Source: Actinomycetes bacterium
GTDB lineage: Bacteria; Actinomycetota; Actinomycetes; Streptosporangiales; Streptosporangiaceae
Reading direction: 5' to 3'
Assembly: GCA_021793235.1 (NCBI GenBank)
Contig: JAJYTD010000001.1
Span: forward strand, 434,001 to 498,000
Length of the DNA stretch: 64,000 bases
The translations under genes and the position numbers were made by a program. The first letter of the stretch is position 1. The number at the start of each line of letters is the position of its first letter. Of this stretch, positions 1 to 64,000 are shown one piece after another. The notes under the pieces were generated by a model. It was given only the letters and a program-made list of their open reading frames with translations. It had not been told where the DNA came from and searched no databases.

Positions 1-464
1 CCCTCGGAGTCCTTCTCGTCCCGGGCGAGCCGGACGGCGACGACGTCGTCGCCCGCGACACTGAGGTCCCAGCCGATCGTGATCTTCTCGGCTCCGGGGT
101 TGGCCGCTGTGAAGTCGGTGACCTCCTGGTCGGTGATCCGGGCCAGGCTGTCGGTCAACGGGGCGGCGTTGGGGATCGTGGGGTAGGACACCTCGACCGC
201 GACGTCGCCGTCCTCGGTGGTCTTCTCCTCGCCGAGGCCCACCACGTTCTCCGGGGCGACAACGGTGAGCTCATCGGCCTCGCCGGTCGCCTTGGGACGG
301 TCGTCCTCCTGCTCTGAGCTCTGCTGGGCCTCCTGGACGGAACAGGAGGAGAAAGCCAGGACGATGATCGCGGAGAGGGTGCTGATGCGGATGGTCCCCG
401 TCCAGGGGTCGATGCCTGAAGCACTGCGGGGAGTACTGGTACGGCCGGGGGGTTCTTTCGTCAA
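1..464 (-). CDS. Putative lipoprotein, 3' end cut off by window edge
   Basis: This is an open frame on the minus strand running off the left edge. I start it at a TTG (complement of 462-464) preceded by a GGGAAAG ribosome-binding-like sequence. The N-terminus has basic residues, then a hydrophobic stretch (about residues 30-38) ending in Phe-Ser-Ser-Cys, which resembles an imperfect lipobox, followed by a Gln/Ser/Glu-rich linker. The visible C-terminal part contains Ser-Tyr-Pro, Ile-Pro-Asn and Leu-Thr-Asp patterns reminiscent of DUF3298/RsiV-like extracytoplasmic domains. That family link is tentative. It is divergent from metE. The start codon is uncertain because no ATG or GTG lies nearby in frame. 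Confidence 0.6.
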
Positions 465-665
465 GGCAGGGCGTCTTTCCCTTATGCGGAGTGTCTGGAC
501 CCGATCGGTATGTCTCCGGGAGGACCGTGCGGGTTCCGGAAGGAGTGGTATCGGTTCGGACTCGGTATCCCATATATACGGGGCGCCACCTCCACAGAGC
601 CGGAAGAAGACATGGTCGTGCCCAGTGCGGTCCCGTGAAACCGGGGACGGGGAGCCGGAAGGGGT

Positions 666-694
666 ATGGCCGCAAAGCGGCATGTACCTATACT
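666..694 (+). promoter_or_regulatory. Candidate metE promoter
   Basis: A TATACT hexamer at 689-694 matches a -10 box and sits just upstream of where the cobalamin riboswitch begins. No good -35 hexamer is visible 17 bases upstream. The position fits a transcript starting near 700 that carries the whole aptamer. Confidence 0.35.
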
Positions 695-699
695 GTCAC

Positions 700-895
700 C
701 GCGGTCGGTACACACGCGGCGAAAGCCGCGTGTGTCGCAAGAGGGAACCCGGTGCGAATCCGGGACTGCCCCGCAGCGGTATGTGGGAACGAAAGTCGCC
801 ACAAGCACTGGGCGTCCGCGCCTGGGAAGCGGCGGCCGGTAGGAGGATGCGGCGGTCACCGCCGCGCCGCGCCCACAAGTCCGAATACCTGCCCA
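700..895 (+). promoter_or_regulatory. Cobalamin (B12) riboswitch upstream of metE
   Basis: The segment has the conserved landmarks of an adenosylcobalamin aptamer. A 10-bp hairpin with a GAAA loop lies at 711-734. The conserved core with GGTGCGAATCCGGGACTGCC and CCGCAGCGGTA lies around 751-782. The closing B12 box, AAGTCCGAATACCTGCC, lies near 876-892. Its place ahead of metE matches the known arrangement in which B12 shuts down the B12-independent methionine synthase. The boundaries are approximate, since I could not run a covariance model. Confidence 0.9.
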
Positions 896-900
896 CCGCC

Positions 901-922
901 CGCGGAAGCATTCGCTTCCGCG
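901..922 (+). terminator. Expression-platform hairpin of the riboswitch
   Basis: A perfect 9-bp stem (901-909 with 914-922) with a 4-base loop lies directly behind the B12 box. There is no T-run, so it may act as a Rho-assisted terminator or as part of a switch with downstream sequence rather than as a classical intrinsic terminator. It lies about 100 bases before the metE start. Confidence 0.5.
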
Positions 923-1024
923 GTGGTCCGCGTGCCTCGAGGGAGGGCATGGGTGGGCGCCGCCCTCGCATGCCCTTTTCGACTCCCGGACCTTCAGGCT
1001 GATCGACGAGGGGAAGAAGAAGCC

Positions 1025-3334
1025 ATGCGAAACCGCGGCACGATCCATGGCGGTGGCGCCACGACCACCGTTCACGGTTACCCGCGTATCGGCCCCGACC
1101 GCGAACTCAAGCGGGCGAGCGAGGCCTACTGGGGCGGCGAGATCTCCGCGCAGGAGCTCGACGCGGTCGCGGCGCGGCTGCGCCGCGATGCCTGGGAGAC
1201 CCTCCGCGACGCCGGAGTCGGACAGATCCCGTCCAACACGTTCTCCTACTACGACCACATGCTCGACACGGCGGTGCTCTTCGGTACGCTCCCCGGCCGC
1301 TTCGGCCCGCCGCCCGGAGCGGCCGAGGGCCGCGAGGCCGAACTGCGGCACTACTTCGCCATGGCCCGGGGCACCGACGACGCCGCACCCCTGGAAATGA
1401 CGAAGTGGTTCGATACCAACTACCACTACCTCGTCCCCGAGCTGTCACCGCACACCCGCCCGCACGTGGCCGGCGGCAAACCGCTGTCGGAGTACACCCA
1501 GGCCAAGGGGCTGGGCATCGAGACCCGCCCGGTACTGGTCGGGCCGCTCACCTTCCTGCTGCTGGCTAAACCGGCCTCCGGTGCCCCGGAAGGGTGGCGG
1601 CCCCTGGACCTGCTCGACGATCTGCTCCCTTGCTATGCGGAGCTGCTCGGGCGCCTGGCCGCGGCGGGTGCCCGAACCGTGCAGTTGGACGAGCCGATCC
1701 TGGCCACAGATGAGGGTCGGGCGGAACTCGGTGCGCTGAAGCGTGCCTACACGGCGCTCGGCGACCTCGCCGAACGGCCCGAACTGCTCGTCTCGACCTA
1801 TTTCGGCGCGATCGGTTCCGAGGCATTGGAGGTTCTGAAGCGCACCTGCGTGGAGAGTATCGGCCTGGACCTGGTGAGCGGCCCCGAGTCGGTCCATGAG
1901 CTCGCGAGCGTCTCCGGTCTGGGTGACAAGACCTTGGTCGCCGGGGTCGTTGACGGCCGCAACGTGTGGCGTGCCGACGTCGCCACGGCCCTCTCGACTT
2001 TGGGCTCCCTGTTGGGCCTGGCCCGCGAGGTCGCGGTGAGCACATCGTGCTCGCTGCTGCACGTGCCCATCGACCTGGATCTCGAGACCGGCTTGGCCCC
2101 ACAACTGCGTGAGCGCCTGGCCTTCGCCCGGCAGAAGGTCGACGAGGTGGTCCTGCTCGGCCGCGCGATGTCGGCCGACAGCGAAGGCATCGCCGCGGAG
2201 CTGGACCAGGCGCGCACACCGGCGCCCCCACTGTTCACGAATCAGCGGGTACGCGCTCGGCTCGACGCGCTCGGAGCTGAGGATTCCTGGGCCAGGGCCG
2301 AGCAGCGCGAAGAGGCCGGCGCCGGCAAGGAGCCGCTGCTGGCGACCACCACCATCGGTTCGTTCCCGCAGACGGCCGATGTGCGCCGGGCACGCGCCGA
2401 CCACCGGGCCGGGAGAATCGGCACCGATGAGTACGAGCAGCGCATACGCGCTGAGATCGACCGCGTCATCGCGCTGCAGGAGGACATCGGCCTGGACGTG
2501 CTGGTCCACGGCGAGCCCGAGCGCAACGACATGGTGCAGTACTTCGCCGAGCGCCTGGAGGGGTTCACCACCACTGAACGGGGATGGGTACAGTCCTACG
2601 GTTCGCGGTGCGTGCGCCCGCCGATCCTCTACGGCGACGTCTCACGGCCCGAGCCGATGACGGTCGACTGGATCACCTATGCCCAGTCGCGCACGGCCAA
2701 ACCGGTCAAGGGGATGCTCACCGGCCCGGTGACGATGCTGGCGTGGTCGTTCGTCCGGGACGACCAGCCGCTGGGCGATACCGCTCGCCAGGTGGCACTC
2801 GCCCTGCGCGACGAGGTCGGGGACCTGGAGCGCGCGGGAATCCGGCACATCCAGGTCGACGAGGCCGCCTTGCGCGAGCTGTTGCCGCTGCGCGCACAGC
2901 AGCGCGCCGACTACCTCGACTGGGCGGTCAACGCGTTCCGGCTGGCCACGTCGGGGGTGGCGCCGAGTACGCGGATCCACACCCACATGTGCTATTCGGA
3001 ATTCGGCCGGATCGTCGGGGCGATCGAGGCGCTCGGTGCCGACGTCACGAGTGTTGAAGCCACTCGTTCGCACATGGAACTGGTGGACGACCTCGCCGCT
3101 GCCGATTACCAGCGGGGGATCGGTCCCGGTGTCTACGACATCCATTCGCCGCGGGTGCCGTCGGTGGAGGAGATCGAGGCGGCGCTGCGCGGTGCGTTGC
3201 GAGCGGTCGCCCCGGAGCGGCTGTGGGTCAACCCCGACTGCGGGCTGAAGACCCGGGGCTATGCCGAGATCGAGCCGGCCCTGCGGAACATGGTGGAGGC
3301 GGCGCGGCGGATCCGGGCGGACCTGACCGGATGA
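1025..3334 (+). CDS. metE: Cobalamin-independent methionine synthase
   Basis: The product is 769 residues, near the usual MetE length. It transfers the methyl group of 5-methyltetrahydropteroyl-triglutamate to homocysteine in the cytoplasm, the last step of methionine synthesis. The N-terminal half starts with the typical His-Gly-Tyr-Pro-Arg-Ile-Gly segment. The C-terminal catalytic half carries the zinc ligands His654, Cys656, Glu678 and Cys739. Each is offset by exactly 13 from E. coli His641, Cys643, Glu665 and Cys726. I chose the ATG at 1025 because it follows a purine-rich GAGGGGAAGAAGAAG; the frame is open far upstream, through the riboswitch, but that part is not coding. The cobalamin riboswitch predicts repression when B12 is available. 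Confidence 0.97.
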
Positions 3335-3340
3335 CGGCCG

Positions 3341-3367
3341 GCCCTGCGGGGCCGTCCCCCGCAGGGC
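3341..3367 (+). terminator. metE terminator hairpin
   Basis: This is a perfect 11-bp GC-rich stem (3341-3351 with 3357-3367) with a 5-base loop, beginning 7 bases after the metE stop. No T-run follows, which is usual in actinomycetes. Confidence 0.6.
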
Positions 3368-3393
3368 TGCGGTAGGAGGCTCGGCAGGAGAAA

Positions 3394-3428
3394 CGAGGGT
3401 GTGCGGGCGCGGCGCCCGCACACCCTCG
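3394..3428. terminator. Long inverted repeat, probable bidirectional terminator
   Basis: Arms of 17 bp (3394-3410 and 3412-3428) are perfectly complementary around a single central base, giving a very stable hairpin on either strand. It lies between the convergent ends of metE and the membrane-protein gene ending at 3464, so it can serve both transcripts. Confidence 0.7.
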
Positions 3429-3463
3429 CTGCTGTACTCGGGTTGTAGCCGTCAGCGGCCCGA

Positions 3464-4555
3464 TCAGTTGCCGATCATGTTCAGCGACTGCTGGCCGAGG
3501 TCGTTCATCATGCCTTCGACGTCGCTGTACTCCAGCGGGGCCGGGGTGTTCTCGTCAGCGGAGAGCCCAGGGGACATCGAGAGGTAGACCTCGACGTTGA
3601 TGTTCCCTTCGCGGATGAGCAGAGTGGCGACCGAGTAGTTGGTTCCGATCGTCTCCTGGGTGGTGAAGACGAGCTTGGCCTCTTCGCCGAGGTTGATGTC
3701 CTCTTCCTCCAGGACCTCGGTCGGGGTGATCTCGTTGTCCTCATCGGTGGCGTAGTCGACGGCGGACTGGAAGTCGTCCTTGGCGCCCTCGATCGAGTCC
3801 GACCCGGAGTAGGGGGTGGCGTAGGCGATCGAGAATGTGCCGAACTGGTCGTTTTCGCCCTCGACGCTCCACCGGCAGGTGGAGGAGTAGTCGCTGAGGC
3901 TCTTGCTCCCGTCCGAAAGCCGGTACTCCTCCAGCTTGGATTCGGGGAGCGAAGAACAGGGGTCCTCAGGGAGCGCGTAGGGGGGCTCGCCCTTGGGGCC
4001 CTCGTTGCCTTCTTCGCCCTCTTCCGCCTCCTTCTCGGAATCCTTCTCTTCAGCCGGCGAGGAGGACGTGTCCTCAGGCGGCGAGCCGGCCTGGGCGTCG
4101 TCCCCGGTGGGACGCAGCAGCATGACCAGTACCGCGATCACCAGGACGATGATGACACCGCCGCCGGCGATCACGATCCACAGACCGGCACTGCTCTTCT
4201 TCGGCGGAGGGTAGCCGCCGCCCACGGGACCTCCGGCCCCTCCGGGGCCGTAGGGAGGCTGGCCGCCGGCGAACATCTGCTGTTCATGGGGCTGCTGGAA
4301 CTGAGGGGTGCCGGCCCCGTGCTGGGGACCGGTGCCGTAGCCCTGAGGGTAGCCGGGCTGACCTCCGGTGCCGGGGTCTCCGTAGGGGGGTTGCTGATAA
4401 GGGCCGCTCGCATACTGCTGGCCGGGGTGGGGGCCACCCTGCTCGGGCCCGGGCTGACCGTAGGAGCCGCCATAGGGTGGCTGCTGCCCTCCAGAGTTGC
4501 CCTCGCCATCCTGCGGGAATTGCGGTGGCTGTGTGTAGGGTCCGTTGTCGCTCAT
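3464..4555 (-). CDS. Pro/Gly-rich single-pass membrane protein with DUF3558-like ectodomain
   Basis: The product is 363 residues. The first ~125 residues are a low-complexity cytoplasmic region rich in Pro, Gly, Gln and Tyr. One transmembrane helix follows (residues ~136-160, running from Leu-Trp-Ile to Met-Leu-Leu), then an acidic Ser/Glu linker and an extracellular domain. That domain has Asp-Pro-Cys and Cys-Arg-Trp segments, a two-cysteine pattern resembling DUF3558 proteins of actinobacteria; the assignment is tentative. I start at the ATG complementing 4553-4555 because AGGGGAG precedes it and the upstream frame is not protein-like. Function is unknown. Confidence 0.8.
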   Translation of the reverse strand: MSDNGPYTQPPQFPQDGEGNSGGQQPPYGGSYGQPGPEQGGPHPGQQYASGPYQQPPYGDPGTGGQPGYPQGYGTGPQHGAGTPQFQQPHEQQMFAGGQPPYGPGGAGGPVGGGYPPPKKSSAGLWIVIAGGGVIIVLVIAVLVMLLRPTGDDAQAGSPPEDTSSSPAEEKDSEKEAEEGEEGNEGPKGEPPYALPEDPCSSLPESKLEEYRLSDGSKSLSDYSSTCRWSVEGENDQFGTFSIAYATPYSGSDSIEGAKDDFQSAVDYATDEDNEITPTEVLEEEDINLGEEAKLVFTTQETIGTNYSVATLLIREGNINVEVYLSMSPGLSADENTPAPLEYSDVEGMMNDLGQQSLNMIGN

Positions 4556-5123
4556 GACTCCCCTCGCGCCAGCTGCGTTCTCAGTAGTCCGTGTGACGCG
4601 CGTTGGCGCGTTTGTGGTTCCATTCGAATGGCTCGCACGCCGCACACCAGTAGGCGCACGGCAGCCATGCACACCCGACCCGACCCCTCATACCCGCGCT
4701 ACCGCGGACGGTGGGGATAGGAGTTCCGGTGCGTTCCCCATGTACGGGCCGGTCCGCCGCAGTCGGGCGGCTCAGCCCATGCAAAAGGCTCGGGACTTGG
4801 CATCTTAACTTCTGAGTGTGGCCCCGGTGCAGCGCGGTCCGGGAGAAACGTTGTGGATTGTCACCATTTCGTGGTGTGCTCGTGCAGGCACAGCCGACTG
4901 GCGAGACCCAATCCGCTCTGGTTGCGGAGGTATCGCAGAGGGGTAGAAGGCGTGGCTGAATTCGGCGCGGGATGATTTCTTCGAGATCGTTGCGCGATCG
5001 CAACCATCCGGCATCGGTTCCCCGGACGCGAGCGCTGATCGGGGATTACGGTAGAACCGCGATGGCCACCATCTCCCGAATCTCGTCCCACTGGTCACCG
5101 GACATGTGACAGGAAGGGCTGCG
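4556..5123. other. Intergenic region with two palindromes, no confident gene
   Basis: No open frame here has a credible start or protein-like composition. The stretch must hold the promoters of the divergent flanking genes. Two symmetric sites stand out: the perfect 12-bp palindrome CCATTCGAATGG at 4620-4631 and a 6-bp inverted repeat GTTGCG/CGCAAC with a 4-base spacer at 4989-5004. Either could be an operator. The binding protein is unknown. Confidence 0.5.
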
Positions 5124-5285
5124 ATGTCGTCTTCCACACCTCCGCCGCCCCACCCCGGGCTGGGCCGCCATCGTCGATACGGCTTCTTTGCCTGGTTTGT
5201 CTTCATCGTCGCCATCGGCGCGGTTCTGGCCCTGGCCGGCGGATGCCTGGCGGTGATGTACGGGCCAGTCCTCACCGGCGGCTGA
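5124..5285 (+). CDS. Small membrane protein, 53 residues
   Basis: The ATG at 5124 follows a GGAAGGG ribosome-binding site 5 bases upstream. The product has a Pro/His-rich N-terminus (residues 5-18, with Arg-His-Arg-Arg), then one transmembrane helix from about residue 20 to 45 (aromatic start Tyr-Gly-Phe-Phe-Ala-Trp-Phe, then Val/Ile/Ala/Leu), and a short Gly-rich tail. Basic residues before the helix predict the N-terminus inside. It ends 31 bases before the convergent stop of the coiled-coil secreted protein gene. I do not recognise a family. It is short, but the ribosome-binding site, hydrophobicity pattern and high third-position GC support it. Confidence 0.65.
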   Translation: MSSSTPPPPHPGLGRHRRYGFFAWFVFIVAIGAVLALAGGCLAVMYGPVLTGG

Positions 5286-5316
5286 CCGGGCTGCGCGGCG
5301 GGGCCGGGCGGCCGTC

Positions 5317-6354
5317 TCAGAACATCGAGATGTGCACGTGGTCGAAGTGGTTCTCGGTGATACTGCCCCGGTCGGCCATGTCCCGCCAGCCCTCGTCGCC
5401 GCGGCGGATGTCCCAGATCTTCTGCCGGTAGATGATGTACATGATGCCCAGCCGGTCGGCGTTCTCCTGCGCCCACTCGGAGATGGCGTAGCCGTGGTCG
5501 ATCTGGTCCTGCGAGGGCATCTGCCCGTTCTTGTCGACCATGAAGTCACACGCCCGGCCCTTGGGGTGCTCACCCACGATGTAGCCCCCCACGGGGCGGT
5601 AGCATCCGACGCCGCCGTGCTCTTTGTTCTCCCCGAACTTCTCGATGATGAGTTCCCGCATCTGCTCGGTTCGCGGGGTGAGGTTGTACTTACCGCCCAT
5701 CGTCTGCTCGGGGTAGTCGGCGATCAGCTCCTGGACCTCCTCCCGTTGCTCCTCGAGCTCATCCAGGTCCGCCTCCACTTCGGCGACCTTCTCGTCGGCA
5801 CTGGCCTGCGCCTTCTCGTCACGGGCGATGGCCTGCTCCAACTGCTCGACCTTGTCGTGGTTGGTGGTGGACAGGTGCGAGACGATCTGGGCCTGGTCAA
5901 TGATGTCCTGCGGCTCCTCCTCCACGAAGAGGGTCAGTGAGGGATCGACGCCGCCGCTGGTGTAGCTGGCGATCGCGAGCCGACGGACCTGCTCTTGTGC
6001 CTCGTCGACCTTCTCCTGCGTCTTCTCTGCGCGCTTCTCGGCTTTTTCCGCGTCCTCCATGACGCCTTCCATGTCGCGCAGTTCACCGTTGTACTCGCCG
6101 CTCAGCTTGTCGGCGCGGTCGCGAAGGGAGTCCAGGCTCTCCTCGGGTTCCATGGGAGGCATGGCGGCCGCCGCGGGCGAGGAAGCGGGCACTACGGTGC
6201 AGGCCGCCAGTAGAGCCGCAGCCAGTGCCGACGCCGGGCCGCGGCGGTGGATGGCACGGCAGAAGGCCGTGGCCGCGCTCCAGTACGGGCGTGGGGGATC
6301 GGGCGCCCAGAAATCAGCGAAGTCGTCCGCATCGGTTGATCGTTCGGGCTCCAC
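5317..6354 (-). CDS. Secreted coiled-coil protein with ARB_07466-like C-terminal domain
   Basis: The product is 345 residues from a GTG start (complement of 6352-6354) with GAGGAG 8 bases upstream. A signal peptide (Ala/Leu-rich, ending Ser-Ser-Pro-Ala-Ala-Ala-Ala) occupies about residues 38-65 after a long N-terminal lead. A Glu/Lys/Ala-rich coiled coil (residues ~75-210) resembles the helical region of NlpC/P60-type cell-wall proteins. The C-terminal ~115 residues carry Gly-Arg-Ala-Cys-Asp-Phe and the closing Asn-His-Phe-Asp-His-Val-His. This pattern matches the ARB_07466/VldE-like domain found in actinobacterial secreted proteins and is reminiscent of M15 peptidase metal sites. A role at the cell wall is inferred, and enzymatic activity is not shown. 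Confidence 0.8.
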   Translation of the reverse strand: MEPERSTDADDFADFWAPDPPRPYWSAATAFCRAIHRRGPASALAAALLAACTVVPASSPAAAAMPPMEPEESLDSLRDRADKLSGEYNGELRDMEGVMEDAEKAEKRAEKTQEKVDEAQEQVRRLAIASYTSGGVDPSLTLFVEEEPQDIIDQAQIVSHLSTTNHDKVEQLEQAIARDEKAQASADEKVAEVEADLDELEEQREEVQELIADYPEQTMGGKYNLTPRTEQMRELIIEKFGENKEHGGVGCYRPVGGYIVGEHPKGRACDFMVDKNGQMPSQDQIDHGYAISEWAQENADRLGIMYIIYRQKIWDIRRGDEGWRDMADRGSITENHFDHVHISMF

Positions 6355-6379
6355 GTAGGCCGCTCCTCGACTGGCGCGA

Positions 6380-6403
6380 GGGGCCCGCAGGAAGGCGGGC
6401 CCC
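6380..6403 (-). promoter_or_regulatory. 5'-leader hairpin of the secreted coiled-coil gene
   Basis: A perfect 9-bp GC stem (6380-6388 with 6395-6403) and a 6-base loop lie 25 bases upstream of the GTG start. It could influence translation or mRNA stability. I do not recognise a riboswitch class in it. Confidence 0.35.
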
Positions 6404-6705
6404 CGAACATGGGTCTGATGCTCAAGCGGCAGCGCGTTCTTCTTACCGCGCGCCGGGCCCGCGGGCAGGGGCGGGGAGATCCGGCCCCGTGCCGATCGCT
6501 TCATCCACGCACACGGGCCGCTGTCGAGTCTACGGCTCCCGGCAAGTATGGGGGCGGATGTCGCCATGAGAGTGTTTCTGACCAGGTGATCAACGCGGTC
6601 GTGCGGGGTGGGAGCGCGCGAACGCGCGAACGCCCGAATGTGATGTTGCTCTCAGTAGTCGTTCGGTCTTGGGTAACGGTTGAATTTCGTCCATGTGTCC
6701 GGGGA

Positions 6706-6734
6706 TTGACTTGTGTCTCAAGAGGGCGTTTTCT
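6706..6734 (+). promoter_or_regulatory. Candidate cebE promoter
   Basis: TTGACT at 6706-6711 is a good -35 box. A 17-base spacer leads to TTTTCT at 6729-6734, a weak -10. The CebR operator begins 3 bases later, so a bound repressor would cover the transcription start. Confidence 0.5.
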
Positions 6735-6736
6735 TT

Positions 6737-6750
6737 TGGGAGCGCTCCCA
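6737..6750. promoter_or_regulatory. CebR/CelR operator
   Basis: The site is the perfect 14-bp palindrome TGGGAGCGCTCCCA. It is identical to the operator known for CebR of Streptomyces and CelR of Thermobifida. It lies 59 bases upstream of the cebE start codon, directly after the candidate promoter, and the cognate LacI-family gene is the last gene of this locus. Cellobiose or cellotriose binding to CebR would release it. Confidence 0.93.
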
Positions 6751-6809
6751 AGCGTCGGGGGGAATGGGGCGTGTTCAGGCTGGATTTCCTTGATGTAAGG
6801 GGTCGCAAA

Positions 6810-8099
6810 ATGACTATGCGTATGCGCGGTGCCAGAGCGGCCGCCGCGTTGGTGGGTGGAGGAGCCCTGGTACTCGCCGCCACCGCGTGCGGCGGGGACG
6901 GCGGTTCCGGCGGTGACGTCGAGCTGGTGATCGACACCTTCGGCGTGATGGGCTATGACGAGCGCATCAAGCAGTTCGAGGAGGAGAACCCCGGCGTCAC
7001 CGTCGAGGAGCGCAACGTCACCGACGTCGCGGACTACACTCCCCAGCTTCAGCAGAACATCGCTGCGGGCAGCGGTGCGGGCGATGTGGTGGCCATCGAG
7101 GAGGCCAACATCGCGCAGTTCCTCGTCCAGGCCGACAAGTTCGCCGACCTGAACGAGTACGGCGGCGCGGACCTGAAGGACGACTTCCTCGAGTGGAAGT
7201 GGGAGCAGGGCACCACGCCCGACGGCGCGCTCATCGGGCTCGGCACCGACATCGGCGGCATGGGCATGTGCTACAACGTGCCCCTGTTCGAAGACGCCGG
7301 TCTGCCCACCGACCGCGAGGAGGTCGGCGAGCTCTGGCCGACCTGGGACGACTTCATCGAGACGGGCGAGGAGTTCATGGAGGCCGACACCGGTGCCTCC
7401 TTCGTCTCCACGATCCAGCCCTACTTCCGCGCGGTCACGGCCCAGGCCGGGGGCGAACCCTTCCAAGACACCGAGGGCAGCCTCGTGCTGGAGGAAAACG
7501 ACGCCACCCGCGATTCCTACGACACCGTCACCGACATGTCGGAGGCGGGCCTGTCCGCGAGCCTGCCGATCTGGTCGGACGAGTGGAACGCCGGTATTCA
7601 GAACAACACCTTCGCGACTCTGCCCTGCCCGGCCTGGATGCTCGGCCACATCGAGAGCACCGCGGGCGATGAGGGCCTGGGCCGCTGGGATGTCGCCGCT
7701 GTCCCCGGAGGCGGAGGCAACTGGGGCGGTTCCTTCCTCGCAGTGCCCGAGCAGAGCGAGCACCCCGAAGAGGCGGCCGAGCTCGCCAAGTTCCTGACCA
7801 GCCCCGAGGGGCAGCTCTCCGCGTGGAACGAGGCCAACACGCTGCCGTCCTCCCCGGAGGCGCTCGAAAGCCCTGACGTGACGGAGTTCACCCGCGAGTA
7901 CTTCAACGACCTGCCGGTCGGTGAGATCTACGCTCCGTCGGCCCTGGAACTGGAGCCTGTCTATTACGGACCGGACACCCAGAGCATCGACGACGCCTTC
8001 CGCGCCGCACTGGAGTCGGTCGAACAGGGCCAGGCGTCCCCCAAGGAAGGGTGGGACACCGCGGTCGAGGAGAGCAAGCGCGCGGTGGGCGAAGGCTGA
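6810..8099 (+). CDS. cebE: Cello-oligosaccharide ABC transporter, solute-binding lipoprotein
   Basis: The product is 429 residues. It has a signal peptide with a lipobox ending Ala-Ala-Thr-Ala-Cys at residues ~22-26, followed by a Gly/Ser linker and an extracytoplasmic binding protein of the MalE-like SBP_bac_1 family. It is exported, anchored to the membrane and delivers sugar to the CebFG permease. Cellobiose/cellotriose specificity is inferred from the CebR operator, the neighbouring GH1 beta-glucosidase and the gene order. The ATG at 6810 has AAGGGG 7 bases upstream. No ATPase gene is present in this locus; in streptomycetes the shared MsiK ATPase fills that role. Confidence 0.9.
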   Translation: MTMRMRGARAAAALVGGGALVLAATACGGDGGSGGDVELVIDTFGVMGYDERIKQFEEENPGVTVEERNVTDVADYTPQLQQNIAAGSGAGDVVAIEEANIAQFLVQADKFADLNEYGGADLKDDFLEWKWEQGTTPDGALIGLGTDIGGMGMCYNVPLFEDAGLPTDREEVGELWPTWDDFIETGEEFMEADTGASFVSTIQPYFRAVTAQAGGEPFQDTEGSLVLEENDATRDSYDTVTDMSEAGLSASLPIWSDEWNAGIQNNTFATLPCPAWMLGHIESTAGDEGLGRWDVAAVPGGGGNWGGSFLAVPEQSEHPEEAAELAKFLTSPEGQLSAWNEANTLPSSPEALESPDVTEFTREYFNDLPVGEIYAPSALELEPVYYGPDTQSIDDAFRAALESVEQGQASPKEGWDTAVEESKRAVGEG

Positions 8100-8114
8100 C
8101 CCCGCGCACGATCA

Positions 8115-8181
8115 GGGCGGCCCGGTAACTCCCCTTGGCGGCGGAACATTCCATTTCTCCGCCGTCAGAGCCGGGCCGCCC
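8115..8181 (+). promoter_or_regulatory. Intergenic stem-loop between cebE and cebF
   Basis: The 11-bp perfect arms GGGCGGCCCGG (8115-8125) and CCGGGCCGCCC (8171-8181) enclose a second stem (CGGCGGA/TCCGCCG). Such structures after binding-protein genes commonly protect the upstream mRNA and reduce read-through, so that binding protein exceeds permease. That role here is inferred. Confidence 0.6.
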
Positions 8182-8216
8182 GCCCATTCATCCGATTTCA
8201 CGAATAGGAGCGCGAC

Positions 8217-9224
8217 GTGACATCACTGCAGCGCGGCGCCCCCCCGTCCGCACGCCACGCGGACGCCCCAGCGAAAGGTCCCTCACGGCCGCAGCACAGG
8301 CGGCGAAAGGATCCCGGCAGCCGCGGGCGGTTCCTGTCCAGCGTGGACCTGAAGGCTTCGCCGTACCTTTTCATCGCCCCGTTCTTTTTGCTGTTCGGGG
8401 CCTTCGGCCTGTTTCCGTTGCTCTACACGGTCTGGGTCTCCTTCCACGAATGGAGCCTGATCGGCGGTAACGAAGGCTTTATCGGCCTGGACAATTATGT
8501 CCGGCTTTTCAGCGACGCAAAGTTCTGGAACTCGCTGTACAACACGCTGGGCATATTCGTCATCGCGGTCATTCCGCAACTGCTGGTAGCGCTGCTGCTC
8601 GCCGACACCCTGAACCGCGCGGTGCGTGGGAAGTCGTTCTTCCAGATGACGATGATCCTGCCCTACATCACCTCCATCGCCGCCCTGGCGATCGTCTTCA
8701 GCCAGCTCTTCGGTTCGGAGTTCGGCCTGATCAATCAGGCACTCGGCTATCTCGGGATCGATCCGATCAACTGGCGCGGAGAGAAGTACTTCTCCTGGGG
8801 AGCGATCGCCTTCATGATCGACTGGCGCTGGACCGGCTACAACGCGCTGATCTACCTCGCTGCGATGCAGTCCGTGCCCAAGGACGTCTACGAGGCGGCC
8901 TCCCTCGACGGGGCCTCCCGCATGCGGCAGTTCTTCCAGATCACCATCCCCATGCTGCGGCCGACCATCATCTTCACCGTCATCATCTCCACGATCGGGC
9001 AGATGCAGCTGTTCACCGAACCGGCCATCTTCGACACCGGGGGCGCCATGCAGGGCGGCACCCAGGGCCAGTTCCAAACGGTGATGATGCTCGTCTTCCA
9101 GGAGGCCTTCCGCTACGGCAACTACGGCTATGGATCGGCCATCGCCTGGGTGCTGTTCATGCTGGTCGTCCTGCTTGGACTGATCAATGTTGTGATGACA
9201 AGCCGTATCCGGAGTGCGACATGA
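8217..9224 (+). CDS. cebF: Cello-oligosaccharide ABC transporter permease CebF
   Basis: The product is 335 residues from a GTG start preceded by AGGAG. A Pro/Arg-rich cytoplasmic N-terminus of about 45 residues is followed by six predicted membrane helices. The EAA loop that contacts the ATPase is present (Glu-Ala-Ala-Ser-Leu-Asp-Gly-Ala near residue 224). It belongs to the MalF-type binding-protein-dependent permeases. The stop overlaps the next permease start by 4 bases, so the two subunits are translationally coupled. Confidence 0.9.
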   Translation: MTSLQRGAPPSARHADAPAKGPSRPQHRRRKDPGSRGRFLSSVDLKASPYLFIAPFFLLFGAFGLFPLLYTVWVSFHEWSLIGGNEGFIGLDNYVRLFSDAKFWNSLYNTLGIFVIAVIPQLLVALLLADTLNRAVRGKSFFQMTMILPYITSIAALAIVFSQLFGSEFGLINQALGYLGIDPINWRGEKYFSWGAIAFMIDWRWTGYNALIYLAAMQSVPKDVYEAASLDGASRMRQFFQITIPMLRPTIIFTVIISTIGQMQLFTEPAIFDTGGAMQGGTQGQFQTVMMLVFQEAFRYGNYGYGSAIAWVLFMLVVLLGLINVVMTSRIRSAT

Positions 9225-10102
9225 CAGCGACGACGATGACCCCCCCTCCCGCGACGAGCCGCGGACGGCTCCGCCGGATGCGCGAGACGACGCCGCTGAC
9301 CTACTTCGCGCTGATACTGACCGTACTGACCTCGATCTTCCCCCTCTGGTGGATGTTCGTCATCGCCACGCGGACCAGCTCAGCGGCATCCCAGTGGCCG
9401 CCGGCCCTGCTGCCCGGCGGCCGCCTGCTGGAGAACATCGACCGGTTGTTCGCCAACACCACCGCGAACTTCACCACGGGCCTGATCAACTCGCTGGTCG
9501 CCTCGACCACCGTGTCGGTCTCCGTGGTGTTCTTCTGCTCGCTGGCCGGGTTCGCACTGGCCAAACTGCGCTTCTCCGGCCGGACGTTCTTCACCGTTGC
9601 GGTGGTCGTGACCATGGCGGTGCCCGTCCAAGTCGGGATCATCCCCCTGCTGATCCTGATGGACTGGCTGGGCTGGCGGGGCCAGCTGCAAGCGGTGATC
9701 GTGCCGTTCATGGTGAGCGGGTTCGGCGTGTTCATGATGCGCCAGTACGTACTGCAGACCATTCCCGACGAACTCATGGAAGCGGCCCGCATCGATGGCT
9801 GCTCCACTTTCCGGATCTACTGGAGCATCGTCCTTCCCGCGCTGCGCCCGGCCATGGTCGTGCTGGGACTGCTCACCTTCATGCAGGTCTGGAACGAGTT
9901 CATCTGGGCTATCGCCGTGCTCACCCCGGACAACCCCACGGTGCAGTTCTCGATCAACCAGCTCAACGAGTCGGCCTACTCCCGCGATTTCGCCCTCATG
10001 TTCACGGGAGCGACGTTCGCGACCCTGCCCCTGCTGATCATTTTCTTCGTGCTCGGCCGTCAGCTTGTCGGGCGCATCATGGAAGGTGCGATCAAAGCGT
10101 GA
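9221..10102 (+). CDS. cebG: Cello-oligosaccharide ABC transporter permease CebG
   Basis: The product is 293 residues, a MalG-type permease with about six membrane helices and an EAA loop (Glu-Ala-Ala-Arg-Ile-Asp-Gly-Cys near residue 187). The ATG overlaps the cebF stop (ATGA). It pairs with CebF to form the channel for cello-oligosaccharides. Its own stop overlaps the GTG start of bglC by 4 bases, continuing the tight operon. Confidence 0.9.
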   Translation: MTATTMTPPPATSRGRLRRMRETTPLTYFALILTVLTSIFPLWWMFVIATRTSSAASQWPPALLPGGRLLENIDRLFANTTANFTTGLINSLVASTTVSVSVVFFCSLAGFALAKLRFSGRTFFTVAVVVTMAVPVQVGIIPLLILMDWLGWRGQLQAVIVPFMVSGFGVFMMRQYVLQTIPDELMEAARIDGCSTFRIYWSIVLPALRPAMVVLGLLTFMQVWNEFIWAIAVLTPDNPTVQFSINQLNESAYSRDFALMFTGATFATLPLLIIFFVLGRQLVGRIMEGAIKA

Positions 10103-11568
10103 CATCATCACAGACGTCTTCTGCCGCGGAAACAACCGCCGCGCTCGGCGAAGAGCAGGGGGCGGCCGTTCGATTCCCCGAAGACTTCACTTGGGGTGCC
10201 TCGACCGCGTCATTCCAGATCGAGGGGTCCACCACCGCCGACGGCCGCGGACCGAGCATCTGGGACACCTTCTCCGCCACCCCCGGCAAGGTGCTCAACG
10301 GCGACACCGGGGAACCGGCCGTCGACCACTACCACCGCTACCCCGAGGACATCGAGCTCGCGCGCGGGCTCGGGCTCGGCGCCTACCGGTTCTCCATCGC
10401 CTGGCCCCGGGTCCTCCCCAAGGGCAGCGGTACGGCCAACCAGGCGGGGCTGGACTTCTACCGGCGGCTGATCGACACCGTGCTGGAGGCCGGGATGGAG
10501 CCCTGGCCCACCCTCTACCACTGGGACCTGCCGCAGGCACTGGAAGACGCGGGGGGCTGGCCCGCTCGCGATACCGCCTACCGCTTCGCCGAATTCGCCG
10601 AAGTCGTCCGGGATGCCCTCGGGGACCGGATCACACACTGGACCACGCTGAACGAGCCCTGGTGTTCCGCGTTCCTCGGCTATGCCGACGGTGCGCACGC
10701 CCCAGGGCGCAACGAACCCGCCGCGGCGCTGGCAGCGACCCATCACCTGCTGCTCGGCCACGGCCTGGCAGCGGCCGTACTGCGCGAAGGCCAGGGCGGC
10801 GCCTCGCGTCGCGTTGGGATCGTGCTCAACCAGACGACAGTGCGTCCCCACAGCACCGACCCCGTCGATATCAGCGCCGTGCGGCGTGCCGACGGTGTGC
10901 GCAACCGCATCTTCACCGGGCCGCTGTTCCAGGGCGCCTACCCGGTCGATGTCATGGCAGACCTCGCGCACATCAGCGACTTCGCGTTCGTGCGGGACGG
11001 CGATCTCAGTGTCATCTCCGCCCCGCTGGACCACCTGGGCATCAACTACTACAAGCCGGAATGTGTGGCGGCCTCGGCTGACGGCATCGACCCCGAATAC
11101 ATCGAAAGCGGTGGTGACGGCAGCGCCTACGTCGGCTGCGACGACCTGGTATTCGTGCGGCGCGGACTGCCGCGTACCGACATCGGCTGGGAGATCGACG
11201 CAACCGGCCTCTACGACGTGATCACCCGGTTGGCCGCGGAATGCCCCGGCGTTCCCCTCTACATCGCGGAGAACGGCGCGGCCTACGATGATGAGGTCTC
11301 CGCAGACGGCGGTGTCCATGACCGCGACCGAGTGGCCTATATCGACACCCACCTGCGCGCGGTCCACGAGGCCATGGGGACGGGCGCGCCGGTGAAGGGC
11401 TACTTCGTCTGGTCCCTGCTGGACAACTTCGAATGGGCATGGGGCTATTCGAAGCGCTTCGGTGTGATCCACGTCGATTACACGACCCAGCGCCGCCGCA
11501 TCAAGGACAGCGGGCACTGGTACGCCCGCGTGGCGGGCAGCGGTGAGCTCCCGCCGGTGGGAGCGTAG
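10099..11568 (+). CDS. bglC: GH1 beta-glucosidase
   Basis: The product is 489 residues, normal for family GH1. It hydrolyses cellobiose and short cello-oligosaccharides to glucose, probably in the cytoplasm because no signal peptide is present. The acid/base Glu186 lies in Thr-Leu-Asn-Glu-Pro and the nucleophile Glu391 in Tyr-Ile-Ala-Glu-Asn-Gly. I chose GTG at 10099, which overlaps the cebG stop as GTGA; the frame opens further upstream in shadow of cebG. A flexible Ser/Thr/Ala N-terminus of about 25 residues precedes the barrel. Placement directly after cebEFG shows the imported sugar is its substrate. Confidence 0.94.
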   Translation: MTSSQTSSAAETTAALGEEQGAAVRFPEDFTWGASTASFQIEGSTTADGRGPSIWDTFSATPGKVLNGDTGEPAVDHYHRYPEDIELARGLGLGAYRFSIAWPRVLPKGSGTANQAGLDFYRRLIDTVLEAGMEPWPTLYHWDLPQALEDAGGWPARDTAYRFAEFAEVVRDALGDRITHWTTLNEPWCSAFLGYADGAHAPGRNEPAAALAATHHLLLGHGLAAAVLREGQGGASRRVGIVLNQTTVRPHSTDPVDISAVRRADGVRNRIFTGPLFQGAYPVDVMADLAHISDFAFVRDGDLSVISAPLDHLGINYYKPECVAASADGIDPEYIESGGDGSAYVGCDDLVFVRRGLPRTDIGWEIDATGLYDVITRLAAECPGVPLYIAENGAAYDDEVSADGGVHDRDRVAYIDTHLRAVHEAMGTGAPVKGYFVWSLLDNFEWAWGYSKRFGVIHVDYTTQRRRIKDSGHWYARVAGSGELPPVGA

Positions 11569-11570
11569 TC

Positions 11571-11599
11571 CCTCGCGGAGACGCGGGGTCTCCGCGAGG
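11571..11599 (+). terminator. bglC terminator
   Basis: A perfect 12-bp stem (11571-11582 with 11588-11599) and 5-base loop start 2 bases after the bglC stop. No T-run follows. It probably ends the cebEFG-bglC transcript and separates it from cebR. Confidence 0.75.
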
Positions 11600-11668
11600 C
11601 GGGTGTAATTGTGGTGTGGGCGCGCGATCGGCGTGCGTGAGGGTACGGGGAAGCGGAGAAGGTGGGTA

Positions 11669-12691
11669 ATGAACGGTGGCCGGCGGCCGACACTGGAGAT
11701 GGTGGCCCTGCGTGCGGGGGTGGGGCGGGGTACCGTATCGCGCGTGATCAACGGTTCTGACCAGGTCAGCCCCGCTACGCGAGCGGCCGTGCAGAACGCC
11801 ATCGCCGAATTGGGTTATGTGCCCAACCACGCCGCCCGCACCCTGGTCACCCGCCGCACGGACACCATCGCGCTGGTCGTCTCCGAACCGGACGAGCGCC
11901 TGTTCGCCCAGCCCTTCTTCGCCGATATCGTCCGCGGAGTCAGCGCCGTGCTCAACGAGCGGGAGCAGCAGCTCCTGCTCGCCACGTCGCGCTCCGCGGA
12001 CGAGCACGACCGGCTTGGGGACTACCTGACCGGCCATCACGTCGACGGAGTCCTCCTGGTGTCGCTGCACAGGGACGACCCCCTGCCCGACCGCCTCGCC
12101 GAAGCGGGCGTCCCGTGCGTGATCGGCGGGCGCCCCCAGTGGCAGACCCGATACCCCATCCACTATGTCGACATCGACAACATCGGCGGTGCCTACATGG
12201 CGACCCGCCGACTGATCCAGACGGGGCGCCGACGCATCGCGACGGTGGCCGGCCCCCACGACATGGTCGCGGGCGAGGACCGGCTGGAGGGCTACCGCAA
12301 GGCGCTGCGCGACTCCGGCCGCGCGGCACCCGGGGAGCTGATCGCCAGGGGAGATTTCAGTTTCGAGAGCGGGGAGGCTGCCATGCGCCGGCTTCTGGCC
12401 GCTGTCCCCGACCTGGACGGGCTCTTCGTAGCCTCCGATCCCATGGCGCTGGCCGCGATCCGGACGCTGCGCGATGTGGGGCTCCGTGTCCCCGACGATG
12501 TGGCGGTCATCGGCTACGACGACTCATCGTTCGCCTCCCACAGCGATCCTCCGCTCACTACGGTGCACCAGCCCACCGAGCGGATGGGCGCGGAAATGGT
12601 GCGGGTCCTCATCGACACCGTGGTGCCCAAAGCCGCCGGATCCAGTCGGCTGATCCTTGATCCCCATCTGGTGATCCGCGAATCGGGCTGA
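11669..12691 (+). CDS. cebR: LacI-family repressor of the ceb operon
   Basis: The product is 340 residues. The N-terminal helix-turn-helix (residues ~8-50) has the LacI pattern with Gly-Arg-Gly-Thr-Val-Ser-Arg-Val-Ile-Asn. A periplasmic-binding-like effector domain follows. Known CebR/CelR proteins bind the 14-bp palindrome found here at 6737 and let go on binding cellobiose or cellotriose. The ATG at 11669 has GGAGAAGG upstream. It lies behind the bglC terminator, so it probably has its own promoter in the 70-base gap, though I see no second operator. Confidence 0.92.
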   Translation: MNGGRRPTLEMVALRAGVGRGTVSRVINGSDQVSPATRAAVQNAIAELGYVPNHAARTLVTRRTDTIALVVSEPDERLFAQPFFADIVRGVSAVLNEREQQLLLATSRSADEHDRLGDYLTGHHVDGVLLVSLHRDDPLPDRLAEAGVPCVIGGRPQWQTRYPIHYVDIDNIGGAYMATRRLIQTGRRRIATVAGPHDMVAGEDRLEGYRKALRDSGRAAPGELIARGDFSFESGEAAMRRLLAAVPDLDGLFVASDPMALAAIRTLRDVGLRVPDDVAVIGYDDSSFASHSDPPLTTVHQPTERMGAEMVRVLIDTVVPKAAGSSRLILDPHLVIRESG

Positions 12692-12782
12692 GGCCGCCGG
12701 CCGTACCCTCCCGGCCCTCTGGACGGCTGATCATCGGCTGTGCGACGCTGTGCACGCTTTCGCGGTGAGACAGGAGGGGTCG

Positions 12783-12938
12783 ATGCCGCGCAATTCTGAG
12801 CCGCCGCCGTGCGGTCGTTGCCACGGAACAGGCAAGATCACCTATCAGCGGCCCAAGCGCGACGCGGAGGGGACGGTCATCTTCGTCGACAGTGTCGAGG
12901 ATTGCGGTACGTGCGGGGGATCAGGCGTATGCGCATGA
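12783..12938 (+). CDS. CxxCxGxG zinc mini-protein A
   Basis: The product is 51 residues, starting at ATG 12783 with GGAGGGG 4 bases upstream. It contains two DnaJ-type CxxCxGxG modules: Cys-Gly-Arg-Cys-His-Gly-Thr-Gly at residues ~10-17 and Cys-Gly-Thr-Cys-Gly-Gly-Ser-Gly at ~41-48. A further cysteine is the penultimate residue. Two such modules form one zinc site in DnaJ and in the Bacillus anti-TRAP protein. There is no J domain, so it is not a chaperone subunit. It overlaps the next gene, which has the same design. Function is unknown. Confidence 0.8.
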   Translation: MPRNSEPPPCGRCHGTGKITYQRPKRDAEGTVIFVDSVEDCGTCGGSGVCA

Positions 12939-13156
12939 GACCGACACGGCAACGGTGCGTTCTCACCGACTGCGAGTGGTGCGCACGCCAGGATCTGACC
13001 TGCCGCTTCTGCGAAGGATCAGGCTGGTGGCGGCCTGAGCAGCCGCGCAGGGACGGAAACGGGGTGATCGACTGGGTCCGGGTCGAGGAGACCTGCCGCA
13101 TGTGCGCCGGCACCGGCAAGGAGCACAACCCCCTGAAGCAGCCGTCAGGAACCTGA
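12935..13156 (+). CDS. CxxCxGxG zinc mini-protein B
   Basis: The product is 73 residues from ATG 12935, whose ATGA overlaps the stop of mini-protein A; an ATG at 12929 would add two residues. It has a Cys-x(5)-Cys-x2-Cys cluster near the N-terminus, then Cys-Arg-Phe-Cys-Glu-Gly-Ser-Gly and Cys-Arg-Met-Cys-Ala-Gly-Thr-Gly, so two CxxCxGxG modules plus three extra cysteines. Coupled translation with protein A suggests the two act together, perhaps as a heteromeric zinc protein. No family-level function is known to me. Confidence 0.78.
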   Translation: MRPTRQRCVLTDCEWCARQDLTCRFCEGSGWWRPEQPRRDGNGVIDWVRVEETCRMCAGTGKEHNPLKQPSGT

Positions 13157-13257
13157 CCCGTTGAGCGGGCCGCTGGGCCCCCCGCGCCTGGGCGCTCCTT
13201 GCGCGGGGATACGGTGAAACCGCCGCTGATAGGGAACGGGCCGGGAGGGATTGCGAC

Positions 13258-13935
13258 ATGCGCTGGGTGACCTACCTGTCGCCGAGCGGGGGCGGCGAAC
13301 GCTCGGGCGCCGTCGATGACGGGTACGTCTTCGGCTATCCGGGTGACCAGAGCGTTTCCGAACTGCTGGCCGACAGTCGCGGCGCGCTCGCCGACGCATT
13401 CCAGCAGGCGCTGGCGGCTCCGGTGGAGATCATCATCGAGTTCGAAGCGCGCCTGTGCGCGCCCCTGCGCCCAGCGGTGCCGGTTCCGGCGCGCACGGTC
13501 AAGGAGCGGCTCGGTATCGCCCCGTCGCTGGTCCGCGGTACCGACGACGGTGCGGTGCTGCCGCCGGGAGCCGACGCGCTGTCGGCCGCAGTGGGCGCAG
13601 CCGCCGTCTTCGGCGAATCGGGTCGGCCTGTCGGCTACATGCCGGCCTGTCTCTGGCGCACTCCTGATAGGGCACCGGCGGGGCTCAGCCTTGGGCCGGC
13701 CATTGTGACCCGGGAGGAGTTGGCCGACTCGGCTCTGCGGGTGACCGCCGCAGTGGAGGACACGGAGCTCGCCGGCGCGACCGTCGACAAAGGATTCGCA
13801 TGGGCGCCGGGCGCACGGGGCGACGTCGTCGCCGAGCTGCCCGCGGAGACCCGGTTGCTGGAGCGGGGGGAGGAGCTTTTCGTGGACGGCGGTCCGCTTG
13901 GCGCGTTCGAGATCCGGGTCGGTTCCGGGGCCTGA
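13258..13935 (+). CDS. Degenerate fumarylacetoacetate-hydrolase-like protein
   Basis: The product is 225 residues. The order of segments follows the FAH fold: an N-terminal Arg-Trp-Val-Thr-Tyr strand, a Pro-rich linker, Leu-Ser-Leu-Gly-Pro-Ala-Ile-Val-Thr near residue 142, and a final Leu-Glu-Arg-Gly-Glu turn. The acidic metal ligands of active FAH enzymes (Asp-x-Glu-x-Glu patterns) are not recognisable, and the usual Tyr-x-x-His substrate loop is missing. It may be a non-catalytic relative. It lies 101 bases after the zinc mini-proteins on the same strand. Confidence 0.65.
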   Translation: MRWVTYLSPSGGGERSGAVDDGYVFGYPGDQSVSELLADSRGALADAFQQALAAPVEIIIEFEARLCAPLRPAVPVPARTVKERLGIAPSLVRGTDDGAVLPPGADALSAAVGAAAVFGESGRPVGYMPACLWRTPDRAPAGLSLGPAIVTREELADSALRVTAAVEDTELAGATVDKGFAWAPGARGDVVAELPAETRLLERGEELFVDGGPLGAFEIRVGSGA

Positions 13936-14655
13936 GACCACCTGCTCCGTTCAGCGCCGCCTTCTGGTGAACGAGGCTTGCTCGGTGTGTTTCGGCGGCC
14001 GCGTGTCAGGAGCACACGGTTCTCTTCTCGGCATTGTCCATTCCCCGGCCTGAGGGGTTTCGGCTTTACCGTGCGTCCAATGGTGCGCCTGCCCCGGCAT
14101 ATGCGGACGTCTCCGCCCGGGCGTCCCCGCGCAGGAGTGCCTCTGCGGGAAATTCGTCATATAAGCACATCCGCCCATGAGTGCTTGGCCGCATAACGCG
14201 TGCGCAAGCACAGTTCTTTACTAACGGCAGGGCAGCGATCACTCTCGGTGATTTGTGTGCTCAAAAAGTTATAGACGGAGGTGAAGGGAGGGGAAATCCA
14301 ATATCGCCTGAAGGATGGGGCTCTTGCGTATATGGCTGCCTTGTAGTCGAATGTTCGGTGCACCATGATCCGGAATGTGGGGATGGCTGCTGGATCCGAA
14401 GCCTCTGCGCGGATTGGTAGGCTATGAACCCCACGTGCACCAATTTCAGATTCGCGGTGCATGATGCCTCTCCCCTCATGAGGCACGTCGTTGCTCTGGG
14501 GATTCCCCGTTCCCCGGCGCTGCCCGCATATGCGGTCGGCCAGACCGGTCTCTCCCAGTGCCCCTTCAGGGTTCCTGAGGCACACACGAGAGGCATCGCT
14601 CATGAGGGCCAATATCCATCACCGGCTGCGGTGACACGAAAGGTTGCGAGGGTCC
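13936..14655. other. 720-base intergenic region before the conservon
   Basis: Frames here are short, overlap each other and have no convincing ribosome-binding site or family resemblance, so I call no gene. The part 14200-14470 is visibly richer in A and T than the genes around it, as promoters often are. The decamer GCATATGCGG occurs twice, at 14097-14106 and 14526-14535; the second copy is inside the perfect palindrome CCGCATATGCGG (14524-14535). An ATCAC/GTGAT inverted repeat with 5-base spacer lies at 14238-14252. Confidence 0.55.
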
Positions 14656-17600
14656 GTGCCGACACGAGCGACAGAAGATGGAGCTGACGCCCCGTACGAG
14701 GAGCCGCCGGCCGACACTGCCGGGGCTTTGGCCAAGCGCTCTGCGCGCTGGTGGGCGCCGCGCGACTGGCGTGTGCGTTCCCGGCTCGTCGCTCTCATCG
14801 TCATACCCACCGCTGTAGCCCTCGTACTGGGCGGTCTGCGGATCTCCGAGAACGTCGTCAACACGGTCACCCACGACCGTATCGAGACGATGGCCTCACT
14901 GGGCCAGGCGGTCGCCGAGCTGTCCAACCAACTGGGCCGGGAGCGCCTGTACAGCGCGGCCTACATCGCCGACGATCCGGACTACCAGGGGCGGTCCGAT
15001 GGGCTGCTGCGTGAACTCCAGGATCAGATCAAGGAGACCAAGCAGGCCCAGCAGAAGGTGGACAACGCGGTCGCTGAACTGGGGGATCCGGGTACCGAAC
15101 TGGCGGCCGGCCGAATGCAGACGATGCTCGACTCCCTGAACGGCATCGATGCCGTTCGCGATGAGGTCACGAGCACGCGCATCACCGTCCTTCCCGCGGT
15201 CACCAAGTACCGGCAGGCGATCAACTCGCTCACGAGTTTCAATGAGACCATCGCGGAATCCACCGACGACACCGCCCTGCGCGAGAGCGTCCGGTCGATG
15301 ACCGCGCTGAGCAAGGCCCGCGAACAACTGTCGTATGAATCCGCGCTGATGCTGCACTCGCTCGTGCGCGGCTCGATGTCGAGCGGGGTGCGGGAAGCCA
15401 TCGACAATACCCGGGCGCGCTACGACAACGAGATCCAGAACTTCAACAGCAGCGCGACCCCCGAGCAGCGGCAGACTTTCGACAACACCTTCGCCGGTGC
15501 CGAGGTCAGCCAGATGGCGACCATGCGGATCCGGGTCATGCTGCGGGCCCAGACCGGTGAGAGGATCACCGGAATCGTGGAGGGCGACGCCGCCGGCGTC
15601 TATCAAGACGTCGCCGATACGACGATCAGCAAGATGGAGGAAGTCGAGGGGGTCCTGGGATCGGAGGTCGGCGACCGGGCGGCCGAATTGAGTTCGAACG
15701 CCCTCAATAGGGCGATCCTGGACTCCCTCATCGTCCTCGGTGTCCTCATCGCGGTCTTCGCCATCACCTCGCTCGTGGTCCGGTCGCTGGTCCGGCCGCT
15801 GCGCGCGCTGCGCGAAGGCGCTCTTCGGATCGCTGAAGAGGACCTGCCCGGATCGATCGCCCGGATGCAGGAGATGAGCGCCGCGCCCGAAGATGTCGAG
15901 ATCGCCCCGATCAGCGTCTCCTCGCATGACGAGATCGGCGAGGTCGCTCGCTCCTTCGACGAGGTCCACCGGGTCGCGCTGCGGCTGGCCTCCGACGAGG
16001 CGGCCCTGCGCAGCAACGTCAACGCGATGTTCGTCAACCTCTCCCGGCGCAGCCAGACACTGGTGGAGCGGCAGCTCCGGCTGATCGACGGCCTGGAGCA
16101 GAGCGAGCAGGACTCCGACCGGCTCTCCGACCTGTTCCAACTGGACCACCTGGCGACCCGTATGCGGCGCAACAACGAGAACCTGCTGGTCCTCTCCGGG
16201 CAGGACAACACCCGCAAGTGGGCGCAGCCCGTCCCTCTGGTCGACGTGCTGCGCGGCGCCATTTCCGAAGTCGAGCAGTACGACCGGGTGAACGTCCGAG
16301 CCCCCTCGCACATCTCCGTCCTCGGCCGTCCCGTCAACGACATCATCCACCTCGTGGCCGAGCTGGTGGAGAACGCCACGTCGTTCTCCTCCCACGACAC
16401 CCAGGTCTCGGTCACCGCCCAGGTTCTGGAGGGCGACGGGGTGCTGGTGGAGGTCACCGACAGCGGCATCGGCATGGCTCCGGAAGAGATCGACGCGACC
16501 AACCGGCGCCTGGCCGATCCCCCCGTCATCGATGTCGGCGTCTCGCGGCGCATGGGTCTGTTCGTGGTCAGCCGACTGGCCGCCCGGCACGGAATCCGGG
16601 TGCGACTGGCAGAAGCGCACAATGGCGGTGTCACCGCCTCCGCACTCTTCCCGCCCGACCTGCTCATTACACCGGTGGAGCAGCCCGCGCCGCCCGCGCT
16701 GGGAGCCGGCCCCTCAGCGCCCGACACCTACGCCGAGGCGGCCGCCGCCTTCGCGGCGAATCCGGCACCTCCCGAGCCGACCGACATCTGGTCGATGGGC
16801 CAAAGCGGCACCGGACGGCATGAGGAACTGCCGAAGCGGCAGCCGGGCACGTCGGCGCGGCCAGGAGAGCAGCCGGTCAGCAGCGAATACGCGTCGAGCG
16901 GGGGCCATCCGCGGGAGAAATCGGGGCACGGTCCGAACACGGAGAACCCCCCGAGCGGCGAGGACCTCTGGGACGGCGCGGGCTGGAACGTCCGCCCGGC
17001 TGCGGCCGAGGCCGCCGAACCGGCTGAGCCACCCGCCCAGCAGTCGTACACGACCGGCTCCTTCCCCACGGAGCCCACCGTGGCCGAACAGCCCCCCTAT
17101 GAAGCGGGGCGGCCTACGGGGGCCGAGGAGCCGCCCGCCCGGCCGGCAGAGGACTCCCGTCCCTGGCACCAGGCGCCCGAACCTGCCGCCGGAGGAGTGT
17201 GGGATGCCGCCCGGAATCGGTCAGCGGAGCATGCCGCACCGCGTCCGGCCGATTCGGACGTACATGAGGGATACGGCTCCACCGCTTACCTGTCGAGGCG
17301 CTACGGGGGCGGCGGCGCAGGGCAGAACACGATCGTGCCGCCGTCCCCGGAAGAGAACGGAGCAGAGGCGCTGCCGATCTTCGATGCCATCGAGTCCAAC
17401 TGGTTCCGCAGGCGGACCGGTGGTCCTGCCGTGGAACCGGTGACGGGTCCCCTGCCCCAGATCAACGGAGCCACCGAGGCCCGGACAGAATCCCAGGAAC
17501 CGGGTCGGACCGCGCCCCAGCCCGCTGTGCCGCAGTCCCCCTCCCTCCCATCCGCATCCCAGGCCCCGCCCGCGGCGCAAAGGCCGCAGCCGTCCCGGCC

Positions 17601-17868
17601 GGAGGACAACTGGCGCTCGGATGCCGACCGCGGTTGGCAGGCCGCCCGCAGCGCGGCCGAACCCATCGCGGGCGGATTGACGTCGTCGGGCTTGCCAAAA
17701 CGCGTTCCTAAAGCAAACCTTGTGCCGGGTACGGCTCCTCAACCGGAGAACGTGAGACAGATTCCGACCCGGTCGGCGGACCGGGTGCGCAATCGCTTCG
17801 CGGGCTTCCAAAAGGGGGTCCGCGAGGGACGCAACAGAACCGGCGAACAGCCGCCCGAGGAGAACTAG
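14656..17868 (+). CDS. cvnA: Conservon sensor histidine kinase with NIT domain
   Basis: The product is 1070 residues. The first membrane helix is at residues ~38-60 and the second at ~355-380. The extracytoplasmic helical domain between them resembles the nitrate/nitrite-sensing NIT domain. A HAMP linker follows, then a coiled segment and an HATPase domain with His-Leu-Val-Ala-Glu-Leu-Val-Glu-Asn-Ala (N box), Asp-Ser-Gly-Ile-Gly-Met (G1) and a Gly-Leu-Phe-Val-Val segment. The last ~400 residues are Pro/Glu-rich and disordered. I prefer GTG 14656 (GAGGG upstream) over TTG 14644. As the first conservon gene it likely relays membrane signals to CvnBCD. Confidence 0.88.
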   Translation: MPTRATEDGADAPYEEPPADTAGALAKRSARWWAPRDWRVRSRLVALIVIPTAVALVLGGLRISENVVNTVTHDRIETMASLGQAVAELSNQLGRERLYSAAYIADDPDYQGRSDGLLRELQDQIKETKQAQQKVDNAVAELGDPGTELAAGRMQTMLDSLNGIDAVRDEVTSTRITVLPAVTKYRQAINSLTSFNETIAESTDDTALRESVRSMTALSKAREQLSYESALMLHSLVRGSMSSGVREAIDNTRARYDNEIQNFNSSATPEQRQTFDNTFAGAEVSQMATMRIRVMLRAQTGERITGIVEGDAAGVYQDVADTTISKMEEVEGVLGSEVGDRAAELSSNALNRAILDSLIVLGVLIAVFAITSLVVRSLVRPLRALREGALRIAEEDLPGSIARMQEMSAAPEDVEIAPISVSSHDEIGEVARSFDEVHRVALRLASDEAALRSNVNAMFVNLSRRSQTLVERQLRLIDGLEQSEQDSDRLSDLFQLDHLATRMRRNNENLLVLSGQDNTRKWAQPVPLVDVLRGAISEVEQYDRVNVRAPSHISVLGRPVNDIIHLVAELVENATSFSSHDTQVSVTAQVLEGDGVLVEVTDSGIGMAPEEIDATNRRLADPPVIDVGVSRRMGLFVVSRLAARHGIRVRLAEAHNGGVTASALFPPDLLITPVEQPAPPALGAGPSAPDTYAEAAAAFAANPAPPEPTDIWSMGQSGTGRHEELPKRQPGTSARPGEQPVSSEYASSGGHPREKSGHGPNTENPPSGEDLWDGAGWNVRPAAAEAAEPAEPPAQQSYTTGSFPTEPTVAEQPPYEAGRPTGAEEPPARPAEDSRPWHQAPEPAAGGVWDAARNRSAEHAAPRPADSDVHEGYGSTAYLSRRYGGGGAGQNTIVPPSPEENGAEALPIFDAIESNWFRRRTGGPAVEPVTGPLPQINGATEARTESQEPGRTAPQPAVPQSPSLPSASQAPPAAQRPQPSRPEDNWRSDADRGWQAARSAAEPIAGGLTSSGLPKRVPKANLVPGTAPQPENVRQIPTRSADRVRNRFAGFQKGVREGRNRTGEQPPEEN

Positions 17869-17910
17869 TGTTCAGCGTGAGCGCGGTCAGGCGCGGTCCG
17901 GCTCAACAGC

Positions 17911-17936
17911 GTGGCAGGGTCCGTGGACCCTGCCAC
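17911..17936 (+). terminator. Strong hairpin between cvnA and cvnB
   Basis: Perfect 12-bp arms (17911-17922 and 17925-17936) surround only two bases, 43 bases after the cvnA stop. It could terminate or attenuate the cvnA transcript, leaving cvnBCD partly under separate control. A perfect palindrome GTCCATGGAC follows at 17961-17970 and might be an operator for a second promoter. Confidence 0.55.
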
Positions 17937-18091
17937 AGGGGTGGCCGCAGAGCGCGGATGGTCCATGGACTAGCATCGTCCGCACTTCTCGCGGCAAGAA
18001 ACCCCATAAGGTCACTACAGAAGAACACTCGGCTGGCGACCGGTACCTGTACGGGTAGCCGACGCGAAGGCTGGGACGGACAGGAGAGCAG

Positions 18092-18493
18092 ATGAATCAA
18101 CCGGTGAACGAGCTCAACTGGCTGATCACTGACTTCGCGAACCGTGTGCCGGATGTGGCCCACGCGATCGTCGTATCGTCGGATGGGCTTCCGCTCGCTT
18201 CGTCGGCTGGATTTCCTGCGGACCGGGCCGACCAGTTGGCGGCCATCGCCTCTGGTCTGTCCAGTCTGACCCAGGGGGCCTCGCGGGTCTTCGAAGGCGG
18301 GGCCGTCGCGCAGACCGTCGTCGAGATGGAGCGCGGGCTCCTGCTCATCATGTCGATCAGTGACGGATCGTGCCTTGCGGTGTTGGCGGCCGCAGAGTGC
18401 GACCTGGGACTGGTCGCCTATGAAATGACTCTGCTCGTCGAGCGGGCGGGGCGGGCGCTGACTCCGACGGCGCGTACCTCGGGAATCCACTGA
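18092..18493 (+). CDS. cvnB: Conservon roadblock/LC7 protein
   Basis: The product is 133 residues, a single roadblock/LC7 domain. It has the typical opening Leu-Asn-Trp-Leu-Ile, the strand Val-Ser-Ser-Asp-Gly-Leu and Ala-Ala-Glu-Cys-Asp-Leu-Gly near residue 100. In conservons this protein is thought to regulate the GTPase CvnD in a G-protein-like complex at the membrane. The start ATG follows GGAGAGCAG. The 20-base gap to cvnC and shared order with Streptomyces conservons support the call. Confidence 0.93.
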   Translation: MNQPVNELNWLITDFANRVPDVAHAIVVSSDGLPLASSAGFPADRADQLAAIASGLSSLTQGASRVFEGGAVAQTVVEMERGLLLIMSISDGSCLAVLAAAECDLGLVAYEMTLLVERAGRALTPTARTSGIH

Positions 18494-18513
18494 TCCACCA
18501 CCGACAGGAGGAA

Positions 18514-19011
18514 GTGGTGGCACCTCACAGCAGAGATGCCGGGAGCGCCTCGTGGTTCGGACAGCAGCCCGCCAGCGCCCCCAGGGCGCTGGCGGACGGC
18601 CCGGGCAACGAAGATGTTCCACGACCAAGCCAGCAATCAGTCGACCAACAACCAAGGCCGGCGGCCGGCAATGCTCCCAGTTCGCTGGTGCGGCCGTATG
18701 CCGTTACACGGGGCCGGACCAAGCCGAAGTCCCAGTTGCCGCTCGAGGCGCTGATCTCCTCGACGCCGACGGCGCTTGCCGAATCGGGAACGCTGACCCC
18801 CGAGTGCCAGGCGATCAGCGATCTGTGCCGCGAATGGCGCTCGGTCGCGGAGGTCTCCGCCCTGTTGCGAATCCCGCTCGGTGTTGCCCGAGTGCTCGTG
18901 GCGGACATGTCCGAGCAGGGCCTGATCCAGATCAGGTCGTCGCTCAACACCGACAGCCGGCCCAACGCCAACCTTCTTGAAAGGGTGCTCAGTGGACTTC
19001 GCAAGCTCTAG
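18514..19011 (+). CDS. cvnC: Conservon DUF742 protein
   Basis: The product is 165 residues with a disordered Pro/Gln/Ser N-terminus of about 50 residues. It is followed by the DUF742 domain, beginning Val-Arg-Pro-Tyr-Ala-Val-Thr-Arg-Gly-Arg and ending with a winged-helix-like segment (Arg-Ser-Val-Ala-Glu-Val-Ser-Ala-Leu). GTG codons at 18514 and 18517 both follow GGAGGAA, and I use the first. Its 3' end overlaps cvnD by 20 bases. In conservons the function is unknown but is linked to the CvnA/CvnD complex. Confidence 0.92.
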   Translation: MVAPHSRDAGSASWFGQQPASAPRALADGPGNEDVPRPSQQSVDQQPRPAAGNAPSSLVRPYAVTRGRTKPKSQLPLEALISSTPTALAESGTLTPECQAISDLCREWRSVAEVSALLRIPLGVARVLVADMSEQGLIQIRSSLNTDSRPNANLLERVLSGLRKL

Positions 19012-19639
19012 CGCAGCCGAAGAGGGCGGTGCTGTGGCGAGTGCGATGACGTCGGTCAAGATCGTCGTCGCCGGAGGCTTCGGTGTCGGTAAAACGACGT
19101 TCGTGGGCTCTGTTTCCGAGATCGTGCCGCTGACCACCGAAGCGGTGATGACCAGCGCCAGTGTCGGCGTCGACGACCTGGCCAAGACGCCGGACAAGCA
19201 GACCACGACCGTGGCGATGGATTTCGGCCGGGTCTCCCTCGACTCCGACCTGATCCTGTACCTGTTCGGCACACCCGGTCAGCACCGGTTCTGGTTCATG
19301 TGGGACGACCTCGTCAAAGGAGCCATCGGCGCCGTAGTCCTGGTCGACACCCGCCGCCTCGCCGACTGCTTTCCCGCAATCGACTACTTCGAAGAGGCGC
19401 GGCTGCCCTTCGTTGTCGCGATCAACGGCTTCGACGGGTACTACCCGCACGCGGCAGCCGAGGTGCGCGACGCGCTCACCCTCAGCCCCGAGATTCCGAT
19501 CGTCCAGGTGGACGCCCGGGACCGTGCCTCCACCAAGTCGACGCTGATCACGTTGGTGGAGCACGCCATCACGATGGGCGACCCAGGCAGAGCCGCGAGC
19601 CAGCCGACCTCCACCGGAGGCCAGAGCTCCTGGCGCTGA
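18992..19639 (+). CDS. cvnD: Conservon GTP-binding protein
   Basis: The product is 215 residues. The P-loop Gly-Gly-Phe-Gly-Val-Gly-Lys-Thr lies at residues 28-35 and the switch II region Leu-Phe-Gly-Thr-Pro-Gly-Gln near residue 90. It is an MglA-like small GTPase that switches between GTP and GDP states under CvnB control. I place the start at GTG 18992, with GAAAGG upstream, rather than the TTG at 18977. It overlaps the end of cvnC. The cytochrome P450 (cvnE) found next in some conservons is absent; a convergent cyclase gene follows. Confidence 0.92.
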   Translation: MDFASSSAAEEGGAVASAMTSVKIVVAGGFGVGKTTFVGSVSEIVPLTTEAVMTSASVGVDDLAKTPDKQTTTVAMDFGRVSLDSDLILYLFGTPGQHRFWFMWDDLVKGAIGAVVLVDTRRLADCFPAIDYFEEARLPFVVAINGFDGYYPHAAAEVRDALTLSPEIPIVQVDARDRASTKSTLITLVEHAITMGDPGRAASQPTSTGGQSSWR

Positions 19640-19643
19640 GCCG

Positions 19644-19676
19644 TGCTCCCGGCCCCTTTGCCCCGGACCGGGAGCA
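19644..19676. terminator. Terminator between cvnD and the cyclase gene
   Basis: The 9-bp arms TGCTCCCGG (19644-19652) and CCGGGAGCA (19668-19676) enclose a 15-base loop. It lies between two convergent genes and may work in both directions. Confidence 0.5.
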
Positions 19677-19749
19677 TGGACGCGCACCAACCTGAACCGT
19701 GTCGCGCCCGAGCCCGCGCCCGCACTGTGCGCCGTCAAAGGCCGGACCG

Positions 19750-20415
19750 CTAAGGCACCTGCATCGCCACGGCGCGGACAGGAGCCCCGTCGCCGCTGGC
19801 CAACCGGATGGGAAACGCACTGAAGACCGGATCGGTGAAGTCGATCCGTTCCAGGTGGCACAGGTTCTCGATGATCGTGCCGCCGGCGCCCAGAATGGCG
19901 TGGTGCGCCGCCCAGTCGCTGCCCGGGTGGTCGCCGCGCGGGGTCGCGTCCGGGCTCGGCGCGTCGATGCCGATCGTGCGCACGCCCGCGTCGACAAGCA
20001 TCCGCGCTGCCTCCCCGTCCAGGTAAGGATGGTCGAAATAGTACTCGGTCCGGTAGTAGGCGGACCAGCCGGTGTGCAGCAACACGACGGTTCCCGGTGT
20101 GCACGCCGCCTCCCACGGGGCCAGGTCGGCGCGTGTGATGGGGGTGCGGCCGCCGCGGCCGGTCACGTCGACCACGAGAGCCGGCCCCACGAACAGTTCC
20201 AGTGGGAGGTCGTCAAGGCGAGCGCCGTCGTCGGCGAAGTGGAACGGCGCGTCGGCATGGGTGCCGCTGTGCGAGCTCAGGCGCGCTTCGGTCGAGTTGT
20301 ACCCGTCAGCACCGATGGTGGATGTCGGTACGAGCTCTGGAGTCCGGTCGCCGGGATAGGCCTGCGTGTCCGGCCCCAGCGGGCGGCTCAGATCGACGAT
20401 TCGCGTTACGCGCAC
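19750..20415 (-). CDS. Cyclase/kynurenine formamidase-like metal hydrolase
   Basis: The product is 221 residues in the KynB-like cyclase family (PF04199). The metal-binding signature His-Ser-Gly-Thr-His-Ala-Asp is present, with His49, His53 and Asp55, followed by Ala-Pro-Phe-His-Phe. Members hydrolyse N-formylkynurenine or related amides and lactones; the substrate here is not decided by the sequence. I start at the GTG complementing 20413-20415 because GAGGAG precedes it and family members begin with this segment. No tryptophan-catabolism genes adjoin, so kynurenine formamidase is only one option. Confidence 0.82.
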   Translation of the reverse strand: MRVTRIVDLSRPLGPDTQAYPGDRTPELVPTSTIGADGYNSTEARLSSHSGTHADAPFHFADDGARLDDLPLELFVGPALVVDVTGRGGRTPITRADLAPWEAACTPGTVVLLHTGWSAYYRTEYYFDHPYLDGEAARMLVDAGVRTIGIDAPSPDATPRGDHPGSDWAAHHAILGAGGTIIENLCHLERIDFTDPVFSAFPIRLASGDGAPVRAVAMQVP

Positions 20416-20547
20416 GGGCTCCTCCACTCCTCTTGGCCTCTTGCCGGATGTTTCGGGCCTTCCCGGCATGGTTACCACGTGCGTTCAACGGTGACCAGTC
20501 GGACAGGGGAGTGCGTCGCACGCCGCGACAGGGCAGGATGGTGGGTG

Positions 20548-22257
20548 ATGACTTCGCGACCAGACCGGCCCGAGGAGCAGCCCGGCCCCGGTGCCAACGC
20601 CATGACCGACCGGTTCCACGACGTTGGCGAGCGTATCCTTGACGCCCTTCTCGAGGACTCCCCGGAGTGGGCGAGTGATCTGGGCGACCACAGGTTCACC
20701 GACCGCCTCAGCGACCACTCCGCCGACGCCGACGCGCGCCGCGCCGGAATGCTCACCGACGCGCTGGGCGCACTCGACGAGATCGACGACCTACTGCTGC
20801 CCATGGCCGACCGGGTGGACCTGGAGATGCTGCGCAACCGGGTCTCCGCCGACCTGTGGCGGCTGACAAAGCTGCGGCCGCACACGTGGGACCCGCTTGC
20901 GCAGTTGCCCGTCGACGCGCTCTACGGGTTGATCGCCCGCGAAACCCTCCCGCCCGGGGAGCGGCTGAGAGCGCTGGCCGCGCGCTGCCGCGCTGTGCCC
21001 GACTTCCTCGCGACCGCGCGAGATCGCCTCGCTGAAGGGCCGGGCATGCCGCGCGTGCACACCGAGACCGCCATCACCCAGGCGCGGGGGATGGCCGCAA
21101 TGCTCGGCGGCGAGGTCGACGTGCTGCTGGAGCGCGAGCCGGGCCTGCGCTTCGAAGTCGAGGCGGCCCGCGATGCCGCCGCCGCGGCGGTGCAGGAGCA
21201 CATCGACTGGCTGGCCTCCCGGCTGGAGCAGGCCAGTGCCGATCCGCGCCTCGGCGCACGCGACTACGCCGCGCAACTGTGGTACACGCTCGACTCCGAA
21301 CTGTCGGAGGAGGCACTGCTGACGCGGGCTGAAAGCGACCTGCTCGCCACCGAGGAGGAGATCGCCGAGGTCGCCGCCGAGTACGATGGCCGCTCCCCCT
21401 ATCAGGGGCAGGTGCGCGATGTGCTCGACCGGCTGGCCGCCGAAACCGCGACTACGGAGAGCACCATCCGACCGATGTGCGAGGAGGCCCTCGACCATCT
21501 GTACACGCGGATCCGTGAACTCGGCTTCGCCACGCTCCCCGATCGCCCGATCCGGGTCATCGACATGCCGGAGGCCCGGCGCGGCGTGGCCATGGCCTAC
21601 TGCGATCCGCCGGGTCCGCTCTCCTCCGTGAGCGGGGAGCCCACGCTCATCGCTATCGCGCCTCCTCCCCAGGACTGGCCCCAGCAGCGCCGATCGTCGT
21701 TCTATCGCGAGTACAACGGCGCCATGCTGCGCAACCTCATGGTGCACGAGGGCGTGCCCGGCCACGCCCTCCAGCTCGCGCACGCCTTCGGCTACAGCGG
21801 CGGCACCCGCATCCGATCCGCGCTGTGGAGCGGGACGTTCATCGAAGGGTGGGCCGTCTACACCGAGTCCGTGCTGGCTTCGCTGGGGTGGGCCGAGGGA
21901 GCGACTGCGGACAACCAGCGGCTGCGCCTGGTCCAGCTCAAGATGCGATTGCGGATGATCATCAATGCCATTCTCGACGTGCGGGTCCATGCCTACGGCA
22001 TGACCGAGGCCGAAGCCATGGCGCTGCTCGTCGACCGCGGCCACCAGGAAGAGGGCGAGGCCGCCGGGAAGTGGCGCCGTGCACAGCTCACCAGCGCACA
22101 GCTGTCCACCTACTACGCCGGCTACCGGGAGGTCGCTGATCTCGCCGCCGACCTGGCGCGGGCGCGTCCGGGCGCCGGACGGCGGGAAATCCACGACGCC
22201 CTGCTCGCCCACGGATCGCCGTCCCCGCGCCATTTGCGGACAATTCTGGGGCTTTGA
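20548..22257 (+). CDS. DUF885 family putative metallopeptidase
   Basis: The product is 569 residues, the typical size of DUF885 proteins. The hallmark His-Glu-Gly-Val-Pro-Gly-His lies at residues 400-406, a likely zinc-binding HExxxxH-type site, followed by Leu-Gln-Leu. Trp-Ala-Val-Tyr-Thr-Glu near residue 436 provides the probable third ligand Glu. No signal peptide is visible, so it should be cytoplasmic. The ATG at 20548 is preceded by AGGA; a second ATG at 20602 is possible. The substrate is unknown. It is divergent from the cyclase gene with 132 bases between. Confidence 0.82.
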   Translation: MTSRPDRPEEQPGPGANAMTDRFHDVGERILDALLEDSPEWASDLGDHRFTDRLSDHSADADARRAGMLTDALGALDEIDDLLLPMADRVDLEMLRNRVSADLWRLTKLRPHTWDPLAQLPVDALYGLIARETLPPGERLRALAARCRAVPDFLATARDRLAEGPGMPRVHTETAITQARGMAAMLGGEVDVLLEREPGLRFEVEAARDAAAAAVQEHIDWLASRLEQASADPRLGARDYAAQLWYTLDSELSEEALLTRAESDLLATEEEIAEVAAEYDGRSPYQGQVRDVLDRLAAETATTESTIRPMCEEALDHLYTRIRELGFATLPDRPIRVIDMPEARRGVAMAYCDPPGPLSSVSGEPTLIAIAPPPQDWPQQRRSSFYREYNGAMLRNLMVHEGVPGHALQLAHAFGYSGGTRIRSALWSGTFIEGWAVYTESVLASLGWAEGATADNQRLRLVQLKMRLRMIINAILDVRVHAYGMTEAEAMALLVDRGHQEEGEAAGKWRRAQLTSAQLSTYYAGYREVADLAADLARARPGAGRREIHDALLAHGSPSPRHLRTILGL

Positions 22258-22405
22258 ACGGCGGTTCCAGATAGCGGTGCGGTAGGTGCCAGTGTCACAA
22301 TGAACGGCGGTCGGTTACCGATCCCCTGCGCCTCCGGATCGCCTCGGCCTGCCCGTTTCAGGGCTTCACCGCCCTCCTGTCCCCTCGGAGTTGACTGAAC
22401 AAGCC

Positions 22406-23170
22406 ATGGCCACTGACCTTATTGTCGGATTCTTTACGCTGACGGCGCTGGAGATCGTTCTCGGAATCGACAACCTCGTCTTCATCTCGATCCTGGCGAA
22501 CAAGCTCCCGGAACATCAACGCGAAAAGGCCCGCAAGCTCGGCATCGGCCTTGCGCTGGTCAGCCGCCTGGTACTGCTCGGGTCGATCGCCCTGATCATG
22601 CGGTTGACGACACCGCTGTTCACCCTCTTCGGGCACGACTTCAGCGGCCAGTCACTGATCCTGCTCATCGGCGGGCTCTTCCTCATCGGCAAGGCCACCT
22701 ACGAGATCCACGACAGCCTGGAGGGCGAGGAGGACCACTCCGGATCCAAGGTGCGCGCCGCCATGGGAGCGGTACTCGTCCAGATCGTCGCCTTGGACGT
22801 GGTGTTCTCACTGGATTCGGTCATCACTGCAGTCGGCATGATCGGTGACAAGGAGGGCGGCGTCTGGGTCATGGTCGCCGCCGTGGTGATAGCGGTCATC
22901 GTCATGCTGGTGTCTTCGGGGCCGCTCAGCCGGTTCGTCCACGACCACCCCACGGTCAAGATGCTGGCCCTTGCGTTCCTGCTGCTCATCGGTACGACGC
23001 TGGTAGCCGACGGCCTGGGCTTCCACGTACCCAAGGGCTACATCTATACCGCCATGGGATTCTCGCTGTTCGTGGAGGTCCTCAACCTGATGATGCGCAG
23101 GAGAAAGAACAGCACGCCGGTGAAGCTGAGCAGCCGCTACAGCGATGAAGCGAAGGCCGCTGGGGTCTGA
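22406..23170 (+). CDS. TerC-family integral membrane protein
   Basis: The product is 254 residues with seven or more membrane helices. The conserved acidic segment Glu-Ile-Val-Leu-Gly-Ile-Asp-Asn-Leu-Val-Phe lies in the first helix. A second copy of the pattern, Ala-Leu-Asp-Val-Val-Phe-Ser-Leu-Asp-Ser, lies near residue 135. TerC proteins are linked to tellurite resistance and, in some bacteria, to metal loading of exported enzymes (manganese export). The ATG at 22406 is chosen by homology; GGAG at 22387 is rather far. A TTG at 22391 would add five residues. Confidence 0.88.
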   Translation: MATDLIVGFFTLTALEIVLGIDNLVFISILANKLPEHQREKARKLGIGLALVSRLVLLGSIALIMRLTTPLFTLFGHDFSGQSLILLIGGLFLIGKATYEIHDSLEGEEDHSGSKVRAAMGAVLVQIVALDVVFSLDSVITAVGMIGDKEGGVWVMVAAVVIAVIVMLVSSGPLSRFVHDHPTVKMLALAFLLLIGTTLVADGLGFHVPKGYIYTAMGFSLFVEVLNLMMRRRKNSTPVKLSSRYSDEAKAAGV

Positions 23171-23184
23171 ACACAAGAACCGTG

Positions 23185-23222
23185 GTCCGCGCCGCCCCCT
23201 GTACGTGCGGGGCGGCGCGGAC
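23185..23222 (+). terminator. terC terminator
   Basis: A perfect 14-bp GC stem (23185-23198 with 23209-23222) with a 10-base loop lies 14 bases after the terC stop, followed by TTCTAT. Confidence 0.8.
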
Positions 23223-23287
23223 TTCTATGCTGGGGCTGCGAGCGAGCGGGAAGAGACCGACAACAGCGATGACGAGGTGAGCGGGCG

Positions 23288-23836
23288 ATGAGCGGCGCGA
23301 GCGGGCCCCGGGACGATACCGGCGATCCCGACGGCTTCCAGCGACTGTGGACTCCGCACCGCATGGCCTACATCAAAGGCGAGAACAAGCCCACCGGCAC
23401 GGCTCCCGATGAGGGCTGCCCGTTCTGCCGCGCTCCCGGCCTCCCCGATGCGGAAGGGCTCGTCGTGGCCCGCGGCAAGGCGGCGTTCGCGGTGCTCAAC
23501 CTCTACCCTTACAACAGCGGCCACCTACTGGTCTGTCCTTACCGGCACGTCGCCGACTACACCGACCTGAACGAGGACGAGACCGCCGAACTGGCCCTGC
23601 TGACCCAGAGCGGCATCACCGCGCTGCGCCACGCTTCGGCACCGCAGGGGTTCAACATCGGGATGAACCTCGGCACTCCGGCGGGAGCCGGTATCGCCGC
23701 GCACCTGCACCAGCACATCGTCCCCCGCTGGGGTGGGGACACCAACTTCATGCCCGTCATCGGGCAGACCAAGGTATTGCCGGAACTGCTCCGCCAGACG
23801 AGAAAGACACTCGCCGACTCCTGGCCGCGGACCTGA
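23288..23836 (+). CDS. HIT-family AP4A-phosphorylase-like protein
   Basis: The product is 182 residues. The HIT motif His-Leu-His-Gln-His-Ile-Val-Pro-Arg-Trp lies around residue 140 and Cys-Pro-Phe-Cys near residue 45. It matches the HIT protein that precedes pgsA in mycobacteria (Rv2613c), a diadenosine-tetraphosphate phosphorylase. The nucleotide-binding role is well supported and the exact substrate is inferred. The DCC-family gene follows 25 bases downstream, apparently inserted between HIT and pgsA relative to the mycobacterial order. Confidence 0.88.
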   Translation: MSGASGPRDDTGDPDGFQRLWTPHRMAYIKGENKPTGTAPDEGCPFCRAPGLPDAEGLVVARGKAAFAVLNLYPYNSGHLLVCPYRHVADYTDLNEDETAELALLTQSGITALRHASAPQGFNIGMNLGTPAGAGIAAHLHQHIVPRWGGDTNFMPVIGQTKVLPELLRQTRKTLADSWPRT

Positions 23837-23861
23837 CGACCGACAGAGACGAGCAAGACCC

Positions 23862-24251
23862 ATGCGAATGGCCGAGCGGCGCGGACCCGTACTCGTCTTC
23901 GACGGCGACTGCGGATTCTGCGCCTCCTGCGTCGAATTGGCGCAGCGCTACGTCGTGCCGGATGTCCCCGCTGCCCCGTGGCAGCACGGCGGCTTCTCCG
24001 AGCAGACCCGTGACCGGGCCCGAGAAGAGGTGCTCCTGCTGCATTCCGACGGGCGGCGGATCTGGGGCGGGGTCGACGCTGTGGCGGTCCTGATGGTCAA
24101 CAGCCCGCACCGCGCCTGGATCCCGATCGGATGGCTGCTCCGGCGCGGACCGATGCGCGCGCTGGGCGCCGCCGCCTACCGGTGGGTGGCGCGCAACCGG
24201 CACCGGATGCCGGGCGGGACACCCGCCTGCGAACTCGCCTCTCCCCAGTGA
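23862..24251 (+). CDS. DCC-family (DUF393) putative thiol-disulfide oxidoreductase
   Basis: The product is 129 residues. The family signature Phe-Asp-Gly-Asp-Cys-Gly-Phe-Cys (CxxC at residues ~19-22) is followed by another CxxxxC-type pair (Cys-Ala-Ser-Cys). The later Arg-Ile-Trp-Gly-Gly segment is also typical. Members are annotated as thioredoxin-like, but activity has rarely been shown. ATG 23862 is in frame with ATG 23868, and no strong ribosome-binding site is visible. Confidence 0.82.
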   Translation: MRMAERRGPVLVFDGDCGFCASCVELAQRYVVPDVPAAPWQHGGFSEQTRDRAREEVLLLHSDGRRIWGGVDAVAVLMVNSPHRAWIPIGWLLRRGPMRALGAAAYRWVARNRHRMPGGTPACELASPQ

Positions 24252-24308
24252 GCGCCACGCGTTCCGCCGTGCGCGGCGCGCCTCGTAGGTAGTACGGTCC
24301 CTCCGGTC

Positions 24309-24314
24309 TAATAT
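24309..24314 (+). promoter_or_regulatory. Candidate -10 box of a near-leaderless pgsA transcript
   Basis: TAATAT lies 11 bases before the pgsA ATG in an unusually A/T-rich patch, and no Shine-Dalgarno sequence is visible. Transcription from here would begin within a few bases of the start codon. No clear -35 box is seen. Confidence 0.4.
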
Positions 24315-24325
24315 CTAAAGAAATC

Positions 24326-24958
24326 ATGCTGAGATACCTGCGCCCTCTCATGGCCCGACTGATACAGCCCGCGGGCCGGTTGCTCGCCCGGATCGGCTTG
24401 ACCCCGAGCATGGTCACCCTCGTGGGAGCCGTCGGGACGGTCGTGAGCTCACTGGGCTTCTACCCGCGAGGCGAACTCTACATCGGATCCGTGGTCGTCA
24501 CCGGCTTCGTGCTGTTCGACATGCTCGACGGTGCCGTGGCCCGCGCCTCCGGTACCAGTAGCAAATGGGGTGCCTTCCTCGACTCCACTCTGGACCGCCT
24601 CTCCGACGCCGCGATCCTCAGCGGTCTGCTGTTGTGGTTCATGGCGGGTGGAAACGATCGGGTACTCGCCGGATTGGCCTTGTTCTGCCTGGTCAGCGGG
24701 TTCGGGGTGTCCTATGTCAAGGCGCGCGCCGAAGCGCTCGGAGCCAACTGCGACGTCGGGGTCGCCGAACGGTCCGAGCGCCTGATCCTCGTCTTGGTCG
24801 CCGCCGGACTCGGCGGACTGGGCGTGCCTTACGTCCTCGCAGGAGGCCTGTGGGTGCTCGCTGTGCTCAGTGCGGTGACGATCGTGCAGCGGCTGATCGA
24901 GACGCGCAATCGCCTGACCGCGCCGCACGAACGCGCGGGCGATCCGGGTACGGACTGA
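24326..24958 (+). CDS. pgsA: Phosphatidylinositol phosphate synthase (CDP-alcohol phosphatidyltransferase)
   Basis: The product is 210 residues with about six membrane helices. The CDP-alcohol phosphotransferase motif is complete: Asp65, Asp68, Gly69, Ala72, Arg73, Gly82, Asp86 and Asp90. The enzyme joins CDP-diacylglycerol with inositol-1-phosphate, giving phosphatidylinositol phosphate at the membrane. The inositol substrate is inferred from the following PatA-like and PimA genes, the order of mycobacterial Rv2612c-Rv2611c-Rv2610c; by motif alone it could be a glycerol-phosphate enzyme. The gap to the acyltransferase gene is only 14 bases. Confidence 0.88.
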   Translation: MLRYLRPLMARLIQPAGRLLARIGLTPSMVTLVGAVGTVVSSLGFYPRGELYIGSVVVTGFVLFDMLDGAVARASGTSSKWGAFLDSTLDRLSDAAILSGLLLWFMAGGNDRVLAGLALFCLVSGFGVSYVKARAEALGANCDVGVAERSERLILVLVAAGLGGLGVPYVLAGGLWVLAVLSAVTIVQRLIETRNRLTAPHERAGDPGTD

Positions 24959-24972
24959 GGGCGGGAGCGGCA

Positions 24973-25962
24973 GTGGGAGAACGGTCGTCGGCGGTGCTCT
25001 ACTCGGTGGGATGGCGGCTCGTCCGGGTCGTCCCCGAGCGCATCGGCCGCCGTGTGTTCGAGCGCATCGCGGACCGCGCCTGGCGCACGCGCAGGGGCGG
25101 AGTCACGCAGTTGGAGGCGAACCTGCGCCGGGTCGTGGGCCCGCACGCCACCCCGGCCCAACTACGGGCGCTCTCCCGCGCCGGGATGCGCTCCTACCTG
25201 CGCTACTTCTACGAGATGTTCCGGCTTCCCGCGATGTCCGGCGGCGTTATCAACGGACGCACCCGCTGCACCGGGATCGACGTCCTGGAAGGCCACCTCC
25301 GTGCCGGGCGCGGCGTGGTGGCCGCACTGCCGCACATGGGGAACTGGGACCACGCGGGGGCCTGGATCACCCTGCGCGGCACCCCGCTGACGACGGTCGC
25401 GGAGCGGCTCAGGCCGGAGCGCCTCTTCGAACGGTTCCTCGCGTTCCGCGAAGGGCTCGGAATGGAGGTCCTCCCGCTCACCGACGGCGGTTCCGGCAGC
25501 GCCGGCAGCGCCGGCAGGCTCGCTCGCCGACTGAGGGAGGGACGGCTCGTCTGCCTCCTTGCCGATCGCGACCTCACCGCCAGCGGGATCGAGGTCGACT
25601 TCTTCGGTGAGCGCGCCCGCATGCCCGCCGGGCCCGCCGCCCTGGCCGAGCGCACAGGTGCCGCGCTGATGCCGGTGTCGCTGTGGTACGAGGGGGCGCA
25701 CTGGTGCATCCGGGTCCACGATGAGATCCCGGTTCCCGAGAAGGGCGACCGCGCCTCTCGGACGCGTGCCATGACACAGGAGCTGGCACGGGTGTTCGAA
25801 GGCGCGATCGCCGAGCACCCCGAGGACTGGCACATGCTGCAGCGGGTCTTCACCGCAGATTTCGGATCCCGTTTCAACGGCTCCCGCGGGGTTACCGCGA
25901 ACAGGGTTCCCGCCGCGGTGGCGGCACCGCCACGCGGTCAAGCCCCCTCCCGGAAGCGGTGA
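24973..25962 (+). CDS. PatA-like phosphatidylinositol mannoside acyltransferase
   Basis: The product is 329 residues of the lysophospholipid acyltransferase/HtrB family. The catalytic HxxxxD motif appears as His-Met-Gly-Asn-Trp-Asp near residue 120. Later Asp-Arg-Asp-Leu and Glu-Val-Asp-Phe-Phe-Gly segments match LpxL/PatA proteins. In mycobacteria PatA acylates the mannose of PIM1 at the inner face of the membrane. I start at GTG 24973 (GGGAG upstream). The stop is one base before the pimA GTG, so the three genes are one operon. Confidence 0.88.
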   Translation: MGERSSAVLYSVGWRLVRVVPERIGRRVFERIADRAWRTRRGGVTQLEANLRRVVGPHATPAQLRALSRAGMRSYLRYFYEMFRLPAMSGGVINGRTRCTGIDVLEGHLRAGRGVVAALPHMGNWDHAGAWITLRGTPLTTVAERLRPERLFERFLAFREGLGMEVLPLTDGGSGSAGSAGRLARRLREGRLVCLLADRDLTASGIEVDFFGERARMPAGPAALAERTGAALMPVSLWYEGAHWCIRVHDEIPVPEKGDRASRTRAMTQELARVFEGAIAEHPEDWHMLQRVFTADFGSRFNGSRGVTANRVPAAVAAPPRGQAPSRKR

Positions 25963-25966
25963 CGTG

Positions 25967-27112
25967 ATGCGAGTCGGCCTGGTCTGTCCCTACACATGGG
26001 AAGTACCGGGAGGCGTCCAGCAGCACGTGGGCGACCTCGCCGAGGCGCTCATGGACCTCGGACACGACGTGTCGGTGCTGACCCCCTGCGACTCCGGCAC
26101 CGAACCGCCGCCGCACATCGTCTCCGCCGGCCGCGCTGTCCCAGTGCCCTACAACGGGTCGGTGGCGCGGCTGGCGTTCGGTTTCCGCGCCGCGGGCCGG
26201 GTCCGGCGCTGGATCCGCGAGGGCGGCTTCGACCTGCTGCACGTCCATGAACCGGCGGCGCCGAGCCTGTCGCTGCTGGCGTGCTGGGTGGCCGAGGGGC
26301 CCATCGTCGCCACGTTCCACACCGCCAACCCGCGGTCGCGGGCCATGGCGGTCTCCGCGGCGGCGCTGCGCACCGCCCTGGAGAAGATCAGTGGACGGAT
26401 CGCGGTATCGGAGGCGGCGCGCAAGACGCTCGTCGAGCACCTCGGCGGCGACGCTGTCCTCATCCCCAACGGGGTGGCGGTGCGGCGCTACGCCGAAGCG
26501 GAGCCGCTGGAAGGATGGCCCGGCGAGGGCAAAGCGATCGGCTTCCTGGGCCGGCTCGACGAACCGCGCAAAGGGTTGGGCGTCCTCTTGGACGCGTTCG
26601 CCGCGCTCGGCCGGGAGCGCGCAGAACTGCGGCTGCTCATCGCCGGCCCCGGCGACACCGCTGAAGTCAATGCCAGGGTGCCGCCGGGCCTGCGCGACCG
26701 GGTGACCGTCCTGGGGCGGGTGGACGACGCCGACAAGGCGCGCGTGTACCACTCTGTGGACGTGTTCTGCGCACCCAACCTGGGAGGGGAGAGCTTCGGG
26801 ATCGTGCTCGCCGAGGCGATGGCGGCGGGTGCGCCCATCCTCGCCAGCGATATCCCCGCGTTCCGACATGTGCTGCGCAACGGCGCGGCGGGGGAACTCT
26901 TCCACGTCGGCGACCCCGCAGCGCTGGCCCGCGGCGCCGCGGCGCTGCTGGACTCACCGCGCCGCCGCGCGGAACTGTCCGATGCCGCACGCGGCGCTGT
27001 GCGCGCCTACGACTGGGCCACGGTCGCGGCCGATGTCGTGCGGGTCTATGAGACCGTCCTGCCCATGGGCCCGGCTCCGGGGCCGGTGGCGGCGGGATCG
27101 GGGAGCCGTTGA
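25967..27112 (+). CDS. pimA: Phosphatidylinositol alpha-mannosyltransferase
   Basis: The product is 381 residues, a GT4-fold glycosyltransferase. The opening Gly-Leu-Val-Cys-Pro-Tyr-Thr-Trp-Glu-Val-Pro-Gly-Gly-Val-Gln is the PimA signature. The C-terminal nucleotide-binding domain has Glu-Ser-Phe-Gly-Ile-Val-Leu-Ala-Glu-Ala (residue ~273 on), the E-x7-E motif. It moves mannose from GDP-mannose to phosphatidylinositol, forming PIM1. GTG 25964 and ATG 25967 are adjacent; I use the ATG, with GGAAGCGG upstream. Confidence 0.92.
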   Translation: MRVGLVCPYTWEVPGGVQQHVGDLAEALMDLGHDVSVLTPCDSGTEPPPHIVSAGRAVPVPYNGSVARLAFGFRAAGRVRRWIREGGFDLLHVHEPAAPSLSLLACWVAEGPIVATFHTANPRSRAMAVSAAALRTALEKISGRIAVSEAARKTLVEHLGGDAVLIPNGVAVRRYAEAEPLEGWPGEGKAIGFLGRLDEPRKGLGVLLDAFAALGRERAELRLLIAGPGDTAEVNARVPPGLRDRVTVLGRVDDADKARVYHSVDVFCAPNLGGESFGIVLAEAMAAGAPILASDIPAFRHVLRNGAAGELFHVGDPAALARGAAALLDSPRRRAELSDAARGAVRAYDWATVAADVVRVYETVLPMGPAPGPVAAGSGSR

Positions 27113-27118
27113 CCGGTG

Positions 27119-27682
27119 ATGTCCGATCTCGTCTCCACCACCGCCACGGTCGTCACGCTGGTGATCATGCTCTCCTTCTACGTGAGCTGGCGGGCCGGCC
27201 GGCTGGACCGGCTGCACACGCGCGTGGAGACCGCATACGCGGCGCTGGACGCCGCCCTGGTCCGCCGAAGCGCCGCCGTGCTGGAACTCGCCTCCGCACC
27301 GGAACTGGAACCGGCCTCCGCGGTGCTGCTCGCCGACGCTGCGGGCCAGGCGCGCCGCGCCGGCGGGCAGGGTGACGGGTCCCGGGAGCTCGCCGAAAGC
27401 ACCCTGTCGCGGACCCTGCGGGCGGTCATGGAAGAGCCCGGATTCCGTGCGGCCCTGGCGGACGCGGGGAGGACCGGGCCGGGAAAGGGCGATGACCTGG
27501 TGGAGGAGGTCGTGGCCGCGGCCAAACGGGTCCACCTGGCCCGGCGCTTCTACAACGACGCCGTGGCCAGTACGCGGGAGGCCCGAGCGAGCCGACTGGT
27601 GCGCACGCTCCTCCTGGCGGGACGGGCGCCCCTGCCGGACTTCTTCGAAATGGACGACGAACCGCCGCGGCTTCCGCGCTGA
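27119..27682 (+). CDS. LemA-like single-pass membrane protein
   Basis: The product is 187 residues. An N-terminal membrane helix (residues ~8-24) precedes a helical domain. It has Arg-Val-Glu-Thr-Ala-Tyr-Ala-Ala-Leu-Asp and, near residue 142, Ala-Arg-Arg-Phe-Tyr-Asn-Asp-Ala-Val, both typical of LemA folds (the YN-containing repeat). It starts 4 or 7 bases after pimA, so it belongs to the same operon. Function is unknown; membrane association with the PIM enzymes is only suggested by position. Confidence 0.7.
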   Translation: MSDLVSTTATVVTLVIMLSFYVSWRAGRLDRLHTRVETAYAALDAALVRRSAAVLELASAPELEPASAVLLADAAGQARRAGGQGDGSRELAESTLSRTLRAVMEEPGFRAALADAGRTGPGKGDDLVEEVVAAAKRVHLARRFYNDAVASTREARASRLVRTLLLAGRAPLPDFFEMDDEPPRLPR

Positions 27683-27938
27683 GTCCGTGCCGCCGCAGGA
27701 CGGAATGATCCACCGGGAAGGCGTGTTCGACCAAGAGGATCACGTGCCCGCGAATACGGCAGAGTGGCGCGCCACCACCGCCGACAACACCGAAATGTCC
27801 CAAAAAGGGGCCGCGGGGGTGATCTACCATTGGAGAGTAAGGCGCAGAGCGGCCGCACGCCGCCGAAGTGCCACGACGAACCGTCCTTCGCGCATCGAGG
27901 CCATCCTCATGTCCGCTTAGAACTTGGAGTCCGCCACT

Positions 27939-28847
27939 GTGACCACCACTGCTGACAACTCGGCCCCCACGGTCGGTACCACCCGTGTGAAGCGGGGTAT
28001 GGCAGAGCAGCTCAAGAACGGCGTGATCATGGACGTGGTCACACCTGAGCAGGCCAGGATCGCTCAGGACGCCGGTGCCGTCGCGGTCATGGCGCTGGAG
28101 CGGGTCCCCGCCGACATCCGCAAGGACGGCGGAGTCGCGCGCATGTCCGACCCCGACATGATCGACGGCATCAAGGACGCCGTCTCCATCCCGGTCATGG
28201 CCAAAGTCCGGATCGGGCACTTCGTCGAAGCACAGGTCCTGGAGTCCCTCGGCGTCGACTTCATCGACGAGTCCGAGGTGCTGACTCCGGCCGATGAGGC
28301 CTACCACATCGACAAGTGGGCGTTCACCGTCCCCTTCGTGTGCGGAGCCACCAACCTCGGCGAGGCTCTGCGCCGCATCGCCGAGGGAGCGGCCATGATC
28401 CGCTCCAAAGGCGAGGCCGGTACCGGCAACGTCGTCGAGGCCACCCGCCACATGCGGTCGATCCGCTCGGAGATCAAGCGCCTGGGCACACTTGACGAAG
28501 CCGAGCTGTTCGGCGCGGCCAAGGAACTGCGCGCCCCCCATGAGGTCGTCAAGGAGGTCGCGCGCCTCGGTAAGCTCCCCGTGCCGCTGTTCTCCGCCGG
28601 CGGCGTCGCGACCCCGGCCGACGCGGCCCTGATGCGCCAGCTCGGTGCCGAGAGCGTCTTCGTCGGATCGGGCATCTTCAAGTCCGGCGACCCCGCCAAG
28701 CGCGCCGACGCCATCGTCCAGGCCACCCTGCACTACAACGACCCCGCCGTCATCGCCAAGGTCTCCCGCGGCCTGGGCGAGGCCATGGTCGGCATCAACC
28801 TCGACGAGCTCGACGACGCCCAGCGCTACGCCGGGCGCGGCTGGTAG
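27939..28847 (+). CDS. pdxS: Pyridoxal 5'-phosphate synthase, synthase subunit
   Basis: The product is 302 residues, a highly conserved TIM-barrel enzyme. It makes PLP from ribose 5-phosphate, glyceraldehyde 3-phosphate and ammonia supplied by PdxT. Typical segments are Gly-Val-Ile-Met-Asp-Val-Val, Met-Ala-Lys-Val-Arg-Ile-Gly-His (Schiff-base lysine) and Gly-Thr-Gly-Asn-Val-Val-Glu-Ala. I chose GTG 27939 with GGAG 9 bases upstream over the TTG at 27924. Its partner pdxT is separated from it by a terminator and a Uma2 gene, which is unusual for the pair. Confidence 0.96.
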
Positions 28848-28856
28848 CCGCGCCCG

Positions 28857-28882
28857 CGCCCGCCCGGGCCACCGGGCGGGCG
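28857..28882 (+). terminator. pdxS terminator
   Basis: A perfect 11-bp stem (28857-28867 with 28872-28882) with a 4-base loop lies 9 bases after the pdxS stop. Confidence 0.7.
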
Positions 28883-28985
28883 GCAGGCCACCGGCCGCTT
28901 AGGGTGAACCGAGGGAGCTGCGCGTTTCACCGGACACGGAGGGTAGGTGCTCCTTAATATGTGTGCCGCACAGGAAGGAGTGCCC

Positions 28986-29615
28986 ATGTCGGTCGCTATG
29001 GCGGACGCGGGAACCGAGAACGGCGCCCCCGCGCCCGAAGCCCATGCCCCGGTCGAGTCCCTCAGGGACCTCGCCGAACAGGCGTCCCGCGTCTTCCCTC
29101 CTGGATATCGGATCGAAATCCTCGGAGGATCCCTCATCGTGTCCCCTACCCCCTTGGCCAAGCACAACGGCATCGTCCGCCGGATCATGATGCAACTCGA
29201 GTCGCAGCTTCCCGAGAGCAAGGTGTGCTTCCATACCACCTCGGTGGAAAGCGTCGCCGACGACGAGGACTACGCCATCCCCGACCTCCTCGTACTCCCG
29301 GCTGAAGTGGAGGACGAAGAAAAGTGGCTGTTCACCGCCGATATCGTCGACCTCGCCCTGGAAGTCGTCCCCAAAGGCAACTCCACCAGCGACACGGTGA
29401 CCAAGGTGGGCGTCTACGCGCAGTGGGGGATCCCGGTCTATCTCCTCGTCGATCCGCGCGGTGGGGAGATCGTGCTGTACTCCGACCCCCGCGAGGGCGA
29501 GTACCGGGGGGTGCACCGGCTCAAGTTCGGCGACCCCGTCGAGCTGCCCGAACCGCTCAAGGACTTGACGATCGACACGTCGAAGTTCCCGCTGTACCGG
29601 GCGAAGGAGGCGTGA
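28986..29615 (+). CDS. Uma2-family (DUF820) PD-(D/E)xK nuclease-like protein
   Basis: The product is 209 residues. The nuclease-like core is visible: Ile-Pro-Asp-Leu-Leu-Val-Leu near residue 100, then Leu-Ala-Leu-Glu-Val-Val and Lys-Val-Gly-Val-Tyr-Ala-Gln-Trp-Gly-Ile, ending in Leu-Leu-Val-Asp-Pro-Arg. Uma2 proteins are abundant in actinomycetes and their role is unclear. ATG 28986 has AGGAG just upstream. The gene sits between pdxS and pdxT, normally adjacent genes, so it looks inserted, although its base composition resembles its neighbours. Confidence 0.85.
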   Translation: MSVAMADAGTENGAPAPEAHAPVESLRDLAEQASRVFPPGYRIEILGGSLIVSPTPLAKHNGIVRRIMMQLESQLPESKVCFHTTSVESVADDEDYAIPDLLVLPAEVEDEEKWLFTADIVDLALEVVPKGNSTSDTVTKVGVYAQWGIPVYLLVDPRGGEIVLYSDPREGEYRGVHRLKFGDPVELPEPLKDLTIDTSKFPLYRAKEA

Positions 29616-29777
29616 CCGGCGGACCGCCGAAACCCCGCCGCGCGGCGGCTGTAGCCGGACGCGGAATGATCGGCGGCCGGTGGAGCGTTGTCCAATCGAA
29701 CTCTAGTCTGACGGGTGCGGGCCGCCGTGCGGCGACCCGTCGCGCGATCAGCCCGGTTACCCTAAGCGAGGTTCTCG

Positions 29778-30467
29778 TTGGCCGCAGCCCCCACCATCGG
29801 TGTGCTCGCCCTCCAGGGCGACACCGCCGAGCACCTGCGCGTCCTCGAAAAGCTCGGCGTCGCCGGCGTGCCCGTTCTACGTTCCGAGGAGCTCGACGAG
29901 GTCCAGGGCCTGATCATCCCCGGCGGCGAATCGACCACGATGGTCAAGCTCGCGGCGCGCTACGGCCTCATGGAGCCGCTGCGCGAGCACATCCGCGAAG
30001 GCCTTCCCGTATACGGAACCTGCGCGGGGATGATCCTGCTGGCCGAGCGCGTCCTCGACGGTATCGACGGCCAGGAGACCATCGGCGGGATCGACATGGC
30101 AGTCCGCCGCAACGCTTTCGGGCGGCAGGCCGAGTCCTTCGAAACCGGGGTGGACATCGACGGCGTCGACGGTGCCCCGGTCGAAGCGGTCTTCATCCGC
30201 GCCCCCTGGGTCGAGTCGGTCGGTGCGCGGGTACGCGTACTCGGTCAGACCACCTACGGAGAGCAGGCCGGTAGGATCGTCGCGGTACGACAGGGGAGGC
30301 TGTTGGCCACCTCGTTCCATCCCGAGCTCACCGGGGACGCGCGTATCCACCGACTCTTCGTCGACATGGTGAAAGGACAGGTATGGCCGGCCACTCCAAG
30401 TGGGCCACCACCAAGCACAAGAAGGCCGTCATCGACGCCAAGCGGGGCAAGCTCTTCGCCAAGCTGA
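29778..30467 (+). CDS. pdxT: Pyridoxal 5'-phosphate synthase, glutaminase subunit
   Basis: The product is 229 residues from TTG 29778 (GAGG 6 bases upstream). This class I amidotransferase releases ammonia from glutamine for PdxS. Gly-Gly-Glu-Ser lies at residues 49-52, the catalytic Cys82 in Gly-Thr-Cys-Ala-Gly, and the His/Glu pair in Phe-His-Pro-Glu-Leu. Family members usually end soon after His-Arg-Leu-Phe. Here about 30 Pro/Ser/Thr-rich residues follow, encoded in a frame overlapping yebC by 85 bases. The extension may be a real overlap or a recently lost stop codon. Confidence 0.92.
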
Positions 30468-31132
30468 TCAAGAACGTCGAGGTGGCCGCGCGTACGGGCG
30501 GTGGGGATCCCGATGGCAACCCCACGCTCTACGACGCGATCCAGAAGGCCCGCAAGAATTCGGTCCCGTTGGACAACATCGAGCGTGCGCGCAAACGCGG
30601 CTCCGGCGAAGAGGCCGGCGGCGCCGAGTGGCAGACCGTCATGTACGAGGGCTATGCCCCCGGAGGGGTCGCGCTGCTCGTCGAGTGCCTCACCGACAAC
30701 CGCAACCGCGCGGCCTCCGAGGTGCGCGTAGCGGTCACTCGCAACGGCGGCTCCATGGCCGACGCCGGATCGGTCTCCTACCTCTTCAACCGCAAAGGTG
30801 TCGTGATCGTGCCCAAGGAGGGCACCAGCGAGGACGACGTCACCCTGGCCGTGCTGGAAGCCGGCGCCGAAGACGTCAACGACCTCGGCGAGTCCTTCGA
30901 GGTCGTGTGCGAGGCCACCGACCTGGTCCCGGTACGCACCGCACTGCAGGAGGCCGGCATCGACTACGAGTCGGCCGAGAGCTCCTTTCTGCCCAGCATG
31001 GAGGTTCCGCTCAGCGAGGACGACGCCAAGAAGGTGCTGCGCGTCGTCGACGCTCTGGAGGACTCCGACGATGTGCAGAACGTCTTCACCAACGCCGATA
31101 TCCCCGACGAGGTCATGGAAAATACCGACTGA
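30383..31132 (+). CDS. yebC: YebC/PmpR-family DNA-binding regulatory protein
   Basis: The product is 249 residues, full length. It has the diagnostic start Met-Ala-Gly-His-Ser-Lys-Trp and Asp-Ala-Lys-Arg-Gly-Lys. Family members have been described as transcription regulators and, more recently, as helpers of translation at proline-rich stretches. The ribosome-binding site AAAGGACAG lies inside pdxT, whose reading frame continues 85 bases into yebC. The order pdxT-yebC-ruvCAB is the common actinobacterial arrangement. Confidence 0.95.
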
Positions 31133-31150
31133 GCACCGCTACGCCCTTTC

Positions 31151-31186
31151 GCCGTGAGCCCTGCCGTCCGCAGCGGGGCTCACGGC
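31151..31186 (+). terminator. yebC terminator
   Basis: The 11-bp arms GCCGTGAGCCC (31151-31161) and GGGCTCACGGC (31176-31186) enclose a 14-base loop, 18 bases after the yebC stop. It separates yebC from the SOS-controlled ruv genes. Confidence 0.65.
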
Positions 31187-31339
31187 GTCCGCAGGCGAGG
31201 TCCGATAGCGCCAAGGCCGTCTCCCGGCCGGCCCCCGAGCCTTGAACACCGAAACCCCTTCTGTGCTCCTGGCCCCGCTGGAGCCAAGGCCGAGCGGTGT
31301 TGCCCGGCGCGCATCGACAGGCCGCACCGATAGAGTGTG

Positions 31340-31353
31340 CGAACGGGCGTTCG
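31340..31353. promoter_or_regulatory. LexA SOS box upstream of ruvC
   Basis: CGAACGGGCGTTCG is a symmetric site matching the actinobacterial LexA box (CGAAC-N4-GTTCG). It lies 39 bases before the ruvC start, 3 bases after a TAGAGT -10-like hexamer at 31331-31336. LexA bound here would block the promoter, so ruvCAB should be induced by DNA damage. Confidence 0.85.
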
Positions 31354-31392
31354 AGCCCTGCCCGTGTTCGCCGGGGACGATGGAGGGATGGC

Positions 31393-31980
31393 GTGCGAGT
31401 ACTGGGGATCGACCCCGGGCTGACCCGCTGCGGGATCGGCGTGGTCGACGGGGCGATCGGGCGGCCGCTGGCGTTCGTGGCCGCCGGTGTCGTGCGCACC
31501 GATGCCGGGGCCGAGCTGCCCGACCGGCTGCTCGGCATCGAACACGGCATCGAGGAATGGCTGGACCGGCAGCGCCCCGACGCCGTAGCGGTGGAACGCG
31601 TCTTCGCCCAGCACAATGTCAGCACTGTGATGGGCACCGCCCAGGCCAGCGCCATCGCCATCACCAGCGCCGCCCGTCGCGGCCTGCCCGTTGCGCTGCA
31701 CACCCCGAGCGAGGTCAAAGCCGCGGTCACGGGCAGCGGACGCGCCGAGAAGCCGCAGGTGCAGGCCATGGTCGCGCGGCTGCTCAAACTCGACGCCGCA
31801 CCCAAGCCGGCCGACGCCGCTGATGCGGTCGCCCTGGCCATCTGCCACATCTGGCGCGGCGGCGCACAGGCCCGCGTGGCACAGGCACAGCAGGAGTTCG
31901 CGCGTAAGGTCGAACTGGCGCGCCAGAGGCGAACACCCTCGGCGCAGGGGACAGCGGGGAAGGCGGGGGAGAAGCCGTGA
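31393..31980 (+). CDS. ruvC: Holliday junction resolvase RuvC
   Basis: The product is 195 residues from GTG 31393 (GGAGGG upstream). It cuts Holliday junctions as a dimer together with RuvAB. Acidic catalytic residues are visible: Asp7 in Gly-Ile-Asp-Pro-Gly, Glu in Ala-Val-Glu-Arg-Val-Phe, and the C-terminal Asp pair in Ala-Asp-Ala-Ala-Asp-Ala-Val-Ala. Its stop overlaps ruvA by 4 bases. A SOS box upstream indicates LexA control. Confidence 0.96.
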
Positions 31981-32588
31981 TCGCGTTCTTGAGCGGCCGC
32001 GTGGCCGGCCGCGGCGAGGGGGCCGCCGTCATCGACGTGGGCGGTGTCGGAATGACCGTGCAGTGCACCCCGGCGACCCTGGCGTCGCTGCGGGTGGGCG
32101 AGACCGCGACCGTCGCCACATCGCTCGTGGTCCGCGAGGATTCGCTGACCCTCTTCGGTTTCGCCGATGACGACGAGCGCGACGTGTTCGAACGGCTGCA
32201 GACCGCCAGTGGTGTGGGGCCGCGTCTCGCGCTCGCCATGCTGGCGGTGCACACACCGGACGCGCTGCGCGCCGCCGTGGCGGCCGAGGATACCTCCGCA
32301 CTCACCCGGGTGCCCGGTATCGGTAAGAAGGGTGCCCAGCGCATCGTGCTGGAACTGCGCGACAAGCTGGGCGCGCCGCCCGCCGCGGCCTCCCAGTCCG
32401 CCGAACCCGGAACCGCCGCCCCTGCGAACGGGTCCTGGCGCACCCAAGTCGTCTCCGGGCTGGTCAACTTGGGGTGGTCGGCCAAGGAGGCCGAGGCCGC
32501 CGCCGACGCTGTCGCTTCCGAAGCCGACGGCCAGCACGACATCGCGGTGCTGCTCCGCAGCGCCCTACGCAAACTCAGCCGCGCCTAG
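31977..32588 (+). CDS. ruvA: Holliday junction branch-migration protein RuvA
   Basis: The product is 203 residues. It starts with a GTG overlapping the ruvC stop. It has an N-terminal OB fold, two helix-hairpin-helix motifs (Ala-Ser-Gly-Val-Gly-Pro and Val-Pro-Gly-Ile-Gly-Lys-Lys-Gly) and a C-terminal domain III that contacts RuvB after a Pro/Ala/Ser linker. It recognises four-way junctions and loads RuvB. The gene is 20 bases upstream of ruvB. Confidence 0.96.
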
Positions 32589-32608
32589 CGTTCTGAAAGG
32601 AGCCGGAT

Positions 32609-33670
32609 ATGGCCGAACATGAACGCGACACGGTGTCCCCCGACGCGGACCAGGACGAAAGGGCGGTCGAAGGCGCCCTGCGCCCCAGGCGGCTGGAGGA
32701 CTTCGTCGGCCAGGAGCGCGTCCGCGAACAGCTGGCGCTCGTACTGCGCAGCGCCCAGCGCCGAGGGCGGGCCCCCGACCACATCCTCATGTCCGGGGGA
32801 CCGGGACTCGGTAAGACCACCCTCGCCATGATCATCGCGGCCGAGCTGGGCGCACCGCTGCGCATCACCTCCGGGCCGGCGATCGAGCGCTCCGGCGACC
32901 TGGCCGCGGTGCTGTCCACCCTCCAGGAGGGCGAGGTGCTCTTCCTCGACGAGATCCATCGGATGGCGCGGCCCGCCGAGGAGATGCTCTACGTCGCCAT
33001 GGAGGACTTCCGGGTCGATGTCGTGGTCGGGAAAGGCCCGGGGGCCACCGCGATCCCGATCGACATCGCACCGTTCACGCTCGTCGGGGCCACGACCCGG
33101 GCAGGCCTGCTGCCGGCTCCTCTGCGCGACCGGTTCGGCTTCACCGCCCATATGGACTTCTACCGGGCCGACGAACTCGAACTGATTCTGCGCCGTTCGG
33201 GGGGGCTGCTGGGGGTGGAGCTGGACGGCGACGCGGCGGCGGAGATCGCCGGGCGCTCCCGCGGTACGCCGCGCATCGCCAACCGGCTGCTGCGGCGGGT
33301 ACGCGATTACGCCGAAGTGCACGGTGACGGCCGGCTCACCCTGGAGACCGCACGTGCCGCTCTGGCCCTCTACGAGGTCGACGACCACGGGCTGGACCGG
33401 CTGGACCGCGCGGTGCTGGACGCGCTGCTGCGCCGCTTCCGCGGTGGCCCTGTCGGGCTGTCGACGCTTGCGGTCTCGGTCGGTGAGGAACCCGAGACCG
33501 TCGAGGTCGTCGCGGAACCGTTCCTGGTGCGTTCGGGGTTCATCGCCCGTACTCCGCGCGGCCGCGTGGCCACTGCGGAGGCGTGGGCGCACATGGGCAT
33601 CACCCCGCCTTCCGACGCCGCGTTCGGCGCTGGAGCACTGTTCGACACCTCAGATCACACTGCGACATGA
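32609..33670 (+). CDS. ruvB: Holliday junction helicase RuvB
   Basis: The product is 353 residues. This AAA+ motor has Walker A Gly-Gly-Pro-Gly-Leu-Gly-Lys-Thr-Thr (residue ~68), Walker B Leu-Phe-Leu-Asp-Glu-Ile-His, sensor I Gly-Ala-Thr-Thr-Arg-Ala-Gly and a C-terminal winged helix (Arg-Thr-Pro-Arg-Gly-Arg). It drives branch migration at junctions held by RuvA. The ATG at 32609 follows AAAGGAG. It is the last gene of the ruvCAB operon. Confidence 0.97.
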
Positions 33671-33739
33671 GCGTTACCGGACCGGCATAAGCTGTGCTGC
33701 GGACGCGCGCGGCTCGGTTGCCAGCGCCGGGCGCGGTCC

Positions 33740-33757
33740 TGTTCCACGTGGGGAACA
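33740..33757. promoter_or_regulatory. Inverted repeat upstream of yajC
   Basis: The arms TGTTCC and GGAACA are separated by 6 bases (ACGTGG). The site lies in the 203-base ruvB-yajC gap, 117 bases before yajC. It is not a LexA box, since the half-sites point the other way. It may be an operator for an unknown regulator. Confidence 0.35.
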
Positions 33758-33873
33758 TGTGCTCCGGTCCGTTCGTTGGACCTGGGCGGCCGGTGCCGCG
33801 CGAGCGCGCGGGTCCACCGGCGCCGATGACCGCGCATGCGTGGCAGCGGCCACGAGAAGAACGTCAGGAAGGA

Positions 33874-34263
33874 ATGCCCGTGCAGGGCCAACATATTCTC
33901 GCAGCTGCCGCCCAGACGGGTGGCAGCCTCGTCCAGCCCATTCTGATGTTCCTGCTGCTGGGGCTGGTCTTCTGGTTGCTCTTCCTGCGTCCGCAGAAGA
34001 AGCACCGTGAGCGCGAGGCACTGACCCAGTCCCGGCTGGCGCCGGGAGCCGAAGTGCTGACCAAGGCGGGCTTCTACGCCACCGTCGTCGAAGTGCGGGA
34101 CAGCGATATCGAACTGGAGATCTCCCCGGGGACGCGAATCCGTATGCTCAAGGCCGGTATCGGTGAGGTGATCACGCCGACCGAGGGCGTCTCCGACGAT
34201 ACACCGGTCGAGGACCGCCCGGACTTCCCGGGAAACGACGGCAAAGACGACGGCTCCAAGTAG
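33874..34263 (+). CDS. yajC: Preprotein translocase accessory subunit YajC
   Basis: The product is 129 residues. One membrane helix (residues ~19-37, ending Leu-Phe-Leu-Arg-Pro-Gln-Lys-Lys) is followed by the YajC soluble domain with Leu-Thr-Lys-Ala-Gly-Phe-Tyr-Ala-Thr-Val and an acidic tail. It normally works with SecDF at the Sec translocon. The ATG at 33874 follows AAGGAAGG. The expected secD and secF genes do not follow: a terminator and apt come next. Confidence 0.93.
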   Translation: MPVQGQHILAAAAQTGGSLVQPILMFLLLGLVFWLLFLRPQKKHREREALTQSRLAPGAEVLTKAGFYATVVEVRDSDIELEISPGTRIRMLKAGIGEVITPTEGVSDDTPVEDRPDFPGNDGKDDGSK

Positions 34264-34285
34264 CCGACCGCCCACACCGGCAGGA

Positions 34286-34322
34286 GACGGTGCCGGTCCC
34301 GCCAAGCGGGGCCGGTGCCGTC
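34286..34322 (+). terminator. yajC terminator
   Basis: A 17-bp stem (34286-34302 with 34306-34322, three G-U wobbles) with a tight 3-base loop lies 22 bases after the yajC stop. It occupies the place where secD begins in most actinomycetes. Confidence 0.75.
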
Positions 34323-34374
34323 GTGTTCTGTCCGCACACCGATGGGGCGGGAGACGACGAAGGCGAGAGGACGC

Positions 34375-34905
34375 ATGCCCGCAGATCTGTCCGAAATCAT
34401 CAAAGCGGGTGTCCGCGACATCCCCGACTTCCCTGAACCGGGGGTGCTGTTCAAGGACATCACCCCCCTGCTGAGCACGCCGGGGTCGCTGCAGGCGGCC
34501 GTCGGTGCCATCGCCGGGCACTACGGCCGCGGCGCCATTGACAGCGTCGCCGGATTGGAAGCCCGGGGGTTCATCCTCGCCGCCCCGGTCGCGCTGGAGC
34601 TCGGCGCCGGTTTCGTGCCGATCCGCAAAGAAGGGAAACTACCCGCGCGCACCCTCCGCGAGTCCTATGATCTGGAGTACGGCACAGCAGCGGTCGAAAT
34701 GCACGCCGACGCCATCACCCCGGGCAGCCGTGTGCTCATCGTCGATGACGTCCTTGCCACCGGAGGCACTGGACGGGCCGCGGTGGAACTGGTTCGCAGG
34801 GCGGGTGGTACCGTCGTTGGATTCTCGGTCCTCATGGAGCTCGCTTTCCTCCGAGGCCGCGAGAAACTGAGCGACGTGGAATTGCACACCCTCACCGTGG
34901 TCTGA
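34375..34905 (+). CDS. apt: Adenine phosphoribosyltransferase
   Basis: The product is 176 residues. It salvages adenine with PRPP to form AMP. The PRPP motif [13 protein letters not shown] lies near residue 122. The [11 protein letters not shown] segment is diagnostic. I start at ATG 34375 (AGAGGA upstream); an in-frame ATG at 34342 would add 11 residues. It precedes relA, the usual actinobacterial order, linking purine salvage with the stringent response. Confidence 0.95.
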
Positions 34906-35111
34906 GCCACACCGGACACAGGCGTCCCCGTGGCGGCCTACCCTGCGTTCTGACGTGCGAGACGTCTCGTACCGGAACCGGACTCGCGGGCATAACCAAG
35001 CTGCGGTACCGCGTTGCTACAGGTGAGTCGATCGTTCACGATGCAGACGCCGGACCGGTGGGCATGGACGGCAACGTCCCGGCGCCGGGACGGGCCGCGG
35101 GAGGGATGTCC

Positions 35112-37550
35112 ATGCACGGCGAAGCGATTTCCGCCGAAGCGGTATCTGCGCTGGAGGAGCGATCCCAAAGATCAGCAGAGTGTCGGGAGGGCGTCGCACA
35201 ACCCGCGGCGCCCCTCATCCCAGCAGACGCCGGCGCCCGGGCCGCACCACCGGGTGGGGACCCCCGAACCCGGCCCGCCTCCGCCACTCGGCCCAGCCCG
35301 TCCTCTACCGTGCGAGTACGCCGCAGACTCGCGCGTCTCGGCGCCCAGCGGGGGGTGACCATGAATCCGGTTCTTGAACCACTGATCAAGACCGTTCGAG
35401 CGACCCATCCCAAGGTCGACGTGCGACTCATCGAGCGCGCCTACGAGGTTGCCGCCCACCACCACCGGGACCAGAAGCGCAAGAGCGGCGACCCCTACAT
35501 CACCCACCCCCTGGCCGTCGCCACCATCCTGGCCGAGCTGGGCATGCAGGAACCCACCCTGGCCGCCGCCCTGCTGCACGACACGGTCGAGGACACCGAC
35601 TACACGCTGGACCAGTTGCGCGCGGACTTCAGCGACGAGATCGCCGAACTGGTCGACGGAGTCACCAAACTCGACAAGGTCAAGTACGGCGAAGCCACCC
35701 AGGCCGAAACCGTGCGCAAGATGGTCGTCGCGATGTCCCGCGACATCAAGGTCCTGGTCATCAAGCTCTGCGACCGGCTGCACAACATGCGCACCCTGCG
35801 CTACCTGCCGCAGCACAAACGCGAGAAGAAAGCCCGGGAGACCCTGGAGATCTTCGCCCCCCTGGCCCACCGGCTGGGCATGAACACCATCAAGTGGGAG
35901 CTTGAGGACCTCGCGTTCGCCACGATGTACCCCAAGCGGTTCGATGAGATCGCCCGGCTGGTCTCCGAGCGCGCCCCCCGGCGCGACGTCTACCTGCAGG
36001 ACGTGATCGAAGCGGTCTCCGCCGATCTGCGCGAGGCCAAGATCAAAGCCACGGTACGCGGCCGACCCAAGCACTACTACTCGATCTACCAGAAGATGAT
36101 CGCCCGCAACTGCGGCTTCGACGAGATCTATGATCTCGTGGCGGTGCGGGTCCTCGTCGACAGCGTCCGCGACTGCTACGCGGCGCTGGGCACCATACAC
36201 GCGCGGTGGAATCCGGTGCCGGGACGGTTCAAAGACTACATCGCGATGCCGAAGTTCAACATGTACCAGTCGCTGCACACGACGGTCATCGGTCCCTCCG
36301 GCAACCCGGTCGAACTGCAGATCCGCACGCGCGCCATGCACCGCCGCGCAGAGTACGGCATCGCGGCGCACTGGAAGTACAAGGAAGACCGCAACAACGG
36401 CGGTAAAGAGCGCGGCAGGAACGACAACGGCAGGTCCAAGGGCGCCGGCGACATGGCGTGGCTGCGCCAACTGATCGACTGGCAGCAGGAGACCAAGGAC
36501 CCGGGCGAGTTCCTGGAGTCGCTCCGGTTCGACCTGTCGGTGCAGGAGGTCTTCGTCTTCACCCCGCAGGGCGATGTGATCTCGCTGCCGCAGGGCGCCA
36601 CCGCGGTCGACTTCGCCTACGCGGTGCACACCGAGGTCGGGCACCGCACAGTGGGCGCCCGCGTCAACGGCCGCCTCGTCGCGCTGGAGAGCGAGCTGCA
36701 CAACGGCGAGACGGTGGAGATCCTCACCTCCAAAGCCCCTGATGCCGGGCCCAGCCGCGACTGGCTGAACTTCGTCAAGAGCGCGCGGGCGCGCAACAAG
36801 ATCCGCCACTGGTTCACCAAGGAGCGCCGCGAGGCGGCGATCGAGCAGGGCAAGGATTCCATCGCCCGGGTCATGCGCAAACAGGAGATGCCGATCAAGC
36901 GGCTCTTCAGCAGTGAGGCGCTGATCGCCCTGGCGCGCGACCTGCGCTACAGCGACGTCGACGCGCTCTATGCCGCCGTCGGCGAAAGGCACATCAGTGC
37001 CCAGAACGTCGTGCAGAAGCTGGTGGACTCCCTCGGCGGTATCGAGAGCGCCGAGGAGGACCTCGCCGAATCGTCGCTGCCCACCCGGACGCGGCAGCGC
37101 CCCGTCAGCAACCCCGGGGTCGTCGTCGAGGGCGACGCCGACGTGTGGGCGCGGCTGTCGAAATGCTGCAAGCCGGTTCCGGGCGACTCCATCATCGGGT
37201 TCGTGACCCGCGGCAACGGCGTTTCGGTGCACCGCGCCGACTGCGTGAACACGCGGGCACTGGCCCCCGAACGCATGGTGCGGGTGGAATGGCAACCCAC
37301 TGAGGACTCGATGTTCCTGGTGGCGCTGCAGATAGAGGCACTGGATCGGTCGCGGCTGCTGTCCGACATCACCCGGGTGCTGTCCGACCAGCACGTCAAT
37401 ATCCTATCGGCGACCGTGCAGACCAGCCGCGACCGCGTGGCGCTGAGCCGGTTCACGTTCGAGATGGCCGATCCCACCCACCTGGGCGATGTGCTCAAGG
37501 CGGTCCGGGGTGTGGACGGCGTCTACGACGTCTACCGGTTGAAGAACTGA
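35112..37550 (+). CDS. relA: Bifunctional (p)ppGpp synthetase/hydrolase
   Basis: The product is 812 residues from ATG 35112, which has GGGAGGG 6 bases upstream; ATG 35064 and GTG 35058 are alternatives because the N-terminal ~85 residues are disordered and not conserved. Domains in order are an HD hydrolase with His-Asp-Thr-Val-Glu-Asp, a synthetase with [11 protein letters not shown], a TGS domain, a zinc-finger-like Cys-Cys-Lys-Pro segment and a C-terminal ACT domain. The intact HD motif predicts that it both makes and degrades the alarmone. It is the master stringent-response enzyme and senses uncharged tRNA on ribosomes. Confidence 0.95.
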
Positions 37551-37606
37551 GGTCTTGCGGCGTTTCGCGCATGCCGGACTCCCGTTGGTATGGCGAGAAT
37601 GCCCTC

Positions 37607-37942
37607 ATGAAGAAGTTCTCGCTGGACGCCCTCGCCCGAACCCATCTGGAGCGCGCTGAGGAGGCATCGTCCGGCCGCAGCGCCGGAACCGTCTTCGGCG
37701 GCCACGAGCACACCCTCCGCCAGACCATGGTCGCGTTGACAGCCGGAAACTCGCTGGGACTGCACCCCAACCCCGGTGAAGCCACCGTTCTGGTCCTGCG
37801 CGGCCGGGTGCGGATGAAGGCCGGAGCCGACACATGGGACGGCCGGTCCAACGACCTTCTGGTCGTCCCCGATCGAGAACATGATCTGGAGGCGCTGGAG
37901 GACTCCGTCGTCATCTTGACGGTGGTGATGCATAAAGACTGA
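37607..37942 (+). CDS. Small cupin protein
   Basis: The product is 111 residues with one cupin fold: Leu-Gly-Leu-His-Pro-Asn-Pro-Gly-Glu-Ala-Thr-Val (motif 1, with the metal-type His and Glu) and Leu-Leu-Val-Val-Pro-Asp-Arg-Glu-His-Asp-Leu (motif 2, with His). It may bind a metal. I start at ATG 37607 (Met-Lys-Lys); an in-frame ATG at 37571 would add 12 residues. It lies 56 bases after relA and ends at a hairpin shared with the convergent DUF349 gene. The substrate is unknown. Confidence 0.8.
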   Translation: MKKFSLDALARTHLERAEEASSGRSAGTVFGGHEHTLRQTMVALTAGNSLGLHPNPGEATVLVLRGRVRMKAGADTWDGRSNDLLVVPDREHDLEALEDSVVILTVVMHKD

Positions 37943-37968
37943 CCGGCACCGGTCAGGTGCCGGTCAGT
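37938..37968. terminator. Bidirectional terminator, cupin gene and DUF349 gene
   Basis: A perfect 13-bp stem (37938-37950 with 37956-37968) and 5-base loop overlap the cupin stop codon and lie 5 bases beyond the stop of the convergent DUF349 gene. Confidence 0.75.
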
Positions 37969-37973
37969 TCCGC

Positions 37974-39224
37974 TCAGCTCATTTCGTTGCGCGCCTTCTC
38001 CGCTTCGTCCAGCCAGGACCGCCGGGCCGCGAGCGCGGCCTCGGTTTCACGCGCCTTGCGGTCGTTGCCGGCGGCGCGGGCCTTCTCCAGGTCGGTCTCC
38101 AACTGGTCGATGGAGCTGCGCAGCTGGGCGACCGCGGCTTCGGCACGGGCCCGCGCCTCGGGGTTGGTGCGCTGCCATTCCTGGTCCTCGGCCCGGCGGA
38201 CGCTCTCCTCGATCTTGCGGAAGGCTCCCTCAAGACGGTCCCGCGCGTCCCGGGGCAGCGGGCCGGCCTCTTCCCACGCCTCCTGGAAGTCGCGCAGCCG
38301 GGCACGGGCGGCGCGAGGGTCCTTGATCTCTGCGAACTCCCTGCGGGCCTCCTCCAGGATCTGCTCCTTGGCCTCCGCGTTCACCTGGAGTTCGGCGTCG
38401 CGCTCGGCGAATACGGCATTGCGCGCCTGGAAGAAGTGGTCCTGGGCCGCCTTGAAGCGTGCCCACAGCCGGTCCTCACTGGCACGGTCGGCGCGGCCGC
38501 TGGCCTTCCACTGCTGCATGAGGTCGCGGTAGCGCCTGGACGTGGGACCCCAATCAGTGGAGTCGGAGAGGGCCTCGGCTTCGGCGACGATCTGCTCCTT
38601 GGCCTCCCGCACCTGCTCGCGCTGCTGGTCCAGCTCGGCGAAGTAGGCCTTGCGGCGCTTGGAGAAGGCGTTGCGCGCCGCCGACATGCGCTTCCACAGT
38701 GCCTGCTCGGTCGGGCGGTCGGCGCGCGGAGCGGCCTTCCACTCGTCGATGAGCTGGCGCATGCGCTCACCGCCGGACTTCCAGTGCGTGGTCTCCTCGG
38801 CGACCCGCTCGGCTTCGGCGACGATCCGCTCCTTGATGTCGCGGGCCTCGTGGCGGGCCTGCTCCTGGGCCTGCTTCTGCTCGACCTTGCGCTCTTCGGC
38901 CCGTTCGGCGAGCATGCCCAGTCGGCGCGCGAGCGCGTCGAGATCGCCCACCGCATGGGCCTCCCGCACGGCCGCGCGCAGTTTGTCCACGCTGGCCAGC
39001 GCTTGGGAGGCGGAGAGGTCGGTGGTCGTGAGCCGCTTCTCCAGCAGCTCCACCTCGGTCACCAGGGCGTCGTACTTGCGGCGGAAGAACGCGAGTGCTT
39101 CCTCGGGAGCGCCTGCCTGCCACGATCCGACGACCCGCTCGCCCTCGCTCGTGCGCACGTAGACCGTGCCGTCGTCGTCTACGCGGCCCCAGGGGTCCGT
39201 GGTCACCGTGTCCTCCAGTGTCAT
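37974..39224 (-). CDS. DUF349 repeat protein
   Basis: The product is 416 residues, almost wholly alpha-helical and charged. An N-terminal segment with Asp-Pro-Trp-Gly-Arg-Val-Asp-Asp-Asp-Gly-Thr-Val-Tyr-Val-Arg is followed by several copies of the DUF349 unit. Each contains a Trp-x2-x-Gly or Lys-Ala-x-Gly-Arg-Ala-Asp-Arg turn and a Leu-Trp-x-Arg/Lys-Phe/Met core. Coiled-coil structure is likely. The start ATG (complement of 39222-39224) is by homology, since its ribosome-binding site is weak. It keeps the actinobacterial position downstream of relA. Function is unknown. Confidence 0.85.
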   Translation of the reverse strand: MTLEDTVTTDPWGRVDDDGTVYVRTSEGERVVGSWQAGAPEEALAFFRRKYDALVTEVELLEKRLTTTDLSASQALASVDKLRAAVREAHAVGDLDALARRLGMLAERAEERKVEQKQAQEQARHEARDIKERIVAEAERVAEETTHWKSGGERMRQLIDEWKAAPRADRPTEQALWKRMSAARNAFSKRRKAYFAELDQQREQVREAKEQIVAEAEALSDSTDWGPTSRRYRDLMQQWKASGRADRASEDRLWARFKAAQDHFFQARNAVFAERDAELQVNAEAKEQILEEARREFAEIKDPRAARARLRDFQEAWEEAGPLPRDARDRLEGAFRKIEESVRRAEDQEWQRTNPEARARAEAAVAQLRSSIDQLETDLEKARAAGNDRKARETEAALAARRSWLDEAEKARNEMS

Positions 39225-39298
39225 GAGCCCGACATCGGTTGCCGGGGCCGGATCGTCTGGCAGTGCCCACCGGCCGCGTGGGAACTGCCTGACTATGC

Positions 39299-39328
39299 AC
39301 GATATCCGCATATTCCACCGGATATCGT
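39299..39328. promoter_or_regulatory. Inverted repeat in the DUF349-MBL divergent region
   Basis: Perfect 9-bp arms ACGATATCC (39299-39307) and GGATATCGT (39320-39328) are 12 bases apart, in a relatively A/T-rich patch 75 bases upstream of the DUF349 start. Related GCATATC and TATCGCATATC sequences follow near 39347-39358. The rest of the gap 39225-39614 shows no gene. The spacing suits a dimeric regulator. Confidence 0.45.
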
Positions 39329-39614
39329 CGTGTTCTTCCTACTGTTATCGCATATCAGCGGCCATGGCCGCAGAGCCGAGGATCGATCCAGGGCCGAGTG
39401 CGACGTCGACCAATATGACACTGACAGGCCGTTTGGCAAAGAGCCGTCGACCGCGCGGTGATCGAATGGTGATGAAGAGGGGACCGGCAGGTCGGCCGGA
39501 CAGCCGAAACCAGGTCGCCGCGCATGCCCGGCCTCGGTAGGCTCGTATGTGTCACCGGACCGGTGCCGCACCGCCCGGTCCCGCACCCCATACGCATCGA
39601 GGTCGACGTTCACC

Positions 39615-40298
39615 GTGCTCATCACCGCCTTCCCCGCCGGACCGCTCGCCGCGAACTGCTACGTGGCCGCTTTGGACGCCGGTGCGGAGTGCGTGGTCGT
39701 CGATCCCGGCCAGGACGCCGCCGAAGGACTGGCCGAGCTGCTGGACAAGCACGGGCTGACTCCCGCTGCGGTGCTGCTCACCCACGGGCACTTCGACCAC
39801 GTGTGGTCGGCCGCGGAGGTGGGAGCGACCTACGGGGTGCCCGTGTGCATCCACCCCGACGACCGAGCGCTGCTCACCGACCCCGCCAAGGGGCTGGATC
39901 CCGGGCTCGCGGCCCAGCTCACCGCGCTGTTCGGTGATGCCGAGATGACCGAACCCGACGACATCGTCGAACTCGGCGACGGCCAGCGGCTTGACTTCGC
40001 CGGCCTGCCGATCACCGTCCACCACGCGCCCGGGCACACGCCCGGCTCGGTGGCCTACGCGCTGCCCGCCGCCCAGGACCGCCCCGAGGTGCTGTTCACC
40101 GGCGATCTGCTGTTCGCCGGGTCGATCGGACGCACCGACTTCCCCGGTGGCGACCATTCCGCCATCCTGCGCAGCCTGGACCGCGTCTGCTTGGGCCGGG
40201 CCGACGACACGGCGGTCCTGCCCGGCCACGGCCCCCAGACCACCATCGGACGCGAGCGCGCCACCAACCCGTTCCTGCACGAGATCACCGGCCGCTAG
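39615..40298 (+). CDS. MBL-fold metallo-hydrolase, glyoxalase II-like
   Basis: The product is 227 residues. The zinc motif Thr-His-Gly-His-Phe-Asp-His lies at residues ~58-64, with further ligands in Ala-Pro-Gly-His-Thr-Pro-Gly, Phe-Thr-Gly-Asp-Leu-Leu and Leu-Pro-Gly-His-Gly. It is a hydroxyacylglutathione-hydrolase-like enzyme. In actinomycetes glutathione is absent, so mycothiol esters or another thioester are likely substrates. I use GTG 39615 by homology; the ribosome-binding site is distant. hisS normally follows this gene but here aspS does. Confidence 0.88.
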   Translation: MLITAFPAGPLAANCYVAALDAGAECVVVDPGQDAAEGLAELLDKHGLTPAAVLLTHGHFDHVWSAAEVGATYGVPVCIHPDDRALLTDPAKGLDPGLAAQLTALFGDAEMTEPDDIVELGDGQRLDFAGLPITVHHAPGHTPGSVAYALPAAQDRPEVLFTGDLLFAGSIGRTDFPGGDHSAILRSLDRVCLGRADDTAVLPGHGPQTTIGRERATNPFLHEITGR

Positions 40299-40468
40299 CC
40301 GAGATCCACCACGGCACCCGTGAGAAACGATGACGACTCCGTACCCGGCTACGGCCCTCTGCGCCTGCGGCTGCCGAGATAGCGGCACCGGTTCCGCGAC
40401 GGCGGGACCGGACCTTCGCCTGTGTCCGGCAAGATGAGTAGGTACAGAAACGTCGAAGGAGAACCCCG

Positions 40469-42208
<1,740 letters not shown>

Positions 42209-42215
42209 CGCGCCG

Positions 42216-42256
42216 GCCGGGTGCGGTGCGGGGATTCTTGCGGCACCGCACCCGGC
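42216..42256 (+). terminator. aspS terminator
   Basis: A perfect 14-bp stem (42216-42229 with 42243-42256) with a 13-base loop starts 8 bases after the aspS stop. Confidence 0.75.
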
Positions 42257-42347
42257 GGTACCGGCAACGGGGGAACGGGAAGGCTTTTCCTCGACTGCTT
42301 TGCGCATTGGAGCGCTGTTCGGAAAGCCCTCGGAAAGGGTGCCGCCG

Positions 42348-42476
42348 CTATTTCTTGGCCGCGCCGCACCGCTGGCAGCAGATGTCTTCGCTGTCGGGGT
42401 TGCTGTGGCTGCAGAGCCTACAGGTCCAGCCGTCAACGATGGGTGATCTTCTGATCTTCCTGCCACTATGGATCAT
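42348..42476 (-). CDS. RanBP2-type zinc-ribbon microprotein, 42 residues
   Basis: This minus-strand frame starts at the ATG complementing 42474-42476, with GGGAG 5 bases upstream; an ATG four codons earlier (42488) is also in frame. A basic N-terminus is followed by Gly-Trp-Thr-Cys-Arg-Leu-Cys-Ser-His-Ser-Asn, then Cys-Cys-Gln-Arg-Cys-Gly. The spacing Trp-x-Cys-x2-Cys-x3-Asn-x(6-7)-Cys-x(2-3)-Cys matches the RanBP2-type zinc finger almost exactly. It is far below usual gene-calling length. It is convergent with aspS and divergent from the SpoIIE-type phosphatase gene. A nucleic-acid- or protein-binding role is inferred. Confidence 0.75.
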   Translation of the reverse strand: MIHSGRKIRRSPIVDGWTCRLCSHSNPDSEDICCQRCGAAKK

Positions 42477-42488
42477 TGATGCTCCCAT

Positions 42489-42882
42489 GACCGAATTTTA
42501 GTTCCGACTTTCCCGTGGGGCCATGGGCACCGGGTGGCACAGAACAGTCACAGCGGACGATTCTTCGGATGGATGATCTGTGGCATACCCTGGGAGCAGC
42601 CCTTTTGTGGCTGTGGCTTCCCGGTCACACCGGAGTAACGATTCCGCTGAACGGTGGTCAAGCCATGGCCCGAGCGGATTTCTATGTTTCTGCCACTTTT
42701 TGTGCCATTGGCATGGAATGTCTGCCGTGGGCGGAGGGGAAAAGCGGGGGTATGCGGGCGGCTGTGAACAGAACATCCTTCACCTGCCCGGACGAGCGAT
42801 CTCGTCGCTAAACTAAGGCGAACCGGATGACTACGGGGAGAGGCGCGCAAGCGCGAGTGGGCGTATCCGGGATGACACAGGG
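42489..42882. other. Intergenic region upstream of the SpoIIE-type phosphatase
   Basis: About 390 bases lie between the divergent zinc-ribbon gene and the phosphatase gene. The composition is lower in GC than coding DNA. A TAAACT -10-like hexamer occurs near 42810. No open frame with a ribosome-binding site and protein-like composition is seen. Confidence 0.4.
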
Positions 42883-44928
42883 ATGATCGATTACGTGAAC
42901 GGCATTACCGGCTCTTCTGATGGCTTCGCCGGTCCCTCAGCGGTACCCGACGGGTCCCGAGGCGACATCGGCGATCATGTCGGCACGGCGTTCGACCATG
43001 CGCCCTCCGCCATGATCACCACAGATGCAGAGGGCGGTATCCGGCTGATCAACCGTGCCTTTACCGAACTCACCGGGTACGCACACGCCGACGTCATCGG
43101 CCGCCCCTGGCCAGAGATACTGACCGCCGACGATCCGGCCGCGGGCCGATGGCTGCACCGTGCCGCGCTGGACGGCGGGCCGCTCGCACAGCACCCCCTG
43201 ACCGTGGCCGGGCGCGACCGCGAACCGCGCAACATAGCCGTCGAATCCCGGGTGCTGCCCGCGGGAGACGGTCAAGGCGGGCCAGGACTGGTGCTCCTGT
43301 TCCGCGATCCCACGCACGATGAGGAGGTCCTGCGCGGTATCACCGAGCTGCGCACCGAGAGCGCCGATACCGCCCTGTGGGTCCTCGATCTGAGCACCGG
43401 CCGCATCCGCGAGCTGTTCGGCCCTTCACCGCTGGGGCGGCTGCTCGCCGGAGACGCCCGCAACCTCGAGGAATGCCTGGCCAGGGTGCACCGCGATGAC
43501 ATCGCGCGCGTCCGCGACGCCATGGAGGCCGCCCACCAGGGACACGATTACGAACAGCGCTTCCGGGTCTTCGACCGCAACGGCGACGAGCGTTCGCTGC
43601 ACGCCCGCGCCCGCTTCATCGAGGGCGGTCGCCCCCGACTCGTCGGGGTCATCGACGATGTCACCGAGCACGTGCAGCTCATCCGCCGACTGGCCGATCG
43701 GCGTAGAATCGAGGCCGCTCAGGGCCGCCAGGTCACCGACCTGGCGGCGAAGCTCGTCTCGGCCACCACCGTCGACAAGGTCACGAGCCTGCTCACCGAG
43801 GAGTTCGTACCGATCTTCGGCGGGACCACCGCGAGCGTCCTTCTCGTCGAGGACGGCGTGCTGCGGGCCGCGCCCTCGACCATGGACAGGGCCGGCGCGA
43901 TGTCGATGATCGACGGCCACGACGCCGCCGATACCTCCTACCCGATGGGAGCGGTGGTCCAGGACCGCCAGCCCCGGTTCTTCGAGAGCCGCGCAGAACT
44001 CCTGGAGCGCTTCCCCGCGGCGGCGGAGATGCTGCACCACACCAGCGCCCAGTCCTGGGCGACCGTGCCGATCTTCGGCGACCGCCGCGTGGCGCAGGGC
44101 GTCTGGCAGGTCGCTTGGACCCAGCCGCACCACGCAACCCCCGACGAACGCGCCCTCTTCCTCACCCTCGCGGGGCTGGCCGGCCAGGCGCTGCAGCGGG
44201 TCCGTCGCCAGCAGGCGGAACTCCAATTCGTCGACGCCATGCAGCGGCGCATGCTGCCGCAGCAGATCCCCGAATTCGACGGCCTCGATACCGCGGTGCG
44301 CTATCTGCCCGCGCGTGCCGGGTGGCGGGTGTGCGGGGACTTCTACGACGTCATCCGACTGCCTGAGCGCCGGGTCGGCCTCGTCGTGGGCGATGTCCAA
44401 GGCCACGGTGTGGAGGCCGCGGCGGCCATGGGCCAGATCCGGGTGGCGTTTCGCGCCTATGCCACCAACCAGGTCGACCCCGGCGTCGTTCTGGCCGAGA
44501 CCAACCGGCTGCTCACCGAGACCGGTGAGATCGTCTTCGCCACCTGCGGCTACCTCGTCCTGGATCTCGACAGCGGAGAGATGCAGGCCGCGTGGGCCGG
44601 CCAGCCGCCCGCGATCATCGCCACATCGGGATCCTTCAGCGTGTGGGAGCCGGAGACCGGCCCGCCCGTGGGTGTCGAGGCCGACAGCAAGTACCCGGTG
44701 ACCACCCGCCGGATGCGTCCGGGCGACACCCTGCTCATGTGCTCGGACGGCCTGGTGGAGAGCGCCGGTGTCAGCATGGACGAAGGCTTGGAGCGCGTCG
44801 GTCGCGCACTGAGCGACATGGCCACCGATGTGCACGGCGCCGCCACATCCCTGGCCGACCTCGCCCCGGCCGGGCGTACCGACGACATCGCCATCCTCAT
44901 CGCCCGACTGACCCGGCCCGCTGCTTGA
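42883..44928 (+). CDS. PAS-PAS-GAF-SpoIIE (PP2C) phosphatase
   Basis: The product is 681 residues. A first PAS domain (residues ~35-145) has Phe-Asp-His-Ala-Pro-Ser-Ala-Met and Leu-Thr-Gly-Tyr. A second PAS-like domain (~160-270), a GAF domain (~285-430) and a C-terminal SpoIIE/PP2C domain (~445-680) follow. The phosphatase has Gln-Arg-Arg-Met-Leu-Pro, Val-Cys-Gly-Asp-Phe-Tyr-Asp-Val with the metal Asp, Gly-Asp-Val-Gln-Gly-His-Gly and Gly-Arg-Thr-Asp-Asp-Ile. Such proteins dephosphorylate anti-sigma-factor antagonists in streptomycetes. No anti-sigma partner is nearby. The start has only a weak ribosome-binding site; GTG 42895 is possible. Confidence 0.9.
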   Translation: MIDYVNGITGSSDGFAGPSAVPDGSRGDIGDHVGTAFDHAPSAMITTDAEGGIRLINRAFTELTGYAHADVIGRPWPEILTADDPAAGRWLHRAALDGGPLAQHPLTVAGRDREPRNIAVESRVLPAGDGQGGPGLVLLFRDPTHDEEVLRGITELRTESADTALWVLDLSTGRIRELFGPSPLGRLLAGDARNLEECLARVHRDDIARVRDAMEAAHQGHDYEQRFRVFDRNGDERSLHARARFIEGGRPRLVGVIDDVTEHVQLIRRLADRRRIEAAQGRQVTDLAAKLVSATTVDKVTSLLTEEFVPIFGGTTASVLLVEDGVLRAAPSTMDRAGAMSMIDGHDAADTSYPMGAVVQDRQPRFFESRAELLERFPAAAEMLHHTSAQSWATVPIFGDRRVAQGVWQVAWTQPHHATPDERALFLTLAGLAGQALQRVRRQQAELQFVDAMQRRMLPQQIPEFDGLDTAVRYLPARAGWRVCGDFYDVIRLPERRVGLVVGDVQGHGVEAAAAMGQIRVAFRAYATNQVDPGVVLAETNRLLTETGEIVFATCGYLVLDLDSGEMQAAWAGQPPAIIATSGSFSVWEPETGPPVGVEADSKYPVTTRRMRPGDTLLMCSDGLVESAGVSMDEGLERVGRALSDMATDVHGAATSLADLAPAGRTDDIAILIARLTRPAA

Positions 44929-44958
44929 GCACCATCGTGAAGAACTAGTCTGGACGGC

Positions 44959-46281
44959 GTGTCCGAAACACTGTTCGACGACGCCGGAGCCGAAGCGCAG
45001 AAAGGCCAGGAGCCGCTGGCCGTACGGATGCGGCCGCGCACGCTCGACGAGGTCGCCGGGCAGCGGCACCTCTTGGGCGAGGGGAGTCCGCTGCGCCGGC
45101 TCGTCGAGGACGACGCGCCGATGTCGCTGTTCCTGTGGGGACCCCCGGGAACGGGCAAGACCACACTGGCCACCGTTGTCAGCCGGGTCACCGACCGGCG
45201 GTTCGTCGAGCTGTCGGCCGTCAACGCCGGCGTGAAGGACGTCCGCGCCGTTATCGATGACGCCCGCCGCCGGATGGGCATGCGCGGCACCCGTACCCTC
45301 CTCTTCGTCGACGAGGTGCACCGGTTCAGCAAGACCCAGCAGGACGCGCTCCTGCCGGCGGTGGAGAACCGGTGGGTGAGCTTCATCGGGGCCACCACCG
45401 AGAACCCCTTCTTCTCCGTAGTGAGTCCGCTGCTGTCGCGGTCCCTGCTGCTCACCCTGGAATCGCTCACCGACGACGACATCGGCACCGTACTCGGCCG
45501 CGCTCTCACCGATGAGCGCGGCCTGAACGGCCGCTACACCCTCAGCGAAGAGGCCGCCGGACACCTGGTGCGGCTCGCGGGCGGGGACGCGCGGCGTTCA
45601 CTCACCTATCTGGAGGCGGCCGCTCTGGTGGCGGGCGGCAACGAGGAGATCACCGTCGCCGACGTGGAGCGGGCGGTGGACCGCCACGCGGTGCGCTATG
45701 ACCGCTCGGGCGATCAGCACTACGACGTCATCAGCGCCTTTATCAAGAGCATGCGCGGCAGCGACCCCGATGCCGCGCTGCACTACCTCGCCCGGATGAT
45801 CGAGGCGGGGGAGGACCCCCGATTCATCGCCCGGCGGATCGTCGTGCACGCCAGCGAGGATGTCGGCATGGCCGATCCCACCGCGCTGCAGGTGGCGACC
45901 GCCGCGGCCCAGGCCGTGGAGTTGATCGGCCTGCCCGAGGCGCGGATCAACCTCGCCCAGGCCGTCATCCACATCGCGCTGGCTCCCAAGTCCAACGCGG
46001 TCGTCAACGCGATCAACGCGGCAGTGGCCGACGTGCGCTCCGGCAGGGGCGGACCGGTCCCGCCGCATCTGCGCGACGGCCATTACAAGGGCGCGAAAGA
46101 GCTCGGCCATGGCGAGGGCTACAAGTACGCCCATGACCACCCGGGCGGCGTCGCGGCCCAGCAACACGCGCCCGACGAGATCGCCGGGCGCGAGTACTAC
46201 ACGCCTACGACCCACGGGGCGGAACGCCGCTACGGTGAGATCCTGCAGCGGATCAAGAACGTACTCCGCAGCGGACACTAG
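44959..46281 (+). CDS. rarA: Replication-associated recombination protein A (AAA+ ATPase)
   Basis: The product is 440 residues from GTG 44959. It has Walker A Gly-Pro-Pro-Gly-Thr-Gly-Lys-Thr-Thr (residue ~58), Walker B Leu-Phe-Val-Asp-Glu-Val-His and the RarA/MgsA C-terminal region with [10 protein letters not shown] and His-Tyr-Lys-Gly-Ala. It acts at stalled replication forks as a tetramer. The order aspS-(SpoIIE)-rarA-DUF948-alaS is largely the actinobacterial backbone. Confidence 0.94.
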
Positions 46282-46376
46282 ATCGTCGGCGCCCGCCGCC
46301 GGCGGGGCCGGGACGCGCCTTGGCACCAAGGTCTGCCATCCGGTACGGAAGCATCAACGGCGGCTTTGGAGGCGAC

Positions 46377-47915
46377 TCAGTCCGGCGGTGCCGGGAAGAG
46401 CTCGGTGATCCTGGTGATCTCACGCGGCTCGCCGTTCCCGCCCCCCTCGGCGAACTCCACTTCGGCGATCACCACCTGGCCCCAACTCAGGTAATCGATG
46501 AAGTCTTGACCGGTCACCTCGTAAGTGCCGCGGTCGTCCTCGATGTGGCCCGGACCGGGCACGCAGAACTGTGCACAGAACACTTCGGTGTCGGTGGTGA
46601 TGACGGCCTCCTCCGAAGCGCCGCCATCCGCGTCCTTCCACCGCGCGCTCCAGTCCTGCGGTGAGAGGGTCCCTTCAGAGGGCGGTGCGGAGGCGCCCTT
46701 CTCGACGCGGGTGTAGATCCACGGGCCATCGACCGGGTTCTCCTGCTCGGCCGGATCGAACCGCACCACCGCGGTCTTCTCGGCTGCCTTTGGTGCCGCG
46801 GGGGAGGACGACGCCGGGGCCTCCGCGTCGGCCCCGGAACCACCGTTGCCGCTGAGGGCGGTCAGTGCCGCCCAGCCGCCCCCGCCGATCAGCGCCACCG
46901 CCAGCGCCGCCCCGCCCGCGATGAGGGGGACCCGCATGGCGCGCCGGGGCGGGCTGTCGTGCAACTGGATTACCCGCGGGAGCCGGTCGGGCTCCACGAT
47001 GCCCTGCCATTCCCGGGAGAGCACCCTGGTCACCGCGGTGCCCTGGACCGCCGCGGTGTCGCCGTCGCTGATGGTCTCCCAGGCGGCGATGGCGGCCCCG
47101 AGCGCTTCGCGTACCGACGGACGGTCGTCGGGGTCCTTGGCCAGCGCCCTTCGCACGACGGGAAGCAGCTCCGCCGGGACACCGTCGAGATCGGGATCGG
47201 CTGTGGACACGCGCTCCGCCAGCACATGGGGTTCGCCCAACCCGAACGGGAGCCGACCAGTGGAGGCGAAGGCCAGGATGGCTCCCCACGCGAAGATGTC
47301 GGCCGCCGGCGAAGGAGCGTCTCCCTGGTGCCGTTCGGGGCTCAGCCAACCCGCTGCAGAGCGCCGCAGGTGTTCGTCGTCGCCCGGGAGGGCGCAGTCG
47401 AGGATCCGCGGGCCCGTGGAGCTGAGCAGGATGTTACTGGGTTTGAGGTCACCGTGCGCGACCTTCATGGCGTGCAGCGCCGAGATTCCTTCAGCCAGCC
47501 CGGCCGCGAGAGCGATGAGCCGGCCGGGGCCCATCGCTCCGTGCCTGCGCGCGTACTGGGCCAGCGGCACCCCCGAGACATAGCTCATGGCCAGCCACGG
47601 AGGTGTCGTGGCCGTGTCGAAGTCGATCGGCGGCACGTAGCAGCGTCCGTCCGTGTTCGACAGTACAGCCAGTCGCTGGTGCAGTACCGTGCGTGTGTCG
47701 GGATCCTCCAGATGCGGTGAGTTCAGCACTTTCACCGCGACCAGGGGATCGCCCTTGGTCGTAGGGTTGACCGCCGCATAGGCGGTGCCGGTGCCGCCGG
47801 AGCCCAAGCGCCCGATCACCAGGTAGGGGCCCACTCTCCTGGGGTCACCGGAGGTGCGTTGCAGGAGGTTCGGCGGTACCAGAACGGAGATCTCGCGCTG
47901 GGAACGTCGGCTCAT
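46377..47915 (-). CDS. Transmembrane Ser/Thr protein kinase with altered DFG motif
   Basis: The product is 512 residues. The kinase domain (residues ~25-280) has the Gly loop Gly-Ser-Gly-Gly-Thr-Gly, Val-Ala-Val-Lys, the catalytic loop His-Gly-Asp-Leu-Lys-Pro-Ser-Asn and Ser-Pro-Glu-Arg. The DFG motif is replaced by Asp-Cys-Ala: the metal-binding Asp is kept but the Gly is lost. A membrane helix (~330-352) leads to an extracellular domain of ~145 residues with one Cys pair (Phe-Cys-Ala-Gln-Phe-Cys). The ATG complementing 47913-47915 follows AGGA. It is probably a Hanks-type kinase; activity may be reduced. Confidence 0.9.
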   Translation of the reverse strand: MSRRSQREISVLVPPNLLQRTSGDPRRVGPYLVIGRLGSGGTGTAYAAVNPTTKGDPLVAVKVLNSPHLEDPDTRTVLHQRLAVLSNTDGRCYVPPIDFDTATTPPWLAMSYVSGVPLAQYARRHGAMGPGRLIALAAGLAEGISALHAMKVAHGDLKPSNILLSSTGPRILDCALPGDDEHLRRSAAGWLSPERHQGDAPSPAADIFAWGAILAFASTGRLPFGLGEPHVLAERVSTADPDLDGVPAELLPVVRRALAKDPDDRPSVREALGAAIAAWETISDGDTAAVQGTAVTRVLSREWQGIVEPDRLPRVIQLHDSPPRRAMRVPLIAGGAALAVALIGGGGWAALTALSGNGGSGADAEAPASSSPAAPKAAEKTAVVRFDPAEQENPVDGPWIYTRVEKGASAPPSEGTLSPQDWSARWKDADGGASEEAVITTDTEVFCAQFCVPGPGHIEDDRGTYEVTGQDFIDYLSWGQVVIAEVEFAEGGGNGEPREITRITELFPAPPD

Positions 47916-48249
47916 GGGGGTCCTGTCTGAAACGGTTGTGCCCTGGGAATCGGGCGCCTGCATTGCCTCACGGGGGACGATGGCCTCAGGTTCGATTCTG
48001 CGGCATCCGCCCGCATCCGTCGACGTCGAGGGCACGCCGACGCGACCTCTGAATCTGGCAGCGTACAGTGCGACGCGCGGGAGAGGGGCAAGCGGCGGCC
48101 TCGCTGGACGCGATAGGGTCACCCGTACTCGGATCCTCGGGTTCCGGGGGCGCTGCCGGTCCTCCGCCCCCGCTCCCCGCTCCCGCGGAACGGATTCGGG
48201 CCCCTCGCCCCCTGAGGACCACACCACCCCGATTGTCAACGGAGTCCGC
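47916..48249. other. Divergent intergenic region, kinase gene and DUF948 gene
   Basis: The 334 bases hold the promoters of both divergent genes. I see no further open frame with a ribosome-binding site, no clear operator symmetry and no strong hairpin. Confidence 0.4.
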
Positions 48250-48642
48250 ATGCTGACCGGAGGAGAAGTGGCCGCCCTCATCGCAGCGGTGGTCTGGACG
48301 GTTCTGGTCGCGTTCCTCTGCGTGGCCCTTGTCAAGCTGACGCGGCTGCTGTCGGAGACGACGAAGGTGGTGGCGGAGTTCGGTGAACGCGCCCGACCGA
48401 TGCTGGACGACGTCGCGTCCACGGTCGAGAGGACCGGCGCCTCCCTCGACCGGGTCGAGGAGATCACCACCAACATCGCCACCACTACCGAGGACGTCTC
48501 CACCATGACCGCGCTGACACGCTCGGTGGTCACCGGGCCGCTGGTGAAGGTGGCGTCCTTCTCCTACGGCCTCCGCCGGGTTCTGGGGCAGCGCCGCACA
48601 CTCGCCCTGATCCGCAGCCGCCGGAGGAGGCAGCGCGCATGA
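48250..48642 (+). CDS. DUF948 membrane protein
   Basis: The product is 130 residues. A membrane helix (residues ~6-28) is followed by a helical, coiled-coil-like tail (Glu-Arg-Thr-Gly-Ala-Ser-Leu-Asp-Arg-Val-Glu-Glu-Ile and Thr/Asn-rich heptads) and a basic C-terminus. This fits DUF948, common before alaS in actinomycetes. ATG 48250 has GGAG 5 bases upstream. The stop overlaps the next start by 4 bases (ATGA). Function is unknown. Confidence 0.88.
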   Translation: MLTGGEVAALIAAVVWTVLVAFLCVALVKLTRLLSETTKVVAEFGERARPMLDDVASTVERTGASLDRVEEITTNIATTTEDVSTMTALTRSVVTGPLVKVASFSYGLRRVLGQRRTLALIRSRRRRQRA

Positions 48643-48893
48643 TCGGCCGCCTCTTCTACTTCGCGGCAGGAGCGGCACTGGGCGGATACGCCGTGCACCG
48701 GCTCAACCGGGCGGTCCGCACCTGGAGCCCTGGTGGCATCGCCGACCGCGTGGAGGGCCACGTCGCCGACTACCGGGCCGCCCTGCGCGAGTTCAACGAG
48801 GACGTCCACGATGCCGTGGGGCACTACGAGGCCGAGCTGCGCCGCCGCTACGCGGTGGACCCGGACACGCCCCGAACCCTGCCCGAGCGCTGA
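48639..48893 (+). CDS. Small DUF6167-like membrane protein
   Basis: The product is 84 residues. A short N-terminal hydrophobic segment (Leu-Phe-Tyr-Phe-Ala-Ala-Gly-Ala-Ala-Leu-Gly-Gly-Tyr) is followed by a charged helical part ending Arg-Arg-Arg-Tyr-Ala-Val-Asp-Pro. This matches the small conserved partner found after DUF948 and before alaS in streptomycetes (DUF6167). ATGA overlap with the DUF948 stop indicates coupled translation, and the two probably form one membrane module. Confidence 0.82.
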   Translation: MIGRLFYFAAGAALGGYAVHRLNRAVRTWSPGGIADRVEGHVADYRAALREFNEDVHDAVGHYEAELRRRYAVDPDTPRTLPER

Positions 48894-49207
48894 GCGGTAC
48901 CGGCCCGAACGGCCACACGCCCGGAGCGTGCCGGCCCCGTCTGCTGATACGGTCAGGGAGCGGATTGTGGTGACCTCCTGGCGGCAATCTCAGGATTAGG
49001 ATGTGTCCGTCTGCCGCCGCAGCGCCCTCGCACTCGGTGCCGAGGCCGGTATATAAGTAATCTTGGCTGTAGGCGCGGCGGATCCGATCGAACACCGGAT
49101 CCGGTCCACTCTTCTCATCGACTGGACCCGGCATACGCGTCCGCACGGGGAACCGACGGTGCCCGCCCGCAACACCGACAAGCCCACTCAATGAAGGACG
49201 GCCGCTG
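48894..49207. other. alaS upstream region
   Basis: The 314 bases before alaS contain no credible open frame. An A/T-rich TATATAAGTAAT stretch at 49050-49061 is the best -10 candidate and would give a leader of about 150 bases. No T-box or clear attenuator is visible. Confidence 0.4.
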
Positions 49208-51880
<2,673 letters not shown>

Positions 51881-52014
51881 CCAGGTCCGATAGGCGATCC
51901 CTCTCGTGCGGCAGAGCACGAGCCATCCAGCATCCTTGGCCGACGGGGAGAAAGGAACCCTGTGCTGACCCGATATCGCCGTGAACTTGCTGCCCGCCCC
52001 GGGGAGCCCCTGCG

Positions 52015-52494
52015 TTGAGGAACGGCGTACGTATCGCGGTGGACCCGGGCAGTGTGCGGATCGGAGTCGCCGCCAGTGACCCCAGCGGCATACTGGCGAC
52101 TCCCGTGGAAACGGTCCGGCGCGGAAAGGGCGATCTGGACCGGATCATGGAACTCGTGGTGGAATACGAGGCGCGTGAGGTCCTTGTGGGCCATCCCTCC
52201 TCGCTTTCGGGTGAGGAGGGGACGGCGGCCCGAAGCGCACGCTCGTTCGCCGTGGCTCTCGCCCGCAGACTCGCTCCGGTACCGGTGCGTCTGGTTGATG
52301 AGCGGCTGACCACGGTGACGGCGCAGAGCCATTTGCGATCGGGTGCCTCGTTCGGCAAGCGTGGCGCGCGGGGCGGCAGGGCCCGGCGTTCGGTCATCGA
52401 CCAGGCCGCGGCGACAGTGCTGTTGCAGAGTGCGCTCGACATGGAGCGGCGGACCGGCAGCCCCCCGGGGGAAGCCGTCGGAGAGAATGCATGA
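52015..52494 (+). CDS. ruvX: Putative pre-16S rRNA nuclease (YqgF/RuvX)
   Basis: The product is 159 residues from TTG 52015 (GGGGAG 9 bases upstream). The RNase H-like fold is shown by Ile-Ala-Val-Asp-Pro-Gly-Ser-Val-Arg-Ile-Gly-Val near residue 7, Val-Gly-His-Pro at ~62 and Val-Asp-Glu-Arg-Leu-Thr-Thr at ~95, with the third Asp in Val-Ile-Asp-Gln-Ala-Ala-Ala. It trims the 5' end of pre-16S rRNA. Its stop overlaps mltG by 4 bases. Confidence 0.93.
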   Translation: MRNGVRIAVDPGSVRIGVAASDPSGILATPVETVRRGKGDLDRIMELVVEYEAREVLVGHPSSLSGEEGTAARSARSFAVALARRLAPVPVRLVDERLTTVTAQSHLRSGASFGKRGARGGRARRSVIDQAAATVLLQSALDMERRTGSPPGEAVGENA

Positions 52495-54605
52495 GCGACA
52501 ATGAGCCCTACGACGATCGCTACGAACGCCGCGGTCGTCGGCGCAGGGAACGCGAACGCGGCCCCGACCCGTTGACCGACCCCTGGCCGCAGCGGCCTTC
52601 CCGCAGGCGGTCACAGGAGGACCCGTTGACGGACCCCTGGCCGCGGCGGCCCACCTCCGGCCGGCCACAGAATGACCCGCTCACCGACCCCTGGCGGGCC
52701 GAGACGCCGGTACCGCGGTACGAGGAGTCAGGTCCGGCCACCGGAGGATGGGACCGTCGGGAAGCGGCCCGACCACGGCCAGAGGACCAGTGGCGCGCCC
52801 AGCGTTCCAGAAGCTCCGCGGGGCAGGAAACCGCCGGCTGGGCCGACCCCGCACCGTCCCAGCCGCTGGACCCGATTCTGGACGCGCCGCGGAACCGCCA
52901 AAGACATCCCCGGCGGGGAGCGGACCGGGCGAGCGGAGGCGCCGACACCGATCCGCTGAGCGCCTCACGTGTCGGCGGTGAGGTGAGTGCGGAGGCCGAC
53001 CGCGGCAGGCAGACCGGTCGGAGGGCATCCAGAGACGGTGATCCGCGGCCGCGGGAGGATTACGCGCCACGCGGACACCGACACCGGAGGCCGGAAGCGG
53101 AGCGGCGTGAAGACGTCGGAGATCCGCCGCTTCCGGCACGGGGACACGGGCAGGTCGACGATCGGCCCCGCGCCCGGCGGCGGGCCGCGGATGCCCCGCC
53201 CAGGGAGGAGCCCCGTGAACCCAACCCATGGGATCCCCAAGAGGGAGAGCCGGAGCTGGAGCCGGCCGCGCCGCGCGTGCTGGACTTCGACTCCGTTCCC
53301 GTGCGACGTAAACGCGCACGGGGGATGGACGAGGGCGGCGGTGACCGTGCCCCGGGCCGTCGTCGGCGGTCGGCTCCGGCCGAGGAGACCGGCCGTTTCG
53401 AGGAGGGGGACGGAGCAGAGGAGCCGGCGAGGAGGGGCTCCGTCCCGGCCGATGACGACGGAGAGGACGGTGCGGCCGACCGTGGGCGGCGCTCCCGGCA
53501 GGGGCGCGGTAGGCGGAGTCGCTCCTCCCGCGCATCCGGTAAGGCGGTCCGCAAACGGCGTGGGCGGCGCGGGCGCAAAGGTGTCGTGGTGGTGGCAATC
53601 GTCGCCCTGACCGCGGTCATCGGCGGCGGCGGATACGTATTGGCCCGCGATTATGTCTTCCCGCCCGACTTCGACGGTGAAGGCAGCGGAGAGGTGGAGG
53701 TGGCGGTCGAGGACGGGGCCAGCGGCGCCGTCATCGCCGAGGCTCTGGAGGAGAAGGGGGTCGTGGCGAGCTCCCGTGCGTTCATCAACGCGCTGGGTGA
53801 TCACGGCGGTGAGATCACGCCGGGCACCTACCGACTGCGTTCCCAGATGAGCGGCGAGGCCGCGGTCGCGATGCTGCTCGACCCCGATGCGCGCATCGGG
53901 GTGCGGGTGACGATCAGGGAAGGGCTGCGGGCCGAGAGGATCCTGGAGGAGCTCTCCGAGAAGGGCGGACTTCCGGCGGAGGACCTCGAAGCGGCCTACG
54001 CGGACGAGGAGGGGCTCGGTCTGCCGCCGTATGCGGAGAAGGGAGCGGAGGGCTACCTGTTCCCCGACACCTACATGGTCGACCGCGACGCCGAAGCCCA
54101 TGAGGTCCTCAAGAAGATGGTGGACCGGTACAAGACCGCCGCCGAGGAGATCGGTCTGGAGCAGCGCGCCGCGGAGGCGGGCCTCACCCCGAACGAAGCC
54201 GTATCGCTGGCCGCGATCATCCAGGCGGAAGCGGGCACGGTGGAGGACATGCCGAAGATCTCCGAGGTGGTCTACAACCGCCTGGAGGAAGGGATGAACC
54301 TCAAGATGGACAGTACGTGCTTCTACGCCATCGAGGAGTACGGCATCGCGATGAACTCCACCCAGCAGCAGAAGTGCAGGGAGTCGGAGAGCGGATACGA
54401 GACCTACTTCAGCGAAGGGCTCCCGGCCGGACCGATCGTCAGTCCCGGCAAGGACGCGTTGGAGGCGGCGTTGGAGCCGTCAGACGACGGCTGGCTGTAC
54501 TTCGTGACCACGGACCCCGAGAACAGCGTCACGGAGTTCGCCAAGACAGAAGCGCAGTTCTTCGAATTGCGCGACGAGTTCAACCGGAATCAGGGGGGCG
54601 GCTGA
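52491..54605 (+). CDS. mltG: Endolytic murein transglycosylase MltG
   Basis: The product is 704 residues. About 360 N-terminal residues are cytoplasmic, disordered and Arg/Pro/Glu/Asp-rich, opening with three copies of Asp-Pro-Leu-Thr-Asp-Pro-Trp (~residues 26-70). A membrane helix lies at ~365-385. The external YceG domain holds the catalytic Glu580 in Ile-Ile-Gln-Ala-Glu-Ala-Gly. It cuts nascent glycan strands and helps set their length. E. coli MltG is ~340 residues, so the long N-terminus is the actinobacterial addition. ATG overlaps the ruvX stop. Confidence 0.94.
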   Translation: MSDNEPYDDRYERRGRRRRERERGPDPLTDPWPQRPSRRRSQEDPLTDPWPRRPTSGRPQNDPLTDPWRAETPVPRYEESGPATGGWDRREAARPRPEDQWRAQRSRSSAGQETAGWADPAPSQPLDPILDAPRNRQRHPRRGADRASGGADTDPLSASRVGGEVSAEADRGRQTGRRASRDGDPRPREDYAPRGHRHRRPEAERREDVGDPPLPARGHGQVDDRPRARRRAADAPPREEPREPNPWDPQEGEPELEPAAPRVLDFDSVPVRRKRARGMDEGGGDRAPGRRRRSAPAEETGRFEEGDGAEEPARRGSVPADDDGEDGAADRGRRSRQGRGRRSRSSRASGKAVRKRRGRRGRKGVVVVAIVALTAVIGGGGYVLARDYVFPPDFDGEGSGEVEVAVEDGASGAVIAEALEEKGVVASSRAFINALGDHGGEITPGTYRLRSQMSGEAAVAMLLDPDARIGVRVTIREGLRAERILEELSEKGGLPAEDLEAAYADEEGLGLPPYAEKGAEGYLFPDTYMVDRDAEAHEVLKKMVDRYKTAAEEIGLEQRAAEAGLTPNEAVSLAAIIQAEAGTVEDMPKISEVVYNRLEEGMNLKMDSTCFYAIEEYGIAMNSTQQQKCRESESGYETYFSEGLPAGPIVSPGKDALEAALEPSDDGWLYFVTTDPENSVTEFAKTEAQFFELRDEFNRNQGGG

Positions 54606-55444
54606 TGCGCGCCGCGGTTCTGGGCTCGCCCGTCGCCCACTCGCTGTCGCCTGCCCTGCACACGGCGGCCTATGCCGAACTCGGTCTGGCCCAGACGTGG
54701 CGGTATGACCGCTTCGACTGCGACGAGGCCTTTCTGCCCGGGTTCCTCAAGGGCTGCGATGACTCCTGGGCGGGACTCTCGCTGACCATGCCGCTCAAGC
54801 GGGCGGCGCTGGACCTGGCGGATGAAGCCGACCGGTCGGCCCAAGAGGTCGGTGCGGCGAACACACTGGTCTTTCGGTCCGGTCGTCGGCACGCTTACAA
54901 CACCGATGTCCACGGGATCGAAGCGGCGCTGCGCGAAGCCGGTATCGACCGGGTGCGTTCGGCCGCGGTTCTTGGCGGCGGAGCGACCGCGGCTTCGGCC
55001 GTGGCCGCGCTGCGCGGGCTGGAAGCGACCGCAGCAGGTGCGATCACCGTGCTGGCCAGGAACCCGGCCCGTGCCGCTGGTGTGGTAGCCGCTGCCGAAC
55101 GCATGGCGCTGCCCATCGCGACGGCGCCGCTTGAGCGGATCGAGCGGTATCTCGACGTCGACCTCGTCGTTTCCACGCTCCCGGCCGGGGCCGCTGACCC
55201 CTACGCCGCTGTGGTCGCGCAGAGCGGAGCGGCCCTCTTCGACGTCGTCTACAGCCCGTGGCCGACCGCGATCGCGACGGCCGTGGCCGCTATGGGGCAG
55301 CCGGTGGTCAGCGGGTTCGCGATGCTGTTGCACCAGGCGGGAGCGCAGGTGGAGCTGATGACCGGGGTCGAGAAGGCGCCGATCGAAGCGATGCGCGCGG
55401 CGGGCGCGGCCGAACTCCGGCGGCGTTTTGGGGACCGGGAATAA
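54605..55444 (+). CDS. aroE: Shikimate dehydrogenase
   Basis: The product is 279 residues starting in a TGATG overlap with mltG. The substrate domain has Gly-Ser-Pro-Val-Ala-His-Ser-Leu-Ser-Pro and Leu-Thr-Met-Pro-Leu-Lys (catalytic Lys). Asn-Thr-Asp and the nucleotide loop Gly-Gly-Gly-Ala-Thr-Ala-Ala-Ser follow. It reduces 3-dehydroshikimate with NADPH in aromatic amino-acid synthesis. A small hairpin (55445-55459) follows the stop. Confidence 0.94.
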   Translation: MRAAVLGSPVAHSLSPALHTAAYAELGLAQTWRYDRFDCDEAFLPGFLKGCDDSWAGLSLTMPLKRAALDLADEADRSAQEVGAANTLVFRSGRRHAYNTDVHGIEAALREAGIDRVRSAAVLGGGATAASAVAALRGLEATAAGAITVLARNPARAAGVVAAAERMALPIATAPLERIERYLDVDLVVSTLPAGAADPYAAVVAQSGAALFDVVYSPWPTAIATAVAAMGQPVVSGFAMLLHQAGAQVELMTGVEKAPIEAMRAAGAAELRRRFGDRE

Positions 55445-55539
55445 CCCTGCCCGGCAGGGGGTTGACGGCCTCGGGGTGTCAGCCGGTCAGCGAGCAGTGC
55501 GCGAGCGCCGCCGCGCTCGCGGCGTGAACGCCGCGGCCG

Positions 55540-55849
55540 TTTTGCTGGTAGAGTGTTGTCCTGACCTGATCCGGCGCTACAGAAGCGCCGGGCACGTAAG
55601 CGGAGGTGGATCCTCCCACCTGCCGGGGCTCAACCCGCGCAGGTCCCGGTCGACGACGTGCGTCGTTGTCGCCGTTTCGAATGGCGGCGATCGGCGCAGG
55701 CGGAGACGATGATCTCCGTCGCCGTCGGCGTATTCCGGTGGATCACCCCGCTTGCACACGGCTGGCGGGGTTTTCGCTTTCCAGGGTTCCGGACGGGACC
55801 GGGTGACCCCCCACAGACAGCAATTACGACAAAGCTAGGGAGGGGTCCC
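55540..55849 (+). promoter_or_regulatory. infC leader with attenuator-like terminator
   Basis: The 405-base gap after aroE carries a GC-rich, strongly structured leader. An intrinsic-terminator-like hairpin, ACCCCGC (55745-55751) with GCGGGGT (55765-55771), is followed by TTTTCGCTTT, a T-rich tail rare in this window. It lies about 80 bases before infC, not at the end of a gene, so it is a candidate attenuator. In many bacteria the infC-rpmI-rplT leader is controlled by ribosomal protein L20. Whether that holds here is not shown. The promoter is not clearly identified. Confidence 0.6.
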
Positions 55850-56455
55850 ATCAGCGCCGAGCCCCGCATCAATGACCGCATCAGGGTTTCCGAGGTCCGC
55901 CTCGTCGGGCCCAACGGCGAGCAGGTCGGTATCGTCCCCGTGCAGGATGCGCTCCGTCTTGCCCAGGAGGCCGATCTCGACCTCGTCGAAGTCGCCCCGA
56001 CTGCCCGGCCGCCGGTCGCCAAGCTGATGGACTACGGCAAGTACAAGTACGAGTCCGCGGTCAAAGCGCGTGAGTCGCGCAAGAACCAGTCGAACACGAT
56101 CATCAAGGAGATCAAGCTCCGGCCGAAGATCGACCCGCACGACTACGAGACCAAAAAGGGTCACGTGGTGCGGTTCCTCAAGGGCGGGGACAAGGTCAAG
56201 GTGACGATCATGTTCCGCGGCCGTGAGCAGTCCCGGCCGGAGCTGGGGCGCCGCCTGCTGGCTCGGCTGGCCGAGGACGTACAGGACTTGGGCGCGGTCG
56301 AGTCCCAGCCCAAGCAGGACGGCCGGAACATGGTGATGGTGATCGGTCCGCACAAGCGCCGCTCTGATCACAAGGCGGAGGCGCGCGCCGCCGCCGGCGG
56401 CGACAGGCCGAGCAGGGAGCAGCGCCAGGAGGAGCAGGCCGGCCAGGGGGGCTGA
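55850..56455 (+). CDS. infC: Translation initiation factor IF-3, probable ATC start
   Basis: The product is 201 residues, beginning (as fMet) [10 protein letters not shown]. It has the N- and C-domains of IF-3 with Leu-Met-Asp-Tyr-Gly-Lys-Tyr and [10 protein letters not shown]. It binds the 30S subunit and checks initiation codons. No ATG, GTG or TTG lies in frame at the conserved N-terminus. An ATC at 55850 is preceded by GGAGGGG, as expected for the autoregulated rare starts of infC genes. The in-frame ATG at 55709 would add 47 unconserved residues across the hairpin. The tail is Ala/Glu/Gln-rich. Confidence 0.93.
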
Positions 56456-56631
56456 TCCCCGAAGGGGCCACCGTCTCCGGCGGGAACCGGGGAACCCACC
56501 GCCGCGGGCTCGGTCGGGCCCGCGGCGCAGGTGCGTTTGCGTGTCCGTGCGCCTTCAGGCCGTGTGCAGAGCAGAGCAAGTCCGCGCCGCCGTCATGACG
56601 GGGCGCCGAGTGTTAGGAGACGACGGCGACA

Positions 56632-56823
56632 ATGCCGAAGAACAAATCGCACAGCGGAGCCCGCAAGCGTTTCCGCAAGACCGGCTCCGGCAAGATCATG
56701 CGCCGCCGTGCCAACAAGAACCACCTGCTTGAGCACAAGCCGTCCAAGCGGACCCGTCGTCTCAGCAAGGAAGCCGTCCTCCCGCCCGCCGACGCGAAGA
56801 GGATCAAGAAGCTGCTCGACTAG
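56632..56823 (+). CDS. rpmI: Ribosomal protein L35
   Basis: The product is 63 residues, highly basic, with the diagnostic [13 protein letters not shown] and a C-terminal Lys-Lys-Leu-Leu. It is part of the 50S subunit. It lies 176 bases after infC and 167 before rplT, with GGAG 12 bases before the ATG. The wide spacings suggest local control or processing between the three genes. Confidence 0.95.
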
Positions 56824-56990
56824 GGAGACCTCAAGGCTTTCCATCCGTTCCGTCGGACCGCTCCAGACCCGTGTGGCCATCGGGGTGGTGTCCTGACGGG
56901 GGTCCACGTTCCGCCCGGCCCAGTCGGTCCAGCCGGCTCGGCCGACCGGTGGCGCGGTGATCGCGCACCGGCAACCCACGAGGAGTTCCA

Positions 56991-57368
56991 GTGGCACGCG
57001 TGAAGCGGGCTATCAACGCCAAGAAGAAGCGTCGGGTCGTCCTTGAGCGCGCCAGCGGCTACCGCGGCCAGCGGTCGCGCCTGTACCGCAAGGCCAAGGA
57101 GCAGATGCTCCACTCGATGACCTACGCCTACCGGGACCGCAAGGACCGCAAGGGGCAGTTCCGTCGGCTGTGGATCCAGCGCATCAATGCCGGGGCGCGC
57201 GCCAACGGTCTGACCTACAACCGGTTCATGCAGGGCTTGAAGGCGTCGGGTATCGAGATCGACCGCCGCATGCTGGCCGAGCTCGCGGTGAATGACGAGG
57301 CGGCCTTTGCCGCGCTTGTCGAGACCGCCAAGAAAGCGCTGCCGGCCCCGGCCCGGTCCGCGGCCTGA
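56991..57368 (+). CDS. rplT: Ribosomal protein L20
   Basis: The product is 125 residues from GTG 56991 with GAGGAG upstream. The start [14 protein letters not shown] and the Ala-Ser-Gly-Tyr-Arg-Gly-Gln-Arg-Ser segment are typical. L20 is an early 50S assembly protein and in other bacteria represses its own operon by binding the leader or intergenic mRNA. The TrmH-type gene follows 22 bases downstream. Confidence 0.96.
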
Positions 57369-57390
57369 CGGCGCGGCAGAACCTGACGCG

Positions 57391-58242
57391 ATGGCGGGCC
57401 ACGAGTTCACGAGTATCCGGTCGCCCCGTATCAAGGGGGCTCGTCGGCTCGCCAAACGCGCGTTCCGCCAACGTGAGAGGCGTTTCCTGGCCGAAGGCCC
57501 ACAGGCGGTCAGGGAGGCGCTGGCGGCTCCCGGTACAGTCCACGACCTGTACACGACCTCCGAGGCGATGCAGCGGCACGCCGACCTCCTCAGTGCCGCA
57601 CACGCCCGAGACGTCCCGGTCCATCGGGTCAGCCTCGAGGTCATGTCCGAACTCGCGCAGACGGTGACCCCGCAAGGGCTGCTCGCCGTCTGCGATTTCG
57701 TCGATGTCTCCCTGGCCGATGTCGGCCGCATCCGGCTGGCGGCGGTGCTCTCGCACGTCCGCGACCCCGGAAACGCCGGAACGGTCCTGCGCACCGCGGA
57801 CGCCGCAGGGGCTGACGCCGTCATCTTCACCGACGCCTCAGTGGACCCCTACAACGGGAAATGCGTCCGTGCCTCGGCGGGCAGCCTCTTCCACCTGCCG
57901 GTCGTGGTGGGCGTGGGGATCGGCGAGGTGATCGACCACCTGCGCGCCACCGGGGCACGCGTCTTCGCCGCCGACGGCGGCGGAGAGCGGGATCTGCACG
58001 CCGCGGCCGAATCCGGGGATCTCGACGAAAAAGTGGCCTGGGTGTTCGGTAATGAGGCCTGGGGCCTGCCCGAGGAAGCCATAGCACTCACCGATGGCGC
58101 CGTCAGCGTCCCCATCTACGGGGCGGCCGAGAGCCTGAACCTGGCCACGGCCGCCGCTGTCTGTCTCTATACGACGGCGCGCCAGCAGCGGACCCGGGCC
58201 CGCTCATCCCCGCGGCGGCGTGAATATGCACCAGAGGCGTAG
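57391..58242 (+). CDS. TrmH/SpoU-family RNA 2'-O-methyltransferase
   Basis: The product is 283 residues. The N-terminal substrate-binding domain has Arg-Arg-Phe-Leu-Ala-Glu-Gly-Pro. The knotted SPOUT domain carries motif 1 (Val-Arg-Asp-Pro-Gly-Asn-Ala-Gly-Thr-Val-Leu-Arg-Thr), motif 2 (Phe-Gly-Asn-Glu-Ala-Trp-Gly-Leu) and motif 3 (Ala-Glu-Ser-Leu-Asn-Leu-Ala). It resembles the 23S rRNA methyltransferase often found between rplT and pheS, and resistance methylases of the TsnR type share the fold. The exact target nucleotide is unknown. ATG 57391 is by homology. Confidence 0.9.
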   Translation: MAGHEFTSIRSPRIKGARRLAKRAFRQRERRFLAEGPQAVREALAAPGTVHDLYTTSEAMQRHADLLSAAHARDVPVHRVSLEVMSELAQTVTPQGLLAVCDFVDVSLADVGRIRLAAVLSHVRDPGNAGTVLRTADAAGADAVIFTDASVDPYNGKCVRASAGSLFHLPVVVGVGIGEVIDHLRATGARVFAADGGGERDLHAAAESGDLDEKVAWVFGNEAWGLPEEAIALTDGAVSVPIYGAAESLNLATAAAVCLYTTARQQRTRARSSPRRREYAPEA

Positions 58243-58600
58243 CGACCCGGGACGCGGGTAGTTTCCGGCTCCTCGGTTCCGGCCTGGTGGAATCGTCACC
58301 TGCGGTCGCGTTCTGCAGGGCTCGCCGGACGTGTTCCGGCGCTCACGGGTTGCCGGGCGACCCACGGTTGCCGATACCCTCGGACTCTCACCGACAGATC
58401 ACCGTGCGCGCCGTGCCGACCTGCGCCGATCCGGTACCGCATGGTCGGCTTTGGCTGGTTCGGAGCGTAGTCGTCCTATTCGGCGGGTACAGGTCTTCGG
58501 TGATGCAGGGAGCGGGTGCGATCCAGGACGCCATAGTCGGTGCAACGGTGTCGCACTGTCAGGGGCGCGTACGGTCACACGAGGGCGTGGGGAGGCGGTC
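58243..58600. other. Intergenic region upstream of the PAS histidine kinase
   Basis: The 358 bases lie before the chosen GTG. The kinase frame is open through most of it, but the composition is not protein-like. A possible promoter has TTGCCG (58350) and TACCCT (58375) with a long 19-base spacer. The phrase ACGG(G)TTGCCG is repeated at 58345 and 58364. Confidence 0.35.
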
Positions 58601-59686
58601 GTGGGCGGCGACCATGCGGGGGAGCGGGACGGAGCAGACCCGGGCGGAGCAGGCGCCTCGTTATCCGCCGAGGACCTGCCTGACGGGGTGGTCATCGCCG
58701 ACCGGACCGGTCGCGTGGTCGTGTTCAACAGAATGGCCGCCCGGCTCTTGCGGCGGCCCGCTGATTCTGTTCTGGGCCGTGACTTCCGCGATGCCTTCCC
58801 GCTCTACGACGCTGACGGCCGCAACTGGTGGAAGTGCAGTGATCCCTACGGCGGTCTGCGCACCCGCACCCGCCAGCCCGAGCGCACCCTCTTCCTCGCA
58901 GACGGCCGGGAGATCCTCATGACGGCGCGCTATGTCCGAGACGAGCCCCTGGGAGCCGTCGTCCGGCTCGTCGTCACACTGCGTGACGCCTCCCACCGCG
59001 CTCGGTGGGAGCGCAGCCGTGCTGACCTGGTCTCCACAGTCGCCCACGAACTGCGGTCGCCGCTGACCAGCGTCAAGGGCTTCACCGCGACACTGCTGGC
59101 CAAGTGGGGCCGGCTCACGGAAAAGCAGAAGATCTTCATGCTGGAGACGGTCAACGCCGATGCCGACCGCGTCACCCGGCTGATCACCGAACTGCTCAGC
59201 GTTTCGCGCATCGAGTCCGGCCGGTTGGAGATTCGCCGACAGCTTGTCGACCTGCCCGATCTGGCCCGCAAGTTGATCGCCGGACGGGTGGCCGCGGACG
59301 AGGCCGAGGACCGGTACCGATTGGAGGTGCACGGTCCGCTGCCGGAGATGTGGCTCGACGCGGACAAGATCGAGCAGATCATGGCGAACCTGGTGGAAAA
59401 CGCGGTGCGGCACGGCGCTGGTACTGTCACCATTGTGATCGAGCCGCACGAGGGAGGAGCAGCGGTGTCGGTGCGCGACGAAGGCAAAGGCATAGCGCCT
59501 GAGGCCGTTCCGCGCGTCTTCCGTCGGTTCTGGCGCAGCAGGCGCCGCGGTGGGACCGGCCTGGGGCTGTTCATCGTCAAGGGGCTGATCGAGGCCCACG
59601 GCGGCACGATCACGGTCTGCCGCGCGCCCAGTGGCGGTGCGGAATTCCGATTTACCGTGCCCGCCGACACCCCCGAGTTCGCCTGA
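58601..59686 (+). CDS. Cytoplasmic PAS-domain sensor histidine kinase
   Basis: The product is 361 residues from GTG 58601, with GGAGG 6 bases upstream. A PAS domain (residues ~20-135) is followed by HisKA with Ala-His-Glu-Leu-Arg-Ser-Pro-Leu (phosphorylated His near 150). HATPase has Asn-Leu-Val-Glu-Asn-Ala-Val-Arg-His-Gly, Asp-Glu-Gly-Lys-Gly-Ile and Gly-Thr-Gly-Leu-Gly-Leu-Phe-Ile-Val. No membrane helix is visible, so it senses an internal signal. There is no response regulator next to it. The gene lies between the TrmH-type gene and pheS, genes that are otherwise close together. Confidence 0.9.
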   Translation: MGGDHAGERDGADPGGAGASLSAEDLPDGVVIADRTGRVVVFNRMAARLLRRPADSVLGRDFRDAFPLYDADGRNWWKCSDPYGGLRTRTRQPERTLFLADGREILMTARYVRDEPLGAVVRLVVTLRDASHRARWERSRADLVSTVAHELRSPLTSVKGFTATLLAKWGRLTEKQKIFMLETVNADADRVTRLITELLSVSRIESGRLEIRRQLVDLPDLARKLIAGRVAADEAEDRYRLEVHGPLPEMWLDADKIEQIMANLVENAVRHGAGTVTIVIEPHEGGAAVSVRDEGKGIAPEAVPRVFRRFWRSRRRGGTGLGLFIVKGLIEAHGGTITVCRAPSGGAEFRFTVPADTPEFA

Positions 59687-59810
59687 GCGGACCCGGAACG
59701 GAACACGGCGGGCGGAGTCTTCTGCTTCCTTGTCGGCTTGAGCCCGCAATCCCAGGCGGGCCGTGACGGCCGCCCCGCCTCACCGGGCGAGGGCGGCGAG
59801 GCGATTTACC

Positions 59811-60929
59811 ATGTCTGCATCTAACAATTCATATGATCCGGTTGAAGTGACCTCCCTGCACCCGGACGAGGTCGCCCGGATGCGTGACGAGGCGCTGGCG
59901 GCGATCGCCGGCGCCGCATCCCTGGCGGACCTCAAGGAGGTCCGCCTCGCGCACGCCGGTGACCGTTCCCCGCTTGCCCTGGCCAATCGGGAGATCGGCG
60001 CGTTGCAGCCGACGGCCAGGGCCGACGCGGGCAAGCGCGTCGGCGGCGCCCGCCGCGAGGTCTCCGAAGCCCTCAAGGCGCGGCAAGCCGTGCTGGAGGA
60101 GGAACGCGATTCCCGCGTCCTCGTTGAGGAGGCCGTCGACGTCACCCTGCCGTGGGACCGGGCGCCGCGTGGTGCCCGGCATCCGCTGACGACCGTCGCC
60201 GAACGCATGGCCGACATCTTCGTCGGCATGGGGTTCGAGGTCGCCGAGGGGCCCGAGGTCGAGGCGGAGTGGTTCAACTTCGACGCGCTGAACTTCCTGC
60301 CGGACCACCCGGCCCGGACGATGCAGGACACGTTCTTCGTGGAATCCCGTACGGGCGGTGAATCCGGCCTGGTACTGCGCACCCATACCTCACCGGTGCA
60401 GATCCGCGCGCTGCTCGGCCGTGAACTCCCGGTCTATGTGGTGGCGCCGGGCAAGACCTTCCGTACCGATGAGCTGGACGCCACGCACAGCCCGGTGTTC
60501 CACCAGCTGGAGGGCCTGGTCGTGGACGAGGGCATCACGCTGGCGCACCTGCGCGGTGCGATCGACGCCTTTGTCGAGGGCATGTTCGGCAGTGGCCTGC
60601 GGACCCGCTTCCGGCCCTCTTACTTCCCCTTCACCGAACCGTCGGCCGAGGTCGACATGGAGTGCTTCGTCTGCCGCGGCGCGTCCGTGGGCGACCCGGA
60701 CCGCCCATGCCGCACCTGCAGTTCCGAGGGATGGATCGAGCTGGGCGGTTGCGGGGTGGTCAATCCGCGGGTGCTCACCGCGGCCGGTGTCGACACCGGC
60801 CGCTACAGCGGCTGGGCGTTCGGCCTGGGGGTGGAGCGGACGCTGATGTTCGCCCACGGGGTCCAGGACATGCACGACATGGTGGAAGGCGACGTCCGTT
60901 TCACCTCGGCTTTCGGGATGGAGATCTGA
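59811..60929 (+). CDS. pheS: Phenylalanyl-tRNA synthetase alpha subunit
   Basis: The product is 372 residues. An N-terminal coiled coil is followed by the class II core with motif 2 ([13 protein letters not shown]) and motif 3 (Trp-Ala-Phe-Gly-Leu-Gly-Val-Glu-Arg). An uncommon cysteine cluster (Cys-Phe-Val-Cys and Cys-Arg-Thr-Cys, ~residues 285-305), suggesting a bound zinc, precedes motif 3. ATG 59811 has GAGG upstream. It forms the alpha2-beta2 enzyme with PheT, whose start overlaps by one base. Confidence 0.95.
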
Positions 60930-63433
60930 TGCGCGTCCCTGTTTCCTGGCTTCGGGAGTATGTCGACCTGCCGGCTGACGTAACGGCCCGCGATCTCGCC
61001 GCGAAGCTGATCGCCGCGGGACTGGAGGTCGAGACCGTCGACGAGGTCGGGGCCGACATCACCGGCCCGATCGTGATCGGGCGGGTGACGGCCATCGAGG
61101 AGCTCACCGGCTTCAAGAAGCCGATCCGCTACTGCCGCGTCGACGTCGGCGCGGCCAACGACTCCGGCGATCCGCAGTACATCGTTTGCGGTGCGCGCAA
61201 CTTCACCGAGGGCGACCTCGTCGTCACCGCGCTGCCCGGCGCTCAACTGCCCGGCGGCTTCGCCATCAGCGCGCGCACGACCTACGGCAAGGTGTCGGAG
61301 GGCATGATCTGCTCGGCCGCCGAGCTGAACCTGTGGGATGACCACACCGGGATCATCGTGCTGCCCGAGGGGTTCGCCGAGCCCGGCGCCGACGCCTACG
61401 GGCTCCTCGGGCTGCGCGAGGACGTGCTCGACATCGCCGTCACCCCCGACCGCGGCTACGCCCTGTCGATGCGCGGGGTGGCTCGCGAGGCGGCCGCGGT
61501 CTATGGTGCGGCCTTCCGCGACCCGGCCGACGTCCCAACCGCCTCACAGGCTTCCGGGGGCGGCTACCCGGCGTCGGTGGCCGACCCGGCCATCTGCTCG
61601 CGCTATGTGCTGCGGACGGTCACCGGGTTCGATCCCGAGGCCGCGACTCCTCTGTGGATGAAGCGCCGCCTGGCGTTGACCGGGGTGCGCTCCATCTCAC
61701 TGGCGGTCGATGTCACGAACTACGTCATGATGGAGCTCGGCCAGCCGCTGCACGCCTGGGACCGTGCCAGGCTGCGCGGGCCGATCGAGGTCCGGCTCGC
61801 CCGCAAGGACGAGCAGCTGGAGACGCTGGACCACGTCAAGCGGACGCTGAACCCCGACGACATCCTCATCACCGACGAATCCGGGCCGATCAACATCGCC
61901 GGTGTCATGGGCGGCCTCGCGACCGAGATCAGCGCGACCTCGACCGATGTGGTCATCGAGGCCGCGCACTTCACCGACACCCATATCGCGCGCGCGTCGC
62001 GGCGGCACCAGCTCTCTTCGGAGTCCTCGCGCCGCTTCGAGCGGGGGGTCGACTCCGCCCTGCAGCTGGCCGCCGCCACCCGTGCCGTGCGGCTGCTGGC
62101 CGAGTTGGGCGGTGCCGAGGTCGACCCCGGATACACCGACATCGGGCACGGGGTGGCGCGTGAGCCGATCCCCATGGCCGCCGACCATCCCGGAAGGGTC
62201 GCCGGGGTGGACTACCCGCGCGACCGGGTGGTGGCCCGGCTGCGCGAGGTGGGCTGTACGGTCGTCGACGACGAGGCCGCCGACTCGCTCCTGGTCACCC
62301 CGCCGTCGTGGCGGCCGGACCTCACCGACCGCAATGACCTGGCCGAAGAGGTCATCCGCTATGAGGGCTACGAGAACATCCCGGCGATCGCGCCGCGGGC
62401 GCCCGCCGGCCGCGGGCTCACCGATGGCCAGCGGCTGCGCCGCACCGTCGGCCGCAGTCTCGCCGGTGCGGGCTTCGTCGAGGTGCTCAGCTACCCGTTC
62501 CTGGGCCGGCGGGATTTCGACAAGCTGCAGCTGGCGGCCGATGACGGCCGCCGCTCCGCGCTGAAGTTGGTCAACCCGCTCAACGACGACGAACCGCTGC
62601 TGCGCACCACGCTGCTGCCGGGGTTGCTGAAGACCCTGGTCCGCAATGTCGGGCGCGGGTTCGGCGACGTCGCGCTGTTCGAAATGGGCCTGGTCTACCT
62701 GCCCGGGGCCGACGCGCCCGAGAAGGCGCCGATTCTGCGCGTGGACCGCGGCCCCGCACCAGAGGAGCTGGCCTCGGTCGAGGCCGCGATCCCGCACCAG
62801 CCGCGCCGGGTGGGCGCGGTGCTGGCCGGTGACCGCGAGCCGGCCGGATGGTGGGGTCCGGGGCGCGCGGCGGTCTGGGCGGATGCCATCGAAGCGGCCC
62901 GCGAGGTAGGACGCGCTGCCGGAGTCGAGATGACCGTCAAGGCCGACCAACGGGCTCCGTGGCATCCGGGCCGGTGCGCGGCCCTGTACGTGAGCGTGGG
63001 CGGTGTGACGCGGCTGGTGGGGCATGCCGGCGAGCTGCATCCGCGCGTCGTCCAGGAGTATGGGCTGCCGGCCCGCACAGTGGCGATGGAGGTCGAGCTG
63101 GACGCGATCGAGGCGGCGCGGACCACGGCCCGCGCCCCCGAGATCTCCGCCTATCCGGTCGCCACCCAGGACGTCGCCCTCGTGATCGACGCTTCGATAC
63201 CGGTGAGCGAGGTCGAGGAGGCGCTCCGAGCCGGCGCCGGTCCCCTGCTGGAGAGCGTCCGGCTGTTCGATGTCTACACCGGCGAGCAGGTGGGCGAGGG
63301 GCGCCGGTCGCTCGCTTACAGCCTGCGCTTCCGGGCACCCGACCGGACGTTGAAGGCGGAGGAGATCGCCACGGCCCGTGATGCCGCCGTCGCTGCGGCC
63401 GGCGAGCGCACCGGAGCCGTGCTGCGCGGCTGA
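60929..63433 (+). CDS. pheT: Phenylalanyl-tRNA synthetase beta subunit
   Basis: The product is 834 residues. It has the tRNA-binding OB domain (Ile-Val-Ile-Gly-Arg-Val, ~residues 45-150), B5 and B3/B4 domains with the editing site, and a C-terminal ferredoxin-like anticodon-binding domain ending in Leu-Lys-Ala-Glu-Glu-Ile. The ATG sits in a TGATG overlap with pheS, giving equal expression of the two subunits. No Phe-rich leader peptide is obvious upstream of pheS. Confidence 0.96.
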
Positions 63434-63448
63434 CACAGGCGTGCCCTC

Positions 63449-63490
63449 GTGGCCCCGTTCTCCCGGTTCCGGCCGGAAGAGCGGGGCCAC
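63449..63490 (+). terminator. pheST terminator
   Basis: A 13-bp stem (63449-63461 with 63478-63490, one G-U pair) encloses a 16-base loop, 15 bases after the pheT stop. An A/T-rich stretch follows at 63503-63530 with runs of A and T. Confidence 0.7.
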
Positions 63491-63748
63491 GTTCATGATC
63501 GACAAAAAAATTTTTCTCATATTTTTCCAGCTCACAGGGGGGTTTGAGGGAGTCCGGCAAGGGTAGTTGGCATGGAACCCGTTAAGCCGGGGAGGATTCT
63601 TTGTTTCGTCTCTTGAACCAAGGCGGCTTTGGCGCTTAACCTGCAGGCATCTGCCGCGATCCGGAACGCCCGGGTACTCGCGGAACAGCTGTTTCTTTCG
63701 GTGTTTTCGTGGTGCGTTCTAACGCACAACTCGGCTCGGAGGTCGCTA
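63491..63748. other. A/T-rich intergenic region upstream of the aminotransferase
   Basis: It contains seven A followed by five T near 63504-63516 and a second ATATTTTT run near 63520, the most A/T-rich DNA of the window. It may be a bent upstream promoter element. No gene is evident before the ATG at 63749. Confidence 0.4.
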
Positions 63749-64000
63749 TATGACCGAAACAGTGGTTTCGTATGCGCGCATACCGATGGAGCAGCAGGAG
63801 TCCAGTCGCTTCTGGCACACCTTCTGCGACATGAACACCGTGATTCAGGGCCCGAAGTTCGTGGTCTCCGAGGCCAAGGGCGCATGGCTGTGGGACGACA
63901 ACGGGGAGCGCTATCTCGATGGCACAGCCAGCCTGTGGTACTGCAACGTCGGCCACGGCCGCACGGAGATCGCTGATGCCGTACATCGGCAGCTCACCAA
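63749..64000 (+). CDS. Class III (PLP-dependent) aminotransferase, 5' part
   Basis: The first 84 residues are present and the gene runs off the right edge. Phe-Trp-His-Thr-Phe-Cys-Asp-Met, Lys-Gly-Ala-Trp-Leu-Trp-Asp-Asp-Asn-Gly-Glu-Arg-Tyr-Leu-Asp-Gly and Leu-Trp-Tyr-Cys-Asn-Val-Gly-His-Gly are typical of omega-amino-acid and other class III aminotransferases. The PLP lysine lies beyond the window. ATG 63749 has GGAGG 7-8 bases upstream. The substrate cannot be decided from this part. Confidence 0.88.

Follow-up and report, generated by a model that had tools for sequence, protein, structure and literature searches.

A conserved stand-alone zinc-finger microprotein of RanBP2-like kind in the aspS-SpoIIE gap of an actinomycete genome, with a predicted leaderless start

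The RanBP2/NZF zinc fingers of eukaryotes (e.g. Nup153, Nup358, Trabid, TAB2, Npl4, ZRANB2, and RBM5) are modules of larger proteins and bind Ran-GDP, ubiquitin, or RNA. Their consensus is W-x-C-x(2-4)-C-x3-N-x6-C-x2-C, with which the ArnA and Nup153 alignments agree; RNA-binding members contact RNA through a basic/aromatic loop after the conserved Asn, and ubiquitin-binding NZF fingers carry Thr-Phe after the second Cys and have a hydrophobic residue inside the final Cys pair. The finger of ArnA from Sulfolobus acidocaldarius has been named RanBP2-type by its authors (PMC6509490, PMC12852372); an FHA domain follows it, connected by a linker that is disordered, and in a co-crystal it is bound to ArnB mostly by hydrophobic interactions, including those of the C-terminal hairpin, a contact described as rather weak (PMC12852372). 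Stand-alone zinc fingers of fewer than 70 aa have been reported in Haloferax volcanii, where deletion mutants of HVO_0758 and HVO_2753 show a swarming deficit; these archaeal proteins contain two C(P)XCG motifs and are not called RanBP2-type in the abstract of that report (PMC10716476). Single-domain zinc-finger micro-proteins of Haloferax are also the subject of PMC6562870, and motifs similar to RanBP2-type fingers are noted within YprA-family helicases (PMC12458937). Among the papers listed in a search of open-licence literature, none described a stand-alone RanBP2-type microprotein in bacteria.

Our analysis concerns a 64 kb stretch of an actinomycete genome (hereafter the window). A frame of 46 aa on the minus strand (42348-42488, stop codon included) lies there between two plus-strand genes, the convergent aspS, encoding aspartyl-tRNA synthetase (40469-42208), and a divergent gene encoding a 681-aa PAS-PAS-GAF-SpoIIE protein (PP2C-type phosphatase; 42883-44928), after which comes a gene for an MgsA-type AAA ATPase. 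The frame had been picked out in a sequence-only reading for its zinc-ribbon cysteines, and it proved to be present, conserved, and under selection; the length of 42 residues given to it then needs correction to 46, with the conserved start at the ATG at 42488. The predicted protein consists of a 20-residue N-terminal tail (42429-42488) followed by a zinc-finger core in codons 21-46 (42351-42428), W-T-C-R-L-C-S-H-S-N-P-D-S-E-D-I-C-C-Q-R-C-G-A-A-K-K, of the form W-x-C-x2-C-x3-N-x6-C-C-x2-C-G. A six-frame search of the window with the motif W-x-C-x(2-4)-C-x3-N-x(6-7)-C-x2-C gave this single hit, and 60 first-order Markov windows gave none.

Homologues were found in 35/341 same-family genomes belonging to five genera, 32 of them kept at E <= 0.001 in a single-sequence search of all 341 and three divergent orthologues (L089, L092, and L093; E <= 2e-8) kept from a profile re-search of 25 genomes. 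At E <= 1 the re-search gave matches in 20 of these 25 genomes, and only those three sit at the aspS/SpoIIE site; the remaining profile matches (E 0.0276-0.95) fall elsewhere in the genomes, several with an internal stop, and were taken as chance. A search of 60 genomes gave matches in 21 at E <= 0.1, of which we retained that of the window itself and two more (E <= 1.8e-12), and the window's own genome holds a single clear copy, with five further matches at E >= 0.2. In genus g76 the gene is present in 25 of the 40 genomes identifiable by handle. Across a class-wide draw of 394 genomes, 12 of the 14 matches at E <= 0.001 came from the same family, the other two being parts of much longer frames (318 and 980 residues), and all 22 named loci with the gene belong to Nocardiopsis or Streptomonospora. 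Phage or plasmid cargo was considered and rejected, as tblastn found nothing at E <= 0.01 among plasmid/phage records and a pattern search nothing in viral contigs.

Conservation was assessed on 31 distinct coding sequences extracted from loci L030-L091 with a DNA pattern that requires W21, C23, C26, and N30 and begins each sequence 20 codons before W21. In all counts from this set, these residues and the length of the tail are therefore fixed by construction, whereas C37, C38, C41, E34, and the ATG are free. Each of L030-L088 holds one of the 31 sequences and L089-L091 hold none, L089 being a divergent orthologue and L090 and L091 other proteins. Counted from the Trp codon, the stop lies at the same distance in 31/31 sequences and an ATG exactly 20 codons ahead in 28/31. 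Over all pairs, pN/pS is 0.27 in the core and 1.08 in the drifting tail, both values being rough as synonymous sites are partly saturated; between the window and L031, for example, the core has a pS of 0.57 and a pN of 0.03. As judged from these substitution patterns, the finger is under purifying selection. In an alignment of 15 members picked by hand for diversity, the three divergent syntenic ones included, W21, C23, L25, C26, N30, C38, C41, and G42 are invariant; a lack of cysteine conservation in syntenic relatives had been named beforehand as evidence against the gene, and all four of C23, C26, C38, and C41 are retained. The pair C37 and C38 is invariant in the 31 main-type sequences. 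The frame is short and no NCBIfam model matched it, as might be expected of an open frame arising by chance, but its conservation, selection, and start signals rule out such an origin, whose probability we put at practically nil, and comparative sequence evidence makes the 46-residue frame almost certainly a genuine zinc-finger gene.

Assignment to the RanBP2 kind is supported but is not formal. The window protein reached no Pfam or NCBIfam threshold and PF00641 was not listed for it at E <= 10; neither it nor the 12 scanned members nor the one divergent orthologue scanned (of three; no PF00641 match at E <= 1) attained the curated PF00641 cut-off of 27 bits. PF00641 matched 5/12 members at E <= 10 (best E 0.01), zf-Sec23_Sec24 8/12, and Vps36-NZF-N 7/12, all with weak E-values, and the lowest single Pfam E-value (0.0041) came from the generic Zn_ribbon_3, which matched 6/12. 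On the other hand, a 15-member profile searched against PDB sequences placed ArnA first (E 6.1e-5), followed by rubredoxins from 0.0021 and Nup153 at 0.013, making ArnA the best solved match to the family. A modest AlphaFold2 model (mean pLDDT 69.2, core blocks 79-87) suggests a RanBP2-like fold of two crossed hairpins, and the top 21 rows returned for it by Foldseek are all RanBP2/NZF-kind fingers by title (Nup153, Nup358, MDM2, Trabid, ZRANB2, and ArnA, MDM2 being counted on the zf-RanBP title of Mdm4), with none at E <= 0.001 (best E 0.71); VIA-align gave a best Z of 4.3 (38 residues, 1.9 A). Sequence comparison suggests that a single Zn(II) would be held by C23, C26, C38, and C41. What had been described as a nearly exact RanBP2 pattern thus holds as a zinc-ribbon likeness, backed by the ArnA profile match, the homologues, and selection and less firmly by the predicted fold, but not in its last spacing. 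The 15 aligned members otherwise keep the consensus spacing; in the 46-aa type the last one is a residue longer with an extra Cys, reading N-x7-C-x2-C (or N-x6-C-x3-C). The exact N-x6-C-x2-C spacing is restricted to the three divergent orthologues, and because these lack C37, C38 and C41 rather than C37 are the likely ligands. We therefore regard the protein as a variant of the RanBP2 kind outside formal PF00641.

Compared with the described systems, the microprotein shares with the N-terminal finger of ArnA the order W-x-C-x2-C-x3-N...C-x2-C-G-A-x-K and an acidic stretch after the Asn (N-D-D-D-A-L-F-C in ArnA); it differs in standing alone and in its N-x7-C-x2-C spacing with the extra Cys, whereas ArnA has N-x6-C-x2-C. 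With the eukaryotic fingers it has in common the ligand order and the predicted fold but not the setting within a larger protein, and with the two Haloferax proteins the small stand-alone format.

The start codon and its upstream region proved informative. Codon 1 is ATG in 28/31 sequences, the other three having an ATG one to four codons further in, whereas codon 5, from which the 42-residue version would start and which has a GGGAG 5 nt upstream, is ATG in only 5/31. The start proposed earlier, with its GGGAG ribosome-binding site, is therefore not conserved and was ruled out; the conserved upstream element in the window's group is instead TAAAAT at -12 to -7 of codon 1 (42495-42500, minus strand), a -10-like hexamer. 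The box TA(A/C)AAT (TAAAAT or TACAAT) stands exactly at this position, without a Shine-Dalgarno-like word, in 10/31 sequences (the window, six of genus g30, locus L038, and two of g21), and the remaining 21 have a Shine-Dalgarno-like word and no such box, so that none of the 31 has both. Within the window, only 1 of 1396 ATGs, the microprotein's own, is preceded by TA(A/C)AAT at -12 to -7, and a Shine-Dalgarno-like word precedes 163/1395 ATGs. Among the eight closest loci, positions -28 to -1 (42489-42516) show a mean majority fraction of 0.87 against 0.60-0.61 in the preceding 92 bases. A block resembling GAAAAGTCCGG (42501-42516, minus strand), conserved in these eight loci, adjoins the -10-like box and is a possible operator. 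In leaderless genes a -10 hexamer abuts the start codon and no Shine-Dalgarno word is present, the arrangement found here in 10/31 sequences including the window's, and leaderless genes with the same geometry have been described in mycobacteria (PMC4633059). Transcription of the window gene as a leaderless mRNA is accordingly a prediction from its upstream sequence. By pattern, the interval 42100-42900 contains no sigma-70 -35/-10 pair, the -10-like box having no recognised -35, and no canonical terminator. A strong G+C-rich hairpin (42217-42255) occupies the gap in which aspS and the microprotein gene converge (fold of 42210-42347, z -3.09); as it lacks a T-run, it is not a canonical terminator by pattern. 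Rfam matched no known structured RNA in 42000-43000.

The place of the gene is largely conserved. In 30/30 loci (L030-L059) a divergent SpoIIE gene is found no more than 1.5 kb away, with an aspS match in 23/30, and both neighbors flank the gene in all three divergent loci; in the 22 longer named loci, which overlap with these sets, SpoIIE and mgsA were found in 22/22 and a convergent aspS in 20/22, the exceptions being L066, where the contig ends, and L079. The distance to aspS is below 400 bases in 17 of these 20 loci and about 2 kb in three from Nocardiopsis (L072, L073, and L077), where about 2 kb of extra DNA, at about 6100-8100, separates the microprotein gene from the aspS match. In L063 (6370-8091, minus strand) and other Nocardiopsis loci, the aspS site holds one of two kinds of AspRS, in some genomes about 70-90% identical to the window's and in others about 39-46%; that of L063 and the window's both pass bacterial equivalog models, and at the sequence level this looks like AspRS replacement in place. 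The microprotein gene itself is missing from 15/40 genomes of g76 and from the 5/5 tested of g9, with the neighbors retained: SpoIIE, with mgsA beside it, persists in 20/20 of these genomes, and aspS was found in the stretch of flank covered in 15/20; G149, taken as lacking the gene, is only 85% complete. Upstream of SpoIIE in the 20 genomes there was no microprotein-like frame, two unrelated four-Cys frames (L123 and L134) aside. A quick SpoIIE tree of 54 rows, with 15 of its 51 inner branches open, implies at least nine presence/absence changes, or four if the starred branches alone are trusted. The function of the microprotein must therefore be dispensable.

Taken together, the best explanation, to which we give an even chance, is a conserved stand-alone single-domain finger microprotein of the RanBP2 kind that is leaderless here and docks onto proteins. 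In such a scheme, the window's genome would transcribe the gene without a leader from a dedicated promoter, zinc would fold the last 26 residues, and the drifting tail would probably be disordered. The finger would then dock onto a protein partner, probably via its second hairpin, as the ArnA finger does on ArnB, and, having no second domain, it would serve as a small adaptor or block a contact between other proteins. Protein docking is our best guess because the loop is acidic, the ubiquitin-contact residues are absent, and in ArnA, the closest relative of known structure, the finger docks onto another protein; by this analogy, protein binding is a job for which we see the chances as balanced.

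Of the two ligands that the sequence-only reading named for eukaryotic fingers, neither RNA nor ubiquitin finds support in the residues. Where a ubiquitin-binding NZF finger has its contact residues, the microprotein has [S/T/E/N]-[H/Y] behind C26, and its last two Cys, C38 and C41, enclose Q-[R/Q/H] or L-Q. A finger like those of ZRANB2, RBM5, or FUS, binding single-stranded RNA and working in trans on mRNAs, would agree with the RanBP2-like fold, with the presence of ZRANB2 and FUS fingers among the structure matches, and with the terminal C-x-x-C-G-A common to the RBM5 finger (C-F-R-C-G-A). However, the loop after the Asn, which is basic in RBM5 (F-R-K-R-L-K-C), reads P-D-x-E-D in the microprotein, with D/E at 32 and E34 in 31/31 sequences and D35 in 28/31, and the net charge of the core ranges from -2 to +1 across the 31; on this argument, drawn from residues and one relative, we consider RNA binding unlikely. 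We judge equally unlikely a redox- or zinc-responsive switch in which C37, beside the ligand C38, would form a disulfide or swap as ligand, thereby releasing zinc and changing activity. The invariance of C37 and C38 in the main type and the existence of a redox-regulated small mycobacterial protein, Ruc (PMC7448276), are in line with such a switch, but the divergent orthologues do without C37 and there is merely the 20-residue drifting tail beyond the finger.

The genomic context raises two further readings. The adjacency counted above for the overlapping sets of 30, three, and 22 loci might suggest a dedicated partner or regulator of the PAS-GAF-SpoIIE phosphatase, yet a shared gap alone can hold divergent genes together, and the repeated gain or loss of the microprotein gene while SpoIIE and mgsA stay argues against an obligate partnership, leaving this reading a little less probable than RNA binding or a redox switch. 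Cysteine-rich upstream open reading frames have been proposed as attenuators in mycobacteria (PMC4633059), and a leaderless-type start with a C-C pair would fit a leader frame of this sort, acting in cis instead of as a trans-acting protein; what lies downstream, however, is the convergent aspS, in the window as in 20/22 named loci, with no gene on the same strand, and W, L, N, and G are as conserved as the cysteines, so that an attenuator was ruled out with only the faintest probability left to it. The protein-docking finger remains the explanation that we favor.

It is of note that this protein is not the only stand-alone finger in its genome. A PF00641 search of 296 class genomes, in which 29 had matches at E <= 0.001 and none lay above the cut-off, led to a second RanBP2-type microprotein of about 41 aa (G000:C27:85650-85766; 1456-1581 on the plus strand of L141), with the finger W-E-C-S-R-C-G-Y-H-N-E-D-F-R-T-K-C-R-I-C-G. 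A search of 338 family genomes gave matches in nine at E <= 0.001, the three strong ones (E <= 2.2e-12) being in the window's genome (L141/L156), G175, and G176, represented by these loci together with L155 and L157. Like the window protein, it is a stand-alone C-terminal finger, and in the window's genome its ATG is preceded by a -10-like box at -12 to -7, TAAGAT. Unlike the window protein, it lies at another site, following sufS-, sufU-, and MIP18-like frames in the window's genome and G175 (2/3; names by reading), its stop overlaps the next start codon in 3/3 genomes, and it has the exact RanBP2 spacing in 2/3 copies, Ser replacing Asn in that of G176 (L157). The PF00641 cut-off of 27 is passed by the G175 copy (27.3) and just missed by that of the window's genome (26.9). 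Fingers of the RanBP2 type are also present, singly or in pairs, at the N terminus of longer frames in L151 (G137), L162 (G020), and L110 (G133); in L151 and L110 a hydrophobic stretch comes after them and then a C-terminal part that looks similar by eye.

We tentatively propose, at somewhat less than an even chance for the two parts jointly, that Nocardiopsis, Streptomonospora, and their relatives have at least two families of stand-alone RanBP2-like microproteins working as carrier-free ArnA-like docking modules, as bacterial adaptors or blockers, and that translation of the window's family switched between leaderless and Shine-Dalgarno initiation among relatives at an unchanged start codon. 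If true, the switch would offer a natural experiment in initiation mode, as a single start codon that is leaderless-type in some genera and preceded by a Shine-Dalgarno word in others makes leaderless and leadered expression directly comparable. Genes of this type may be missed by automatic annotation, as they are short, lack a ribosome-binding site, and score under the Pfam and NCBIfam thresholds. RanBP2-type fingers are familiar mainly from eukaryotes, with ArnA providing a solved archaeal structure; a conserved stand-alone bacterial version would provide a minimal case for the function of the fold itself.
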